From assembly GCF_003391335.1 (NCBI RefSeq), contig NZ_CP028374.1, forward strand, positions 248,001 to 312,000: a stretch of 64,000 nucleotides of DNA, in the 5' to 3' direction. Numbering within the stretch: the stretch's first letter is position 1; each line of letters starts with the position of its first letter. Both the position numbers and the translations under genes were made by a program. Positions 1-64,000 of this stretch are shown here, in pieces. The stretch comes from Candidatus Purcelliella pentastirinorum (GTDB lineage: Bacteria; Pseudomonadota; Gammaproteobacteria; Enterobacterales; Enterobacteriaceae). The notes beneath the pieces were generated by a model. It did not search any database. It was not told the DNA's origin and worked only from the letters and a program-made list of their open reading frames with translations.

Positions 1-190
1 GCAAACCTACAACAAAAGCTTCCCCATTTATTATTGTAACATAACTATTATTAATATTAACCTTATTTAATCTTAAAGACTTAACTTCCCATCCTTGTAA
101 TACCAACCCTGCTATTAAATTATCTTTGATAAAATAATTATATAATATATTTTTATTTTTACAAATAACCTGTCTATCTAAAATCACCAT
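1..190 (-). CDS. smpB: SmpB, trans-translation tmRNA-binding protein (N-terminal part, runs off the left edge)
   Basis: The minus strand reads from an ATG at 190 to the window edge, giving about 63 residues. SmpB binds tmRNA and brings it to stalled ribosomes, so that nonstop proteins are tagged for degradation and the ribosome is released. The segment LQGWEVKSLR followed by SYVTIINGEAFVVG is the typical N-terminal SmpB beta-barrel. The amino end is a few residues shorter than in E. coli and lacks the basic leader. In enterobacteria smpB lies in the grpE-nadK-recN region, and here it sits just downstream of a broken nadK and near grpE, which supports the assignment. The C-terminal tail lies outside the window. 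Confidence 0.9.
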   Translation of the reverse strand, partial: MVILDRQVICKNKNILYNYFIKDNLIAGLVLQGWEVKSLRLNKVNINNSYVTIINGEAFVVGL

Positions 191-344
191 ATTTAAAAAA
201 ATAAATAAAAAAAAACTATCAAAAAAATTATGAATATAATATCACCTAAAAAAAATAAATCAATCAATAATTATATAATAAATAAATAATACATAATTAA
301 ATATAGAAAACAAATTAATATATAAATAAATATATCTAAGATTA

Positions 345-1216
345 AAAATTTTTTTTAACCAATTTAATTTATTTCTTAATATATCGAAATAATTATAATT
401 AAGAGATATATAAAATTAACACTATAATTAGTACGTTTTATTAAAATATGTAAATTATTACCAATTAATAACCTTATATCTTTGTTATCACAATAAATTT
501 TAAATAGATATTTAGATCTATTTATGTATAAATCAATAATAATTAACACTAATAATAATTGGTCTAGTAGAAAAAATATGAAGAAAAATAGATAATATAG
601 ATATAACATTTAATAAGGGTAAAATAATAAAATCTCCAACTGATAAAAAGTAAAAAGTAAAAACTGTAGATATAGAAACAATTAAACCATCTAATTGCTG
701 TGAAAAAGCAAAACATTTATCTATAAAAACTTTATGTTTAATCATATGAGCAATTTTATTAGAATATAATATTAATTCATAATAATATCATAACCCAAAA
801 AATTATTTTTTTCATATACAGATATTTCTAACATAAATCTTCTATCTAAAATAAATTTACTATCTAATACATTAATTAAATCTTGTTTATAATTAATTAA
901 ATTTAAATCAGTTAAAAAACCTAAATCATCTTATATTTATACCAACAACTTTAATATTATATTTTAATAACACTTTTAAAACCCTTAACATACTAAAATC
1001 ACCAACAACAACTATAGCTAAATCATAAAATTTTCCTATCTTAAATAAACTTATTATCTTAATAACTCTTCTTAAAGATAATATAGAAACTGTTTTTTTC
1101 AAAAATTACTTTATACCTAAATTAATTAACCAATAAAATAGTTTTTTCATATATACCTAATGAATTAAAAAATCTAGTAATTACTATAATACCAATATAA
1201 TTACATTTGATTTCAT
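345..1216 (-). pseudogene. nadK: nadK pseudogene (NAD kinase), several frameshifts
   Basis: The minus strand carries most of NAD kinase in order but in shifting frames. Pieces seen: an N-terminal YIGIIVITRFFNSLG; then DLAIVVVGDFSML where the family has VVGGDGNML; then IKVVGINI and LGFLTDLN; then FIDKCFAFSQQLDGLIVS (533-745); then YCDNKDIRLLIGNNLHILIKR (376-609); and a C-terminus NKLNWLKKIF ending near 345. At least five frame changes or stops separate these pieces. The GGDGN loop is altered, and the TPTGSTAY substrate loop has become STVFTFYF. NadK phosphorylates NAD to NADP. Its position between smpB and grpE is the enterobacterial one. Two short open frames here are fragments of this gene, not separate genes. 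Loss of function is a firm inference. Confidence 0.92.
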
Positions 1217-1325
1217 AAAATATAAAAATCCTTAATTTAATTAATAACTAAATTTATTTATATAAAATAAAAATTTATTATTGAAAGAAAAATTCTTATC
1301 CCCATTATTAAGCATAACAAATGGA

Positions 1326-1910
1326 ATGAAAATTATATACATGGATAATTTTATGGAAAAGAATAAAAATAAAGAAAAAAAAATAGAAAAAGAAAATACA
1401 AAAAATATTGAAAATAAAAATGAAAAAATAAAAAAAATAAAAAATAAAAAATTAATTAAAAAATTAAAAAAAAAATTAAAAAAGAAAAAAGAAAAAATAA
1501 AAGATATTCAATTAAGAACACAAGCAGAAATTGAAAATATTAATCGAAGAAACAATCAAAATATAGAAAAAATACATAAATTTGCACTAGAAAAATTCAT
1601 TAATGAACTATTACCAGTTGTAGATAATTTAGAAAGAACATTAAAAGCAAATAAAAAAAATAACAAAAAACTACAACCTATAATGAAGGGAATAAAACTA
1701 ACATTAAAATCACTATTTGATGTAATGTCAAAATTTGGTGTAAAAAATATTTCAGAAAGAAATGTACTTTTTAATCCTAAAATTCATCAAGCAATAATAA
1801 TGGAAAAATCAGATGAAATTGAAACTAATAAAATTATTAAAATAATGCAACCAGGATATATACTTAATGGAAGATTATTAAGACCAGCTATGGTTATAGT
1901 TTCAAAATAA
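1326..1910 (+). CDS. grpE: GrpE, nucleotide exchange factor for DnaK
   Basis: GrpE releases ADP from DnaK in the DnaK-DnaJ chaperone cycle in the cytoplasm. The C-terminal two thirds match the family well: the central helix with AEIENINRRN and HKFALEKFINELLPVVDNLERTL, then the beta domain with NPKIHQAIIME and PGYILNGRLLRPAMV. The N-terminal part is almost pure Lys/Asn/Glu, a low-complexity version of the usual charged coiled coil. Starting at 1326 gives 194 residues, near the E. coli 197. ATGs at 1341 and 1353, or a TTG at 1281, are possible alternatives, and no clear Shine-Dalgarno decides. It converges with ung, 9 bp away. Confidence 0.93.
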   Translation: MKIIYMDNFMEKNKNKEKKIEKENTKNIENKNEKIKKIKNKKLIKKLKKKLKKKKEKIKDIQLRTQAEIENINRRNNQNIEKIHKFALEKFINELLPVVDNLERTLKANKKNNKKLQPIMKGIKLTLKSLFDVMSKFGVKNISERNVLFNPKIHQAIIMEKSDEIETNKIIKIMQPGYILNGRLLRPAMVIVSK

Positions 1911-1919
1911 TAGAAAAAT

Positions 1920-2588
1920 TTATAAAACCCAGTCAATTGGATTAATATTTTTATTTACTAAAAATTTATTAGCTTTTATAAAATGATTACATCCTAAAAA
2001 ACTAATATTTGCAGACATAGGTGATGGATGAGATGATGTTAAAACATAATGTTTATTTAAATTAATTAAATTTATTTTTTTTTGTGCATAATTACCCCAT
2101 AGCAAAAATACTACATTATTTTTATATTTACTAATAAAATAAATGACAATATCCGTAAATCTTTGCCAACCTATATGAGAATGAGAATTAGCTTTTCCGG
2201 CTTCAACAGTTAAAATAGAATTAAGTAAAAATACACCTTGTTTTGCCCAATTATATAAATAACCATGACTTGGCATATTAAAATTCAAAAAACTATAATA
2301 CAATTCTTTATAAATATTTTTTAAAGAAGGAGGTATTCTAACTCCTATATTAACAGAAAATGCTAAACCATTAGCTTGATTATATCCATAATATGGATCT
2401 TGACCTAAAATTACTACTTTTAATTTATCAAATTCTGTAAAACGAAAAGCATTGAAAATGAATCTTTTGTTAGGATAAAAATTTTTACCAAGAGATAATT
2501 CTTTATTCAAAAAATAAAATATATTTCTAAAATATTTTTTAGATTTTTCTAAATAAAATAAATCTTTCCATTTTAATAATACATTCAT
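1920..2588 (-). CDS. ung: Uracil-DNA glycosylase
   Basis: Ung removes uracil from DNA and starts base-excision repair of deaminated cytosine. The water-activating motif GQDPYYG has its Asp at residue 64, the same number as in E. coli, when the ATG at 2588 is used. NGLAFSV, the LLLWG-like VFLLWGNYAQKK strand and the DNA-intercalation loop HPSPMS are all present. The length is about 222 residues (E. coli 229). An upstream ATG at 2618 is in frame, but the family start (MNVLLKWKDLF aligned to the E. coli N-terminus) fits 2588. Retention of Ung fits a genome under strong AT mutational pressure. Confidence 0.95.
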   Translation of the reverse strand: MNVLLKWKDLFYLEKSKKYFRNIFYFLNKELSLGKNFYPNKRFIFNAFRFTEFDKLKVVILGQDPYYGYNQANGLAFSVNIGVRIPPSLKNIYKELYYSFLNFNMPSHGYLYNWAKQGVFLLNSILTVEAGKANSHSHIGWQRFTDIVIYFISKYKNNVVFLLWGNYAQKKINLINLNKHYVLTSSHPSPMSANISFLGCNHFIKANKFLVNKNINPIDWVL

Positions 2589-2662
2589 TATGATATAAAA
2601 TAAATTTATAGAAATCATTAAATATATATATTACAATAAAATCTTAATTATAAAAATATAAA

Positions 2663-3796
2663 ATGAAAAAAGTAATAATAGCTATGTCAGGAGGAGTAGA
2701 TTCTTCAGTTTCTGCATGGATTCTTAAAAACAAAGGATATCATGTAGAAGGATTATTTATGAAAAATTGGGAAGAAGATGATAATAAAAATTATTGTAAT
2801 TCAAAAAAAGATCTTCAAGATACTGAAACAATATGTGAACAACTAAAAATTAAATTACACAAAATGAATTTCTCAATAGAATATTGGAATAATGTCTTCA
2901 AGAATTGTATTTCAGAATATAAATTAGGAAAAACACCAAATCCTGACATAATATGTAATAAAGAAATAAAATTTAAATTATTTTTAAAATTTGCATTAAA
3001 TAAAATGAATGCAGATTATATAGCAACAGGTCATTATGCAAGAACTAAAATAATAAATAAAAAATACTCTTTACTAAAAGGAATAGATAAAAAAAAAGAT
3101 CAAAGTTACTTCTTATATACAATAAAAAATTATCAAATTAAAAAAATATTATTTCCAATAGGACATTTAAAAAAAATAGAAGTAAGAAAAATAGCAAATA
3201 AACTTAATTTCATTAATGCAAATAAAAAAGATTCAACCGGAATTTGTTTCATAGGAAAACGTAAATTTATAAATTTTATAGAAAAATATATACCAAACAA
3301 AATAGGTAAAATAATAGACATAAACAATAATACCATTGGAAAACATAAAAATGCAATGTACTATACATTAGGTCAAAGAAAATGGTTAGGAATAGGAGGA
3401 ATAAAAAATAAAAAAAATAGTCCATGGTATGTAATAGATAAAGATATTAAAAAAAATACATTAATTGTAGACCAAAATAGATATACACCATATTTACAAT
3501 CAAAAAGTTTAATTTTAAATAAAATACATTGGATAAATAAAGAAAAAATCAATTTAAATTTAGAGTATGAAATAAAAGTAAGATATAACCAAAAAAGTAC
3601 AAAATGTAAAATTAAAAAAAAAAAAAATAAAGAAATTAAAGTTAAATTTAAAAATCCAATAATAGCAGTTACACCAGGACAATCAATTGTTTTTTATTTT
3701 AATGATATTTGCTTAGGAGGAGGTATAATAAAAAAAAATATACCAATAAAGAAATATAATATTAAAATTAACAATTATTCAAAAAATATAAAATAA
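2663..3796 (+). CDS. mnmA: tRNA-specific 2-thiouridylase MnmA
   Basis: MnmA puts sulfur on U34 of the tRNAs for Lys, Glu and Gln, using ATP and sulfur relayed from IscS/Tus proteins. The PP-loop motif SGGVDSS is at residues 9-15. The two catalytic cysteines are C98 (NPDIICN) and C195 (STGICF). The 377-residue length is close to that of E. coli (368). MnmG, encoded in this window, modifies the same wobble base. In enterobacteria the order is mnmA-hflD-purB; here hflD is gone and purB follows. The C-terminal 50 residues are Lys/Asn/Ile-rich, like other plus-strand genes in this half. Confidence 0.95.
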   Translation: MKKVIIAMSGGVDSSVSAWILKNKGYHVEGLFMKNWEEDDNKNYCNSKKDLQDTETICEQLKIKLHKMNFSIEYWNNVFKNCISEYKLGKTPNPDIICNKEIKFKLFLKFALNKMNADYIATGHYARTKIINKKYSLLKGIDKKKDQSYFLYTIKNYQIKKILFPIGHLKKIEVRKIANKLNFINANKKDSTGICFIGKRKFINFIEKYIPNKIGKIIDINNNTIGKHKNAMYYTLGQRKWLGIGGIKNKKNSPWYVIDKDIKKNTLIVDQNRYTPYLQSKSLILNKIHWINKEKINLNLEYEIKVRYNQKSTKCKIKKKKNKEIKVKFKNPIIAVTPGQSIVFYFNDICLGGGIIKKNIPIKKYNIKINNYSKNIK

Positions 3797-3866
3797 TAAT
3801 TAATTATTAAATACATTTATATAAAAAAATATATAAATAAAACAAAACTTTAAAAAATCAATATAT

Positions 3867-5267
3867 ATGAAATTAAAAAACAAATTATATGCAATATCAC
3901 CAATAGATGGAAGATATTCAAATCAAGTAAATGAAATACGTGAAATATTTAGTGAATATGCACTATTTAAATATAGAATAAAAGTTGAAATATTATGGTT
4001 AGAAAAGCTATCAACCATACCAGAAATAAAAGAAATACCCAATTTAAATAAAAAAACAAAAACAAAACTATATAATATAATTAAAAATTTTAATATAAAA
4101 AATGCTAAAAAAATTAAAAAAATTGAAAATATAACAAATCATGATATAAAAGCATTAGAATATTTTTTAAAAAAAGAAATATCTAAAATTAATGAACTAA
4201 AAAAAAATATTGAATTTATACACTTTGCATGTACCTCAGATGATATTAATAATTTAGCATATGCACTTATGCTAAAAAAAGCAAAAAAAAATATATTTAT
4301 TCCTTATTGGAATAAAATAATACAAAAAATTAAAAAATTAGCAAAAAAATATATAAAAACAGCATTATTAACATATACTCACGGACAAGTAGCTAGCACA
4401 TCTACAATCGGTAAAGAAATGACTAATTTTATTTATCGTATGGAAAGACAAAAATATCAACTTAAAAATATAAAAATATTAGGAAAAATGAACGGTACTG
4501 TAGGTAATTACAATGCACATTTAGCAGCATATCCGAATATTAATTGGAATAAAATCAGTAAAGAATTTGTAAACTCTTTAAAAATAACATGGAATCCATA
4601 TACAACACAAATTGAACCTCATGATTACATATCAGAATTACTAACATGTATAATAAGATTTAATATAATTAATATTAATCTTGTAAGCGATATATGGAGA
4701 TATATTTCCATAAAATTTTTTATTCAAAAATATAAAAAAGAAGAAGTAGGATCATCTATAATGCCATACAAAATCAATCCTATTGATTTTGAAAATGCCG
4801 AAAGTAATCTAAAATTATCAAATAGCATAATGCAACATTTAAGTATTAATCTTCCAATATCAAGATGGCAAAGAGACTTAAGAGATTCTACACTACTACG
4901 TAATATAGGACTATCATTTGCATATTCAATAATAGCATATAAAAAAATAATAAAAGGAATATCAACACTAAAAATAAATAAAAAATACATAAAAAAAAAA
5001 ATAAATGAAAACTGGCAAATATTAACAGAAGCAATACAAACTACTATGCGTAGTTATAAAATAAAAAAACCATATGAAAAATTAAAAAAAATAACAAGAG
5101 GCAAAAAAATAACTAAAAAACAAATAAAAAAAATAATAAATAAATTATCCATACCACAAAAAAAAAGAAACAAATTAAAAAAAATAACTCCAGAAAATTA
5201 TATCGGAAATGCAATAAATTTAACTAAAAATATGGAAAAATATATAAATAAATTAAAAAATAAATAA
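3867..5267 (+). CDS. purB: Adenylosuccinate lyase
   Basis: PurB cleaves SAICAR to AICAR in de novo purine synthesis and adenylosuccinate to AMP. The length of 466 residues is near the E. coli 456. The fumarase/aspartase-superfamily signature GSSIMPYKINPIDFENAES is present, with Tyr where E. coli has His. Other family landmarks are SPIDGRYSNQV at the N-terminus, TSDDINN, THGQVASTSTIGKE and RWQRDLRDSTLLRN. It follows mnmA as in enterobacteria. The loop regions have drifted to Lys/Ile/Asn. Confidence 0.95.
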   Translation: MKLKNKLYAISPIDGRYSNQVNEIREIFSEYALFKYRIKVEILWLEKLSTIPEIKEIPNLNKKTKTKLYNIIKNFNIKNAKKIKKIENITNHDIKALEYFLKKEISKINELKKNIEFIHFACTSDDINNLAYALMLKKAKKNIFIPYWNKIIQKIKKLAKKYIKTALLTYTHGQVASTSTIGKEMTNFIYRMERQKYQLKNIKILGKMNGTVGNYNAHLAAYPNINWNKISKEFVNSLKITWNPYTTQIEPHDYISELLTCIIRFNIININLVSDIWRYISIKFFIQKYKKEEVGSSIMPYKINPIDFENAESNLKLSNSIMQHLSINLPISRWQRDLRDSTLLRNIGLSFAYSIIAYKKIIKGISTLKINKKYIKKKINENWQILTEAIQTTMRSYKIKKPYEKLKKITRGKKITKKQIKKIINKLSIPQKKRNKLKKITPENYIGNAINLTKNMEKYINKLKNK

Positions 5268-5429
5268 AATAAATTAAGATAAAAAATTATTTTAATAAAT
5301 AAAAAAAAATAAATTTATAAAATAAATAAAAATAATATTTTTAATATAAATATTTTAAGAATAAAATATTTTAAAATAAAATAATTTAATAAAAAATTAT
5401 AAATCCATATTATAAATAGAGTCATTAAT

Positions 5430-6545
5430 ATGATAAAAAAAAATTCAAAAAAAATATTAATGAAATTAGTAAATATAAATAAATTATATAAAAAAAAAAA
5501 AATAATAACTAATTTCAATATGAATATATATTATGGAGAATTTTTAACAATATTAGGACCATCAGGTTGCGGTAAAACAACAATATTACGTTTAATATCC
5601 GGGTTAGAAAAAGCAAATACAGGAAATATTTTTTTAAATAATAAAAATATTACAAATACACCAGCAGAAAATAGAAACATAAATACAGTATTTCAAAATT
5701 ATGCATTATTCCCTCACATGTCTGTATTTGAAAATATAGCATTTGGACTTAAAATACAAAAAATTACAAAAAAACAAATAATAAAAAGAGTAAATGAATC
5801 ATTATCTATGGTACAACTAGAAAACTTTAAAAAAAGATATCCCAATCAATTATCGGGAGGAGAACAACAAAGAGTAGCAATTGCAAGAGCTGTAATAAAT
5901 AGACCTAAAATTTTACTATTAGATGAACCACTATCCGCATTAGATTATAAATTAAAAAAAAAAATGCAAAACAAATTAAAATACCTACAAAGAGAGCTAA
6001 AAATAACATTTATTCTAGTAACACACGATCAAGAAGAAGCATTAAGTATTTCAGATAGAATATTAGTAATAAAAAATGGTCATATTGAACAAGAAGGAAC
6101 TCCAAGAGAAATATATGAAAAACCAAATAATATATTCGTAGCTAAATTTATTGGAGAAATTAATATATTTAATACAGAAGTATTAAAAATAATAAATAAA
6201 AAAAAAATTATGGTTGAAATAGATGGAAAATTCTTTATTCTAAAAATAAAATTTAAAGCTATAATAGGACAAAAAATACATATTCTATTAAGACCAGAAG
6301 ATTTAAGAGTTGAAGAAATAAACAATAAACAAAAAACAAACAAACTTATTGGGTATGTACGTGAAAGAAACTATAAAGGTATGACCCTTGAATCTACAGT
6401 AGAACTTGAAAATGGTAAAATAATTACAGTAAGCGAATTCTTCAATGAAGACGATCCAAACGTAGATCACAACTTAAATCAAAAAATGGCAGTAAGTTGG
6501 GTAAAAAATTGGGAGGTTATACTGCCATATGAAAATAAAAAATAA
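5430..6545 (+). CDS. potA: Spermidine/putrescine ABC transporter ATP-binding protein PotA
   Basis: PotA is the ATPase of the PotABCD polyamine importer at the inner face of the membrane. Walker A GPSGCGKT is at residues 43-50, followed by the Q-loop [12 protein letters not shown], the signature [14 protein letters not shown], Walker [14 protein letters not shown] and the switch VTHDQEEAL. The C-terminal regulatory TOBE-type domain keeps [13 protein letters not shown] and [14 protein letters not shown] almost unchanged from E. coli. Its 371 residues compare with 378 in E. coli. A start at 5460 is also possible. It is the first gene of a tightly packed operon and overlaps potB by 17 nt. Confidence 0.96.
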
Positions 6546-7389
6546 TTTTAGTCTCCTGAAAAAAATAATAATCATAATAATATTAATTTGGCTAATAACA
6601 TTTATATTTTTACCAAATATAATCTTAATTATTACAAGTTTTCTTACTAGAGATAATATACATTTTATTAATAAAACCATTACATTAAATAATTACAAAA
6701 AATTATTAAATCCAATATACAGTAAAATTTTATTACATTCATTTGATTTAGCAATAATATCTACAATATGTTGTTTATTGATTGCATATCCATTTTCATG
6801 GTATTTAACCAAACTAAAAAAAAAAATAAGATCTTTTATGATATTTTTAATAATAATACCATTTTGGACTAATTCTTTAATAAGAATATACAGCTTAAAA
6901 ATATTTATTAGTACAAATGGAATACTAAATAAATTTCTATTAAAGTTACATATAATTAAAGAACCATATCATATAATATTTACTTCACAAGCCATAATTA
7001 TTGGGTTAATATATATACTATTACCATTTATGGTTTTACCACTTTATTCTAATTTAGAAAAAATGGATAAAAGCTGTTTAGAAGCAGCAAAAGATCTTGG
7101 AGCTACAAAAATACAAAGATTTATAAAAATAATTTTACCATTATCTATTCCGGGTATATTAACAGGATGTATCTTAGTACTTTTATCAGCAATGGGACTC
7201 TTTTATATCTCTGACTTATTAGGAGGAGCAAAAAACTTACTAATAAGTAATATAATAACTGATCAATTCATAAAAATAAGAGATTGGCCTTTTGGTGCTG
7301 CAACTAATATAATGCTAACTATAATAATAGGTTTTATATTAATAATATATCTCAAAACAATAAATCTTTTAAAAAAAAATAATGAATAA
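6529..7389 (+). CDS. potB: Spermidine/putrescine permease PotB
   Basis: An inner-membrane channel subunit of PotABCD with about six hydrophobic segments. The EAA loop that docks on PotA is [20 protein letters not shown] followed by LSIPGI. It is 286 residues long, the family length. The ATG lies inside the end of potA (17-nt overlap), and its own end overlaps potC by 8 nt, so the four pot genes are probably translationally coupled. Retaining the whole importer suggests that the symbiont takes polyamines from its host; that is an inference. Confidence 0.95.
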
Positions 7390-8161
7390 TTTATTAAAAA
7401 ATTCATTTATATTAATAATATACTGTTGGTTATATATACCAATCATAATTCTTATAACTAATTCATTTAATAAATCAAGATTTGGAATTAACTGGGAAGA
7501 ATTTAGTTTTAAATGGTACACAGTTTTAGCAAATAACAGTAGTTTGATTGAAGCAACAAAATATTCTCTAATAATAGGAATAATATCCGCTACTATTGCA
7601 ACAATTATAGGATTGATAACAGCAATAGTGATATATTATCAAAATAATTGTTTTAAATCTTTTATAACAACAATGCTCTTTATAATTATAATATCACCAG
7701 ATATTGTTATGGCTATTTCACTTTTATTATTTTTTACCTTATTCAATATTTCACTAGGATTTTGGTCATTATTATTTTCTCATATAACTTTTTCATTACC
7801 ATTTACAACAATAACAATATATTCAAGATTAAACGGATTCGATAATAAAATATTAGAAGCAGCGAAAGATCTTGGAGCCAATATCATAATAATAATATAC
7901 AAAATTATTATACCTATAGCTATTCCAGGAATAATAGCTGGATGGTTATTAAGTTTTACCTTATCAATAGACGATGTAGTGATATCTTTTTTTGTATCTA
8001 GTCCACAATTTGAAGTATTACCGATAAAAATTTTTTCAATGGTAAAATTAGGAATATCACCAGAAATAAATGCTTTAGGAACTATTCTATTATCTACAAC
8101 TATAATATTAGCTGGCATAAGCCAATTACTATTATATAAAAAAGGAATATTAAATGAATAA
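7382..8161 (+). CDS. potC: Spermidine/putrescine permease PotC
   Basis: The second channel subunit of the polyamine importer, 259 residues (E. coli 264) with about six membrane segments. The EAA motif begins [10 protein letters not shown] and continues to IPIAIPGIIAG. The segment SIDDVVISFFVSSPQFEVLPIKIF is characteristic of PotC. It overlaps potB by 8 nt and potD by 8 nt. Confidence 0.95.
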   Translation: MNNLLKNSFILIIYCWLYIPIIILITNSFNKSRFGINWEEFSFKWYTVLANNSSLIEATKYSLIIGIISATIATIIGLITAIVIYYQNNCFKSFITTMLFIIIISPDIVMAISLLLFFTLFNISLGFWSLLFSHITFSLPFTTITIYSRLNGFDNKILEAAKDLGANIIIIIYKIIIPIAIPGIIAGWLLSFTLSIDDVVISFFVSSPQFEVLPIKIFSMVKLGISPEINALGTILLSTTIILAGISQLLLYKKGILNE

Positions 8162-9194
8162 ATTATTATTTATTATAATACTCATTATATCATTAATAAC
8201 CAACTGTAAAGAAATAAAAAAAAATACACTATATTTTTATAATTGGAGTGAATATGTACCAACAGAAATACTTGAACAATTTACAAAAGAAAGTGGAATA
8301 AAAGTAATTTATTCAACATATGATTCTAATGAAGATATGTATATAAAATTAAAAACTTACAAAAAAATACCTTACGATTTAATAGTACCATCAACATATT
8401 TTGTAGCTAAAATGAAAAATGAAGGTATGTTAAAAAAAATAAACAAAAAAAAAATTCCTAATTTATATTTTATAGATAAAAATTTACTAAATAAACCATT
8501 TGATCCTCAAAATAAATATTCAATACCGTATATATGGGGAGCAACTGCAATAGGAATAAATAGTGATAAAATTGATTATAAAAAAATAACATCATGGAAA
8601 GATTTATGGAAAAAAGAATATAAAAATAGCATTCTATTAATAAATGATGCAAGAGAAGTTTTTCATATGGCACTATTAAAATTAGGTTATTCTGGTAATA
8701 CTACAAATAAAAAAAAAATACAAGAAGCATATAAAACACTAAAAATACTTATGCCAAACGTATTAACCTTTAATTCAGATAATCCCAGCAATCCTTTTAT
8801 TGAAGGAGATATAAATATCGGAATGATATGGAATGGATCAGCATATACAGCAAAATTAGCACATGTACCATTAAAATTAATATGGCCCAAGGAAGGAAGC
8901 ATATTGTGGATGGACAATTTATCAATTCCAATTAATGCAAAAAATATAGAGGGAGCATTAAAAATGATAAATTTTTTATTAAGACCAGATATATCTGCTA
9001 AAATTGCTATATCTACAGGATACTTAACTCCAAATATAGAAGCTAAAAAAATATTACCTAAAACTATGTCAAATAATAAATTTTTATATCCTTCAAATAA
9101 AATGATTAATAAAGGAGAATGGCAAAATGATGTAGGTGATATAAGTAATTTATATGAACAATTATTTCAAAAATTAAAAATAACATCATATTAA
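8154..9194 (+). CDS. potD: Spermidine/putrescine-binding protein PotD
   Basis: The substrate-binding component of PotABCD, exported to the periplasm. A hydrophobic signal segment (residues 3-17) precedes the mature start TLYFYNWSEYVP. The binding-fold landmarks YSTYDSNEDMY, YDLIVPSTYFV, YSIPYIWGATAIGIN, NDAREVFHMAL, NSDNPSNPF and GEWQNDVG match E. coli closely. The 346 residues compare with 348 in E. coli. A Cys at residue 18 right after the hydrophobic core (LITNC) is unlike E. coli and might be a weak lipobox, although Asn at -1 is not typical. It converges with lpd, 10 bp away. Confidence 0.95.
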   Translation: MNKLLFIIILIISLITNCKEIKKNTLYFYNWSEYVPTEILEQFTKESGIKVIYSTYDSNEDMYIKLKTYKKIPYDLIVPSTYFVAKMKNEGMLKKINKKKIPNLYFIDKNLLNKPFDPQNKYSIPYIWGATAIGINSDKIDYKKITSWKDLWKKEYKNSILLINDAREVFHMALLKLGYSGNTTNKKKIQEAYKTLKILMPNVLTFNSDNPSNPFIEGDINIGMIWNGSAYTAKLAHVPLKLIWPKEGSILWMDNLSIPINAKNIEGALKMINFLLRPDISAKIAISTGYLTPNIEAKKILPKTMSNNKFLYPSNKMINKGEWQNDVGDISNLYEQLFQKLKITSY

Positions 9195-9204
9195 CATATA
9201 ATAA

Positions 9205-10611
9205 TTAATTAACATTAATAAAATCAGTAAAATTACCAAGAAACATTTTAACTGAAAAATTAATAGATTCACTCAATGTAGGATGAGCATGTATAGTCAA
9301 AGATATATCTTCAGCATCACATCCCATTTCTATTGCCAAAGATAATTCTCCTAATAACTCACTGCTATTAGCACCAATTATAACACCTCCTATAATTTTA
9401 TTTGTTCTTTTATCAAATATCAATTTAGTAATACCTTTTGTAGAATTTATAATTATTGATTTACCAGATGAAGACCACGGATATAATGATACTTGATAAG
9501 GAATATTATTTTTTTTACAATCTTTTTCTGTCATACCAACCCAAGACAACTCAGGATCAGTATACAAAATACAAGGAATAATCCTAGGATTAAAATAATG
9601 TTTAAAACCTGCAATAACCTCAGATGCTACATATGCTTCATGTATACCCTTATGAGCCAGCATAGGGTAACCAACTACATCACCAATAGCATATATATTA
9701 GAATTACTAGTGCGCATTTGATCATCAACTTTAATAAAATTATTATCATCAAGTTCAACACCTGCTTTATCTAAAGCTAACAATTTAGTATTAGGATATC
9801 TCCCAATAGATACTAATACATTAGAATAAAATTTTGAACTAATATCAGATGAAGGACTCTGCATAAAAACCAAAAAACCATTATCCCTATTTTCAATAGA
9901 AATAATTTTAGTATTTTTAATAATATTGATTTTATTTTTCATAGATTTTAAAAAAAAATCAACAACATCAATATCTAACATTGACATAATTTTATTTGAT
10001 ATATCAACAACATCAACAATAGATCCAAAAGAACTATAAATATTAGCTACCTCTAACCCAACAATACCACAACCAATTATAAGCAATTTATCAGGAATAT
10101 TTTTTATTAAAACAGCATCATTAGAATACCAAAGTTTTGAATCATCATTAACAATAGATAATTTAATAGGAGAAGATCCAGTAGCTATAATAGCATATTT
10201 AAATTTAACAATAATGTTATTATTATTAACATCATTAACAATTATACTATTATCAGAAATAAATTTACCTACTCCATAAATAACATTAATCCTTTTAACT
10301 AAAGCTAACTTACTTAAATTAAAAGATAATCTATTAATAATTTTATTCTCCCATGAATATAATTTACTAATATTAATATTAATATTAGTATCAATAATAC
10401 CATTATTAGATAAATCACTAAAAATATTTAATGTTTTTGATATATGCAACAATGCTTTTGTAGGAATACAACCAAAATTTAAACATACTCCACCTAAACG
10501 AGAATATGATTCTATCAAAGTCGTTTTTAAACCTAAATCAGAACAACGAAAAGCAGATGTATATCCAGCTGGGCCAGAACCTATTACCAATACTTCAGTA
10601 TTCTTTTCCAT
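9205..10611 (-). CDS. lpd: Dihydrolipoamide dehydrogenase (E3)
   Basis: Lpd reoxidises dihydrolipoyl groups with NAD as the E3 subunit of pyruvate and 2-oxoglutarate dehydrogenases and of the glycine cleavage system. The FAD fold VIGSGPAGYTSA starts at residue 9, and the redox disulfide is C43/C48 in GGVCLNFGCIPTK. The NAD fold is LIIGCGIVGLEVANIYSS. The second FAD site is IYAIGDV, and the C-terminal active-site pair lies in HAHPTLSES. It has 468 residues (E. coli 474). It is the last gene of aceE-aceF-lpd, 90 bp after aceF. Confidence 0.96.
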   Translation of the reverse strand: MEKNTEVLVIGSGPAGYTSAFRCSDLGLKTTLIESYSRLGGVCLNFGCIPTKALLHISKTLNIFSDLSNNGIIDTNININISKLYSWENKIINRLSFNLSKLALVKRINVIYGVGKFISDNSIIVNDVNNNNIIVKFKYAIIATGSSPIKLSIVNDDSKLWYSNDAVLIKNIPDKLLIIGCGIVGLEVANIYSSFGSIVDVVDISNKIMSMLDIDVVDFFLKSMKNKINIIKNTKIISIENRDNGFLVFMQSPSSDISSKFYSNVLVSIGRYPNTKLLALDKAGVELDDNNFIKVDDQMRTSNSNIYAIGDVVGYPMLAHKGIHEAYVASEVIAGFKHYFNPRIIPCILYTDPELSWVGMTEKDCKKNNIPYQVSLYPWSSSGKSIIINSTKGITKLIFDKRTNKIIGGVIIGANSSELLGELSLAIEMGCDAEDISLTIHAHPTLSESINFSVKMFLGNFTDFINVN

Positions 10612-10701
10612 ATAAACTAAATCCTCATAATATTAATTTACATAAAATTATAAAAAATATATTTTAAAATTAATATATTAATAAATAAATAAAATATTAA
10701 A

Positions 10702-11967
10702 TTATATAATTAATCTACGAATATCAGACATAAAATAATCTATTAAACACATAAATTCACCAGCATCAACACCATTAATAACTCTATGATCATAAGATAA
10801 AGAAAATGGTAAAATTGTCCTGGGAATAATTTTATTTAAAACAAATACAGGTTTTACTAAAATTTTTGATATACCTAAAATAGCTACTTCTGGAAAATTA
10901 ATAATTGGTGTAAAAAATATTCCACCTAACTTACCTAAACTAGAAACAGTAAAACTACCACCCTGACAATCAACTTTTCTTAATTTATTAGAACGTACTT
11001 GATTAGATAAATTTGATAATTCAACAGATAAATCAATAATATTTTTTTTATCTACATTACATATAACAGGTACAAACAAACCATAAGAAGAATTTACAGC
11101 AACACCAATATTAATATATTCCTTTAATATCAAAAAACTACCATCATTTGATAAAGAACTATTAAAATTAGGCATTTTTTTTAAACTTTTCGCAATAGAT
11201 TTTAATAAAAAAATAATAGGTGTTATTTTGATAAAATTTTTATCAAAACTTAATCTTTTATTTTCACTATGACGAAAAACTTCTAAATCAGTAATATCAA
11301 TTTCATCAAACTGTGTAACATGAGGAATAGTATTCCATGTTTTATGTAATTTATTAGCAATATTTTTTTGTAAATCACTAATTGCTAAAAATTTTGTTTT
11401 TCCAAACTTATCAAATTCATTTTCTTTCTTTATAGATTTATTATCTTTTTTATTATTATTGATAAATCTAGATTTAATATTCAAATAATCATCTAAATCA
11501 GATTTCAATATACGACCTTTTCTACCTGAACCTTTAATGTTAAACAAATCTATATTTAATTTACGACTTAATCTACGAATTAATGGTGTAGCATATGATT
11601 TAAAATCATTTAAAAAATAATCCTTTGTTTTAGTAGATTTAAATTTATTATTATAAACTTTAGATATTTTATTATCACATATAACATCTAAGATATTAGA
11701 TGAAGTTTTTAATGATGACTGTAAATTAATTTCATCACTATCAATAATAATTATAATATCATTAATTTTTACTGTATCAAAAATCTTTACCTTTATATCT
11801 TTTACAATTCCATTATATGGAGATGGAATATCAAAAGAAGCTTTTTGTGCTTCAACTACAAATATTATTTGTTCAAATTTAATTGAATCACCAATATTTA
11901 CTAAAATATCAACCACATCAACTTCATTAACACCTGCAATATTAGGTAATTTTATATCAATAAGCAT
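10702..11967 (-). CDS. aceF: Dihydrolipoamide acetyltransferase (E2 of PDH) with a single lipoyl domain
   Basis: This is the core E2 of the pyruvate dehydrogenase complex; it transfers acetyl from lipoate to CoA. It has 421 residues against about 630 in E. coli because only one lipoyl domain is present (lipoyl Lys42 in EAQKASFDIP) instead of three. A linker and the peripheral-subunit-binding domain follow (ATPLIRRLSRKLNIDLFNIKGSGRKGRI, around residues 125-155), then the catalytic domain, which ends with DHRVING (His394). Asn follows at the place where E. coli has Asp; I believe Asn also occurs in other E2 enzymes. The gene starts 15 bp after aceE. Confidence 0.95.
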   Translation of the reverse strand: MLIDIKLPNIAGVNEVDVVDILVNIGDSIKFEQIIFVVEAQKASFDIPSPYNGIVKDIKVKIFDTVKINDIIIIIDSDEINLQSSLKTSSNILDVICDNKISKVYNNKFKSTKTKDYFLNDFKSYATPLIRRLSRKLNIDLFNIKGSGRKGRILKSDLDDYLNIKSRFINNNKKDNKSIKKENEFDKFGKTKFLAISDLQKNIANKLHKTWNTIPHVTQFDEIDITDLEVFRHSENKRLSFDKNFIKITPIIFLLKSIAKSLKKMPNFNSSLSNDGSFLILKEYINIGVAVNSSYGLFVPVICNVDKKNIIDLSVELSNLSNQVRSNKLRKVDCQGGSFTVSSLGKLGGIFFTPIINFPEVAILGISKILVKPVFVLNKIIPRTILPFSLSYDHRVINGVDAGEFMCLIDYFMSDIRRLII

Positions 11968-11982
11968 ATATTATTTTCTCTT

Positions 11983-14646
11983 TCAAAATAAACGAGGATT
12001 TATTTTATTAACATCAATACCAAAAAGATCTATAGCATGATTAAAAAAAATAGAACTAATATCTTTCAATTGAACTAATATACTTAACACACAAATCACA
12101 ATATAAGGATAACTTATTTCAAAATAATTACGTAAATTAAAACGACTATCAGACATTCCAAAACCATCTGTACCTAATACAAAATATTTATCACTAGGAA
12201 CATAACTAGAAATTTGTTCAGCAAATAATTTTATATAATCAGTTACTGCTAAAGCTGGAAAACTATTCATAACACATGATATATAAGAACTTTTATTAAC
12301 ATCATTAGGATGTAATAAATTCCATCTAGCACAATCTTGACCATCTCTAGCTAATTCTGTAAAAGATGTAACACTATAAACATCAGATGCTATATCATAT
12401 CTATTAGATAAAATCCTAGCTGCCATACGAACATGTTGCAAAATAGAACCAGAACCTAATAATTGAACTGAACTTTTACTACCATTTAATGTTTCTAATT
12501 TATAAATACCTTTTTTTATACCATACTCAGAATTAGGGGGCATACTAGGCATATGATAATTTTCATTAAAAGTTGTAATATAATAGTATACATTTTCATG
12601 ATTAGGACCATACATTCTTAATAAACCATCATAAATAATAACAGCTATTTCATACGAATAAGCTGGGTTATATGAAATACAATTAGGAATTGTCAAAGAA
12701 TAAATATGACTATGACCATCAGCATGTTGTAAACCTTCACCATTTAATGTTGTTCTTCCAGATGTACCACCTATTAAAAACCCTTTCGCTTGTTGATCAC
12801 CTGCCGCCCAAAGTGAATCACCAACTCTTTGAAAACCAAACATAGAATAATAAATATAAAAAGGTATCATAGTTAAATTATTAGTACAATAAGACGTTGA
12901 AGCAGATATCCAAGAAGAAATGGCACCTAATTCATTTATACCCTCTTGTAGTATTTGACCATTTTTATCCTCTTTATAATAAAAAGTTTCATTGTAATCT
13001 TGAGGAATATATTTTTGACCATTAGAATTATAAATACCAATTTTACGAAACAAACCTTCCATACCAAAAGTTCTTGCTTCATCTGCTACAATAGGAACAA
13101 CTCTATCCTTAATAGAATAATTTCTTAAAATAATATTTAATATACGAATAAAAGCAATTGTAGTAGATATTTTTTTATTTTGTTTTTTCAATAAAGATTT
13201 AAAATCTGATAATTTAGGTAAAATTAATTTATCTTTTAAATTATACATATTTCTATTAGGCAAATAACCACCTAAAACTTTACGTCTATCATGTAAATAT
13301 TCATATTCATCACTACCCTTAGCAAATTTTACAAATAATAAATTACTAATACCATTATTATCTATTGAAATCTGCAAATTATCTCTTATAGAACATAAAT
13401 CATCAAAACTTATATCTTTTACCTGATGAGAAATATTCTTACTTTCGATATTTGATGTTAAACCATATCCTTTAACAGTATGAAATAAAATTACGACTGG
13501 TTTATTTTTCACAACCTGTGCTTTCTTAAAAGCTGCATATATTTTTTTGTAATCATGTCCTCCTCTAACAAGATTAAAAATATCTATATCTGTGATATCC
13601 TTGACTAAATCTTTTGTTTCAGAATATTTACCAAAAAAATGTTCACGAATATACATACCATTTTTAGATTGTAAAGTTTGATATTCTCCATCTACTGTTT
13701 CATTCATCAATTTAATTAATTTGCCATTAACATCTTTTTTTAATAATGGATCCCAATTTGAACCCCATATAACCTTAATTACCTCCCAACCAGCACCCAA
13801 AAAAAAATTTTCTAATTCCATAATAATCTTACCATTACCATAAACCGGACCATCTAATCTTTGTAAATTGCAATTTATAACAAATATAAGATTATCCAAT
13901 TTATCACGAGAAGCTATATTTATTGCTCCTTTAGATTCAGGTTCATCCATCTCACCATCTCCTAAAAAAGCATAAACAGTTCTTTTAGATGTATCATCTA
14001 AACCACGATTATACAGATATTTTAAAAATTTAGCCTGATAAATAGCATTTAACGCACTAAGACCCATAGAAACTGTAGGAAATTGCCAAAAATTAGGCAT
14101 TAATTTTGGATGTGGGTAAGAAGAAATTCCATTACCACATATTTCTTGACGAAAATTATTTAACTGAATTTCAGTCAATCTATTTTCCAAAAAAGCTCTA
14201 GAATATATACCAGGAGAAATATGGCCTTGAAAATAAACTAAATCACCGATATTATCATCACCATAAATACGAAAAAAATGATTAAAACAAACTTCATATA
14301 TATGTGCAACAGATTGAAATGAAGATAAATGACCACCCAAATCTAATTTCTTTCTAGAAGCCCTTAATACAATCATGATAGCATTCCATCTGACAGCTGA
14401 ACAAATACGATCTTCTATAACAATATTACCAGGATATATTGGTTCTTCTTCAACAGATATAGTATTTATATAATTAAATTTATTTAAATAATCATTAAAA
14501 TGTTCATTTCTAAATATAACTTTTGATATTTTATTAAGTAAATATTTGGCACGTTCAATACCATCATTATGAATAACAGACTTTATTGATTCCAACCATT
14601 CAATAGTTTCAATAGAATCAATATCATTAAATTCTGAATTTACCAA
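11983..14646 (-). CDS. aceE: Pyruvate dehydrogenase E1 component
   Basis: The homodimeric-type E1 decarboxylates pyruvate with thiamine diphosphate and acetylates the lipoyl group of AceF. It has 887 residues, as in E. coli. The TPP/Mg motif GDGEMDEPES continues to a VINCNLQRLDGPV element. GHISPGIYSRAFLEGR-like, GLQHADGHSHIYSLTIPNC and SFTELARDGQDCARWN segments are well conserved. It is the first gene of the operon, with no pdhR upstream. The 186-bp divergent region toward ppa presumably holds its promoter. Confidence 0.97.
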   Translation of the reverse strand: MVNSEFNDIDSIETIEWLESIKSVIHNDGIERAKYLLNKISKVIFRNEHFNDYLNKFNYINTISVEEEPIYPGNIVIEDRICSAVRWNAIMIVLRASRKKLDLGGHLSSFQSVAHIYEVCFNHFFRIYGDDNIGDLVYFQGHISPGIYSRAFLENRLTEIQLNNFRQEICGNGISSYPHPKLMPNFWQFPTVSMGLSALNAIYQAKFLKYLYNRGLDDTSKRTVYAFLGDGEMDEPESKGAINIASRDKLDNLIFVINCNLQRLDGPVYGNGKIIMELENFFLGAGWEVIKVIWGSNWDPLLKKDVNGKLIKLMNETVDGEYQTLQSKNGMYIREHFFGKYSETKDLVKDITDIDIFNLVRGGHDYKKIYAAFKKAQVVKNKPVVILFHTVKGYGLTSNIESKNISHQVKDISFDDLCSIRDNLQISIDNNGISNLLFVKFAKGSDEYEYLHDRRKVLGGYLPNRNMYNLKDKLILPKLSDFKSLLKKQNKKISTTIAFIRILNIILRNYSIKDRVVPIVADEARTFGMEGLFRKIGIYNSNGQKYIPQDYNETFYYKEDKNGQILQEGINELGAISSWISASTSYCTNNLTMIPFYIYYSMFGFQRVGDSLWAAGDQQAKGFLIGGTSGRTTLNGEGLQHADGHSHIYSLTIPNCISYNPAYSYEIAVIIYDGLLRMYGPNHENVYYYITTFNENYHMPSMPPNSEYGIKKGIYKLETLNGSKSSVQLLGSGSILQHVRMAARILSNRYDIASDVYSVTSFTELARDGQDCARWNLLHPNDVNKSSYISCVMNSFPALAVTDYIKLFAEQISSYVPSDKYFVLGTDGFGMSDSRFNLRNYFEISYPYIVICVLSILVQLKDISSIFFNHAIDLFGIDVNKINPRLF

Positions 14647-14752
14647 AGTTAATACCTTAATTTATGATAAAACATAAATAAATTTAAAAATATTATACAG
14701 ATTTTTAAAAAAAATTTATATAATAATATTTAATAATTAATTTTTTAATATA

Positions 14753-14784
14753 TATTAATATAAAATTTAAATTTTATATTAATA
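14753..14784. repeat. Perfect 32-bp A/T palindrome between aceE and ppa
   Basis: The stretch is identical to its own reverse complement over all 32 bases, centred between 14768 and 14769, and contains only A and T. It sits in the divergent aceE/ppa intergenic region, so it could be an operator, a cruciform-prone site or part of the promoters. A chance low-complexity match is also possible in such AT-rich DNA. Confidence 0.6.
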
Positions 14785-14832
14785 AAATATTATTAAATAT
14801 TATAAATAATACATCTATATTGGTAAAAATAT

Positions 14833-15360
14833 ATGAATTTTAACAAAAAAAAAAATAATAATAAAAAAACAAATAAAATAAATGTTGTTATTGAAATATC
14901 TGCAAATAGCAACCCAATAAAATATGAAATGAATAAAAAAAATAAAACATTATATGTTGATAGAATAATATATACTCCTATGTTTTATCCATGCAATTAC
15001 GGTTATATAAAAAATACATTATCACTAGATGGTGACCCTATTGATGCAATGGTTATTACTCAATACTCATTAATTCCAGGATGTATCATAAATATCAGAC
15101 CAATTGGATTACTTAAAATGGAAGATGAATCTGGAAAAGATTTTAAAATAATATCTGTACCGACAAATAAAATTACAAATGAATATAATAATATAAAAGA
15201 TATAAATGATTTATCTAATTTCAAAAAAAATCAAATAAAATATTTTTTTCAACACTATAAAGACTTAGAAAAAAATAAATGGGTTAAAATAATTGGATGG
15301 ATGGATGTTAAATATGCACAAGAAGAAATAATAAAAGCATATACAAGATATAAAAAATAA
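14833..15360 (+). CDS. ppa: Inorganic pyrophosphatase
   Basis: Ppa hydrolyses pyrophosphate and so drives biosynthetic reactions forward. It is a family I enzyme of 175 residues (E. coli 176). The metal-binding signature DGDPIDAMV follows YPCNYGYIKNTLS; the Tyr and Asp residues of the active site are in place. The C-terminal HYKDLEKNKWVKI segment is also typical. The first 15 residues are Asn/Lys only and replace the usual N-terminus. It is divergent from aceE and followed by a strong A/T hairpin. Confidence 0.95.
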   Translation: MNFNKKKNNNKKTNKINVVIEISANSNPIKYEMNKKNKTLYVDRIIYTPMFYPCNYGYIKNTLSLDGDPIDAMVITQYSLIPGCIINIRPIGLLKMEDESGKDFKIISVPTNKITNEYNNIKDINDLSNFKKNQIKYFFQHYKDLEKNKWVKIIGWMDVKYAQEEIIKAYTRYKK

Positions 15361-15384
15361 AATAATTAAAAATCTTATTATTTA

Positions 15385-15420
15385 TTATTTTAAATAAAAT
15401 AAATATTTTATTTAAAATAA
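15385..15420 (+). terminator. A/T hairpin 25 bp after ppa, possible terminator
   Basis: Positions 15385-15400 and 15405-15420 pair perfectly (16 bp) around a 4-nt loop. The stem is all A and T and no clear T-run follows, so it is not a classical intrinsic terminator. Its place 25 bp after the ppa stop suggests an RNA 3'-end role. Confidence 0.4.
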
Positions 15421-15484
15421 AATATGAATAAAATATTAAAAGTAATAAAAACTTAAATTAATAAAATAATTAAAAATTAATATT

Positions 15485-15517
15485 TATTTTATATTTTTAA
15501 ATTAAAAATATAAAATA
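15485..15517. repeat. Second perfect A/T palindrome, upstream of argE
   Basis: A 33-bp inverted repeat with an odd centre at 15501, with 14-bp outer arms at 15485-15498 and 15504-15517. It lies between the ppa hairpin and argE. It could belong to the argE promoter or be a low-complexity coincidence. Confidence 0.4.
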
Positions 15518-15559
15518 TAAATATTAGTAATTTAAAAACTAATTTTAAAAGGATAAAAA

Positions 15560-16717
15560 ATGAAAAATAAATTACCATCATTTATTGATATGTATAATAA
15601 AATAATAAATATACCATCAATCAGTTCAAGTGATAAAAAATTAGATACAAGCAACAAAAATATAATAAATATTTTAGCAGAATGGTTTAATAATTTAGGA
15701 TTTACAATAGATATACAATATATACCAAATACAAAAAATAAATTTAATATGCTCGCAAAAAGTCACAACGGAGAAAATGGTTTACTGTTAAGCGGACATA
15801 CTGATACTGTTCCCTACGATGAAAAACAATGGACAAAAGATCCATTTAAAATTACAGAATACGATAATAAAATATATGGATTAGGAACAACAGATATGAA
15901 AGGATTCTTTGTATTTATATTAGAAATATTAAAAAATATCAATATTAAAAAATTTAAAAAACCACTATATATTTTAGCTACCGCTGATGAAGAAACTTCA
16001 ATGTCAGGAGCAAGACATTTTTCTGATGTAACATCCATAAATCCAAATTTTGCAATAATAGGCGAGCCAACAGAATTAAAACCTATTAATTCACATAAAG
16101 GACATATTTCAAAAATAATTAAAATCAAGGGAAAATCAGGACATTCAAGTAATCCAAATTTAGGTATAAATTCCATAGAAATAATGAATAAAATAATAAA
16201 CACCTTATTAAAATTAAAAAAAAAACTAAAAACAGATTACAATGATAATACATTTACAGTACCATATCCTACTCTAAATTTAGGACATATATATGGAGGC
16301 AACGCGGTAAATAGAATTTGTTCATATTGTCATTTACACATTGATATAAGACCAATACCAAATATTAATACAAAACAAATAAACGAAATATTAAATAATA
16401 CTTTAAAACCTATAAATAAAAAATGGGGCAATATAATTACTATACAAGATTTAAATCCACCAATACCAGGATTTAAATATAATAATAAATACAAATTATT
16501 AAAAAAAATTGAAGAAATATTAAAATGTAAAAAAACAAAAAAAGTAAATTATTGTACAGAAGCACCGTTTATACAAAAAATATGTCCTACAATAATTTTA
16601 GGCCCGGGATCTATAAAACAAGCTCATAAACCAAACGAATTTATTGATAATTCATATATAAAACCTACTAAAAAAATATTTAAAAAAATAATAAATAAAT
16701 TTTGTCATATTAAATAA
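15560..16717 (+). CDS. argE: Acetylornithine deacetylase ArgE
   Basis: ArgE removes the acetyl group from N-acetylornithine in arginine synthesis; it is a zinc M20-family amidohydrolase. It has 385 residues (E. coli 383). Metal and catalytic residues match: H80 in SGHTDTVP, D112 in GTTDMKG, and E144/E145 in TADEETS. EAPFIQKICPTIILGPGS near the C-terminus is specific to ArgE rather than DapE. A Shine-Dalgarno-like AAAAGGA precedes the ATG. No other arginine gene is nearby, although in enterobacteria argE is divergent from argCBH. It may work on other acylated or succinylated substrates, for example in the lysine/diaminopimelate route; this is speculative. Confidence 0.94.
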   Translation: MKNKLPSFIDMYNKIINIPSISSSDKKLDTSNKNIINILAEWFNNLGFTIDIQYIPNTKNKFNMLAKSHNGENGLLLSGHTDTVPYDEKQWTKDPFKITEYDNKIYGLGTTDMKGFFVFILEILKNINIKKFKKPLYILATADEETSMSGARHFSDVTSINPNFAIIGEPTELKPINSHKGHISKIIKIKGKSGHSSNPNLGINSIEIMNKIINTLLKLKKKLKTDYNDNTFTVPYPTLNLGHIYGGNAVNRICSYCHLHIDIRPIPNINTKQINEILNNTLKPINKKWGNIITIQDLNPPIPGFKYNNKYKLLKKIEEILKCKKTKKVNYCTEAPFIQKICPTIILGPGSIKQAHKPNEFIDNSYIKPTKKIFKKIINKFCHIK

Positions 16718-16854
16718 TTTTAATACAATTAAAAAAATACTTATTCTACAAAATAAATAAGATATAAAATTTAGTTAATTAAAAATATATGAAACAAATT
16801 AATTCTGATATATTAAGAAAAAATAAATACATTTAAAAAATAGAAGGATAATAT

Positions 16855-17649
16855 TTGAATATTTTACATAAATTACTGTATGCACTATTACAACAAGATT
16901 TTAATACTCTATCTAATACAAATTATACATGGATTATTTATTCTATATTATTCATAATCATTTTTTTAGAAAATGGATTAATACCAACAGCTTTTCTCCC
17001 TGGAGATAGTTTATTAATACTTGTAGGTATATTAGTAACAAAAAAAATAATAAAAATACCATCAATAATATTAACATTAACAATGGCTACAATATTAGGT
17101 TGTTGGTTAGGTTATATCAATGGTAAATTTTTTAGTAATACAAAAATAATAAAATTATGGATATCGAATATACCAAAAAAAACATATAATAAAACAAATA
17201 AATTGTTTAATAAATATGGATTATCTGCAATGATTATAAGTAAATTTATTGCTTTTATAAGAACTTTATTACCTATTATAATTGGAATGTCACAAATAAA
17301 ATATAAAAAATTTCAAATTTATAACGTAATAAGCTCTTTTATATGGGTAATAACATTAATAATAGTTGGGTCATTATTAAGTAATATGCCTATATTTTTA
17401 ATATATAAAAAAAAAATAATACTATTTTTAACTATTTTACCAATATTAATATTTATAATTGGATTAATAATATTGATATATACCATTATAAAAAAAAAAA
17501 TATTTAATTCTTTAAAAATTAAAAAAATTATTACAAAAAATATATTTTTAAAAATTTTTATTCATTATATTATAAAAAATAAATATAAAATATTTCAAAA
17601 TTCATTAATAAAACATAAAAAGGAATTAAATTTATTATATGATACATAA
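16855..17649 (+). CDS. yqjA: DedA-family inner-membrane protein, YqjA-like
   Basis: A DedA/SNARE-associated-type membrane protein. Family members (YqjA, YghB) support membrane homeostasis and proton-motive-force-linked export, and some DedA proteins act as lipid flippases. The N-terminus YALLQQDFNTLSN and FLENGLIPTAFLPGDSLLILVG match YqjA, as does KFIAFIRTLLPIIIGMSQ, which carries the family Arg. About five hydrophobic segments are visible. The start is a TTG at 16855 with AGAAGGA just upstream. It has 264 residues against about 220 in E. coli, the extra being a basic Lys/Ile-rich C-terminal tail. It overlaps plsB by 11 nt, suggesting joint expression. YghB is the alternative name. Confidence 0.85.
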   Translation: MNILHKLLYALLQQDFNTLSNTNYTWIIYSILFIIIFLENGLIPTAFLPGDSLLILVGILVTKKIIKIPSIILTLTMATILGCWLGYINGKFFSNTKIIKLWISNIPKKTYNKTNKLFNKYGLSAMIISKFIAFIRTLLPIIIGMSQIKYKKFQIYNVISSFIWVITLIIVGSLLSNMPIFLIYKKKIILFLTILPILIFIIGLIILIYTIIKKKIFNSLKIKKIITKNIFLKIFIHYIIKNKYKIFQNSLIKHKKELNLLYDT

Positions 17650-20032
17650 ATATAACATTTATAATGGAATAATAAATTTATTATTAAATATTTGTATAAA
17701 TATTAAAACTTTACCAAAATATTTAAACAAAATTAAAAAAAAACAAAAAATAATATATATTTTACAAAAAAAATCAAAAATAGATCTATTAATTTTAAAA
17801 AAACAATGTTATAAACAAAAATTACCTGATCCTACGGAATCAATAAAAATTAACAATAAAAAAATACCTAGATGCATATTTATAAATAATACAAATAATA
17901 AATTTCTATTTTATATAAAAAATAAAAAAAACATTGAATTAATTAATAAATATATAAAACTAGAAAAAAAAAATTTTAATTTAAATTTTAAAATCTTACC
18001 AATATTAATATTTATAGGCAGAAAACCTAAATATAAAAAAAATAAAAACTATAAAAATAAAAATATTACAAAAACTATAAAAATAATAAAAAAAATTTTA
18101 CAAATAATATGGATAGGAAAAGAAACATTTATTATCTTCTCTAAAGAAATATCTCTCAAAAATATTTCATTAAAAAATATTTCAAAAAGATTATTAATTA
18201 AAAAATTAATTTATAAAATAAATACAAATTTTAACAAACAAAAATTTGCAACAATTGGTCCTAACATAATAAAAAGAAATAAACTTTTCAAAAAAATATT
18301 AAAATCTAAAACTATCAAAAAAAAAATAAACAAAGAAATTAAAAAAAAAAATAAAAAACAAAAAAAAATTAAGAGTTTCACTCTATCAATTATCAAAGAA
18401 ATAGCAACTAATTTTTCATATGAAATGATTAGAATAGTAAATAGAATAATGAAAATAATATGGAATAAAACCTTTGATAAAATAATTATAAATGGAAACA
18501 AAAAAATATGTAAATTAGCATATAAAGGAAATAAAATAATATATTTACCATGCCATAAAAGCCATATAGATTATCTTATATTATCTTATGCAATATATCA
18601 TCAAGGACTTTCAATACCATATATAGCAGCAGGAACAAATTTAAATTTTTGGCCAATTGGGTATTTATTTAGAAAACTAGGAGCGTTTTTTATTCGTAGG
18701 ACATTTATTGGTAACAAATTATATTCAATTATATTTAAAGAATATTTAATAAAATTAATAAAAAGAGGACATTCTATAGAATATTTCATTGAAGGTAGCA
18801 GATCAAGAACAGGTTATCTATTAAAACCAAAAACGGGAATATTAACAATAACAATAAAATCTCTATTAAAAAATATCAACAAACCAATAATATTGGTACC
18901 CATCTACATAAATTATGATCATATAATGGAAGTAAAAACTTATACAAAAGAAATGTCAGGTCATTTAAAAAAGAATGAAAACATATTACAAATACTAAAA
19001 GGAATAAAAAACATAAAAAATATGAAAAATTTTGGTAATAGCTATATAAATTTTGGTGAACCATTAAACCTAATAAAATATTTAAATAAAAACGTTAAAG
19101 AATGGAAACAAAATTTAAATTTTAGCAAATCAAAAAATCCTAACTGGCTAATACCTACAGCTAAAAACATAGCAAATAATATTATGAATAGAATAAATGC
19201 TGCAGTTGCTGCAAATTCAACAAATTTATGTGCTATTATATTACTTTCGGTAAAAAAATACCAGATAAATAAAATAAAAATGATAGAACAAATAAAATGT
19301 TACATAAAACTATTCAAAACAGTACCATACTCTAAATATTTTACATTTCCAAAAGAATCAGCGAAAAAAATTTTAAATAAAGCCATAAAAACTAATAAAT
19401 TTAGATTAAAAAAAAATAAAAATTGTGATTTAATAACTTTAAATGAAAATATAAATATTTTAAACTATTATAAAAATAATATTCAACACATTTTTATTAT
19501 TCCATCACTAATAATAAAAATAATACAAAAATATAAAAAAATAAAAAAAAAAGAAATAATAGATAAAATAAATATAATATATCCTATACTAAAAAATGAA
19601 TTTTATTTATATTTAAATAAAAAAAAAATTAATAAATTTATTATTTACATAATAAAAGAATTTATTAATCAAAAATTAATTATACAAAAAAAACTAATAA
19701 TTTATATAAATAAAAAAAGAAATAATCAAACAAAAATATTATCCACACATATAAATGATATATTAAAAAAATATATAACAATAATTTCAATATTGAAGTT
19801 AAAACCAAATATTAATACAATAGATTTATATAATAAAAGTAAAATATTAATAAACTATCAAAACAAAAATAAAAAAATAAATAAATTTAAATTATACAAT
19901 AAACAAACATTATTATCTTCATTAAAAACACTAAAAGAAATAGGATACATAAAAAACAAAAAATATAAAGAAAAAATAAAAAATACATATAACTTATTAA
20001 ACAAACTAATAAAAAAAAAAATTAATCTCTAA
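17639..20032 (+). CDS. plsB: Glycerol-3-phosphate acyltransferase PlsB
   Basis: PlsB acylates position 1 of sn-glycerol 3-phosphate, the first step of phospholipid synthesis, at the inner membrane. It has 797 residues (E. coli 807). Acyltransferase block I HKSHID puts His and Asp at 306 and 311, the same numbers as in E. coli. Block III EGSRSRTG and block IV VPIYINYDHIME are intact, as is AAGTNLNFWPIGYLFRKLGAFFIRR. The N-terminal 200 and C-terminal 200 residues have drifted to Lys/Ile/Asn. It overlaps the upstream DedA gene. Its substrate is also used by GlpD, encoded in this window. Confidence 0.95.
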   Translation: MIHKYNIYNGIINLLLNICINIKTLPKYLNKIKKKQKIIYILQKKSKIDLLILKKQCYKQKLPDPTESIKINNKKIPRCIFINNTNNKFLFYIKNKKNIELINKYIKLEKKNFNLNFKILPILIFIGRKPKYKKNKNYKNKNITKTIKIIKKILQIIWIGKETFIIFSKEISLKNISLKNISKRLLIKKLIYKINTNFNKQKFATIGPNIIKRNKLFKKILKSKTIKKKINKEIKKKNKKQKKIKSFTLSIIKEIATNFSYEMIRIVNRIMKIIWNKTFDKIIINGNKKICKLAYKGNKIIYLPCHKSHIDYLILSYAIYHQGLSIPYIAAGTNLNFWPIGYLFRKLGAFFIRRTFIGNKLYSIIFKEYLIKLIKRGHSIEYFIEGSRSRTGYLLKPKTGILTITIKSLLKNINKPIILVPIYINYDHIMEVKTYTKEMSGHLKKNENILQILKGIKNIKNMKNFGNSYINFGEPLNLIKYLNKNVKEWKQNLNFSKSKNPNWLIPTAKNIANNIMNRINAAVAANSTNLCAIILLSVKKYQINKIKMIEQIKCYIKLFKTVPYSKYFTFPKESAKKILNKAIKTNKFRLKKNKNCDLITLNENINILNYYKNNIQHIFIIPSLIIKIIQKYKKIKKKEIIDKINIIYPILKNEFYLYLNKKKINKFIIYIIKEFINQKLIIQKKLIIYINKKRNNQTKILSTHINDILKKYITIISILKLKPNINTIDLYNKSKILINYQNKNKKINKFKLYNKQTLLSSLKTLKEIGYIKNKKYKEKIKNTYNLLNKLIKKKINL

Positions 20033-20493
20033 TAAATTACATAATAAAAATTAAGTAAAATTAACTTAATAAATCTAACATACTAAAAATAAATTTTTTT
20101 ACTAAATTTATTTATCTTTAAAATAATACTCAATATTAATCAAATTAAAACTAATAAAAAAAATTAATATATAAAACTTTAAAATAAAATTAAAAAACTA
20201 ATTTTATTATTATAAATTTATTAATTTCAATAAAAAATAAAATATCAAAATTTAAAAATAAAAAATATATGAAAAATATTCTAAAACAAAATAAAAATAT
20301 TAATTATTAATATATTAAAATTAAAACTAAATATTAAATCAATAAATATTAAATTATTAAATTTATAATAATAATCTAATTAATATAAAAAAAAATAAAA
20401 TAAAAGAAATATAATATTTAAACAATTGATAAATTATATAATAATTAAAAAAAAAAAAAATATAAAATTTTAAAAAATTATTATAATAAATTT
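20033..20493. other. Non-coding gap between plsB and cls
   Basis: About 460 bases of A-rich sequence on the plus strand. I see no open frame, tRNA or recognisable gene remnant on either strand. A small inverted repeat (TTAAGT/ACTTAA) at about 20052-20070 could end the plsB transcript. Confidence 0.6.
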
Positions 20494-21951
20494 ATGAAAT
20501 TCTACGAAATTATTAATACATTAATATTATTTGTATATTGGATATTAGTAGGATTAGTTACATTAAGAATATTAATGAAAAAAAAATCAATATCATCAAC
20601 CACATCGTGGTTATTAATCGTATATATTTTACCAATAATAGGTATATTATTTTATATATTTTTAAGTGAATTAAATGTAGGTAAAAAAAGAACATCAAAT
20701 TTATATAAAATTTGGTTATACGGAGTTAACTGGATAAACAATATAGATTGCAATAAAACAATTTTCAATAACAAAAATAGCTATATTGCAACTTCAATAT
20801 TTAAATTATGTAAAAATATACAAGGAATTCCAGGAACAAAAGTTCACAAATTAAAAATTTTTACTTCAACAAATAATATAATAAAAAAACTAATAAGAGA
20901 TATATCATCAGCAAAAAATAATATTGAAATAATGTTTTATATTTGGCAACCAGGAGGAATAGCTGATAAAGTAGCAGAAGCATTAATAATTGCTTCATGT
21001 CAAGGAATACATTGTAGATTAATGTTAGATTCAGCAGGTAGTTCTATATTCTTTCGTAGCCCATGGGTAAAAATAATGAAAGATGCCGGAATTGAAATAG
21101 TAGAAACATTAAAAATAAATATTTTAAAAATCTTTTTAAGACGAATAGATTTAAGACAACACAGAAAAATAATTATTATAGATAATTACATAACTTATAC
21201 TGGAAGCATGAATTTAGTAGATCCCAAATTATTTAAAAGAAATATAGGAATAGGTGAATGGATAGATCTAATGGTAAGAATGGAAGGACCAATAGCTATA
21301 AGCATAGGTATAATATACGCTTGCGATTGGGAATTAGAAACAGGAAAAAAAATTTTACCGAATATATCTAATAAAAACAAAATTTCACATAATAAAAAAT
21401 ATTTAAACGGAGTACAAATAATAGCGTCAGGACCAGGATTTTCAAAAGATATTATACATCAAGTATTATTAACAGCTATTTATTCAGCAACGAAAAAAAT
21501 AAATATAACTACACCATATTTTGTTCCTAGCGATGATCTACTAAATGCAATTTGCAGTGCAGCAAAAAGAGGTGTAAAAGTAAACATTATAATTCCTTAC
21601 TATAACGATTCTATATTAGTAAACTGGGTAAGTAAATACTTTTTCACTGATTTACTTTCTTCTGGAGTCAATATATATCAATTTAAAAAAGGATTATTAC
21701 ATACTAAAAGTATATTGATAGATCATCAATTAAGTTTTGTTGGAACAGCAAATCTAGATATGAGAAGCTTATGGTTAAACTTCGAAATAACATTGGCAAT
21801 AGATGATAGTAATTTCAGTAAAAATTTATCAAATATTCAAAAAGAATATATAAAATTATCAAAAAAATTAAAATTAAAAAAATGGGATAAAAGGTCATAT
21901 TGGTATAAATTAATGGAAAGATTATTATTTTTTTTTCATCCATTACTATAA
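20494..21951 (+). CDS. cls: Cardiolipin synthase
   Basis: ClsA-type enzyme that joins two phosphatidylglycerols into cardiolipin at the inner membrane. It has 485 residues (E. coli ClsA 486). Two N-terminal membrane segments (residues 7-27 and 37-57) precede two phospholipase-D HKD motifs: HRKIIIIDN with His223 and HTKSILIDH with His403, each followed by the usual GSMN or GTANLDMRS. With PlsB and Psd it shows that the symbiont makes its own membrane lipids. Confidence 0.95.
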   Translation: MKFYEIINTLILFVYWILVGLVTLRILMKKKSISSTTSWLLIVYILPIIGILFYIFLSELNVGKKRTSNLYKIWLYGVNWINNIDCNKTIFNNKNSYIATSIFKLCKNIQGIPGTKVHKLKIFTSTNNIIKKLIRDISSAKNNIEIMFYIWQPGGIADKVAEALIIASCQGIHCRLMLDSAGSSIFFRSPWVKIMKDAGIEIVETLKINILKIFLRRIDLRQHRKIIIIDNYITYTGSMNLVDPKLFKRNIGIGEWIDLMVRMEGPIAISIGIIYACDWELETGKKILPNISNKNKISHNKKYLNGVQIIASGPGFSKDIIHQVLLTAIYSATKKINITTPYFVPSDDLLNAICSAAKRGVKVNIIIPYYNDSILVNWVSKYFFTDLLSSGVNIYQFKKGLLHTKSILIDHQLSFVGTANLDMRSLWLNFEITLAIDDSNFSKNLSNIQKEYIKLSKKLKLKKWDKRSYWYKLMERLLFFFHPLL

Positions 21952-22153
21952 TAACAACTTAATATTTTATATAAAAAAATATAAATTAATTAAATAAAAT
22001 CATTAAATATTGTAATAAAAATAATTAAATGTAATAATAAATTTAATATTAAATCATGAAACAAATAAAAAAATAATAAAAATAAATCTTAAAATTTATA
22101 ATTAATATTTATACAAATAAAATACATTTTTAAAATATTAAATAGAGATAAAA

Positions 22154-23551
22154 ATGATAATAACATCCATTACACATATAATAGAAGGTAAACTATTAAC
22201 TGAAACACACATTACTGTTAATGGATGGGTTAAAACAAAAAGAACATCAAAAATTGGAATAATATTCATATCAATGAATGATGGATCATGTTTGGAAAAC
22301 TTACAAATAATAATAAAAAAAAACGTTTACAATAACAAAAATTATATATCAAAATTAACTACAGGTTGTTCTATAAAAGTTAAAGGATTAATAAAATATT
22401 CTCCAACAACAAAACAAAAATACGAAATACATGCAACAAATATCACTATATTAGGATGGGTTAAAGATCCATCATCTTATCCAATTAGCCCTAAAAAACA
22501 CAGCATGGAATATTTAAGAAAAATAGCACATTTAAGACCTAGAACTAATATAATTGGAGCAATTACTAGAATAAGACATAAAATAATATATAAAATACAT
22601 AAATTTTTAAATAATCATGGTTTTTATTGGATACCTACACCAATAATTACAACAACAGATACTGAAGGAAATGGTAAAATGTTTAGAGTATCTACTCTAA
22701 ACAAAAATCACCTTTTATCCTCACAAAATAAAAAAGATTTTTTCAAAAAAGATTTTTTCAAAAAAGAAACTTTCTTAACAGTTTCAGGACAATTAAATGC
22801 AGAAAGCTATTCATGCGCTTTATCTAGAATATATGCTTTTGGACCAACTTTTAGAGCAGAAAATTCAAACACAAAAAAACATTTAGCAGAATTTTGGATG
22901 TTAGAACCTGAAATAGCATTTGCAAAATTAAATGATATAATAAAATTAGCAATTGACATGCTAATATATATAACAAAATCACTTTTAGATGAAAGAGATA
23001 AAGATTTATTTTTTTTTGAAAAAAAAAAAATAAAAAATAAAATAAAATTAAATAAATTAATATCTTCTAATTTTGAACAAATAGATTATAAAGAAGCTAT
23101 AAAAATATTAAAAAAATCAAAAATAAATTTTAAATTACCTGTACATTGGGGAATCGATATGTCAACTGAACATGAAAAATATTTAACCGAAAAATATTTT
23201 AAAACCCCAATAATAATAACCAATTACCCAAAAAAAATAAAACCATTTTATATGAGACTAAATAAAGATAATAAAACAGTATCATCAATGGATATTTTAA
23301 TGCCAGGAATTGGAGAAATTATAGGTGGATCAGAAAGAGAAGAAAGAATAAAAATTTTAGATAAAAGAATAAAAGAATCAAAACTAAATAAAAAAAAATA
23401 TTGGTGGTATAGAGATCTTAGAATATACGGAACTATACCACATGCTGGTTTTGGCATGGGTATAGAGAGATTAATATCTTTTATAACAGGTGTAACAAAC
23501 ATAAAAGATATTGTCCCATTTCCAAGAACACCTAAAAATGCTAATTTTTAA
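22154..23551 (+). CDS. asnS: Asparaginyl-tRNA synthetase
   Basis: A class IIb synthetase that charges tRNA-Asn. It has 465 residues (E. coli 466). An N-terminal OB-fold anticodon-binding domain (VNGWVKTKRTSKIGIIFISMNDGS) is followed by the catalytic core. Motif 2 is YAFGPTFRAENSNT...HLAEFWMLEPE, and motif 3 is GFGMGIERLISFITG. The FFKKDFFKKE stretch around residues 196-205 comes from a short direct repeat in the DNA (ATTTTTTCAAAAAAG, near 22737-22766). The porin gene follows, as in enterobacteria (asnS-ompF). Confidence 0.96.
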   Translation: MIITSITHIIEGKLLTETHITVNGWVKTKRTSKIGIIFISMNDGSCLENLQIIIKKNVYNNKNYISKLTTGCSIKVKGLIKYSPTTKQKYEIHATNITILGWVKDPSSYPISPKKHSMEYLRKIAHLRPRTNIIGAITRIRHKIIYKIHKFLNNHGFYWIPTPIITTTDTEGNGKMFRVSTLNKNHLLSSQNKKDFFKKDFFKKETFLTVSGQLNAESYSCALSRIYAFGPTFRAENSNTKKHLAEFWMLEPEIAFAKLNDIIKLAIDMLIYITKSLLDERDKDLFFFEKKKIKNKIKLNKLISSNFEQIDYKEAIKILKKSKINFKLPVHWGIDMSTEHEKYLTEKYFKTPIIITNYPKKIKPFYMRLNKDNKTVSSMDILMPGIGEIIGGSEREERIKILDKRIKESKLNKKKYWWYRDLRIYGTIPHAGFGMGIERLISFITGVTNIKDIVPFPRTPKNANF

Positions 23552-23664
23552 AATATAAAATAATAAAAATATTTTAGACAAATAAATAAAATTTTAGTAA
23601 AATAAAATCTATTGAAAATGTATATTTGATCTCACAGATATACATAAAATAAAAAACTTATATA

Positions 23665-23682
23665 ATTACCATGAGAGGTAAT
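23665..23682 (+). promoter_or_regulatory. Strong Shine-Dalgarno inside a small hairpin before the porin gene
   Basis: ATTACC (23665-23670) and GGTAAT (23677-23682) can pair around a 6-nt loop. The ribosome-binding sequence GAGG (23675-23678) lies in the loop and stem, just before the ATG at 23687. AGAGGTAATAAG resembles the leader of enterobacterial ompF. This is one of the few clear ribosome-binding sites in the window. Whether the hairpin regulates translation is not shown. Confidence 0.45.
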
Positions 23683-23686
23683 AAGA

Positions 23687-24772
23687 ATGATAAAACACAA
23701 TATTATCACAAAAATTTTAATTATTTCATTAATGATGAGTAATATAGTTAATGCAATAGAAATTTATAATAAAAATGGTAATAAAACCAATATTTACGGT
23801 AATATTAATATATTAAGAAAATACAGTAAAGATGAATATAATGAGGGCGATAAATCATATACAAAATTAGGTGTAAAAAATGAACATTTTATATCAAAAG
23901 ATATAACCGGGTACTCTACATGGTTATACAATTTTCATACTAATTTCACAGAAAACCAATATAGATTATTTAATGGAGAAACATGTTTAGCATATGCAGG
24001 TTTAAATTTTAAAAAATGGGGATCAATAGATTATGGTCGTAATTACGGAATACTATATGATGCTCTCTCATATACAGATAAATCACCTGTAGAAAATACT
24101 CTAACAATAAAAGATAACGATAATTACCTTACAGGGCGTTCAACAAGTTTACTAACATATAGAAATAAAGATTTATTTGGTTACCTTAAAGGAGTAAATT
24201 TTGCTATACAATATGCAGGGAAAAATCTATACGATCGTTTAGAAGAAGAAAAAAATTGCAATGGATGGGGAGGTTCTTTAGAATATAAATCCGATATAGG
24301 ATTAAGTACTATAGGTAGTTGGTTTAGAATAAATAGAACAGATATTCAAAAAGAAGATAATAATGGAAATAAAGCCACTGCTTATGTGCTAGGGTTGAAA
24401 TATGATAAAAATAATATTTATGTAGGTGCTATGTATGGTAATACAAGAAACTTACACAGATTATATAATACTTCTCATTCAAAACAAACAAAAAATATAG
24501 AACTTATAGCACAATATAAATTCAATAATATTTACCCTTCAATATCTTTCTTGCAAAGAAAAACAAATAACTATAATGCAATAGAATTTTCTAATAATAA
24601 TTTAATAATAGATAAATATATAAACTTAGGTGCTATTTACGATATAAATAAAAATATATCAGCATATGCAGATTATAGAATTAATTTAATTAAGGATAAT
24701 AATACATTTGATTCTTTATACAAAGATTCAACTTATAACATATTTGCAATAGGTATGAGCTACAAATTTTAA
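23687..24772 (+). CDS. OmpF/OmpC-type trimeric outer-membrane porin
   Basis: A general diffusion porin of the outer membrane. The signal peptide runs to about residue 23 (cut after VNA), and the mature protein begins IEIYNKNGNKTNIYG as in OmpF/OmpC. Beta-strand landmarks AGLNFKKWGSIDYGRNYGILYDALSYTD (with the start of the constriction loop), LTGRSTSLLTYRN, GVNFAIQYAGKN and LGLKYDKNNIYVGAMYGNTRN are conserved. The last residue is Phe, as needed for BAM-dependent insertion. It has 361 residues, family length. It follows asnS, the position of ompF in E. coli, but it could equally be called ompC. Nutrient exchange with the host is the likely role. Confidence 0.93.
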   Translation: MIKHNIITKILIISLMMSNIVNAIEIYNKNGNKTNIYGNINILRKYSKDEYNEGDKSYTKLGVKNEHFISKDITGYSTWLYNFHTNFTENQYRLFNGETCLAYAGLNFKKWGSIDYGRNYGILYDALSYTDKSPVENTLTIKDNDNYLTGRSTSLLTYRNKDLFGYLKGVNFAIQYAGKNLYDRLEEEKNCNGWGGSLEYKSDIGLSTIGSWFRINRTDIQKEDNNGNKATAYVLGLKYDKNNIYVGAMYGNTRNLHRLYNTSHSKQTKNIELIAQYKFNNIYPSISFLQRKTNNYNAIEFSNNNLIIDKYINLGAIYDINKNISAYADYRINLIKDNNTFDSLYKDSTYNIFAIGMSYKF

Positions 24773-24779
24773 TCATAAA

Positions 24780-24816
24780 TTCATCACAGGAAAAAACAAA
24801 ATTTCCTGTGTATGAA
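24780..24816 (+). terminator. Hairpin between porin and mscM, probable (bidirectional) terminator
   Basis: CACAGGAAA (24785-24793) pairs with TTTCCTGTG (24802-24810) across an 8-nt loop, and five more pairs (TTCAT/ATGAA) extend the stem past one bulged base. It is one of the few G/C-containing hairpins in the window and lies between the converging ends of the porin gene and mscM. No T-run follows on the plus strand, so the mechanism is uncertain. Confidence 0.6.
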
Positions 24817-24865
24817 TAAAAAATAAATTAATTAAATAAATTAAATCAATTAAAAAAATAAAAAA

Positions 24866-27800
24866 TTATGAATAATGCATATCAAAATTATATGATTTAA
24901 TATGAAATATAACAAAAGGAACACTAATATTATTCTTCTTAAATTCTTCTAAAATAAGATAATTTAACATATTTCTTAAAGGCATTCTATGACCCATTTC
25001 AGCAACATGTACTCGTAATTCAAATAACTGAACACCATATTGTAAATCCACTAAATATGCTTCTGGTTTAGGAATATTTATCACATAACTACACTTAAAC
25101 GCAGATCTTTTTAAAATATCTATAACTAATTTAGTATTAGAAATAACATCAACAGTTATATATAAGACTATTCTTGTAACAGAATCAGAAAGAGACCAAT
25201 TAATAAATTGTTCTGTAACAAAAGCTTTATTAGGCATTATTATTTCTTTACGATCCCAATCAGTAATAGTGGTTGCACGAGTATTAATACAAGTAACATT
25301 TCCTGTAAGATTACGAATAGTCACAGTATCACCTATTCTAATTGGTTTTTCAAATAAAATAATTAATCCAGATATAAGATTAGCAAATATTTCTTGTAAA
25401 CCAAAACCTAAACCTACACCTAAAGCTGCAATTAACCATTGAAATTTCGACCATTCAATACCAATTATAAAAAATCCTATAATTCCTCCAACAAATAAAA
25501 TAAAATATTTAGTTAACGTTGTAATTGCATAACTAGTTCCAGGAGTTAAATTCAAATGTTGAAGAATAACTAACTCTAATAATGAAGGTAAATTATAAAC
25601 TAACTGCATAGTAATAACGAATATTAATATAGCAATTAATAAGGATTCTAACGTAATAGGCTTTAAATTCTCTATACCTTGAATGGATGTACTTATATCC
25701 CATAACTTTATATTCTCTAAAAAACTAAAAGCTGAATGAATTTTAAACCAAATAGCAATAATAGAAAGTAATGCAATTAAAGTCAATAATGATCTAACTA
25801 AACGAAGAGATTGAGCACTAATCGTATCCAAATCTATTAAAGATTCATCTATTTCAAGATTATCACTACTAATCTCACCAGTATCTTCATCATTTCTTAT
25901 TCTATGCAATAAAATTTCAGTACGTCGTTGTTTAGCTCTATCAAAAGCAATTCGTCTTCTTTGTATTAGCATCCAACGACGAATAATATAATAAATTATT
26001 AACAACAAAAACCAAATAAAAACAGAAATCTCTACTCTAATTAACAAATCTTGTGCTGTTGTAAAATATCCAATACACGAAGCTAAAGAAGCTAACAAGG
26101 GTATACAAATCATGATATTCCAAAGTATTTTATTAAATAAACTTTTACCTGTACCTTTTTTATTCAAATATAAAAAAATACCAGCACGTTGTAAAGTATA
26201 AGTAATGAAACTTAAAATCATACAAAATAAAACAAAACAAAACCTTCCTAAAGTTACGTAATAAAAATGTTCATTCAAATTATTAAAGGTAAATAATAAA
26301 ATCATCAAAGGAATCATTATACCTATTGTTAAAAAATAATATTTCATGGCACTATTAACTCTAGATAAAGGCCATTTAAAATGAACTATGAATAAACCAT
26401 TAAATCTAGCAAATTTAGCACTAATCATAAAAACAGACAACAATGGTATCATAGTAATAATACCGTTACCTAAAGCAACTGCAATAGGATATGACCAAGC
26501 ATATTGAAAACCTAACCCTAAAGAAATACAAAAACATAAAGTAGGTAAAGCTGATAATATGGATAAAAAAGTAACATATAATGTTAAACTAAAATGATCT
26601 TTAGTTACCTTGTCAATACACATAGAAGAATAATTAAGAAACTTATCATAATTTTTATTATTAATAATTTTTATTAAAATAAATAATAAAGATATTAAAA
26701 TTGGAAATAAAGTTTTAATATTACTTAACATTAATAAAAAAGCACTAACTAATTGAATAAATGTATCAGCAGATATAAATTCAATAAAACTATGATAAAT
26801 ATCTATAAAATAATTAATACCAATTGGATTGGCATCCGCTGTCCAATAAAAATATTTATGTACAGATTCCTTAATTTCTTCCGATATATCTTGTAATTTA
26901 GCTGTAATTATCTTTAATTTAATTATTTCAATAATATAATTATCACAACCAGCAATCAAATAATTAAGTATTTTTTTTCTAATTTTAAATTGAATTTCAA
27001 AAATATCGTGATATCTCTTTAAAAAAAACTTACTATTTTTATTATAATCTTGTTTTGATTGATTTAATAAATTTTCATATAAAAGACGTTGAACACGTAC
27101 CTCACCTAATTCATTGTCAAATTGAGATAATTTAAAAAATTTAGATAAATTAGCAACTTGACTTCTTAAAGTTTCATTAAATACATTAGAAAAATTAGAC
27201 CATTGAGATTGTTCTTTTATGGTAAATAATATCTGACGTGATTCAAAAAGTTTATCATGAATAACATCTTGATTAATAAAAATTATATTCAATTTTTTAA
27301 ACTGATTATTTAAGGATACAAATAATTTTTTATTTAAAACAAAATAATCTTTAATAAAATTAGATAATTTATCATTATAATCGTCAATTAATTTTATTAT
27401 TTTACTAAATACTTTTTTTATTTCAAATACTATAAACTTATTAAGTTTACTATATAATATCTTTAAATGACCATGTAATTTATCAAATTTTTTTTTATGT
27501 AATTCAAATTTAATATGTATTAATTCCTGACGATTATTAGCAGATAATTGTGCCATATCTAATTCATTGACAAGAGCTTTTTGTGCCGAATACTTAGCAC
27601 AATTAGCAAAATTTTTAGCCTCACTTAAAAAACTAACTTTTTGATCATCCAAATGATAATAAAAATCAAACTTATTAATAAATAATTTTGCTTTAGATAA
27701 CTGTTTAGGAAATAATAATAAAAATTCATTAATATTTTGAATTTTTTGCTGTGCACGTTCCATAATACTATTTTCTTTTAACAACTGTTGGTTTGTTTGA

Positions 27801-28162
27801 ATAATTTCACGATTCAAATCATTTAAATTAGTATAATTATCAAAAAAATTTATATCAGAAATATTAATAATTTTACGATATAATATTTTTTTTAAATTAG
27901 GAAAATCAGTAATTATTTGATGATATCTATTTATACGCTCAATAGAATATTGACGTTCATTTAAGAAATTAAGGGTCATCTGTAATGTTAAAATTAATTC
28001 ATTTTTATAAGGTAAATTATTAGATATTTTTACAAATTCTAATTTTTGCTTAATATAAGAAATATTCGGAGTACAATCAGCAAAAACTGAAACATTAATA
28101 AAAATAATAAAAAATAATAAAAAATTTAAAAACACTTTATTATATAACTCTATTTTAAACAA
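24866..28162 (-). CDS. mscM: Large MscS-family mechanosensitive channel MscM (YjeP)
   Basis: MscM is an inner-membrane channel that opens on membrane tension and protects against osmotic downshock. It has 1098 residues (E. coli 1107). A signal peptide ends near residue 28 (SVFA). A long periplasmic domain rich in helices follows, to about residue 470, and then around ten membrane segments. The C-terminal MscS core has GVGLGFGLQEIFANLISGLI followed by LFEKPIRIGDTVTI (around residues 920-950) and a beta domain with ATTITDWDRKEIIMPNK. Its start overlaps the end of psd by 13 nt, as in the enterobacterial psd-mscM operon, which favours MscM over MscK. Confidence 0.92.
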   Translation of the reverse strand: MFKIELYNKVFLNFLLFFIIFINVSVFADCTPNISYIKQKLEFVKISNNLPYKNELILTLQMTLNFLNERQYSIERINRYHQIITDFPNLKKILYRKIINISDINFFDNYTNLNDLNREIIQTNQQLLKENSIMERAQQKIQNINEFLLLFPKQLSKAKLFINKFDFYYHLDDQKVSFLSEAKNFANCAKYSAQKALVNELDMAQLSANNRQELIHIKFELHKKKFDKLHGHLKILYSKLNKFIVFEIKKVFSKIIKLIDDYNDKLSNFIKDYFVLNKKLFVSLNNQFKKLNIIFINQDVIHDKLFESRQILFTIKEQSQWSNFSNVFNETLRSQVANLSKFFKLSQFDNELGEVRVQRLLYENLLNQSKQDYNKNSKFFLKRYHDIFEIQFKIRKKILNYLIAGCDNYIIEIIKLKIITAKLQDISEEIKESVHKYFYWTADANPIGINYFIDIYHSFIEFISADTFIQLVSAFLLMLSNIKTLFPILISLLFILIKIINNKNYDKFLNYSSMCIDKVTKDHFSLTLYVTFLSILSALPTLCFCISLGLGFQYAWSYPIAVALGNGIITMIPLLSVFMISAKFARFNGLFIVHFKWPLSRVNSAMKYYFLTIGIMIPLMILLFTFNNLNEHFYYVTLGRFCFVLFCMILSFITYTLQRAGIFLYLNKKGTGKSLFNKILWNIMICIPLLASLASCIGYFTTAQDLLIRVEISVFIWFLLLIIYYIIRRWMLIQRRRIAFDRAKQRRTEILLHRIRNDEDTGEISSDNLEIDESLIDLDTISAQSLRLVRSLLTLIALLSIIAIWFKIHSAFSFLENIKLWDISTSIQGIENLKPITLESLLIAILIFVITMQLVYNLPSLLELVILQHLNLTPGTSYAITTLTKYFILFVGGIIGFFIIGIEWSKFQWLIAALGVGLGFGLQEIFANLISGLIILFEKPIRIGDTVTIRNLTGNVTCINTRATTITDWDRKEIIMPNKAFVTEQFINWSLSDSVTRIVLYITVDVISNTKLVIDILKRSAFKCSYVINIPKPEAYLVDLQYGVQLFELRVHVAEMGHRMPLRNMLNYLILEEFKKNNISVPFVIFHIKSYNFDMHYS

Positions 28163-29070
28163 TCATTCAAAATATTATTATTTATAATATTTCCTTTTCC
28201 CATAACACTTCCAAAATTAACATTTTTATTCACAAAAATATTTTTTTCTACTTTAATTTTTTTAAATGGAAATAAATTTATTATTGTAGAACCTAACCTA
28301 AAATAACCAACTTCTTCACCTTTTAATAAATAAAATCTTGTATTAATATCAAGAGAATTATTAATCCACCGTTTTACCACACCATCCTTTTTATTAAAAT
28401 TAATAATTTTAGACCAAATAGTTTCAATACTACCAACAAGAGAAGCTCCAATTAAAACTTGTGCTAATAAACCAAATTTAGTGTCAAAATAAAAAATCAT
28501 TCTTTCATTTTTAATAAATAAATTTGGCAAACTTCTCATAGAAAAAAAACTTACAGAATATAATTTACCAGGAATATACACTACTTCTCTTAACAATCCA
28601 TCACATGGCATATAAATACGATGACAGGTATACGGTGGAAGATATATAGTTAAAAAACTACCATTTATAAACTTATTCGCCATAATAATATTATCAGCTA
28701 ATAAAGATGTTAAAGAAAAATAAAATCTTTTTGCTTGAATTAAACTATCATTTTTAATTATTCCAAATTGACTAATAATACCATCTGCTGGAAAAATTAA
28801 AGAATTAATATTAAAATCTATAGGTCTAAATTTTCTTAATAATTTTCTTGTAAAAAAATCATTAAAAGTATTATAATGAGATATATTTTGAATTTCAAAT
28901 TCTAAAATATTAATTTTGTAAAACCAAATAAAAATTTTTATAAATATACTTGTAAATATACCGAGTTTTTTATTAGATAACCATCCAGCAAATTTAGTAA
29001 AACATCTAATAGAAAAAAATATATTTAAAAAATATTTAATATAAAAAAACAAATTAATTCTCCAAAACAA
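28150..29070 (-). CDS. psd: Phosphatidylserine decarboxylase proenzyme
   Basis: Psd converts phosphatidylserine to phosphatidylethanolamine at the inner membrane. The proenzyme cuts itself at LGST, where Ser261 becomes the pyruvoyl group. PADGIISQFG with the catalytic Asp, PPYTCHRIYMPCDG with the catalytic His, and LVGS-like GASLVGSIETIW are present. It has 306 residues, somewhat shorter than in E. coli because the variable C-terminal tail is missing. It is the first gene of psd-mscM. The rsgA gene that normally precedes it is absent, and orn is divergent on the other side. Confidence 0.94.
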   Translation of the reverse strand: MFWRINLFFYIKYFLNIFFSIRCFTKFAGWLSNKKLGIFTSIFIKIFIWFYKINILEFEIQNISHYNTFNDFFTRKLLRKFRPIDFNINSLIFPADGIISQFGIIKNDSLIQAKRFYFSLTSLLADNIIMANKFINGSFLTIYLPPYTCHRIYMPCDGLLREVVYIPGKLYSVSFFSMRSLPNLFIKNERMIFYFDTKFGLLAQVLIGASLVGSIETIWSKIINFNKKDGVVKRWINNSLDINTRFYLLKGEEVGYFRLGSTIINLFPFKKIKVEKNIFVNKNVNFGSVMGKGNIINNNILNDCLK

Positions 29071-29197
29071 ATTTAATATAAAATAATAAAATATATTACA
29101 TAAAAAATTTTAACTAATATTTAACAAACTAAAATTATAATATCTTTACAAAATATATGCTATATATATATAAAAAAATATTTTATAAGAAAAATAA

Positions 29198-29740
29198 ATG
29201 TTAAATAAAAAAAATTTAATTTGGATAGATCTAGAAATGACTGGATTAAATCCTGAAATTGATCGTATTTTAGAAATTGCAACAATAATAACAGACTCTA
29301 ATTTAAAAATTTTAGCAGAAGGACCTAATATAATTATTAAACAAAAAAAAAAAATAATAGATTCTATGAATAATTGGAATAAAAAAACACACAAAAAAAA
29401 TAAATTAATAAAAATAGTAAAAAATAGTAATTTTAATGAACAATATGCAGAAAAAAAAACAATTGAATTTTTATCAAAATGGATAAAAAAAAATATATCA
29501 CCAATATGCGGTAATAGTATAGGTAATGATAGACGTTTTTTATATAAATATATGCCAAAATTAGAATCATATTTCCATTATAGATATCTAGATGTAAGTT
29601 CTATTAGAGAATTAGCCAAACGTTGGAAACCAGAAATTACAAAATATATAAAATATAAAAATAAACATAGAGCAAAACAAGATCTAAAAAATTCAATAAA
29701 AGAACTAAAATTCTATAAAAATACGTTTTTTACATTATAA
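29198..29740 (+). CDS. orn: Oligoribonuclease
   Basis: Orn degrades the last two- to five-nucleotide RNA fragments, an essential final step of mRNA decay. It is a DEDDh exonuclease of 180 residues (E. coli 181). Exo I is WIDLEMTGLNPEIDRILEIA (Asp11, Glu13). Exo II lies in GNSIGNDRRFLYKYMPKLE, and exo III is HRAKQDLKNSI with the catalytic His and Asp. It is divergent from psd, the enterobacterial arrangement minus rsgA. Confidence 0.95.
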   Translation: MLNKKNLIWIDLEMTGLNPEIDRILEIATIITDSNLKILAEGPNIIIKQKKKIIDSMNNWNKKTHKKNKLIKIVKNSNFNEQYAEKKTIEFLSKWIKKNISPICGNSIGNDRRFLYKYMPKLESYFHYRYLDVSSIRELAKRWKPEITKYIKYKNKHRAKQDLKNSIKELKFYKNTFFTL

Positions 29741-29864
29741 AAAAAAATTAAATAAACACAATTATTAATTAAAAATAATAAATATATAGATTAAAAAATG
29801 AAATAATAATAATTCATATTATTAAAATAAGAGTTTTAATTTAATATAAAAAAAACTTAAGTAT

Positions 29865-30362
29865 ATGTGCACATATAAAATAAAATTAATAAACGAATTA
29901 CAAACATCATTGCTAGGTAAAAAATTATCAAATATATGTTTTAAAAATAAAATTATAATTTACTTAAATGGTGAAATAGGAGCGGGTAAAACAACATTAA
30001 TAAGAGCATTTATAAAACAAATGGGATATAATAAAATTATAAAAAGTCCAACATATACAATAATTGAAAAATACAATATAAAAAATATTATTTTATTACA
30101 CATAGATTTATATCGTATAAATAATATACATGAATTAGAAATACTTGGGTTAAATGAATATATTGAAAAATCTTCTATTTGTTTAATAGAATGGCCGAAA
30201 AATGGTATTAAATATATAAAAAAACCAGATATAAATATTGATTTATCATATATTGATAATTATAGAAAAGCGAAAATAAAATATAAATCTTTAATAGGAA
30301 AAAAAATAATAAATAAATTAATTAATAATAATAATTTTACCAAAATAAAAAATATATATTGA
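29865..30362 (+). CDS. tsaE: tRNA t6A-synthesis ATPase TsaE
   Basis: TsaE is the small ATPase that works with TsaB, TsaC and TsaD to make threonylcarbamoyl-adenosine at position 37 of ANN-decoding tRNAs. The P-loop GEIGAGKTT is at residues 36-44, SPTYTIIEKY and HIDLYRI follow, and IEWPKNG is the typical later motif. It has 165 residues against 153 in E. coli, with a Lys/Asn/Ile-rich tail. In enterobacteria tsaE-amiB-mutL-miaA form one cluster; amiB is missing here. Confidence 0.92.
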   Translation: MCTYKIKLINELQTSLLGKKLSNICFKNKIIIYLNGEIGAGKTTLIRAFIKQMGYNKIIKSPTYTIIEKYNIKNIILLHIDLYRINNIHELEILGLNEYIEKSSICLIEWPKNGIKYIKKPDINIDLSYIDNYRKAKIKYKSLIGKKIINKLINNNNFTKIKNIY

Positions 30363-30433
30363 TTATATAATAATATTAATACTATATAAATTATAAAACT
30401 TAATATTGCTCATAGAAAATTAATTTTAAAAAA

Positions 30434-32086
30434 ATGTCAATAAAACTTTTATCTATAGAATTATCAAGGTATATAGCTGCTGGTGAAGTAATACATAGAC
30501 CTTTTTCAGTAGTAAAAGAATTAATAGAAAACAGTTTAGACGCAAATGCTACATTTATCAAAATAGAAATAAAAAATGGAGGAAAAAAATTAATACGTAT
30601 ACAAGACAATGGAGAAGGGATAGATAAAAATGAATTATCAATAGCATTAAAAAGATACACTTCAAGCAAAATTAATACTATAAAAGATCTAAAAAAAATA
30701 AAAACATTTGGTTTTAGGGGAGAAGCACTAGCTAGTATAAATGCAGTATCAAAAATATCACTAATTTCAAAAACGTCAAAAGATAATGTAGGATGGCAAA
30801 TTTATGCAGAAGGAGGTAAAATATCAAATATCTTAAAACCAATTGCTCATCCAATGGGGACAACGATTGAAATATCAGATTTATTTTATAATATTCCTAT
30901 TAAAAAAAATCTTTTAAAATCAGAAAGAACAGAATTTTTATATATAAATGATATTATCAAACAAATAGCATTATCAAAATTTGATATTGATATTTTATTA
31001 ATAAATAATAATAAAATTATACAAAAATACAAAATTGCATTAAATATAAAAGATAAAGAAAATAGAATTAATAATATATTAGGTGAAAAATTTTTAAATA
31101 ATAAAAAAAAAATAAAATACAAACATAAAAATGTAAAAGTTACTGGTTGGATATATTTAGAACACACAAATAAAAAAACTGAATATTGTTATGTAAACAA
31201 TAGGTTAATAAAAAATAAAATTATAAAAAATACCATTACACAAATACAAAAAAAAATATTAAATTCAAATAAAAAAATATCATATATAATATATATAAAA
31301 ATAAATACAAAAGATATAGATATAAATATACATCCATCAAAATATAAAATAAACTTTAAAAACCCTCTAATTATTTATTATACAATATATAATGCTATAA
31401 CAAATAAAATAAAATTTAAAATGGATAAAAAATATATCCATAAAAAAAAAAATAAAATAGAAAAAATAAACTTAAACAATAAACTAAAAATAGAAAAAAT
31501 ACTAATTAATAAATCATTGATAAAAGAAAAAATAAAAAAACTTAAAAAAATAAAATTATTAACCAAAATAAATAAAAATCATGTAATTATTAAATATAAA
31601 AATAAAATTTTTTTAGTAAACTTAATAAATCTAATAAAAGTATTACAAATAAAACAATTAAATTTAATTAATCAATATAAAATTAAAAAATTAATAATAC
31701 CTATTAGATTAAAAATTAAAAAATATAAAAAGTATAAAAAATATAAAAAATTATTAAAAAAAATCGGAATTAACTTATATAAAGATAATAAAAGTATAGT
31801 AATATATACAACACCTTTAATAATAACAAATAAATATAAAAATTTTTGTATAAAATTACTAAAATTTATTAATACACAAAAAAATATAAACCTAAAAAAA
31901 ATATTGTTTTGGTTAAAATATTCGATTATAAAAATAAAAAAATATTTTGACCATAAAAAAATATTGAAAGCATTAATAATATTAGAAAAATATAACAAAT
32001 TAATAAAAAATAATAAAATGAAAATAAAATTTATACAAATAATAAATATTAAAAAATATATAAACAAAATTAAAAATAAAACATGA
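30434..32086 (+). CDS. mutL: DNA mismatch repair protein MutL
   Basis: MutL couples mismatch recognition by MutS to strand cutting by MutH. The GHKL ATPase domain is intact: IAAGEVIHRPFSVVKELIENSLDA with the catalytic Glu, RIQDNGEGI, the lid with TFGFRGEAL and the GTTIEISDLFYNIP element. It has 550 residues (E. coli 615). The linker and C-terminal dimerisation domain from about residue 330 have drifted to Lys/Ile/Asn and are barely recognisable, so activity is likely but not certain. MutH is encoded elsewhere in this window. It overlaps miaA by 4 nt (ATGA). Confidence 0.92.
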   Translation: MSIKLLSIELSRYIAAGEVIHRPFSVVKELIENSLDANATFIKIEIKNGGKKLIRIQDNGEGIDKNELSIALKRYTSSKINTIKDLKKIKTFGFRGEALASINAVSKISLISKTSKDNVGWQIYAEGGKISNILKPIAHPMGTTIEISDLFYNIPIKKNLLKSERTEFLYINDIIKQIALSKFDIDILLINNNKIIQKYKIALNIKDKENRINNILGEKFLNNKKKIKYKHKNVKVTGWIYLEHTNKKTEYCYVNNRLIKNKIIKNTITQIQKKILNSNKKISYIIYIKINTKDIDINIHPSKYKINFKNPLIIYYTIYNAITNKIKFKMDKKYIHKKKNKIEKINLNNKLKIEKILINKSLIKEKIKKLKKIKLLTKINKNHVIIKYKNKIFLVNLINLIKVLQIKQLNLINQYKIKKLIIPIRLKIKKYKKYKKYKKLLKKIGINLYKDNKSIVIYTTPLIITNKYKNFCIKLLKFINTQKNINLKKILFWLKYSIIKIKKYFDHKKILKALIILEKYNKLIKNNKMKIKFIQIINIKKYINKIKNKT

Positions 32087-33021
32087 AAAAAAAAAAAATA
32101 ATATTTATTATGGGTCATACAAATTCTGGTAAAACAAAATTATCACTAAAAATAAGTAACTTTACACCAATTGAAATCATAAATGTAGATTCCACAGCCG
32201 TATACAAATATATGGATATCGGAACAAATAAACCTACAAAAAAACAACTAAAAGAAATCAAACATCATTTGATAGATATAAAAGAACCTACAGAAATTTA
32301 CTCAGCAGGAGAATTTTTTTATGATGCAAATAAATCGATAAACAATATTTTTAATTTAAATAAAACTCCTGTATTAGTAGGTGGAACAATGTTATATTTT
32401 AATATATTAGTAAATGGATTTTCTCCTACTCTACCAAAAGCAAATTACAAAATTAGGAAAAAAATTGAAAAATTATCAAATATTATTGGATGGAACAATT
32501 TACATAATAAATTAAAAAAAATAGATTACAAATCATGGGAAAAAATTCATCCAAATGATCATAAAAGAATAACAAGAGCTTTGGAAATATTTTTAATAAC
32601 AAATAAAAAAATGACAAAAATAAATGATGGATTTAAAAACAAATTACCATATGAAATAATTCAATTTTCATTTAAACCATTAGATAAAAATATATTAAAC
32701 TTAAAAATTAATGATAGATTAGAAAAAATGTTAAAACTAGGATTAGAAAAAGAAACAAAGAAACTATTCTTTAAAAAAAATATAAATAAAAAATTACCTT
32801 CAATAAATAGTATTGGATATAAACAAATGTTATCTTATATATCAGGTGAATTAAATTATGAACAAATGAAAAAAAAAACAATTTATGCAACAAAAAAATT
32901 AATTAAACATCAAATAACATGGTTAAAAAAATGGAAAAATATAAATTGGTTAGATAATAAAAAAAAAATGTATAACAATCAAATTAAAAGAATAATTGAT
33001 ATCATAAACAAAAAAAACTAA
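32083..33021 (+). CDS. miaA: tRNA dimethylallyltransferase MiaA
   Basis: MiaA adds an isopentenyl group to A37 of tRNAs reading UNN codons. The P-loop GHTNSGKTKLS is at residues 11-21; family members usually have GPTASGKT. VDSTAVYKYMDIGTNKP, VGGTMLYFNILVNGFSP, HPNDHKRITRALEIFLI and GYKQMLSYISGEL are all typical. It has 312 residues (E. coli 316). It is coupled to mutL by a 4-nt overlap. hfq and hflX, which usually follow, are absent. Confidence 0.95.
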   Translation: MKKKKIIFIMGHTNSGKTKLSLKISNFTPIEIINVDSTAVYKYMDIGTNKPTKKQLKEIKHHLIDIKEPTEIYSAGEFFYDANKSINNIFNLNKTPVLVGGTMLYFNILVNGFSPTLPKANYKIRKKIEKLSNIIGWNNLHNKLKKIDYKSWEKIHPNDHKRITRALEIFLITNKKMTKINDGFKNKLPYEIIQFSFKPLDKNILNLKINDRLEKMLKLGLEKETKKLFFKKNINKKLPSINSIGYKQMLSYISGELNYEQMKKKTIYATKKLIKHQITWLKKWKNINWLDNKKKMYNNQIKRIIDIINKKN

Positions 33022-33061
33022 AAAATAAAAAATAAAACAATATTATTATAAGGAAATAAAT

Positions 33062-34198
33062 ATGACATGGAAATATTTAAGTGATAAAAATCCATGGAAA
33101 AATAAAAAAAATAAAAAAAATATTCTTAATAACGAAGAAAACAATATATTATTATTTCTCAAATATATAAAAAATAAAATTAATATTAACAAAAATAAAA
33201 TAATAAAAACTATAGTAATATTAATATTAAGTATATGGATAATTAATGGATTTTATATAATTAAAAAAAATGAAAAAGGAGTATTAATTAGATTAGGTAA
33301 ATTTAACAAATTAATAAATTACGGAATACATTGGAAAATAACACCAATAGATAAAATATTAATATTTGATAAATCAAAAATATATAAAATAGGTATTTCA
33401 AAAACAGAAATAACTTCTGATAAGAATATAATAAATATAAAAATTATTACAAAATATAAAATAATAAATCCCAAAAAATACCTATACACAATAAAAAACA
33501 TAAATAATTATATAAAAAACTCTATAGAATCAATTTTACTAAAAACAATAACAAATTATAACACTAAAAAAATATTATCTGTAAATAATAATACAATAAA
33601 AAATTCAATTTCAAACAAAATAAAAATTTTTTTTATAAAAGAAAATATAGGTATTAAAATAGAAAAAATTAATTTTAAATATATTCAACCTCCTGAGAGA
33701 ATAAAAAAACTATTTAATGATACTAAAATAGCTAGAAAAAATAAAAAAATATGTATAAATAATGCAATAAATTACGCAAATAAATTAAAAATAAAAACAA
33801 ATTATAAAATTATAGATATTATAAATAAATCAAAAATATATAAAAATAATATTATCAATAAAGCAGAAAAAGATATGATAAATTTTAACAAAATTCTATC
33901 AATATATAAAATATCACCCAAGATAGAAAAAAAAAAAATATATATTGAAACAATGGAAAAAATATTAAAGAAAACATCTAATGTTATAAGCAATAATAAA
34001 AATATATTTATATTACATATCAAAAATAAAAAAAATAATATCAAAAATAAAAAAAATAATATCAAAAATAAAAAAAATAATATCAAAAATAAAAAAAATA
34101 ATATCAAAAATAAAAAAAATAATACACTAAATAATACAATAAATCAAAGATCTTATAATATATCTCGTATTAATAATCGTAAAATTAGGGATAAATAA
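33062..34198 (+). CDS. hflK: HflK, SPFH-domain regulator of FtsH
   Basis: HflK and HflC form a membrane cage around the FtsH protease and modulate its activity. The N-terminus MTWKYLSDKNPWKN is the HflK type, one membrane segment lies at about residues 47-65, and the SPFH domain begins EKGVLIRLGKFNKL. The domain is heavily drifted toward Lys/Asn/Ile, but YIQPPERIKKLFNDTKIARKNKK keeps the family end of the SPFH region. The C-terminus carries five exact 7-residue repeats, listed separately. It has 378 residues (E. coli 419). A Shine-Dalgarno AAGGA lies upstream, and hflC starts 1 nt after the stop. Confidence 0.88.
   Translation: MTWKYLSDKNPWKNKKNKKNILNNEENNILLFLKYIKNKININKNKIIKTIVILILSIWIINGFYIIKKNEKGVLIRLGKFNKLINYGIHWKITPIDKILIFDKSKIYKIGISKTEITSDKNIINIKIITKYKIINPKKYLYTIKNINNYIKNSIESILLKTITNYNTKKILSVNNNTIKNSISNKIKIFFIKENIGIKIEKINFKYIQPPERIKKLFNDTKIARKNKKICINNAINYANKLKIKTNYKIIDIINKSKIYKNNIINKAEKDMINFNKILSIYKISPKIEKKKIYIETMEKILKKTSNVISNNKNIFILHIKNKKNNIKNKKNNIKNKKNNIKNKKNNIKNKKNNTLNNTINQRSYNISRINNRKIRDK
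34019..34123 (+). repeat. Five exact 21-bp tandem repeats inside hflK
   Basis: Five adjacent identical copies of a 21-bp unit, beginning ATCAAAAATAAA, encode (Ile-Lys-Asn-Lys-Lys-Asn-Asn)5 near the C-terminus of HflK. The unit length is a multiple of three, so copy-number changes keep the frame. It looks like a slippage- or recombination-generated array in a low-complexity tail. Confidence 0.95.
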
Positions 34199-34199
34199 A

Positions 34200-35147
34200 A
34201 TGAAAAAAAAAATTATTTTTTCACTAATAAGTTTAATTATATTAATAACTATTTATTTATCTATTTTTGTAATAAAAGAAGAAGAGCAAGGTATAAAACT
34301 AAATTATAATAAAATAATAAATAAAGAAGAAAAAAACACAATATATAACCCAGGTATATATTTTAAAATTCCATTTATAGAATATGTTAAAAAAAATAAT
34401 ACTCTTATTCAAATAACAAATGGTAATATAAATAATATTAATAACGATAAAAATAAATACGATATATCCATAAATTTTTACATAAAATGGAAAATAATAA
34501 ATCCATATAACTATTATAAAAACACAAAAAAAAATGAAAAACAAATTTTAGATTTAATTAAATTTAAACTAAAAAAAAATATATTAAACAAAATAAACAA
34601 GATAAAATTTAAAAAAAACAATAATAAAAAAAATAAACTATATTGTATTAAAATAATTAAACAAATAGAAATAATAAAAAAAATAAATTCAAAAACACCA
34701 AAATCAGAAATTGATATTTTTAATAAAAAAAATATAAAACATTATAAAAATTTAGGAATAAAAATAATAAATGTAAAAATAAATAAAATAGAATTTACAA
34801 AAAAAATATACAATTTAATATATAAAAATATGGAAATTAATCAAAAAAAATTAATAAAAAATGAGAATATATCTGGAAAAATAAAAGCAATAAAAATAAA
34901 ATCATATGAAAATAATCAAACAATAAAAAAATTATATGAAGCAAAAAAAAAAGCTATTCTTATAAAAAATGAAGGAGAAATCCAAGCAAATAAAATAATT
35001 ATTAAAAATATTAAAAAAGATCCAGAATTTTATTACTTTATAAGAAGTTTAAAAGCATATAAAAATATACTTAATAAAAATAAAACAAATATAATTATTT
35101 TAGATATAAATACAGATTTTTTAAAATATATGAAAAAAAAATATTAA
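34200..35147 (+). CDS. hflC: HflC, SPFH-domain regulator of FtsH
   Basis: Partner of HflK in the FtsH-modulating complex. A single N-terminal membrane segment (residues 5-25) is followed by FVIKEEEQGIKLNYNKI and PGIYFKIPFIEYVKKNN, the SPFH start. The end keeps KAILIKNEGEIQANK and DPEFYYFIRSLKAYKNIL, which match HflC clearly. It has 315 residues (E. coli 334), with strong Lys/Asn/Ile drift in the middle. It converges with ybhK, with 1 bp between the stop codons. Confidence 0.9.
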   Translation: MKKKIIFSLISLIILITIYLSIFVIKEEEQGIKLNYNKIINKEEKNTIYNPGIYFKIPFIEYVKKNNTLIQITNGNINNINNDKNKYDISINFYIKWKIINPYNYYKNTKKNEKQILDLIKFKLKKNILNKINKIKFKKNNNKKNKLYCIKIIKQIEIIKKINSKTPKSEIDIFNKKNIKHYKNLGIKIINVKINKIEFTKKIYNLIYKNMEINQKKLIKNENISGKIKAIKIKSYENNQTIKKLYEAKKKAILIKNEGEIQANKIIIKNIKKDPEFYYFIRSLKAYKNILNKNKTNIIILDINTDFLKYMKKKY

Positions 35148-35148
35148 C

Positions 35149-36057
35149 TTAATAATTTTTTAACTTAATAATTTTATCTAAAGCCTTATTCAAAAGAATA
35201 ATATCATGATGATATGGCATATTAACATCTCCTAAAAAATCTCTAATAATCAAACGATTTTCTACACCTTTTATATTAGTATCAGGAGTAACAATCAAAG
35301 CATCTATCATTTTTCCACCAATATATTTTTCCATTATTAATATCTTTTCAAAAACAGTTAAACTAGAAGCTGCAAGACTAATTTCATTAGATAAATTATC
35401 AATAAAAACTACAATAGCTTTTGTATTACTTAAAGATAAAGCTATTTCTTTTACTAATAAAATTGGGATTAAGCTAGTATAAAAACTACCAGGACCGATT
35501 AAAATTAAATCAGCTTTATTAATAAATTTTAATCCTTCAATTGTAGAAGATACATCAGGATATAATTTTAAATATTTAGGAGGTAATTTTAAAATATCAA
35601 TAGCAGTTTCTCCATAAATCAATATATCGTTTTTATCAATTGCTACTAAATCTACAGCTTTTTCAGTCATTGGTATCAAAAAAGATTCTATTTTAAATAA
35701 ATTTCTAATTATATTTATAACCTCTAAGGGTCTAATACTAAGATTATCTAATGCTTTTAATATTAAATTACCTAAATTATGACCAGACAAATCACCTATA
35801 CCTTTAAATCTGTAGTTAAATATATTTGAAATAACATTAGATTTATTTATTAATTGATTAAGACAATTTCTTAAATCACCCCATGCAATACCGCCTTCAG
35901 ATTGTCTAATTCTACCAGAAGATCCACCATTATCACTTGTAACCACTATGCCTGTCAATCTAGAACCTAAATGAGATAAAGAAACCATAACTCTTCCTAA
36001 ACCATGTCCACCTCCTAAAGCAACTACTCTATTTAAACTTTTTAAATACATATTCAT
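35149..36057 (-). CDS. ybhK: YbhK/YvcK family protein (putative gluconeogenesis factor)
   Basis: This family (YvcK in Bacillus, YbhK in E. coli) is related to the CofD fold, binds UDP-sugars in some species and affects cell-wall precursor and carbon metabolism; its reaction is unknown. The glycine-rich VALGGGHGLGRVM, TSDNGGSSGRIRQSEGGIAWGDLRNCLNQL, LSGHNLGNLILKALD and GPGSFYTSLIPILLVKEIA match E. coli YbhK nearly end to end, with the same 302-residue length. In E. coli it is near bio/moa genes; here it sits between hflC and the atp operon, so the order is rearranged. Good conservation suggests a needed role. Confidence 0.9.
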   Translation of the reverse strand: MNMYLKSLNRVVALGGGHGLGRVMVSLSHLGSRLTGIVVTSDNGGSSGRIRQSEGGIAWGDLRNCLNQLINKSNVISNIFNYRFKGIGDLSGHNLGNLILKALDNLSIRPLEVINIIRNLFKIESFLIPMTEKAVDLVAIDKNDILIYGETAIDILKLPPKYLKLYPDVSSTIEGLKFINKADLILIGPGSFYTSLIPILLVKEIALSLSNTKAIVVFIDNLSNEISLAASSLTVFEKILIMEKYIGGKMIDALIVTPDTNIKGVENRLIIRDFLGDVNMPYHHDIILLNKALDKIIKLKNY

Positions 36058-36111
36058 AAATAAATATTCCCAATATATTTATCAAATACATTTATAATAT
36101 AATTAATAAAA

Positions 36112-36138
36112 AAATAAAATAATACATTTATTTTATTT
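36112..36138 (-). terminator. Possible terminator of the atp operon
   Basis: Read on the minus strand, the 11-bp arms at 36128-36138 and 36112-36122 enclose a 5-nt loop, and a run of T residues follows. It lies 54 bp beyond the atpC stop. The stem is all A/T, so it is weak by usual standards, but position and T-run fit an intrinsic terminator. Confidence 0.45.
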
Positions 36139-36191
36139 AATAAAAAGCTTAAAATAAAAATATACATGTTAATAAAATTATTAAATTGAAT

Positions 36192-36473
36192 TTATTTACA
36201 AAAAATTTTTATAGAAAATATATTAATACTAAAATCATAATCAATTACATCGGAAAATACAGTTACAATATTATTTTTAATTTCAAAAAAACTTTGCGAA
36301 ATAAAAAATTGCTTTTTATCATTATATAAAACAATACCTGATTTAATATATCCTAATAAAGGAGAATGATTTGGATATATACATAACTCACCATAAAAAG
36401 ACATTACATATATTTTCAATATATTATAAAAAGATAAATTATTTTCAAAACTAAATATATTTAAACTTAACAT
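36192..36473 (-). CDS. atpC: ATP synthase epsilon subunit, N-terminal domain only
   Basis: Part of the central stalk of F1. The 93 residues cover the beta-sandwich that binds gamma and the c-ring: MSFYGELCIYPNHSPLLGYIKSGIVLY aligns with the E. coli GELGIYPGHAPLL region. The C-terminal helical hairpin (about 45 residues in E. coli, total 139) is missing, and no remnant appears in any frame in the 134 bp after the stop. That hairpin inhibits ATP hydrolysis in other bacteria but is not needed for assembly. It is the last gene of the atp operon. Confidence 0.9.
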   Translation of the reverse strand: MLSLNIFSFENNLSFYNILKIYVMSFYGELCIYPNHSPLLGYIKSGIVLYNDKKQFFISQSFFEIKNNIVTVFSDVIDYDFSINIFSIKIFCK

Positions 36474-36486
36474 AATAAAAACTTAA

Positions 36487-37884
<1,398 letters not shown>

Positions 37885-37892
37885 TCAAACTC

Positions 37893-38780
37893 CTAAAAAT
37901 AAAAAAAATAAATAACAATAAATGAAGAACCTGAAACTATTTCCGTTAATTCTTGTGTTATTTTATTTTGCCTAATATTATTATAAATTAATCTTAATTT
38001 TTTTATAAAATTGATACTGTTGTCTGTAGCATTTTTCATAACTAAAGCACGAGATGACTGTTCACTCAACATATTTTTTAAAATTGAACAAAAAATATTT
38101 GATTTAACATATTTAAATATTAGATCATTCAAAATTTTTTCTATTCTAAATTCATATATATAATTCCATTTATGATATAAATCATTATATAATTTAATAT
38201 CTAAAGATAATGGTAAAATAGTATTTAGTAAGGGTATATAACACATATTATTTTTAAACTTATTATATGCTAGATATAATCTATCTATTTTTTTATTAAC
38301 ATATAAATCAATCAAAATATTAGTAATATTAGTTAAATCAGATAATAATAAATTATGATTAATATTAATCAAATAATCAATAATATTAAATCCTAATTTA
38401 GCAAAATAAAGATAACCTTTGTTACCAATTATTATTAAATCAATTTCAATATTTTTTTTTAATAGATATTGAATTTTCAATAATATTTTATCAAAAAGTT
38501 TTAAATTTAGATTACCACATAAACCTCTATCAGAAGAAATAATAAAAAAAACAACACGTTTAATTTTTCTTTTCATCGAATATAATTGACTATATTCAAA
38601 ATTTTTCATAGTAATAACATTAATTATATTATATATATTATTAATAAATGGATTTATATTATTAATTCTTCTTTTTATTTTAATAATTTTAGTAATTGCA
38701 ACCATTTCCATTGCTCTGGTAATTTGTTTTGTTTTTTGAATAGCAGATATTTTATTATTTATTATTTTTAAATTATTCAT
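37893..38780 (-). CDS. atpG: ATP synthase gamma subunit
   Basis: The rotating central shaft of F1. The N-terminal helix ISAIQKTKQITRAMEMVAITKI and the C-terminal helix ATDNSINFIKKLRLIYNNIRQNKITQELTEIVSG are the conserved coiled coil, and SSDRGLCGNLN is the typical central strand. It has 295 residues (E. coli 287). The middle is more divergent, as is usual for gamma. It lies 56 bp after atpA in the operon. Confidence 0.95.
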   Translation of the reverse strand: MNNLKIINNKISAIQKTKQITRAMEMVAITKIIKIKRRINNINPFINNIYNIINVITMKNFEYSQLYSMKRKIKRVVFFIISSDRGLCGNLNLKLFDKILLKIQYLLKKNIEIDLIIIGNKGYLYFAKLGFNIIDYLININHNLLLSDLTNITNILIDLYVNKKIDRLYLAYNKFKNNMCYIPLLNTILPLSLDIKLYNDLYHKWNYIYEFRIEKILNDLIFKYVKSNIFCSILKNMLSEQSSRALVMKNATDNSINFIKKLRLIYNNIRQNKITQELTEIVSGSSFIVIYFFYF

Positions 38781-38836
38781 AAAAAATAATGAACCTTAAT
38801 TTTAAAAACGACGTTTTATAAAAAATAATTACTTTA

Positions 38837-40375
38837 TTAATATTCTATACTTTTAAATAATGTTACAATATTAGTGATTTCATTCTTTATTTTTAAATCA
38901 AATTTCATATAAACATTAATTTTTTTTAGTAATTTATTATGATGTTTTTCAAAATATTTTAACAATTTTTGTGTAAATAATATTATTTTATTTAATGGAA
39001 TATCACTAATAAAATTATAATTAATTAAAAATAATATTATAGATTGATGTGCTATTGACATTAAATCATATTGTTTTTGTTTCATTAATTCTATAATTTT
39101 TTCACCATTAGATAATATTTCCCGAGTTGATAAATCTAAATCACTTGAAAATTGAGAAAAACTATACAATTCTCTATACTGTGCTAATGAAGCACGTATA
39201 CCAAAAGATAATTTTTTAATAATATCAGTTTGTGCTGATGAACCTACACGTGATACTGATAAACCTGGATTAATTGCTGGTCTAATACCTGAATTAAATA
39301 AATCTGTTTCTAAATAAATTTGTCCATCAGTTATTGAAATAACATTAGTCGGTATAAAAGATGATATATCACCAGATTGAGTTTCAATTATAGGTAGAGC
39401 AGTTAATGATCCAGTTTTATTTTTTATTTTACCCTTAGTAAAATTTTCAACATAATTAGAATTTACTTTAGCAGATCTTTCTAATAAACGAGCATGTAAA
39501 TAAAATACATCTCCAGGAAAAGCTTCTCTACCTGGAGGTCTACGTAATAATAATGATATTTGTCTATATGCAATAGCTTGTTTAGACAGATCATCATAAA
39601 CAATTAATACATCTTCTCCACAATCTCTGAAATATTCACCCATGGTACAACCAGTATATGGTGCTAAATATTGTAAAATTGCTGATTCAGCAGCTGTAGC
39701 AGATATTATAATTGTGTTACTTAATGCATCATATTTTTTTAAACAACTAACAATATTTATTACACTAGATATTTTTTGCCCAATTGCAACATATATACAT
39801 TTAACATTTAATGACTTTTGATTAATTATAATATCTATAGCTAATGAAGTCTTACCAGTTTGTCTATCACCTATAATTAATTCTCTTTGTCCTTTTCCAA
39901 TAGGTATCATTGAATCAATAGATTTATAACCAGTATGTAAAGATTCATTTATTTTATAACGATCAAAAATTCCAGGAGCTTGTTTTTCTACAGGTAAATA
40001 TATATCACTTATAATAGAACCTTTACCATCTATAGCTTCTCCAAAACCATTTAACACTCTTCCTAGAAGATTATTACCAACTGGAACTTCTAAAAGTTTT
40101 CCAGTAGATTTAACTTTCATTCCTTCTTTTAAATGTTTATAATCTCCTATAACAACAGCATATACTGAATCAAATTCTAAACTTAAAATCATAGAATATG
40201 AATTATCTATTTCAAGAATTTCTCCATACATAACATTATACAAACCATGTATACGAATAATTCCATCATAAATAGATACAATAATACCTTTATCATATTC
40301 TTCATTATTAATATTTAAATTTGAAATACGTTTTTTTATTATTTCACTAATTTCTGTAAAATTTAATATCTGCAT
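38837..40375 (-). CDS. atpA: ATP synthase alpha subunit
   Basis: The non-catalytic nucleotide-binding subunit of F1. Walker A is [20 protein letters not shown] follows, and the arginine-finger region [18 protein letters not shown] is intact. The N-terminal helix that contacts delta begins [14 protein letters not shown]. It has 512 residues (E. coli 513). It starts 9 bp after atpH. Confidence 0.97.
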
Positions 40376-40384
40376 TTTTATTCT

Positions 40385-40915
40385 CTAAAGCATACCTTTT
40401 TTTAAGATATTTAATTTGTTTAATAAACTTCCATCTAATATTAAATTTTCAATATTTATAATTATTCCGGCAAATATAAACCTGTTAATTTTACAATTTA
40501 TTTTAATATTACCAGTAATTTTTTTACTAATAATTTTCCTAATATTAAATAATTGAGATTTATTTAATTTATATGCTGATTCTATATTAACTATTATATT
40601 ATTTTTATATTGATCGTGTAATTTTACAAATTGTTTAAATATATAAGGTATAATTATTAAACCACGATTATATAATACTATTTTAATAAAATTTTTAAAA
40701 TCAAAACTAATATAATTATCTAATAAATTAATTAAAACATCAAATTGTTCTTTAGTAGAATGATGATTTAAAAAAAAACTATTCATTTTATTATTATTTA
40801 TTATATTTGTTGTTAACTTTAACATATTATGCCAATATAATGTACATTTGTTTTTTAAAGAATATGAAAAAATTGCATTTGCATATATTTTAGATAAAGT
40901 AATATAATTACGCAT
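40385..40915 (-). CDS. atpH: ATP synthase delta subunit
   Basis: Delta links the peripheral stalk to the top of F1. MRNYITLSKIYANAIFSYS aligns with the E. coli start, so the ATG at 40915 is preferred over one three codons upstream (40924). The C-terminal GIIINIENLILDGSLLNKLNILKK corresponds to the conserved delta end (GSVRGRL type in relatives). It has 176 residues (E. coli 177) and is quite divergent in between. It overlaps the end of atpF by a few bases. Confidence 0.92.
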   Translation of the reverse strand: MRNYITLSKIYANAIFSYSLKNKCTLYWHNMLKLTTNIINNNKMNSFFLNHHSTKEQFDVLINLLDNYISFDFKNFIKIVLYNRGLIIIPYIFKQFVKLHDQYKNNIIVNIESAYKLNKSQLFNIRKIISKKITGNIKINCKINRFIFAGIIINIENLILDGSLLNKLNILKKGML

Positions 40916-41399
40916 AAATATCATATTTTTTTAAAGATGAAATAAATTTATTAACAATTTTTTTATTAATATTAGCATCCATAGATTGATTTAAAATTTT
41001 TTCTAAACAATATATTACTAATAATACAGTTTCTTTACGTAATTTTTCTTTTGTAATTTCATATTCATTTTCAATTTTTAAATATGATTCTTTAATTATT
41101 TTTTTTTGTTCTTTAATTATTTCTAATTTTGTTTCTTCTAAGATGTCTATTTTATCTTTATTTGTTTGATCAAGTATTAGTTTACAAGTTTTTTTAGTTT
41201 CATTTATTTCATTTATAGTTTGCATTTTAATTTTAGATAATTCAATTTTAGCTTTATCAACAGACAATATAGCGTTATATATTTTTTTTTCACGTTTATT
41301 TATAGAATCAATTATAGGAGGCCATATATATTTCATACAAAAAAAAATAAATAATAAAAAAGAAATTATTTCTCCAAATAATGTTGAATTAATATTCAT
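40908..41399 (-). CDS. atpF: ATP synthase b subunit
   Basis: The peripheral-stalk subunit of Fo. One N-terminal membrane segment (LFGEIISFLLFIFFCMKYIWPPI) is followed by a long charged helix rich in Lys and Glu, the typical b coiled coil. MNINSTLFGEII aligns with the E. coli N-terminus. It has 163 residues (E. coli 156). It sits between atpE and atpH, as in enterobacteria. Confidence 0.95.
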   Translation of the reverse strand: MNINSTLFGEIISFLLFIFFCMKYIWPPIIDSINKREKKIYNAILSVDKAKIELSKIKMQTINEINETKKTCKLILDQTNKDKIDILEETKLEIIKEQKKIIKESYLKIENEYEITKEKLRKETVLLVIYCLEKILNQSMDANINKKIVNKFISSLKKYDIYA

Positions 41400-41437
41400 A
41401 TAATTTAACCTATTAATATTTTTTTAATAAATATTTG

Positions 41438-41686
<249 letters not shown>

Positions 41687-41710
41687 TTATAAATTCAGTT
41701 TTTATAAAAT

Positions 41711-42553
<843 letters not shown>

Positions 42554-42694
42554 TTATGTAAAAAATATATAAATATTATTTATTTAATCTTAAAAAAATA
42601 AAAAAAAAATGCAAGATAATTTTTTCTAAAATGTTCAAATAAAATATATTTTAATGAAATATATTATAAATTATTATTTATATATTTTAAAATT

Positions 42695-44557
42695 TTAGAT
42701 AAATTTAAATTTTTTAAGATAAATTAATAAGACAGATATTGCAGCTGGTGTTATACCAGAAATACGGGATGCTTGTCCTATTGAATAAGGTTTATATTTT
42801 TTAAATTTAAAAATTATTTCATTTGATAAACCCGGCATTTTATCATATTCAATATTATTAGGAATTAAAATTTTTTCACTATTTAATTGTCGTGCTATTT
42901 CTTTTTCCTGTCTAAGAAGATATCCTTTATATTTTATTTGAATTTCAACTTGTTCAGCTGCTTTTATATTATTTATCTTGAAGTTTATTTCTTTTAAATT
43001 GCATAATTGGTTAATAGTTATATTTGGTCTTTTTAATAATTTTTCTATAGTAGTGTTTTCTTTTATTTTAATTTTAAGTTGATTTTCAATATTTGAATTA
43101 AATGGAATTATTGTATTTTTAAATTTTTGTTTTTCTAATTCTATGTTTTTTAATTTCTTATTAAATTTAATCCATCTTTTTTCATTTATTAGACCAAATT
43201 TTTTACCAATATTAGTCAATCTTAAATCAGCATTATCTTCTCTTAAAAGAAGACGATATTCAGCACGAGAAGTAAACATTCTATATGGTTCAGTAATTCC
43301 ACTTGTACATAAATCATCAACCATAACTCCTATATAAGATTGACTACGTTTAGGAATCCATGGTTTCATTTTTAATATATATAGTGCAGAATTAATTCCA
43401 GCTAATATACCTTGAGCAGCTGCTTCTTCATATCCAGTAGTTCCGTTTATCTGACCTGCTAAAAATAATCCTTTTATATTTTTATTTTCTAAATTTGGTT
43501 TTAAATCAATTGGATCAAAAAAATCATATTCAATTGCATATCCATCATAAATTATATTTGCTTTTTCCAAACCTTTTATAGAACGAATCATATCTAATTG
43601 AATGTTATTTGGTAAACTTGTTGATATCCCATTAGGATAAACAAGATTACTATCAAATCCTTCAAGTTCTAAATATATTTGATGAGATTTTTTATTATAG
43701 AATTTAATTACTTTATCTTCTATTGATGGACAATATCTAGGTCCTAAACTGTTAATATTTCCATTATAAATGGAACTTTTGTGTATATTATTTTTTATAA
43801 TTTCATGTGTTTTTTCATTAGTTTTAGTTATATAACATGGAATTTGTTGGATTTCTTTTTTTTTGTCATTCATAAAGGAAAAAAATGGTATAGGAGAATC
43901 ACCTTTTTCCATTTTTAATTTATTAAAATCAATTGATTTTTTTTCAATACGTGGTGGAGTACCTGTTTTTAATCTTTTAGTATTAAAGGATAAACTTTTT
44001 AAATATTTTGCTAAAAGAATAGATGATTTTTCTCCAAATCTACCTGCATTATAACTATAATTTCCTATATGAATTTTACCGTTTAAAAATGTTCCAGTTG
44101 TTATTATTACTGATTTAGAAAAAAATTTTGTATCATTTTCCATTATTATTCCCTTAACGGAATAATTTTTTATAATTAATTTTTTTACAATTCCTTTTAT
44201 GATAGTTAGTTTTTTTTCTTTATTTAATTTTTTTATTATATTTTTTTTATATATATATCTATCTACTTGTGCTCTTGTTGCTCTTACAGCATAACCTTTG
44301 CTGGAATTTAAAGTTTTAAAATTTATTCCAGCATTATCAGTGGTATATCCCATTATACCTCCTAAAGCATCTATTTCTTTTACTAAATGTCCTTTTCCTA
44401 TACCACCTATAGATGGATTACATGAAAGAGTTCCTATTTTATTTTTATTTATAGTTATTAATAATGTTAAACATTGCATTTTAGATGATGATAATGCAGC
44501 TTCTATTCCTGCATGTCCTCCTCCAATTACAATTATATCGAATTTATTTTTAATCAT
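42695..44557 (-). CDS. mnmG: tRNA U34 carboxymethylaminomethyl-modifying enzyme MnmG (GidA)
   Basis: MnmG with MnmE builds the cmnm5 group on wobble U34, using FAD and methylene-tetrahydrofolate. The FAD fold [17 protein letters not shown] is near the start. [56 protein letters not shown] and [21 protein letters not shown] are signatures. The C-terminal helical domain ends with [22 protein letters not shown]. It has 620 residues (E. coli 629). In many bacteria mnmG flanks oriC, and the origin-like array begins just upstream of it here. Confidence 0.97.
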
Positions 44558-44616
44558 TTTTTATTTTTTTAATTTTAAATATATTTCTAATACTACATAC
44601 ATATTATTAATATATA

Positions 44617-44671
<55 letters not shown>

Positions 44672-44678
44672 CATTTAT

Positions 44679-44913
44679 TGTTAATAACTTTTGTTTTTGT
44701 TTAAGCTATATACTCTTGTTATTCATATTAATTGTTAATAACCTGTTAATAACTTGTTAATAACTTATCAATAATTGTTAATAACTTATCAATTATTGTT
44801 AATAACTTGTTAATAACTTATCAATAATTGTTAATAACTTATCAATAATTGTTAATAACTTGTTAATAACTTATCAATAATTGTTTAATAATTGTTAGTA
44901 ATTTGTTGATAAC
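44679..44913. other. oriC: Probable replication origin: helically phased iteron array
   Basis: TGTTAATAAC occurs exactly ten times, starting at 44679, 44733, 44744, 44755, 44776, 44797, 44808, 44829, 44850 and 44861; a variant, TGTTGATAAC, is at 44904. From the second copy on, start-to-start spacing is only 11 or 21 bp. TTATCAATA occurs four times exactly (44765, 44818, 44839, 44871) plus one variant. Together they form a 53-bp unit repeated from 44744, 44797 and 44850, the third copy decaying. The reverse complement contains TTATTAACA, one mismatch from the DnaA box TTATNCACA, and GTTA-A-TAAC is itself a small palindrome. The position next to mnmG, the adjoining ATT tract and the strand-composition switch support an origin. 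The binding protein is not known from this window. Confidence 0.75.
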
Positions 44914-44944
44914 TATTTTATATATTATGATAATATATTTTTTT

Positions 44945-45018
44945 TCGGCGAGGGAGGATTTGAACCTCCGACCCACTGGTCCCAAACCAGTTGCGCTACC
45001 AAGCTGCGCTACTCACCG
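44945..45018 (-). tRNA. tRNA-Pro, anticodon UGG
   Basis: A complete cloverleaf on the minus strand, starting CGGTGAG and ending CTCGCCG plus discriminator A. The anticodon stem ACTGG/CCAGT encloses the loop TTTGGGA, so the anticodon is UGG. The T arm is GGAGG-TTCAAAT-CCTCC. The 3' CCA is not encoded and must be added by a nucleotidyltransferase. UGG can read all four proline codons, so it could be the only tRNA-Pro. It is by far the most G/C-rich stretch in the neighbourhood. Confidence 0.97.
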
Positions 45019-45670
45019 TATCAGATTAATTTTATTATATCATATTTTATGATTAAATTTTTTTGTTATAATGTTTGTTTATTATTGTGATATTGTTAAA
45101 TTTATAATTTTATTTTTGACGTTATATATCATTTTATAATGTATTTATATTTATTTTTTTATATATTTATAATTTATTTTTATATTAGTTCATTAATTGT
45201 TTTCCCTAATATGTAAAATTTATTTTTTTTTAAATTTAATATTAAATAAAATTATTTTAATAATTTTATATTTGATTATTACATATAATAGGTTATTATT
45301 TTTTTTATAAAATTTTTTTGTTAAAAATAAATTTTTAAGATATAATATATTATTGTTTTTATTTTTTAAAATTTTATAATTAAAATGTTTTTATTTTTAA
45401 ATTTTATTTAATAATATTTATTTATTAAATTATATTTTTTTTTAGGTTTTTTGATGTAGTTAATATTTTTATTTATTTATGGTATTTTATTAAATTTTTT
45501 TATACATATTTAATTAATGTGATTATATAGTTAAAGATGATATTTTAATTATTTGTAATTATTTTGTTACATATTTTAATTTATTAAAAGGTATATTATG
45601 TTAGGTACTTTAATATAATTAAGTTTAAATTAATAAAATAGAATGTTTATGAGGTTTTAATTTATATTAT
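45019..45670. other. Non-coding T-rich gap between tRNA-Pro and ybjG
   Basis: About 650 bases, strongly T-rich on the plus strand. I find no open frame, RNA gene or convincing gene remnant in any frame. It lies directly beside the origin-like array and may contain further replication or promoter signals. Confidence 0.55.
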
Positions 45671-46273
45671 ATGTTCAGTTTTAATAAGGAAATATTTTTA
45701 TATATTAATGCTACTCCTAGTTCTTCTTTTTTATTGATAAATTTGTCTATTTTTCTTGCAAAATATATAATATACTCTATACCTATATTTGTAATTTATA
45801 ATTGGTTTTTTGTTAATGAATTTAATGTTTATTTTAAACATGAATTGGTTTTAAAGTCTATACTTGGGATAATTTATTCTTTATTTTATTCTTTGATTTT
45901 TGGTAAGATTTATCCATCTAATAGACCTGTTTTTGAAAATTTTGGGTATTGTTATTTTGTTGAACATGCATTCAATCAATCATATCCTAGTCATCATGGT
46001 TCTGTTGCATTTACTTTTTCTTTTATACTTATAAAATTACGGTTGTTTAAATGTGGTATATTATTTTTGTTAATGTCTTTTTTTATTTCTTGGTCTCGTA
46101 TTTATTTAGGATTACATTGGCCTATTGATATATTAGGTAGTATTTTTATTGGTTTTTTAGTAATTATTTTTTCAGATTTTTTTTGGAAGTTTTATAAAAA
46201 TTTTTTAATTTCTTTTTCTGTTAAGATTCACAATTTTTTGTTTTTTATATTTTTTAATAAGAATTTTTATTGA
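45671..46273 (+). CDS. ybjG: PAP2-family undecaprenyl-diphosphatase YbjG-like
   Basis: A membrane phosphatase that converts undecaprenyl diphosphate to the monophosphate, recycling the carrier for peptidoglycan and other envelope polymers. The three PAP2 motifs are [15 protein letters not shown] with the catalytic His, and [12 protein letters not shown] with the second His and Asp. [20 protein letters not shown] matches the YbjG N-terminus. It has 200 residues (E. coli YbjG 198) with about five membrane segments. BcrC is the Bacillus equivalent. The ORF ends where the qmcA reading frame begins. Confidence 0.9.
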
Positions 46274-46302
46274 TTCATTTTTTTTTTATTAAATATTTTA
46301 GG

Positions 46303-47211
46303 ATGATATTATTTATGTTTATGTTTATATTTTTTTTATGTTTTTTTATATTAGTTATTTTTTGTTCTATTATTAAGATTACTCCTCAAGGGTTTAAATG
46401 GACTGTTGAGAGATTTGGTCGTTATATTAAAATTTTTAATCCTGGTTTAAATTTATTAATACCATTTGTAGATAGGATTGGCAGGAGAATTAATATGATG
46501 GAACAAGTATTAGATATACCATCACAGGAAATCATATCTAAGGATAATGCTAATGTTACAATAGATGCTATTTGTTTTATTCAAGTTATTGATGCTGCAA
46601 AAGCTGCATATGAGGTTAGTAATTTAGAACGTTCAATAATAAATCTTGCTATGACAAATATTAGAACTGTTTTAGGTTCAATGGAATTAGATGAAATGTT
46701 ATCTCAAAGAGATAACATTAATACTAGGTTATTACATATAATTGATCAAGCTACAAATCCCTGGGGTGTAAAAATTACTCGTATAGAAATTAGAGATGTT
46801 AAACCTCCAGCAGAATTGGTTAAAGCTATGAATACACAAATGAAAGCTGAGAGGACTAAGCGAGCTGATATTTTAGCTGCTGAAGGAATTAGTCAAGCAG
46901 CTATTTTAAAGGCGGAAGGTAATAAACAATCTCAGATATTGAAAGCTGAAGGTGAAAAACAAGCTGCATTTTTGCAAGCTGAAGCTCGTGAAAGAGCAGC
47001 TTCAGCTGAAGCAACAGCTACTAAAATGGTATCTGAAGCAATCCTAAAGGGTGATTTACAGGCAATTAATTATTTCATCGCTCAAAAATATATAAGTGCC
47101 ATTAAAAAAATTGGTGAATCTAATAATAGTAAAATAGTTATGATGCCATTAGATACCACAAATGTTTTAGGTTCCATTTATGGTATTAATGAATTAATTA
47201 AAAAAAAATGA
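46303..47211 (+). CDS. qmcA: QmcA, SPFH/stomatin-like membrane protein
   Basis: QmcA (YbbK) is an SPFH membrane protein functionally linked to FtsH and HflKC. One N-terminal membrane segment, then the SPFH domain [53 protein letters not shown] and [18 protein letters not shown]. An Ala/Glu-rich coiled coil follows ([17 protein letters not shown] and on). From the ATG at 46303 it has 302 residues (E. coli 305). An in-frame TTG at 46270 would add 11 residues overlapping ybjG. Unlike HflK and HflC, this copy is close to consensus in sequence. Confidence 0.92.
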
Positions 47212-47295
47212 ATAATATATAAAATAAAAGATATTTATTTTTATATTTTTAATATAAGATTTTTTATTATAATTTATTTTAGTTTAATAAAATCT

Positions 47296-47514
47296 TTATC
47301 TATTTCTAAATATTATTCTACCTTTCGATAAATCATATGGTGTTAGTTCCACTATAACTTTGTCGCCTGTTAATATTCTTATATAATTTTTTCTCATTTT
47401 ACCTGATATATGAGCTGTTATTATATGTTCATTTTCTAATTTTACTTTGAACATAGTATTAGGTAATGTATTAATTACTATACCTTGCATTTCAATGTTT
47501 TTTTCTTTTGACAT
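47296..47514 (-). CDS. infA: Translation initiation factor IF-1
   Basis: IF-1 occupies the A site of the 30S subunit during initiation. It has 72 residues, the same as E. coli. The OB fold [23 protein letters not shown], the [20 protein letters not shown] strand and [18 protein letters not shown] are nearly identical. In enterobacteria infA lies near trxB, aat and serS, and the same neighbourhood is kept here. Confidence 0.97.
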
Positions 47515-47566
47515 TTTTTTTCCTAATTATATAAATAATTTATTTTTTATTTTGTTTAATTTGTTA

Positions 47567-48835
47567 TTAATCAATAAAATTTATGTAATTCATATAAGGT
47601 TTAAGTACGTCAGGTATTTTAATACTTTTATCTTTTTGTTGATAATTTTCCATAATAGCCGCTAGTGTTCTTCCTATAGCTAAACCTGATGCATTTAGTG
47701 TATGAACAAATTCTATTTTTTTAAATTTATTTTTGTATCTAGTTTTTATTCTTCTTGCTTGAAAATCTAACATGTTAGAACATGATGAAACTTCGCAATA
47801 GGTATTATTACTTGGAAACCAAACTTCTAAATCATAGGTTTTTGTAGCACAGAAACCCATTTCTTTACTACATAATAGTACTTTTCTATATGGTAAAATC
47901 AACATTTTTAATATTTTTTCAGCATGTGAAGTTATTTCTTCTAGTGCTGAGTTAGATTTATTTGATTCTACAATTTGTACTAGTTCAACTTTATCAAATT
48001 GATGAGTTCTAATTAGTCCTTTATTTTTTTTTCCATATGATCCTGCTTCTAGACGAAAACAAGGTGTATGTGTTGTTAGTTTTATTGGTAGTTTTTTTTT
48101 TTCTAAGATAGTTTCTCTATATAAATTTGTTAATGGTACTTCACCTGTTGGTATTAAAGTATATTTTTTTGATATTTTTATTTCATTTATTTTTTTTATG
48201 TGAAATAAATCTTTATCGAATTTAGGTAGTTGTCCTGTTCCATATAAACAATTATTATTTGTTAAATATGGTACATATATTTCTTTATATCCATGTTCAT
48301 TTATATGTAAATTTAACATAAATTGGCTTAATGCTCTATGTAATTTTGCTAGTTTACCTTTTATAATTACAAATCTAGATCCTGATATTTTATTTGCTTT
48401 TTTTATATCAAACCAATTATTAAATTCTCCTAATTTTATATGATCTAATATTTTATATTTTATTTTTGGTTTATTCCCCCATTTTGTTATTTCTTTGTTT
48501 AATTTTCCTATTGGGATATCATCTGCTGGTAAATTTGGTATTTTTATTAATAATTTTGTTATTTTATTTTTTATTTTATTTAATTTTATTTTATTTAATT
48601 TTATTTTTATATTATTTTTTTTAATTTTTTTAATATTAAATATAAATTTTTGATTAATTTTTTTTTTTTTTGATATTATATTATGTTCGTGTTGTAGATT
48701 TTCTGTTTCTTTTTGCAATTTTTTTCTTTTTTTTTCTAATGTAATTAATTTATTTACATCAAGTATAAACCCTCTTTTATTTAATTTCTTTTTGAATAAT
48801 TCTTTATTTTTTTTTAGTTTTTTTAAATCTATCAT
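47567..48835 (-). CDS. serS: Seryl-tRNA synthetase
   Basis: A class IIa synthetase that charges tRNA-Ser (and tRNA-Sec where present). An N-terminal antiparallel coiled-coil arm (residues about 30-100, very Lys-rich) precedes the catalytic core. Motif 2 is HTPCFRLEAGSYGKKNKGLIRTHQFDKVELVQI, and motif 3 is LNASGLAIGRTLAAIMENYQ. It has 422 residues (E. coli 430). The arm is low in complexity, built almost only from Lys/Ile/Asn. Confidence 0.96.
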   Translation of the reverse strand: MIDLKKLKKNKELFKKKLNKRGFILDVNKLITLEKKRKKLQKETENLQHEHNIISKKKKINQKFIFNIKKIKKNNIKIKLNKIKLNKIKNKITKLLIKIPNLPADDIPIGKLNKEITKWGNKPKIKYKILDHIKLGEFNNWFDIKKANKISGSRFVIIKGKLAKLHRALSQFMLNLHINEHGYKEIYVPYLTNNNCLYGTGQLPKFDKDLFHIKKINEIKISKKYTLIPTGEVPLTNLYRETILEKKKLPIKLTTHTPCFRLEAGSYGKKNKGLIRTHQFDKVELVQIVESNKSNSALEEITSHAEKILKMLILPYRKVLLCSKEMGFCATKTYDLEVWFPSNNTYCEVSSCSNMLDFQARRIKTRYKNKFKKIEFVHTLNASGLAIGRTLAAIMENYQQKDKSIKIPDVLKPYMNYINFID

Positions 48836-49184
48836 ATTTTTAATTATTTTTATATTTTGTTTGAAATAAATAATTTTATATTTATTATAAATTAATTTAT
48901 TTCTTTATATTTATATATTTTTTAATTTTTTAATTTTTTATTTATTATTTTTTGTATATGAGGTTATTATATGGATATCTATTTATTGTTCAATAATAAT
49001 TTTTTAAATTTTTTATTTTTTAATATTTATTTTTTACTGAAATAATATTTTATTTTAATTATAAATTTTAGTAATTTATTTAAAATTAAAAGTTTTATTT
49101 TTTAATGTTTTATTTATTTTTTTGATTTTTTGTATTTATTTTTTTATATTTTTATTTAGAGAAATATTTTATAGGATATATCTT

Positions 49185-50129
49185 ATGTCAAAATATAGTA
49201 AATTAATAATTTTAGGGTCAGGACCGGCTGGATATACTGCTGCTTTATATTCATCTAGAGCAAATTTAAATCCTATAATTATTACTGGTTTAAATAAAGG
49301 TGGTCAATTGACAACAACAAATAATATTGAAAATTGGCCTGGTATAATTAATCCAATATCAGGAACTGATTTAATGAATAATATGCATGATCATGTAAAA
49401 AGATTTAATGTTGAAATTATTTATGATCATATAAGTTCAGTTGATTTTTCTTCTAAACCTTTTTTTTTGCAAGGAGATTACCAATCATATATTGCTGATT
49501 CTGTTATTGTAGCTACTGGAGCCAATCCTCGTTCTATAGGTATATCATCTGAAAAACGCTTTTTAGGTAAGGGTGTTTCTAGTTGTGCAACATGTGATGG
49601 TTTTTTTTATAAAGGAGAAAAAGTTGCTGTGATAGGTGGTGGTAATGTTGCTATAGAAGAGGTTTTATATTTATCAAATATATGTAATCATGTATATTTG
49701 ATTCATCGTAGAAATTATTTTACTGCTGAAAAGATTTTATTAGATCGTTTAAATATTAAAATAAAAGAAGGTAAAGTTACGGTTTATTTTAATTATATTT
49801 TATATGAAATATTAGGTAATGACAATGGTGTTAATGGTATTTTAATCCATTCATCTAAAGAAAATAATAATGATTTAAAATTAGATATTTCTTGTGTATT
49901 TATAGCTATTGGATATATTCCTAATACTAAGATTTTTTCAAAACAATTAATTTTAGAAGATGGTTATATTAAGGTTAAATCTGGTTTATATGGTTTTTAT
50001 ACGGAAACTAGTATTAGTGGTGTTTTTGCTGCTGGTGATGTTATAGACAGGGTATATCGACAAGCAGTAACGTCAGCTGCAACTGGTTGTATGGCAGCAT
50101 TAGATGCTGATAAGTATCTGAATATTTAA
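49185..50129 (+). CDS. trxB: Thioredoxin reductase
   Basis: TrxB reduces thioredoxin with NADPH via FAD. The ATG at 49185, with AGGA upstream, gives 314 residues (E. coli 321); the open frame extends further upstream without homology. The FAD fold is ILGSGPAGYTAALYSSRA, and the redox pair is C134/C137 in SCATCDGFF. The NADP fold is VIGGGNVAIEEVLYLSN, with HRRN for the 2'-phosphate. The end is GVFAAGDVIDRVYRQAVTSAATGCMAALDA. Its need for NADPH is notable because nadK is broken in this same window. Confidence 0.96.
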   Translation: MSKYSKLIILGSGPAGYTAALYSSRANLNPIIITGLNKGGQLTTTNNIENWPGIINPISGTDLMNNMHDHVKRFNVEIIYDHISSVDFSSKPFFLQGDYQSYIADSVIVATGANPRSIGISSEKRFLGKGVSSCATCDGFFYKGEKVAVIGGGNVAIEEVLYLSNICNHVYLIHRRNYFTAEKILLDRLNIKIKEGKVTVYFNYILYEILGNDNGVNGILIHSSKENNNDLKLDISCVFIAIGYIPNTKIFSKQLILEDGYIKVKSGLYGFYTETSISGVFAAGDVIDRVYRQAVTSAATGCMAALDADKYLNI

Positions 50130-50159
50130 AAAGTTTGTTTATTTATATTAATTTTTTTT

Positions 50160-50206
50160 TATTTTATTATTTTTTAAAATCATTCGAAAATAAAAATAAT
50201 AAAATA
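50160..50206 (+). terminator. Hairpin 30 bp after trxB, possible terminator
   Basis: Perfect 15-bp arms at 50160-50174 and 50192-50206 enclose a 17-nt loop. The stem is all A/T and no clear T-run follows. The position after trxB suggests an RNA 3' end. Confidence 0.35.
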
Positions 50207-50258
50207 TATAATTTTAGTTCTAATTATTCGATTTTACTAAAATAAGTATTATATTAGG

Positions 50259-50314
50259 TAAGATTAAATTTAGATAATTATAATAGTTTTGATTATTCTA
50301 TTATATTAATCTTA
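50259..50314 (+). other. Nested inverted repeat between trxB and the serC remnant
   Basis: An outer 9-bp pair (TAAGATTAA at 50259-50267 with TTAATCTTA at 50306-50314) and an inner 8-bp pair (TATAATAG at 50279-50286 with CTATTATA at 50298-50305) form a long stem with a one-sided 11-nt bulge. It might be an old regulatory RNA leader or a second terminator. Function unknown. Confidence 0.35.
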
Positions 50315-50429
50315 CATAGAAATAAATAATTTTATAATATGGCTAAAAAAAATTTGAATTTAATTTAATATGTTTATTTAATATATTATTTTACTATAAA
50401 ATATTATTTTTATAATAGTGTTTTAAGTA

Positions 50430-51177
50430 GTTGTTTTATTGCTATAACTATGAATTTATTTAGTGATATATATTTATTGTTTATAGCAACAGTATTTATA
50501 ATTCATATTTTGTTTTTTGTTAAGGTAAATACTTTATTTAGTTAAATTAATTAATGTTATATTTAATTTTAATAATATTTAGTTTATTATATTAATATGT
50601 GATTTAAAATTAAATAGATAATTTAGTTTTGTTTATTATTATCTTAATTAAAAATATATGCTATATCAATTAATTAATAATTTAATTTTTCAGATAAGTT
50701 TATTATATTTTATTATTTTTTTTTATGTACTTTCGAAAAAAAAATGAATATTTATAGTTATAGCTTAATTTATTTTAGTGCATAAAGAAGTTTGAGTATA
50801 TTAAACTAATTTAGTTATTATACATAGTTATTTAATTAAAGATGTTAATTATTATATTTATTTTATATTCAATTATTATTTGTTACTAAAAAATAATTTT
50901 GTATTTAATGTACCTTCAGTTTTTTCTTAGTATATATTTGGATTAGTATTAAAGTGGTTTATTAATTAGAGTGGACATCATAAATATCAGAGATAAATTA
51001 AATTAAAGATAATTTATTATATAAAATTAAATGATATATTTACACTTTAATTTAAATTTTCAGGTTTGTATTTTTAAATGATTATAAATTAGTTGTTAAT
51101 TTTAGATCATCTATATATAATATTATTTTTGATAATTATATAAAGAAATTAGACTAATTTCTTTATAAATTTTAAAT
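50430..51177 (+). pseudogene. serC: serC pseudogene (phosphoserine aminotransferase)
   Basis: Several stretches align in order with SerC. MNIYSYSLIYFSA then a stop then RS (near 50745) matches IDVSRYGVIYAGAQK, with the Gln before the cofactor Lys turned into a stop. VIIHSYLIKDVN and FNVPSVFS-stop-YIFGLVLKWF (50903-50960) match FNTPPTFAWYLSGLVFKWL. VVNFRSSIYN (51092-51121) matches VVGGMRASIYN, and KKLD-stop-FLYKF matches the C-terminus. Weaker similarity to the N-terminal third begins near 50430. Multiple stops and frameshifts are present. SerC makes phosphoserine and, in the deoxyxylulose-5-phosphate-dependent B6 pathway, phosphohydroxythreonine. The position just before cmk-rpsA is the enterobacterial one (serC-aroA-cmk-rpsA); aroA is gone. 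Confidence 0.9.
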
Positions 51178-51324
51178 AAAAAATTGGTAATTAATTAAAT
51201 TTATTTAATATTTCATTTTTAAGATTGTTTAATTTATATTATTAATGAATACATTAAGATATTTTTATTTTTTTATTTTATTTTTATAATTATTAAATAA
51301 TTATAATTTTTAATAGTATTTATA

Positions 51325-51999
51325 ATGATAAATAAATTTGTTCCTGTAATAACAATTGATGGTCCGTCTGCATCTGGTAAAAGCACTATTTGTAAAATTG
51401 TTTCAAAAATATTAGGATGGAATATACTTAGTTCAGGATTAATTTATAGGAGTTTTGCTTTTTTTTTAAAAAAGAATAAAATAGAAAAATATATTTATCA
51501 AGATTATAATTTGTTGATAAGATATCTAAATATATTTATTTATAAGGATGTATTCTTTTATTTTTTAAAAGATAACAATATATTTAATCAAATTTATACA
51601 TCTGAAATTGATAATATTGCTTCTAAGCTATCTGTTTATTATTTTGTTCGTAAGTTATTATTGCCTTATCATTATTTTTTTAGAAAGCTTCCAGGTTTAG
51701 TAGCTGATGGTCGTGATATGGGTACTATAGTATTTCCAGACGCTAATATAAAAATTTTTATTGATTCTAATATTAATATTCGTGTAAAACGTCGTATGCT
51801 ACAATTGCAAAAAAATAATATTTATGTTAGTTTTAATAGTTTAAAGTATTTGATGAAAGATCGTGATGATCGTGATTGTAATCGTTTTTATGCTCCTTTG
51901 TATTGTTCTAATGATATGTTTATAATAGATTCAACGTTATTATCAATAGAACAAGTGATTGACAATGTAATGCAATATGTGTATAAAAAATTACACTAA
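51325..51999 (+). CDS. cmk: Cytidylate kinase
   Basis: Cmk phosphorylates CMP and dCMP. The P-loop GPSASGKSTI is near residue 12, ISSGLIYR-like LSSGLIYRSFA follows, and VADGRDMGTIVFPDANIKIFIDS is the CMP-binding region. RMLQLQKNN and RDDRDCNRFYAPL are also conserved. It has 224 residues (E. coli 227). It precedes rpsA as in enterobacteria. An ancestral upstream serC is present only as a pseudogene. Confidence 0.96.
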   Translation: MINKFVPVITIDGPSASGKSTICKIVSKILGWNILSSGLIYRSFAFFLKKNKIEKYIYQDYNLLIRYLNIFIYKDVFFYFLKDNNIFNQIYTSEIDNIASKLSVYYFVRKLLLPYHYFFRKLPGLVADGRDMGTIVFPDANIKIFIDSNINIRVKRRMLQLQKNNIYVSFNSLKYLMKDRDDRDCNRFYAPLYCSNDMFIIDSTLLSIEQVIDNVMQYVYKKLH

Positions 52000-52139
52000 T
52001 GTAGTTTTGGATTTTATTAATTTTTTAGATTATTTGTTAATTCTTGTATTTATGGATAAGTATAAGGTATAAAAATTAATGGTTATTTTATAGGATATAA
52101 AATATTGTTATCATTTATGAATTAATAAGATGTATTTGT

Positions 52140-53804
52140 ATGATTGAATCCTTTTCTGAACTTTTTGAAAAATCATTTAAGCAAATAAATATTCGTCCTG
52201 GTTCTATTATACAGGGAATTGTTATTTCTATAGAAAAAGATATTGTATTAGTTGATGCTGGATTGAAATCAGAATCTGCTATACCATTAGAACAATTTAA
52301 AAATTCTTCTGGTGATGTTAAAATAGAAATAGGAGAAAAAATTGATGTTGTATTGGATGCAATAGAAGATGGTTTTGGAGAAACTATATTATCTAGGGAA
52401 AAAGCTAAACGTCATGAAATTTGGTTAATGCTTGAAAAAATTTATAATAATTCTGAAATAGTTACTGGAATAATAAGTGGTAGAGTTAAAGGTGGTTTTA
52501 CTGTTGAATTAGAAAATATACGTGCATTTTTACCTGGTTCTTTGGTAGATATTCGTCCTATAAGGGATACTACTTATTTAGAAGGTAAAACATTAGAATT
52601 TAAAGTAATTAAATTAGATAAGAAACGTAATAATGTAGTTGTTTCAAGAAAGGCTGTTATTGAATCTTTTAATATTATTGAAAGAAATAATTTATTAGAA
52701 AGTCTTTATGAAGGTATGGATATTAAAGGTATTGTAAAGAATTTGACTGATTATGGTGCTTTTATTGATTTAGGAGGTGTTGATGGTCTATTACATATTA
52801 CTGATATGTCTTGGAGAAGAGTTAAACATCCAAGTGAAATAGTTAATATTGGTGATGAATTTATAGTAAAAATATTAAAATTTGATCGTAGTACTTCTAG
52901 AGTATCTTTAGGATTAAAACAATTAAGTCAGGATCCATGGATTTCTATATCTGAATTATATCCTGAGAAAACTAGATTGTATGGTAAAGTTACCAATATT
53001 ACCGATTATGGATGTTTTGTTGAAATTAGAGAAGGTGTTGAAGGTTTAGTACATGTTTCTGAAATGGATTGGACAAATAGGAATTTTCATCCATCTAAAC
53101 TTGTAAATGTTGGTGATGTTTTAGAAGTTATGGTTTTAAATATAGATCTTAAAAAAAGACGTATATCACTGGGATTAAAACAATGTAAAAATAATCCATG
53201 GGAGGCTTTTGCAAAAAAGTATAAAAAAGGTGAGGTAGTTAAAGGTAAAATAAAATCCATTACTGATTTTGGTATTTTTATAGGTTTAGAAAATAATATA
53301 GATGGTTTAATTCATTTATCTGATATATCATGGGATACATCAGGAAAGGATGATATTTTAAAATATAAAAAAGGAGAAGAAATTTCTTCAGTTTTATTAC
53401 AAATAGATATTGAACGTGAACGTATTTCTTTAGGTATTAAACAATTTAAAGAAGACCCTATACATAATTATTTACTTATTAATAAAATAGGTTCTGTAGT
53501 ACATGGAATTATTTTTTCTAAAAATAATAAAAATGTAATAGTCAATTTATCTCAGGGTGTTAATGGTTTATTGAATAATATTGATCTTTCAAATATAAAT
53601 ATTAATTTATTTGATACATTAAAGATTAATGATGTAATAAAAGTTAAAATTATTAGTTTTGATAAAAAATATCGTTTGATTAATTTATTTATTTTTATTG
53701 ATGATAAAAAAGATATAGATGGTATTCATAATAAAAAACATGCTGGATCTTCTAATTTTTCAAATGTTATGACTGAAGCTTTTAAAGCTGCAAAAAATGA
53801 TTAA
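52140..53804 (+). CDS. rpsA: Ribosomal protein S1
   Basis: S1 binds mRNA at the 30S subunit and is needed for translation of most messages. Six S1 RNA-binding repeats are visible; the third to fifth are the clearest ([71 protein letters not shown]). The N-terminal FAELFEESL-like region is [12 protein letters not shown]. It has 554 residues (E. coli 557). Keeping the full length is notable, since S1-dependent initiation would matter where Shine-Dalgarno sequences are weak. ihfB, which usually follows, is absent. Confidence 0.97.
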
Positions 53805-53901
53805 TAGTATTTTTATATTATTTAATTTTTTATTTTTTTATTTAATAATTAAAAATTAATTTAATTATTAAATTGGAATATATTTATTAATTTATTTTAA
53901 T

Positions 53902-54540
53902 ATGAATTATATGAGATATTCAATATTAACAACTACTGTTTTTTCTACAAATTGTGTTTTAATATGGTGTAGTAAAACTTTAGAAGCTGCTTTATTGGAC
54001 CCTGGTGCTGAACTAGAAAAGATAAAAAATTTAATTAATAAATGTATGGTTAATATTACTAAGATATTTTTAACTCATGGTCATATAGATCATGTAGGTG
54101 TAGCAAAGCTTGCCTCTTCTTATTATTCTATACCTATATATGGTCCTAATATTAGTGATAAATTTTTATTTAATATGTTATCATTACAAAGTAAAATATT
54201 TAATTTTAATTTTTGTTCCTCTTTTTTGCCTAATTATTGGTTAAAAGATGGTGATATTATAAATTTAGGTAATATCTCTTTTGATGTATTACATTGTCCA
54301 GGACATACTCCAGGTCATATTGTTTTTTTTAATAAAATTAATAAATATTTATTTTCTGGTGATGTTATATTTAAAAATTCGATTGGACGTAGTGATTTTC
54401 CTGGAAGTAATTATCATAAATTAATATTTTCAATTAAAAATAAATTATTTTTATTGGGGGATGATGTTGTTTTTATTCCTGGTCATGGTAATTCTTCAAC
54501 ATTAGGTGAAGAAAAACTTAATAATCCTTATTTGAAATAA
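53902..54540 (+). CDS. gloC: Glyoxalase II-type metallo-hydrolase GloC (YcbL)
   Basis: A metallo-beta-lactamase-fold hydrolase; E. coli YcbL/GloC hydrolyses S-lactoylglutathione in methylglyoxal detoxification. The zinc motif THGHIDHVG, then HCPGHTPGHIVFF, FSGDVIFKNSIGRSDFPGSNY and FIPGHGNSSTLGEE are all in place. It has 212 residues (E. coli 215). The N-terminus MRYSILTTTVFSTNCVLIWC matches YcbL. In E. coli ycbL lies about 1 to 2 units from rpsA, so the neighbourhood is partly conserved. Confidence 0.9.
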   Translation: MNYMRYSILTTTVFSTNCVLIWCSKTLEAALLDPGAELEKIKNLINKCMVNITKIFLTHGHIDHVGVAKLASSYYSIPIYGPNISDKFLFNMLSLQSKIFNFNFCSSFLPNYWLKDGDIINLGNISFDVLHCPGHTPGHIVFFNKINKYLFSGDVIFKNSIGRSDFPGSNYHKLIFSIKNKLFLLGDDVVFIPGHGNSSTLGEEKLNNPYLK

Positions 54541-54595
54541 GTTTTTTTCTTTTTTTTATCTATTTTTGATTTTTAATTATTTTATATGAAATAGA

Positions 54596-54883
54596 TTATT
54601 TCGTGTATAAAAAATCAATATGTATGATGTTTTCTTTATATGGGTGTTGTTGTATAGATTGTATACGAACTGTTTCTTCAATATCATTTATTTTTATAAT
54701 TAATTGTTTTTTGTATATATTATTTTTATTTTTAATATTTTTTATTATATTTTCTTTGATATTAATATTTATATTTTTTTTATTTTTTCCATAAATAACA
54801 GCAGGTATTTTTTTTTTATTTCTTAGTTGTTTATTTTTGTTTTTATTTATTTTTTTTCTTATTTTAGCTTTTATAATTAACAT
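54596..54883 (-). CDS. rplY: Ribosomal protein L25
   Basis: L25 binds 5S rRNA at the 50S subunit. It has 95 residues (E. coli 94). RNKKKIPAVIYGKNK corresponds to the conserved LPAIIYG region, and the C-terminal VRIQSIQQHPYKENIIHIDFLY matches DVQRHPYKPKLQHIDFVRA. The middle is almost only Lys, Asn and Ile, typical of genes on the lagging strand of this arm. It is convergent with gloC. Confidence 0.92.
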   Translation of the reverse strand: MLIIKAKIRKKINKNKNKQLRNKKKIPAVIYGKNKKNININIKENIIKNIKNKNNIYKKQLIIKINDIEETVRIQSIQQHPYKENIIHIDFLYTK

Positions 54884-55178
54884 AATGAAATTTTTAAAAT
54901 TTATTAATTTTATTATTATTTATGGTTTATTATATTTTTATATAATAAAATTTTTTTGTAATTTATTAATTTTATGAGATATTTATATGTCTTTTCATAT
55001 CTGGATATTAATTTAATAGATTATAAACTAATTGAAATTATATCATATTTTAATTTTATAATAAAATAATTATAGATTTTTGTTTATTTATAGATATATT
55101 TTTTTTATTATTTCATTTATTGAAATATATTTTATATATTTTATTATAAAATAGTATATTTTTTGTTATAATTTATAT

Positions 55179-55838
55179 ATGCATGAGGATGAGTTAATTG
55201 ATAAATTGAAATCATTAGCTGGATTTACAATTAAAGAAATATTATTTAATAAAAATATATCCTTAGTAACTTCTTTAAAATTTGATAAAGGTTTAGTTGG
55301 TAAATTAATAGAATGTTTTTTAGGATTAATTAATAATAATTATGCTAAACAAGATTTTTTTGATATTGGTTTAGAATTAAAAACTATACCAGTAAATAAT
55401 TTGGGTTTTCCTGTTGAAGATACTTTTGTTTGTTCTGCTAAATTAATTGGTAATTTTGATTATTCTTGGAAATCTAGTTATGTTAAGAATAAAATTTCTC
55501 GTGTATTGTGGATTCCCGTGGAAAATTGTAGAAGAATGTCTATTTTAGATAAGCGTATTGGTTTACCAATTATTTGGAGTCCTAATTGTGTTGAAAAAAA
55601 ATTGCTTAAAATAGATTGGGAAGAAATTATGAATTTTATTATTTTAGGTGAAATAGAAAAATTAGATTCAATTTATGGGAATATCTTATATATTAAATCT
55701 AAAGCTAAGAATTCAAATTGTTTAACAAATGCTATTGGTAATGATGGTAAAATTATTATGGTTAATCCTAAAAGTTTTTATTTAAGAAAATCTTTTACAA
55801 AACAAATTTTATTTCGTAATTTTAATTATAAAATTTAA
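55179..55838 (+). CDS. mutH: DNA mismatch repair endonuclease MutH
   Basis: MutH nicks the unmethylated strand at hemimethylated GATC when activated by MutL. It belongs to the Sau3AI-like nuclease family. The active-site residues Asp59, Glu66 and Lys68 are in QDFFDIGLELKTIPV. KNKISRVLWIPVEN, LPIIWSPN and NCLTNAIG are also conserved. It has 219 residues (E. coli 229). ygdQ follows as in enterobacteria. Its use depends on Dam methylase and MutS, which are not in this window. Confidence 0.95.
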   Translation: MHEDELIDKLKSLAGFTIKEILFNKNISLVTSLKFDKGLVGKLIECFLGLINNNYAKQDFFDIGLELKTIPVNNLGFPVEDTFVCSAKLIGNFDYSWKSSYVKNKISRVLWIPVENCRRMSILDKRIGLPIIWSPNCVEKKLLKIDWEEIMNFIILGEIEKLDSIYGNILYIKSKAKNSNCLTNAIGNDGKIIMVNPKSFYLRKSFTKQILFRNFNYKI

Positions 55839-55880
55839 ATATTTATTTGTAAAATAATTAATTTAAAGGTAATTCATAGG

Positions 55881-56603
55881 ATGGTTTATTGGATTTTTGA
55901 TTCTAATGCTTTAACAGATTTAGGAACATTAACTATTTTGGAAATTATTCTTAGTTTTGATAATATAATATTTTTATCTTTGTTGATTTCTAAGTTACCT
56001 AAAAATCAGCAAGGTAGTGCTAGATTATTAGGATTGATAGGTGGTTTATTTTTACGTATATTATTTTTAATTTCTATTATATGGATTATTAATTTTACAA
56101 ATTCAATATTTTTTTTAATTAATCATCATTTTTCTATTTATGATTTATTTTTATTTTTTGGTGGATTTTTTTTATTATGGAAATCTTTAATGGAAATCTA
56201 TGAATTTATCAATAGTAAAAATTTAAAGAATAAAATATGTTTTCCTTCTTTTGGTAATACTGTTTTACAAATTCTATTTTTAGATATTATTTTTAGTTTA
56301 GATTCTGTAATTGTAGCTATTGGTATTTCTAACTATTTATCTATTATAATAATATCTATTATTTTTTCAGTTTTTATTATTTTTATTTTTGTAGATACTA
56401 TTAGTAAATTTATTAATTCTAATTCTTCTATTAAAATGTTATCTTTAGTTTTTGTTTTATTTATAAGTATTTCTTTAATATTAGAAAGTTTTTGTTTTTA
56501 TATATCTAAGAAATATATTTATTTTTCTATGTTTTTTTCTATTATTGTTGAAATATTAAATATATTAAGATATAAGAGATCTATTAATAAAATTAATAAT
56601 TAG
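55881..56603 (+). CDS. ygdQ: TerC-family membrane protein YgdQ
   Basis: An inner-membrane protein of the TerC/YgdQ family; relatives act in metal handling, but the E. coli function is not established. About seven hydrophobic segments; LTDLGTLTILEIILSFDNIIFLSLLISKLP and LDIIFSLDSVIVAIGIS hold the acidic membrane residues typical of the family. It has 240 residues (E. coli 237). It follows mutH by 42 bp, the same pair as in enterobacteria. Confidence 0.88.
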   Translation: MVYWIFDSNALTDLGTLTILEIILSFDNIIFLSLLISKLPKNQQGSARLLGLIGGLFLRILFLISIIWIINFTNSIFFLINHHFSIYDLFLFFGGFFLLWKSLMEIYEFINSKNLKNKICFPSFGNTVLQILFLDIIFSLDSVIVAIGISNYLSIIIISIIFSVFIIFIFVDTISKFINSNSSIKMLSLVFVLFISISLILESFCFYISKKYIYFSMFFSIIVEILNILRYKRSINKINN

Positions 56604-56618
56604 TTTTATTTTTATTTA

Positions 56619-57413
56619 TTAGATTGCTATCTTTGCATATATTGCTGGGTATGGATTATAATTTTTTATTTTGAAATCTTTATATTTATATTCAAATATC
56701 GAAAATGGTTTTCTTATTATTTCTAATTTTGGTAATTTTTTGGGATTTCTTTGTATTTGTAATTTTATTTGATTAATATGATTTAGATATATATGTGTAT
56801 CACCTCCTATCCATATTAATTTATCAACTATTAAATCAGTCTGTTGTGCAAACATATGTATTAATAAAGCATAGCTTGCAATATTAAAAGGTAATCCTAG
56901 AAATACATCACATGATCTTTGATACAATTGGCAAGATAATTTTTTTTTATTTACGTATAATTGAAATAAAATATGACAAGGTTGCAAAGACATTTCTTTA
57001 AGTTCACCTACATTCCATGTTGATACTATTAGTCTTCTTGAATCTTTATTTGTTTTTAATTCTTTTATTATATTTTTTATTTGATCAATTTGTTCTCCAT
57101 TATTGTTTATCCATTTTCTCCATTGCTTGCCGTATATAGGTCCAAGATTACCGTTTTTATCTGCCCAATTATCCCATATATGTATATTTTTTTTATTTAG
57201 TTTTTTAACATTTGTATTTCCAGTTAGAAACCATAATAATTCGTATATCACAGAACGAAAATTGCATTTTTTAGTAGTTATTAAAGGAAATCCTTTTTGT
57301 AGATTAAATATCATTTTATATCCAAAAATTGAGATTGTACCTACACCGGTACGATCATATTTTAATGATCCTTTATTTAGTATCTTTTTTATTAATTTTA
57401 AGTATTGTTCCAT
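56619..57413 (-). CDS. thyA: Thymidylate synthase
   Basis: ThyA methylates dUMP to dTMP using methylene-tetrahydrofolate. The catalytic nucleophile is Cys146 in [23 protein letters not shown], the RRLIVSTWN strand, [21 protein letters not shown] and [10 protein letters not shown] are the usual folate- and dUMP-binding parts. It has 264 residues, identical in length to E. coli. lgt lies just upstream on the same strand, 6 bp away, as in enterobacteria. Its folate substrate connects it to FolD. Confidence 0.97.
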
Positions 57414-57419
57414 TTTTTT

Positions 57420-58268
57420 TTATTTATTATATTTATACAATATAATTATACCAGATAATAACATAGGTATTGATAATATTTGTCCTAGAGTAAAAGTATT
57501 ATAGAAAAACCCAATTTGTATATCAGGTTGTCTAAATATTTCAACAATTATTCTAATAAGGCTGTAATTAATTAAAAATATTGCTGATATATTATTATTA
57601 TTCTTTTTTTTAATACTATTTAATATAATAAATAGTATTATTCCTTCTAATATAAATTCATATATTTGTGATGGATGCCTAGGTAATGCTCCATAAGTAT
57701 TAAATATTGTTTTCCATTTTGGATATGTTTCAATAAATAATTTATCTTCATCATAAGAATTTGGAAATATAACTGCCCATGGTATGTTATATGTTACTCT
57801 ACCCCATAGTTCTCCGTTAATAAAATTACCGATTCTTCCTGCGCCTAATCCTATAGGAATTAAAGGTACTATTAAATTTGTTATAGAAAAAAAATTATAA
57901 TTATTTTTTTTACTAAAATATAAAATATAAATTATTGCTCCTATCATTCCTCCATGAAATGACATTCCTCCTCTCCATATTTCAAATAAAATTAATGGAT
58001 TTTTAAAAAATATTTTTGCATTATAAATAAATTCATATCCTAATCTTCCTCCAATAATTGTATTTATGAAACCGTAGTATAATAAATTTTCTAAGTTTTT
58101 TTTGTTTATTTTATGATAAAATAATATTTTATTATTTTTATTTATAATAATGTGATAGATAAATAAAAAACTTATGTAATACATTAAACCATACCAATAT
58201 ATTTTTATTGGTCCAAGATGTAGTATTATTGGGTTTATATTATCTGTATAAAAATATTTTTGATTCAT
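57420..58268 (-). CDS. lgt: Prolipoprotein diacylglyceryl transferase Lgt
   Basis: Lgt transfers diacylglycerol from phosphatidylglycerol to the lipobox Cys of pre-lipoproteins at the inner membrane. The signature GRIGNFINGELWGR (Arg145, Asn148) and the essential-type HGG at residue 105 are present, and RHPSQIYEFILEG follows. It has 282 residues (E. coli 291) with about seven membrane segments. The start codon has a run of complementary A/G upstream. It is the first gene of lgt-thyA. Confidence 0.96.
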   Translation of the reverse strand: MNQKYFYTDNINPIILHLGPIKIYWYGLMYYISFLFIYHIIINKNNKILFYHKINKKNLENLLYYGFINTIIGGRLGYEFIYNAKIFFKNPLILFEIWRGGMSFHGGMIGAIIYILYFSKKNNYNFFSITNLIVPLIPIGLGAGRIGNFINGELWGRVTYNIPWAVIFPNSYDEDKLFIETYPKWKTIFNTYGALPRHPSQIYEFILEGIILFIILNSIKKKNNNNISAIFLINYSLIRIIVEIFRQPDIQIGFFYNTFTLGQILSIPMLLSGIIILYKYNK

Positions 58269-58531
58269 TTTTTTTTTTTATATTGTTAATATTATATAAT
58301 TATATATTTTTTTTTAGGTTACTTACTATTAAATATTTATAGATTAATTATTTTTTATTCTATTTAATAAAAATAAAATAATATTTTTTATTTATTAAAA
58401 TTATATTTTTGGGTTTTAATTATCAATTATTATTTATTGATTTATTTTTTTTTATTTTTTAATTGATTTTTTTTATTTTATATATATGTTTGATTTATAT
58501 ATAAAATTATAATTAAATATATTAAATGTTT

Positions 58532-59398
58532 ATGAGTTGGATTAGAAATATTCTTAAGAAAAAAAATTTAGTTTTATCAAATAAATCTAGTATACCTGAA
58601 GGTGTATGGACAAAATGTGCTAATTGTGAACATGTTTTATATGTTGCTGAATTACAAAGTAATTTAAGAGTATGTCCATATTGTGATTATCATATGAAAA
58701 TAAGAGCAAGAGAGAGATTAAAAAATTTTTTGGATAATGATAGTTTTATTGAAATTGGTGATCATTTTTCTCCTAAGGATATATTACGTTTTCGTGATAG
58801 TAAAAGATATAGAGATCGTTTAATAGAAGCCAAAAAAAGTACTGGTGAAAAAGATGCTTTAATATCTGTTAAAGGTGTGCTTTGTGGTATTCCTGTTATA
58901 TCTGTTGCTGGTGAATTTTCTTTTATGGGTGGTTCAATGGGATGTGTTGTTGGTAATCGTTTTCTTTATGCTGTACAGTATGCTATAAAATTATCTTGTC
59001 CCTTAATTTCTTTTTCTTCTAGCGGTGGAGCTAGAATGCAGGAAGCATTATTTTCTTTAATGCAAATGGCAAAGATTAGTGCTGTTTTAGGAAAGATGAA
59101 GAAAAGTAAACTTCCATATATTTCTGTTCTTACTGATCCTACTATGGGTGGGGTGTCTGCTAGTTTTGCTATGCTGGGTGATATTATTGTTGCGGAACCT
59201 AAAGCTTTAATTGGTTTTGCTGGGCCTAGGGTTATTGAGCAAACTTTAGGTAGTAAATTACCCAAGGGTTTTCAGCGTAGTGAATTTTTGATAGATAAGG
59301 GTGCCATAGATATGATTATTCGTCGTCAAGATATGAGATGTAAATTATCTAATTTATTAGCTAAAATTATGCATTTACCTAAGCCTATAAATTTATAG
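58532..59398 (+). CDS. accD: Acetyl-CoA carboxylase beta subunit
   Basis: AccD with AccA is the carboxyltransferase that makes malonyl-CoA, the first step of fatty-acid synthesis. A zinc ribbon (CANCEHVL...CPYC) is near the N-terminus. [57 protein letters not shown] and [11 protein letters not shown] are very conserved. It has 289 residues from the ATG at 58532 (MSWI, matching E. coli); an ATG two codons earlier is possible. The enzyme needs biotin on AccB, notable given the bioH remnant 1 kb downstream. Confidence 0.96.
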
Positions 59399-59494
59399 AG
59401 TAATTTCTTTATTTGTTTTAATTAAGTATTTTTTATATTTATATTTATTATATAAATTTAATTTTATTATTTATTAAGATAAGGATAATGATTT

Positions 59495-60028
59495 ATGAAT
59501 TTAATTGATTATTTTATATTTGTTATAATTTTATTATCTGCTTTTTTTAGTTTAATGAAAGGTTTTACAAATGAAATATTATCAATTTTTACTTATATTT
59601 TAGCTTTTTTTATTGTAAAGATGTATTATAAATTTATTGGTTCTTTGTTTATTGGTATAAAAGAAGAATTTTTTAGAAATATTATTTCAATTTTATTAAT
59701 TTCAATTTTTATATTTATTTGTGGTTCTTTATTCAATTATTTTATATATTTTATTATAAAAAAAATTCATTTAGTAAAAATTGATAAAAAATTAGGTCTT
59801 ATTTTTGGTATAATAAAGGGTATTTTAATTGTTACTGTAGGTATATATTTTATTAATACGTTTACTGAATTATTTAAATATTCATTATGGAAAAATTCTA
59901 AAATTATTCCTTTTTTTAAATGTATTATAAAATGGTTTTCTAATTATTTACATTATATTTCTTTTTTTAAAAAAATTATATTTGGTTATTTTATTTATGA
60001 TATGTTATTTCTTGTGTTTTTTTTATAG
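59495..60028 (+). CDS. cvpA: CvpA-family inner-membrane protein
   Basis: CvpA is an inner-membrane protein first known from colicin V production and linked to envelope and bile resistance in enterobacteria; its molecular role is unclear. MNLIDYFIFVIILLSAFFSLMKGFTNEILSI is the family N-terminus, and DKKLGLIFGIIKGILIV is the conserved second motif. Four membrane segments. It has 177 residues (E. coli 162). A clear AAGGA precedes the start. In enterobacteria the order is accD-folC-dedD-cvpA-purF; only accD and cvpA remain here. Confidence 0.88.
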   Translation: MNLIDYFIFVIILLSAFFSLMKGFTNEILSIFTYILAFFIVKMYYKFIGSLFIGIKEEFFRNIISILLISIFIFICGSLFNYFIYFIIKKIHLVKIDKKLGLIFGIIKGILIVTVGIYFINTFTELFKYSLWKNSKIIPFFKCIIKWFSNYLHYISFFKKIIFGYFIYDMLFLVFFL

Positions 60029-60404
60029 ATTTTTTAAATTTGATAATTTGTTTACAAGTTAGTTTATATTGTTAAATAAAAAGTGTATTTGCAGTATTAA
60101 GTATAATTATTGATATATTATTTAAATATAATTTATTTAATTTATGTGTAGATTTTTTTAAAATTATATTATTTTTTTTCTATATATATTTGTACTGTAA
60201 TTTTAATTAATTCATGTTTTATATTTGTATTTTTTATACTTTTTGGTTTTAATTAAAGTATTCTTTTTATAAAAATATTATTTGTTTTTATTTTTTTATT
60301 TAAAAGTAATGAATTATGTAAAATATTTATCATTTTTTAATATTTTTTTTTAGATTAATTTTAAATAATTATAATGTTTTTAATTTGATTACAGACTATT
60401 TTTT
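60029..60404. other. Non-coding T-rich gap after cvpA
   Basis: About 375 bases without an open frame. On the minus strand it is the continuation of the bioH remnant, so it may hold the eroded C-terminal half of that gene, but I cannot align it with confidence. Nothing else is recognisable. Confidence 0.5.
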
Positions 60405-60742
60405 TTTTTTTTTAGTAAAACATGGTGATATTGATGTTAAAATTAATTATTATAGAATTTTATAAATAAATTTTATTAGCTATAATTCTATCATAGATCA
60501 TTCTACTATAATGGTGTTATTAGGTATACATAGAGATAATGTTATATATTATTTTTTCTATTTCATTTATATTTTTTAATTTTATATTTTTATCATGATT
60601 TGGTAAATCTATTAGATATAGTTTAAAATATTTTTTTAATTTTGATATTATTTTTTCATATTTTATAATTTGTTTTTCAATTATGTATTAATATTAAATT
60701 GGTATTATTTTTTTCAATTGTTTTAAAGTACAATGTTTCCAT
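60405..60742 (-). pseudogene. bioH: bioH pseudogene (pimeloyl-ACP methyl ester esterase)
   Basis: From an ATG at 60742 on the minus strand, pieces align in order with BioH. METLYFKTIEKNNTNLILIHN matches the start up to the LLHGW oxyanion motif. After a frame change, YEKIISKLKKYFKLYLIDLP matches the DEELSSHFTLHLVDLPGFG region. TIIVEWSMIEL then matches AIWLGWSLGGL (nucleophile Ser kept, flanking glycines lost), and SISPCFTK (near 60411-60437) matches VASSPCFSA. Stops and frameshifts separate them, and similarity fades further on. BioH removes the methyl group that BioC puts on the pimeloyl chain, the last step before biotin ring assembly. The position divergent from nfuA is the enterobacterial one. 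Confidence 0.85.
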
Positions 60743-60876
60743 TTTTTTAAAATTATATTTTAATTATTAATATTAAGATATATTTTATAAAAATATTTAT
60801 ATTTGTATTTTATATCAAATATCATGATGATATGATGTTTTTACTGATGTTTATTTTAAATTTATATGGGTTTTAT

Positions 60877-61446
60877 ATGATTGATATTACTGGTTCCGCA
60901 TTAAATCATTTTATAGAATTATTATCTATGCAAACGAAATATAATTATATTAGAATATTTATTTCTAATATAAACACTTTAGATGCTGAATGTTCTATTA
61001 TTTTTTGTGATGCTAAGGGTTTAAAGAAAGATGATATTTTATTTACTTTTTCTAAATTATTGGTATATATTGATTATGCAAGCATACCTTATTTAAAAGA
61101 TGCAAAAATAGATTTAGAAGTAAATGATATTGATTCTAAATTAATTATATATGCTCCATTTATTAAAGGTTTATTTGATGATTTATCATTAAAAGATAAG
61201 GTTAAATATTTTTTGATAAATAAAATAGTACCTCAACTTATTTTACATGGTGGTAATATAAAATTAGTTAGAATTACTAAGGATAAATATGTAGTTGTTA
61301 AATTTACTGGTGGTTGTAATGGTTGTTCTATGGTTAATTATACGTTAAAGGATAATATTGAATCAAAATTGTTAAAATATGTTCCTGAATTACGTGGTGT
61401 TTTGGACATTACAGATCATATAAGACATAAACGTTCTTTTTATTAA
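60877..61446 (+). CDS. nfuA: Fe-S biogenesis protein NfuA
   Basis: NfuA carries 4Fe-4S clusters to target enzymes under stress and helps repair lipoyl synthase. An N-terminal degenerate A-type domain (MIDITGSALNHFIELL) is followed by the Nfu domain with the cluster ligands Cys147 and Cys150 in GGCNGCSMV. It has 189 residues from the ATG at 60877 (E. coli 191). The open frame extends to 60832, but the extra residues have no counterpart. gntX, usually adjacent, is absent. Confidence 0.94.
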   Translation: MIDITGSALNHFIELLSMQTKYNYIRIFISNINTLDAECSIIFCDAKGLKKDDILFTFSKLLVYIDYASIPYLKDAKIDLEVNDIDSKLIIYAPFIKGLFDDLSLKDKVKYFLINKIVPQLILHGGNIKLVRITKDKYVVVKFTGGCNGCSMVNYTLKDNIESKLLKYVPELRGVLDITDHIRHKRSFY

Positions 61447-61564
61447 TAATTAGAATTGATTATATTTTTTTATATAAAAAAAATAATTAATTTGTTATTA
61501 TAAATTTTGATAGAATTTATTAAACTAAATAAAAATCTTTATTTTATGTATATTAAGGTATTTT

Positions 61565-63055
61565 GTGAAAACAAAAGATTTGATAGTTGTTGGTGGTGGA
61601 ATAAATGGTGCTGGAATTGCTGCTGATGCTGCAGGTAGAGGGTTATCTGTTTTATTATTAGAAAAATTTGATTTAGCTTATGCTACTTCATCTGCCAGTT
61701 CTAAATTAATTCATGGTGGATTGAGATACCTTGAATATTATGAGTTTAGACTTGTTAGAGAAGCATTGGCTGAAAGGGAAGTTTTGTTAAAAATGGCTCC
61801 TCATATTATTTTTCCAATAAAATTTTTTTTACCTTATTTACCTAATTTTCGTTCTGCTTGGTTGATTCGTTTGGGTTTATTTATATACGATAGGTTAAGT
61901 AAGAGAAATAATTTACCTTCTAGTTCAAGTTTACGGTGTGATCCTAAATTAGGATTTATTTCTAAAATATATCGTGGTTTTGAGTATTTTGATTGTTGGG
62001 TTGATGATTCACGTTTAGTTGTTTTAAATGCTTTGGAGGTATTGAAACATGGTGGTGAAGTTTTAACAGGAGTTGAGGTAATAAAAGCTCGTCGTATATC
62101 AGGAATTTGGAAGGTTAAAGTTAAAGATAGTAATACAGGTGAAATTAATCATTATTATTGCAAAGGATTAGTCAATGCTACTGGCCCTTGGGTAAAGCAA
62201 TGTTTTAATGATGTATTAAATTTAAAATCTCCTTATAATGTTCGTTTGATTAAGGGTAGTCATATAGTTATACCAATATTATCTAATCAAAAGCAAGCTT
62301 ATATTTTACAAAATGATGACAATAGAATTGTATTTGTTATTCCTTGGTTAAATAAATTTTCTATAATTGGTACTACTGATGTAGAATATAAAGATGATCC
62401 TATTGGTGTAACTATTAATGATGATGAGATAAATTATTTATTAAATGTATATAATAAATATTTTTGTAAAACTTTAAAAAAAACTGATATAGTTTGGACT
62501 TATTCAGGGGTTAGACCATTATGGGGTAATAAAACATCTTCTCCTCAGTCTGTTACTCGTGATTATTTAATTGATGTACAGGATGATAATGGAACTGCTC
62601 CGTTATTATCTATTTTTGGTGGTAAATTGACTACATATCGTAAATTAGCAGAATTTTCTTTAAATAAATTATCTAAATATTATATAAATATGAAGCCATC
62701 TTGGACTAAAAATTGTATACTTTCTGGTGGTGATATAGGGGATTCAATCGAAGATTATTCTAATAAATTATGTATTATGTATCCATTTTTAACAAAAGAT
62801 ATTTCTTATCATTATTCTAGAACATATGGTACTTCTAGTAATGATATTTTAAAAGGTGTTAATAGTTTAGATGATTTAGGAGAACATTTTGGTAATGTTT
62901 TATATCAAGTTGAGTTAGATTACTTAATTAAATATGAATGGGCAAAAAAATTAGATGATGTAATTTGGAGACGTACAAAATTAGGTATATTTCTTAATGA
63001 AAAAGAAAAATTACTTATATCAAAATATTTAAGTAAATCTTTAAATGTTAAGTAA
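61565..63055 (+). CDS. glpD: Aerobic glycerol-3-phosphate dehydrogenase
   Basis: GlpD oxidises glycerol 3-phosphate to dihydroxyacetone phosphate and passes electrons to quinone at the inner membrane. The FAD fold VVGGGINGAGIAADAAGRGLSVLLLEK is at the N-terminus. TSSASSKLIHGGLRYLEYYEFRLVREALAERE is the family signature, and the C-terminal cap domain with YEWAKKLDDVIWRRTKLG is intact. It has 496 residues (E. coli 501). The start is a GTG with AAGGTA upstream. It can feed respiration and also competes with PlsB for glycerol 3-phosphate. Confidence 0.96.
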   Translation: MKTKDLIVVGGGINGAGIAADAAGRGLSVLLLEKFDLAYATSSASSKLIHGGLRYLEYYEFRLVREALAEREVLLKMAPHIIFPIKFFLPYLPNFRSAWLIRLGLFIYDRLSKRNNLPSSSSLRCDPKLGFISKIYRGFEYFDCWVDDSRLVVLNALEVLKHGGEVLTGVEVIKARRISGIWKVKVKDSNTGEINHYYCKGLVNATGPWVKQCFNDVLNLKSPYNVRLIKGSHIVIPILSNQKQAYILQNDDNRIVFVIPWLNKFSIIGTTDVEYKDDPIGVTINDDEINYLLNVYNKYFCKTLKKTDIVWTYSGVRPLWGNKTSSPQSVTRDYLIDVQDDNGTAPLLSIFGGKLTTYRKLAEFSLNKLSKYYINMKPSWTKNCILSGGDIGDSIEDYSNKLCIMYPFLTKDISYHYSRTYGTSSNDILKGVNSLDDLGEHFGNVLYQVELDYLIKYEWAKKLDDVIWRRTKLGIFLNEKEKLLISKYLSKSLNVK

Positions 63056-63372
63056 ATATTTTTAATGGTTTTATTGAATATTTTATTTAATTTTTAGTAA
63101 TTATTATTTTTTGATTTAAAATTTTTACATGTATTTTAAGGATTTAATGTTTTTTTTATTAAGATATTATTTATAAGATTTTTTTAATTTTAAGTTTTTT
63201 ATTTTATTAAGTTTAATTTGATTAGTTATTTTTTTTAAATTATATATAATATTCTTTTTTTATATTTTATCCATTTAATTTTAACTAAATATATTATTTA
63301 TATAATAGAAATTGTATTAAGTATTATTTTTTTTAAAAATTGTTTTTTACTAATATTGAAAGTATAATTTAT
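63056..63372. other. Non-coding gap between glpD and folD
   Basis: About 315 bases, T-rich on the plus strand, with no open frame, RNA gene or visible gene remnant. It should contain the folD promoter, but I cannot pick out convincing -35/-10 elements. Confidence 0.5.
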
Positions 63373-64000
63373 ATGATAGCAAAGATTATTAATTGTAAAT
63401 TTATAGCTGATGATATTTTATCAAAGGTTATAAAAAAATTATCTTTTTATCAGGAAAATAAAATACGTTCTCCTCGTCTTGATGTAATTTTAGTTGGCGA
63501 TGATATAGCTTCTAATTTATATGTAAAGAATAAATATTTGGTTTGTAAAGATATTGGTATTATTTGTAATATTCATAAATTTTCTAATTTTGTTAGTGAA
63601 AAAGAGTTATTATTTTTAATAGATAAGTTAAATAATAATATTAATGTAGATGGAATATTAATTCAATTACCTCTTCCTAAAATTATTAATACTGTTAAAA
63701 TTTTAGAAAATATATCTATTTTTAAAGATGTTGATGGATTGAATCCTTATAATATTGGTTGTTTATATTTTAATAAATCAAAATTACGACCTTGTGCATC
63801 TAGTGGTGTTATTAGTATCATTAAATATTTAAATATTAATACATACGGTTTAAATGTTGTTATTGTAGGAGCTTCTGATATTGTTGGCAAACCTATAGGT
63901 ATAGAATTATTATTAATTGGTTGTACTGTTACTATTACGAATCGTTATACCAATAATTTGCGTTTTTATTTAAAGAATGCAGATTTATTGATTGTTGCTA
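63373..64000 (+). CDS. folD: Methylene-tetrahydrofolate dehydrogenase/cyclohydrolase FolD (runs off the right edge)
   Basis: FolD interconverts methylene-, methenyl- and formyl-tetrahydrofolate, using NADP. The window holds about 209 of roughly 285 codons. MIAKIINCKFIADDILSKV matches the E. coli start. LYVKNKYLVCKDIG contains the catalytic Lys, and DGILIQLPLP, KDVDGLNPYNIG and VVIVGASDIVGKPIGIELL (NADP fold) are all present. The frame is intact to the edge. It supplies folate one-carbon units to ThyA, MnmG and formylation of initiator tRNA. Confidence 0.96.
   Translation, partial: MIAKIINCKFIADDILSKVIKKLSFYQENKIRSPRLDVILVGDDIASNLYVKNKYLVCKDIGIICNIHKFSNFVSEKELLFLIDKLNNNINVDGILIQLPLPKIINTVKILENISIFKDVDGLNPYNIGCLYFNKSKLRPCASSGVISIIKYLNINTYGLNVVIVGASDIVGKPIGIELLLIGCTVTITNRYTNNLRFYLKNADLLIVA

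Follow-up and report, generated by a model that had tools for sequence, protein, structure and literature searches.

A nadK pseudogene in a reduced insect symbiont that retains NADP-dependent enzymes

The nadK relic, its neighbors, and its age

The window analyzed here is the stretch of 64,000 nucleotides at bases 248,001–312,000 of the single-contig genome of Candidatus Purcelliella pentastirinorum (G000; 479,855 bp, 99.3% complete, 21.2% G+C), and positions given below are those of the window unless genome positions are specified. We compared it with the genome of a sister congener (G001; 483,447 bases), which is collinear with it in large blocks at ∼90% nucleotide identity. On the minus strand near the start of the window lies a full-length relic of nadK (343–1216), recognized by alignment to the intact sister gene and by a profile match. 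Its downstream neighbor on the same strand, smpB (2–190; ORF and sequence reading), is cut by the window edge and is intact in the whole genome as a 152-residue ORF. On the plus strand, divergent from nadK as it also is in the sister, is grpE (1281–1910), delimited by ORF and alignment and identified by sequence reading; its true start is probably downstream of 1281.

The sister has an intact nadK (G001:C1:228-1109), syntenic between smpB and grpE, whose 293-residue product retains GGDGN, NE, and TSTGSTAYSLSVGGP and aligns from end to end with the solved NAD kinase 2an1 (E 4.5e-89). The closest solved structures for NadK (ATP-NAD kinase, PF01513) are 2an1 and 4hao; the relic next to grpE is a full-length homolog in which the reading frame and the GGDGN, NE, and TSTGSTAY motifs are destroyed. 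Relative to the sister gene, the alignment places ∼9 frame-shifting indels within 0.87 kb (−1 at codon 3, +1 at codon 24, −1 at codon 34, −2 at codon 41, +1 at codon 95, −4 at codon 145, −2 at codon 227, −1 at codon 274, and −2 at the stop), along with one in-frame insertion (+3 at codon 49), and the single ∼290-residue ORF expected of a functional NadK is absent. Substitution as well as frame shifting has converted GGDGN, which is invariant in 12 intact NadK relatives, to VGDFS, NE to YE, and the loop TSTGSTAYSLSVGGP to ISTVFTFYFLSVGDF, the TSTGSTAY (TxTGSTAY) segment now reading ISTVFTFY. Even so, a profile of the 12 intact NadKs still picks out the relic at E 5.2e-49, across 23 stops, so its NadK identity is not a product of chance; the Pfam NAD_kinase model (PF01513) scores it at 20.4 bits in a whole-genome search. 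The locus is a genuine nadK pseudogene, dead in function. An earlier note on this DNA had correctly placed the NadK segments in order on the minus strand from 1216, the relic ending at ∼343, and was right that the frame is broken, although its count of at least five frame changes was too low against the ∼9 events found here; the alteration that it described of the GGDGN and TPTGSTAY loops is borne out by alignment to the sister, where NE proves to be lost too.

Among 390 intact ortholog pairs of the two genomes, median dN is 0.040, median dS is 0.248, the largest dN is 0.100, and median dN/dS is ∼0.17. The nadK relic exceeds all 390 pairs in dN (0.112–0.116), with a dN/dS of 0.41, and its substitutions are spread nearly flat over the three codon positions (32/35/42). 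If constraint was ordinary before the loss (dN/dS 0.166), and if half of dS accrued on this branch, nadK would have been without constraint for roughly 59–69% of the branch since the sister split, so that the lineage would have been living without NadK for a long time. The gene is long dead and not yet deleted, rather than freshly breaking; the earlier description of an NAD kinase gene “caught in decay” holds for the decay itself, but not for its recency, given that constraint has been absent for most of the branch.

Several of the indels sit in runs of A or T, as could happen if an intact nadK had been broken by errors of sequencing or assembly where the DNA is A+T-rich, and the NadK genes of two relatives (G153 and G210), frameshifted with their motifs intact, could be such errors. 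Errors of this kind would, however, have had to concentrate nine frameshifts in 0.87 kb while ∼390 other genes remained frame-intact against the sister. Moreover, they are unable to explain motif residues lost through substitution, a dN above that of every intact gene, and a codon-position bias that is nearly gone, and we accordingly give this account almost no weight.

Retained NADP enzymes and the search for a substitute kinase

To our knowledge, no enzyme other than NadK produces NADP(H), and it is normally essential. The window genome has neither NadK nor NAD synthase, yet it contains NADP-dependent enzymes. Ten NADP(H)-linked proteins were found intact with NCBIfam models (TrxB, FolD, FabG, Zwf, Gnd, FolA, CysJ, CysI, Fpr, and RibD); the dN/dS values of their genes, 0.11–0.35, are within the range of other genes, and the ten remain under purifying selection. 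Two of them lie in the window, as the earlier note had it, and both are intact and selected: trxB, for the NADPH-dependent thioredoxin reductase (49122–50129, plus strand; dN/dS 0.18), and folD, for the NADP-dependent methylenetetrahydrofolate dehydrogenase/cyclohydrolase (63340–64000, plus strand, continuing to genome position 312,233). A full oxidative pentose phosphate branch for NADP+ recycling is present, made up of Zwf, Pgl (named by reading), and Gnd.

NADP might no longer be needed, if these enzymes have switched to NAD(H) or are decaying in their turn. FabG and TrxB are indeed substituted at positions that contact the 2′-phosphate in the E. coli enzymes, and CysJ is relaxed; yet the same FabG and TrxB residues occur in the sister, which keeps NadK, and purifying selection on Zwf, Gnd, FolD, FabG, and RibD is of ordinary strength, which makes the dispensability of NADP improbable. 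We also considered that cofactor specificity had shifted once nadK was lost, and rejected this, the checked NADP-site residues being equal to those of the sister: NADP-site motifs including SRDQ...K.YIQ of CysJ, NRT of Gnd, and HRR of TrxB are identical in the two genomes. CysJ, which forms the NADPH subunit of sulfite reductase (genome positions 70117–71913), has the highest dN/dS of the ten (0.35, 96th percentile), even though supplying cysteine is considered one of the main tasks of this symbiont; the relaxation could indicate that one of the NADPH users is being lost.

No second NadK turned up when the 479,855-base genome was searched with the Pfam model, the 12-sequence profile, and tblastn using the sister NadK; these retrieved only the relic and one weak match, a second gene was rejected, and the intact nadK elsewhere that would have contradicted the decay proposed in the earlier note did not appear. 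The weak match to PF01513, 13.5 bits, falls within a 328-residue frame that is the ortholog of PfkA (named from its sequence). As the sole other match, and a member of the same fold superfamily, PfkA could be imagined to have taken over NAD phosphorylation, but most relatives give a comparable weak match in a frame of ∼320–360 residues, PfkA has an ordinary dN/dS of 0.16, and neither the profile nor tblastn turned up another NadK-like gene. We regard a takeover by PfkA or another enzyme as very improbable, and the earlier suggestion of another NAD kinase finds no support, the one other match being that in PfkA.

An NAD kinase protein, host-encoded or laterally acquired, might instead be brought into the symbiont, or NADP might come from a partner symbiont. 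Insects do have genes for a cytosolic and a mitochondrial NADK (PMC6675116), but there is no sequence sign of protein import, and the partner symbionts of such hosts have far smaller genomes (∼136 and 157 kb; PMC12505427). Enzyme delivery and partner supply are both, in our judgment, unlikely.

Cofactor-gene loss between the sisters and the supply of NADP

NadE (NAD synthase) was not found in either sister genome by a PF02540 search. The matches in the window genome were rejected as NadE, their proteins being MnmA and GuaA; mnmA (2663–3796, plus strand, identified by sequence reading) accounts for the weak false match at genome positions 250633–251208. With no NadE in either genome, NAD or a late precursor must already come from outside, and NAD synthase, absent in the sister too, was gone before nadK was lost. 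The step to NADP import is therefore smaller than the earlier note supposed.

Genes of coenzyme A synthesis differ between the sisters in the same way as nadK does. In the window genome coaE is a pseudogene (genome positions 122282–122828; dN 0.118) with two frameshifts and five nonsense codons, a decay comparable in degree to that of nadK, and coaD (genome positions 371751–372251) is older wreckage than either; both genes are intact in the sister. Genes read as bioA, bioF, bioC, bioD, bioH, pdxA, and pdxJ are likewise intact in the sister (its positions 412772–424840, 130255–131256, and 351417–352136) and lost from the window genome, where a BioB-like frame, also named by reading, remains alone. 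PMC12505427 describes Purcelliella of cixiid planthoppers as having genomes of ∼480 kb with 21–22% G+C and with sulfate-to-cysteine and riboflavin genes, bioB standing by itself in one lineage and the biotin and pyridoxine pathways being complete in another. The size, G+C content, and retained sulfate-to-cysteine and riboflavin genes match the window genome, and the lone BioB-like frame and the congener with biotin and pyridoxine genes match the sister pair. A scan of genome contigs using Ung returned matches from distant bacteria only.

NADP is a large, charged molecule, and with NadK lost and the NADP enzymes kept, symbionts such as this one must obtain it elsewhere. The best explanation, to which we assign a probability of about 0.65, is a dead nadK pseudogene combined with ready-made NADP(H) from the host, a supply on which dozens of other reduced symbionts lacking nadK would seem to draw as well. 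Of the explanations offered in the earlier note, import of NADP(H) best fits the dead gene, the searches that found no substitute, the retained NADP enzymes, and the loss of NadE; uptake of NADP itself from the host bacteriocyte cytosol is the part that we infer. Finished NADP(H) would pass from that cytosol into the symbiont on top of the existing dependence on NAD, and NadK would be made redundant by the phosphorylated cofactor itself crossing the envelope. The death on this branch of coaE, the gene for the last step of CoA synthesis, may have had the same cause, with CoA also taken up finished. Since Zwf and Gnd would recycle NADP+ to NADPH inside the cell, only the small NADP pool lost to growth and dilution would need replacing. 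We know of no characterized bacterial NADP uptake system. A search for the NTT/TLC transporter family (PF03219) gave no match in the window genome, but control genomes were equally silent, which makes the search uninformative.

There are partial precedents. A model of the cedar-aphid Buchnera requires imported NAD+ and CoA (PMC5702781); this symbiont, like the window genome, has kept NADPH-using enzymes while losing cofactor synthesis, and differs in that an intact sister gene allows the NAD kinase loss in the window genome to be dated. Rickettsia takes up host NAD+, which replaces NAD synthesis as in the window genome, but it retains NAD kinase and so produces NADP+ itself (PMC5615194).

Losses also run in the other direction between the sisters, since HldE-, GmhA-, and endonuclease III-like frames are intact in the window genome (genome positions 239557–240966, 224996–225631, and 177541–178176) and missing in the sister. 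Elsewhere in the window, GrpE (1281–1910) has a long Lys-rich N-terminal stretch, where the sister has an expanded tandem repeat, and an HflK-like protein (33062–34198), whose dN/dS is high at 0.38, carries KNKKNNI repeats at its end.

NadK loss across the family

The earlier note implied that the loss of NadK is singular, which does not hold: a NadK match is absent from 46 of the 392 genomes of the family. Nearly all of these are reduced symbionts of 0.2–0.9 Mb, the exceptions being an incomplete assembly (G339, 73%) and a 2.7-Mb genome (G135), and both NadK states occur within the window genome’s genus and within genera g97, g116, g155, and g71. The window genome, whose dead relic still gives a PF01513 match, is included among the 45 small NadK-less genomes considered here. 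Intact FolD is found in ∼38 of these 45, and Gnd in 29, so NadK is commonly lost while NADP enzymes are kept.

Intact CoaE is present in 24 of 35 small genomes that have NadK and in none of the 45 that lack it (n = 80; Fisher p 2.6e-12), and the association persists among genomes up to 600 kb (13/22 versus 0/33; p 3.4e-7), these p-values being ones that ignore shared ancestry; the contrasts within genera are better support. CoaE and NadK change together in g1, g97, g155, and g71, while in g116 CoaE has gone first. RibF failed as a control for the CoaE link, as it is also depleted where NadK is missing (4/45, versus 27/35 with NadK), so the link of NadK is to loss of cofactor-completing steps generally and not to CoaE alone. 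NadE shows a similar depletion (2/45 versus 19/35), and among the three only CoaE is strictly nested with NadK (0/45).

The apparent order of cofactor-gene loss is thus NadE and CoaE first, with NadK late. We tentatively suggest, as a possibility that we hold to be rather less likely than its opposite, that reduced insect symbionts share a late state in which they receive finished nucleotide cofactors, CoA and then NADP, from the host through a common route, with NadK never lost before CoaE but either later or at the same time, and that this genus displays the step within one sister pair. With a sister pair differing in nadK and coaE, plus dozens of NadK-less relatives, NADP entry becomes a testable question. 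The case is a good, datable example of a recurrent and little-discussed loss; it is not unique, represents no new type of system, and belongs to known reductive evolution; no direct report of nadK loss in symbionts was found in openly accessible papers. The frameshifted NadK genes with intact catalytic motifs mentioned above (L175 in G153, and L174 and L178 in G210) are possibly newer losses or assembly errors, and G153 also carries a broken CoaE fragment.

Follow-up and report, generated by a model that had tools for sequence, protein, structure and literature searches.

In Escherichia coli, domain I of DnaA serves both cooperative recruitment between sites and the loading of DnaB, and DnaA boxes can also control transcription or titrate DnaA. 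E. coli DnaA without domains I and II still unwinds oriC in vitro (PMC5742627), whereas a DnaA that lacks its N-terminal part can neither load DnaB nor support viability in E. coli (PMC5448010); a bypass route for DnaB loading runs through PriC (PMC12122000). In E. coli oriC itself, a gap of 46 bp separates R1 from R5M and the low-affinity sites lie 2 bp apart, i.e., at an 11-bp pitch (PMC6727663), with all left-half boxes sharing one direction (PMC5742627). Through the minor groove, Arg399 of E. coli DnaA reads the TTA end of the box, an R399A substitution impairs box binding, and DnaA requires TTATT in the single-stranded DNA-unwinding element (DUE) (PMC5742627). For the DnaA-trios of basal unwinding systems, the preferred spacer between box and trio is 10 to 13 bp (PMC8287927).

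The locus that we compare with these systems belongs to "Candidatus Purcelliella pentastirinorum," a symbiont of cixiid planthoppers whose genome has been described as 481 kb in size, with 21.7% GC and 99.25% completeness (PMC12505427). The genome used here has 479,855 bp and a GC content of ~21%, and the window is the whole stretch of 64,000 nucleotides that was analyzed (positions 248,001 to 312,000). An initial annotation of the window had proposed that a helically phased array of repeats is a nonstandard replication origin and, if the organism lacks dnaA, the target of a different initiator. In our analysis, the chromosome very probably replicates from this array. Our main reading, to which we give a probability of roughly 87%, is that the locus (Table 1) is an oriC of E. 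coli-type descent in a gammaproteobacterial insect symbiont with a reduced genome, and that the organism's own DnaA opens it.

Table 1. Features of the candidate oriC and its surroundings, in window coordinates
Feature	Position	Strand	Remarks
mnmG (gidA), classic left neighbor of enterobacterial oriC	42695..44557	-	620-aa ORF; NCBIfam TIGR00136 mnmG_gidA, 861 bits (cut-off 525)
(TTA)n tract, proposed DNA-unwinding element	44617..44667	+	51-bp perfect triplet run, (TTA)17 microsatellite
Isolated DnaA-box-like site TTATTAACA, R1 equivalent	44679..44687	-	54 bp start-to-start from the array
45-bp gap, counterpart of the E. coli IHF-bend segment	44688..44732	.	Has TTTAAGCTATATA, conserved in the sister genome (alignment)
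Helically phased box array	44733..44913	-	17 units, 10-11 bp apart; read as R5M plus left-half DnaA-oligomerization region, amplified
53-bp higher-order repeat	44744..44914	-	3.2 copies; last unit partly degenerate
tRNA-Pro(TGG), beyond the array, at the place taken by mioC in E. coli	44945..45018	-	ARAGORN; same place in the sister genome

The origin part of the initial proposal is upheld by the GC skew, by the position on the mnmG side, and by a homologous array at a skew minimum in a second genome. Cumulative skew over the whole genome is lowest at 293,017 (position 45,017 of the window), ~100 bp from the array, and positions within 60 skew units of that minimum span 41,834 to 46,390 of the window. 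The sister species (G001; 483,447 bp), the one congener compared, has a homologous locus at 82% identity (E value of 7.5e-140) that contains tRNA-Pro, an array, the conserved TTTAAGCTATATA, a lone TGTTGATAAC, a shorter TTA tract, and mnmG. Between 420 and 460 kb of that genome, the skew shows a local minimum and reversal at 439,786, adjoining its array. Nor are similar arrays scattered at many loci: all close tandem pairs of TGTTAATAAC in the 479,855-bp genome (8 of 8) lie here, as do 10 of its 11 forward and 3 reverse copies.

The array itself was largely described correctly. Ten exact copies of TGTTAATAAC start at 44679, 44733, 44744, 44755, 44776, 44797, 44808, 44829, 44850, and 44861, against a shuffle expectation of 0.71 for the whole window (0 of 100 shuffles reached 10), and their spacing is as claimed, with a first gap of 54 bp followed by steps of 11, 11, 21, 21, 11, 21, 21, and 11 bp. 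A 53-bp higher-order unit starting at 44744, 44797, and 44850 was recovered independently by Tandem Repeats Finder at 93% match. Since the first two of these units (44744 to 44828 against 44797 to 44881) are 99% identical, the exactness between units partly reflects recent duplication of 53 bp. Beyond the earlier description, the array runs on as 17 contiguous units from 44733 to 44913, in which nine exact TTATTAACA boxes in the R1 orientation are interleaved with TTATCAATA/T elements (44765, 44786, 44818, 44839, and 44871) and followed by three degenerate copies (TGTTTAATAA at 44882, TGTTAGTAAT at 44893, and TGTTGATAAC at 44904), the last box of the run being TTATCAACA. Two statements about these sequences required correction. 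Of the five fillers, one reads TTATCAATT. The single mismatch to a DnaA box holds for TTATTAACA against TTWTNCACA but not against TTATCCACA, from which TTATTAACA differs at positions 5 and 6. Eleven sites at the locus (ten TTATTAACA and one TTATCAACA) lie one mismatch from TTWTNCACA, all in a single orientation, and no perfect match to it was found there. Elsewhere in the window, a perfect 21-bp tandem repeat of 5.1 copies, ATATCAAAAATAAAAAAAATA (34017 to 34148), lies inside an open reading frame (ORF) at 33029 to 34195 that resembles HflK, where it encodes a low-complexity repeated tail.

The geometry of the locus is that of oriC in related bacteria. When the regions upstream of mnmG in seven genomes were aligned by the mnmG start, the start-to-start distance from the R1-type box to the second box of the same orientation was 55 bp in two E. 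coli-like genomes of 4.3 to 4.7 Mb (G023 and G012) and in G019 and G009, and 54 bp in G011, in the sister species, and in the window. Given the 45-bp gap, the 11-bp pitch, and the one direction shared by all TTATTAACA boxes, we take the site at 44679 to be R1 and the array to be R5M with an amplified left half. The order of elements is also that of oriC, with mnmG adjacent, an AT-rich DUE on the mnmG side, and then the boxes. As in E. coli, mnmG is on the DUE side, the T-rich strand lies upstream of R1, R1 is 45 bp from the array (46 bp in E. coli), array boxes of one orientation stand 2 bp apart, and DnaA, DnaB, and DnaC are present. Unlike in E. coli, the boxes are TTATTAACA, 17 phased units replace a four-site low-affinity array, a TTA tract takes the place of the 13-mers, and DnaA is without domain I; the right half (R2, C sites, and R4), GATC, SeqA, IHF, and Hda are missing, with zero GATC sites between mnmG and the tRNA gene. 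The dnaA-positive reduced symbionts of the family (G011, G019, and G009) share the mnmG-side placement and the 54- to 55-bp spacing between R1 and the second box but keep boxes of the TTATCCACA/TTATACACA type, have no array, and encode a full-length DnaA with Arg399. The view that this design is more regular than enterobacterial oriC is thus borne out against the enterobacterial relatives examined.

The TTA tract is proposed as the unwinding element, a function suggested by its placement and composition. Its end and the R1-like box are 11 bp apart, and the T-rich strand, here the plus strand, lies on the 5' side of R1 and offers TTATT at every third base. The tract fits a permissive.A. trio pattern and not the 3'-GAT-5' consensus; its 11-bp spacer nonetheless fits the 10- to 13-bp peak reported for DnaA-trios. 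It resembles the basal unwinding system of boxes and DnaA-trios known from Bacillus subtilis and many bacteria in having a trinucleotide repeat 11 bp from a box, with a central A in the triplet when read on the strand that runs away from that box, and differs in its triplet (TAT/TTA) and in the long array that stands in place of a two-box module. This (TTA)17 microsatellite upstream of mnmG is shorter in the sister genome, and its copy number may vary between hosts.

The possibility that the genome lacks dnaA was rejected. A dnaA gene lies 109 kb from the array (G000:C1:183329-184363) and matches TIGR00362 at 464 bits; its usable ORF starts with MNSIYKSNINKKYKF and encodes 344 aa comprising domains III and IV only, so that the AAA+ and DNA-binding domains are intact. 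Equivalents of the single-stranded DNA-binding residues V211 and R245, the arginine finger R285, and the sensor-2 residue R334 (numbering by alignment) are kept. Between the two species, domains III and IV share 94% amino-acid identity (dN of 0.028, dS of 0.219, and dN/dS of ~0.13), and these substitution rates indicate that the two domains are under purifying selection. Domain I was not simply deleted. A relic of it, broken in place, is found just upstream of the dnaA ORF in both species (G000:C1:183070-183240 and G001:C1:65840-65998; ~3071 to 3240 in locus L020), out of frame with domains III and IV and interrupted by a TAA whose codon position the two species share. The relics share 63% amino-acid identity, with a dN/dS near 0.36 over 43 codons; from this small sample, the relic appears relaxed relative to domains III and IV. 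Since enterobacterial oriC is served by a DnaA with domains I to IV and domain I is broken here, we file the locus as an oriC variant and not as a plain E. coli-type system.

A further change affects the DNA-binding domain. In an alignment of 21 DnaAs, the Arg399 position is Lys in both members of the genus and Arg in the other 19. We considered whether this change coevolved with the C6-to-A change in the box, but Arg is kept in five readable DnaAs encoded beside TTATTAACA pairs in other bacteria, and Lys399 is therefore not needed to read TTATTAACA. We regard Lys399 as an additional oddity, and one that may weaken binding. Both species also have Ile at the S400 and R405 positions, and in the sister species the region of the recognition helix has two more substitutions, D433N and G431K. 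A Tyr also replaces His136, which makes the second contact with DnaB in E. coli, but we rejected this as a telling change since the relatives G040 and G059, whose genomes measure 3.4 to 4.5 Mb, have Tyr there too.

We asked whether the origin might instead be bound by an initiator other than DnaA, such as a Rep of the iteron type, a protein of the host, or some unknown factor, with DnaA on its way out or in another role. The iteron-like regularity, the off-consensus boxes, and a DnaA without domain I and without an otherwise invariant Arg399 all speak for this possibility, as does the fact that no dnaA was detectable in five small-genome relatives of the same family (G006, G007, G008, G030, and G033). 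Iteron plasmid origins of the Rep_3 type likewise have phased direct repeats adjoining an AT-rich region. However, the locus differs from them in being chromosomal, with oriC synteny and a core resembling a DnaA box, and no Rep gene was found, with no match to the Rep_3 initiator family (PF01051) in either genome. The E. coli arrangement of R1, a gap of 45 to 46 bp, and an R5M-type array is kept, and the low dN/dS of domains III and IV, at 94% identity between species, implies that DnaA is still used. Given this evidence, we consider the different initiator put forward in the initial annotation very unlikely.

Also weighing against another initiator, among the matches listed, is the occurrence of TTATTAACA pairs next to dnaA in unrelated bacteria. 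A scan of public genomes for tandem TGTTAATAAC pairs, run with no shuffled control pattern, returned at least 119 loci. Among the matches listed, 9 of 119 unrelated loci contained dnaA, each with its pair within ~0.9 kb of the gene, the usual neighborhood of oriC, compared to ~0.3 dnaA-adjacent pairs expected if pairs were placed randomly in 3-Mb genomes. Most of these nine loci also carry other DnaA-box variants. Distance to dnaA, the sole argument available, argues for a function of the adjacent pairs, and their occurrence in Clostridia, Negativicutes, Lentisphaeria, and Kiritimatiellae suggests that TTATTAACA is a widespread alternative DnaA box. Examples of such pairs lie at L111:3451, L124:5052, L070:1478, and L096:4734, among others. 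Dense clusters of GTTATTAACA were seen at L079:10-200, in a metagenome-assembled genome (MAG) contig labeled Rikenella microfusus, and at L137:5413-5460, in a Duncaniella MAG; these could be origins or DnaA-regulated sites, and no dnaA was found near them in the stretches fetched.

It is also highly improbable that, instead of being a replication start, the array titrates DnaA or regulates mnmG, the atp operon, or tRNA-Pro. The array does lie in the mnmG promoter region, and DnaA boxes play such roles in E. coli; however, a skew minimum falls at the array in both genomes, the genome holds no second array, and the oriC geometry is kept with an unwinding-type tract alongside. The sister array bears on a different explanation. 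It consists of four 21-bp units of TGTTAATAAC plus TCATCAATAAT, so that its higher-order unit is 21 bp as against 53 bp here, and its linker is TCATCAATA where the window has TTATCAATA/T; these interleaved elements, which have no firm counterpart, count against the main reading. A neutral minisatellite, born of slippage in a 21% GC genome and near the origin by chance, would suit the recent duplication of the 53-bp unit (99% identity) and the many AT-rich tandem repeats in the window, but is extremely improbable given a 10-bp box that does not vary among the ten copies of the window and the four of the sister species while linkers differ, a 10- to 11-bp phase that stays constant across the two higher-order units, and an isolated R1 box that keeps the ancestral spacing without being part of the tandem run.

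Returning to an oriC opened by the organism's own DnaA, the remaining replication factors limit how it could work. DnaB and DnaC are intact, and dnaA, dnaB, and dnaC are all present in the genome. IHF genes were not found in the genome, and a by-eye search of the 45-bp gap gave no convincing IHF site; IHF being accessory, its absence limits the likeness of the locus to E. coli and not its status as an oriC. The only HU/IHF-family gene has HU-alpha as its best match, although below that model's cut-off. SeqA and PriC were undetected in the genome, as was Hda, the PF00308 matches in the genome being only DnaA and a second ORF, DnaC. A SIS-domain match was considered for DiaA but by resemblance reads as GmhA. 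Both routes by which E. coli loads DnaB, through domain I and through PriC, are therefore missing here.

We propose that an ancestral oriC was cut down to its left half, i.e., mnmG, the TTA tract, the R1-like box, the 45-bp gap, and an R5M-type array, and that this array was amplified into a run of altered TTATTAACA boxes phased at 10 to 11 bp. DnaA(III-IV) would occupy the boxes along one face of the helix, and neighboring molecules would join head to tail into a filament through the AAA+ contacts of domain III. Bending over the 45-bp gap, probably by HU since IHF is gone or else intrinsic to the DNA, would loop the assembly back to R1. The TTA tract would then open, the DnaA assembly would bind its T-rich strand, and DnaC would deliver DnaB. 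Since E. coli DnaA without domain I unwinds oriC but does not load DnaB, the array plausibly replaces the cooperativity that domain I provides and not its route to DnaB. Dense phasing may in this way compensate for the loss of domain I and the change of Arg399 to Lys. The full proposal, that DnaA(III-IV) alone initiates the chromosome, with AAA+ contacts on a recoded, phased array offsetting both losses and DnaB arriving by another route, perhaps a contact between DnaC and DnaA, is one that we advance tentatively, at somewhat under even odds.

Altogether, the locus is very probably a DnaA-dependent oriC of the ordinary kind in an unusual form, a modification of a known system rather than the origin of some unknown initiator. 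What is new is the combination of a broken domain I, a changed Arg399, and a rebuilt box array, found in this genus only among the relatives compared. The other dnaA-positive symbionts compared encode a complete DnaA, and in further symbionts the protein has been lost altogether; the intermediate state is seen only in this genus among the relatives examined. If compensation is true, these symbionts would amount to a natural experiment on the purpose of domain I, namely cooperativity from site to site and recruitment of the helicase, and on the capacity of origin DNA to offset weakness in the initiator. The locus also bears on how DnaB can be loaded without domain I and PriC, the two routes used by E. 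coli.
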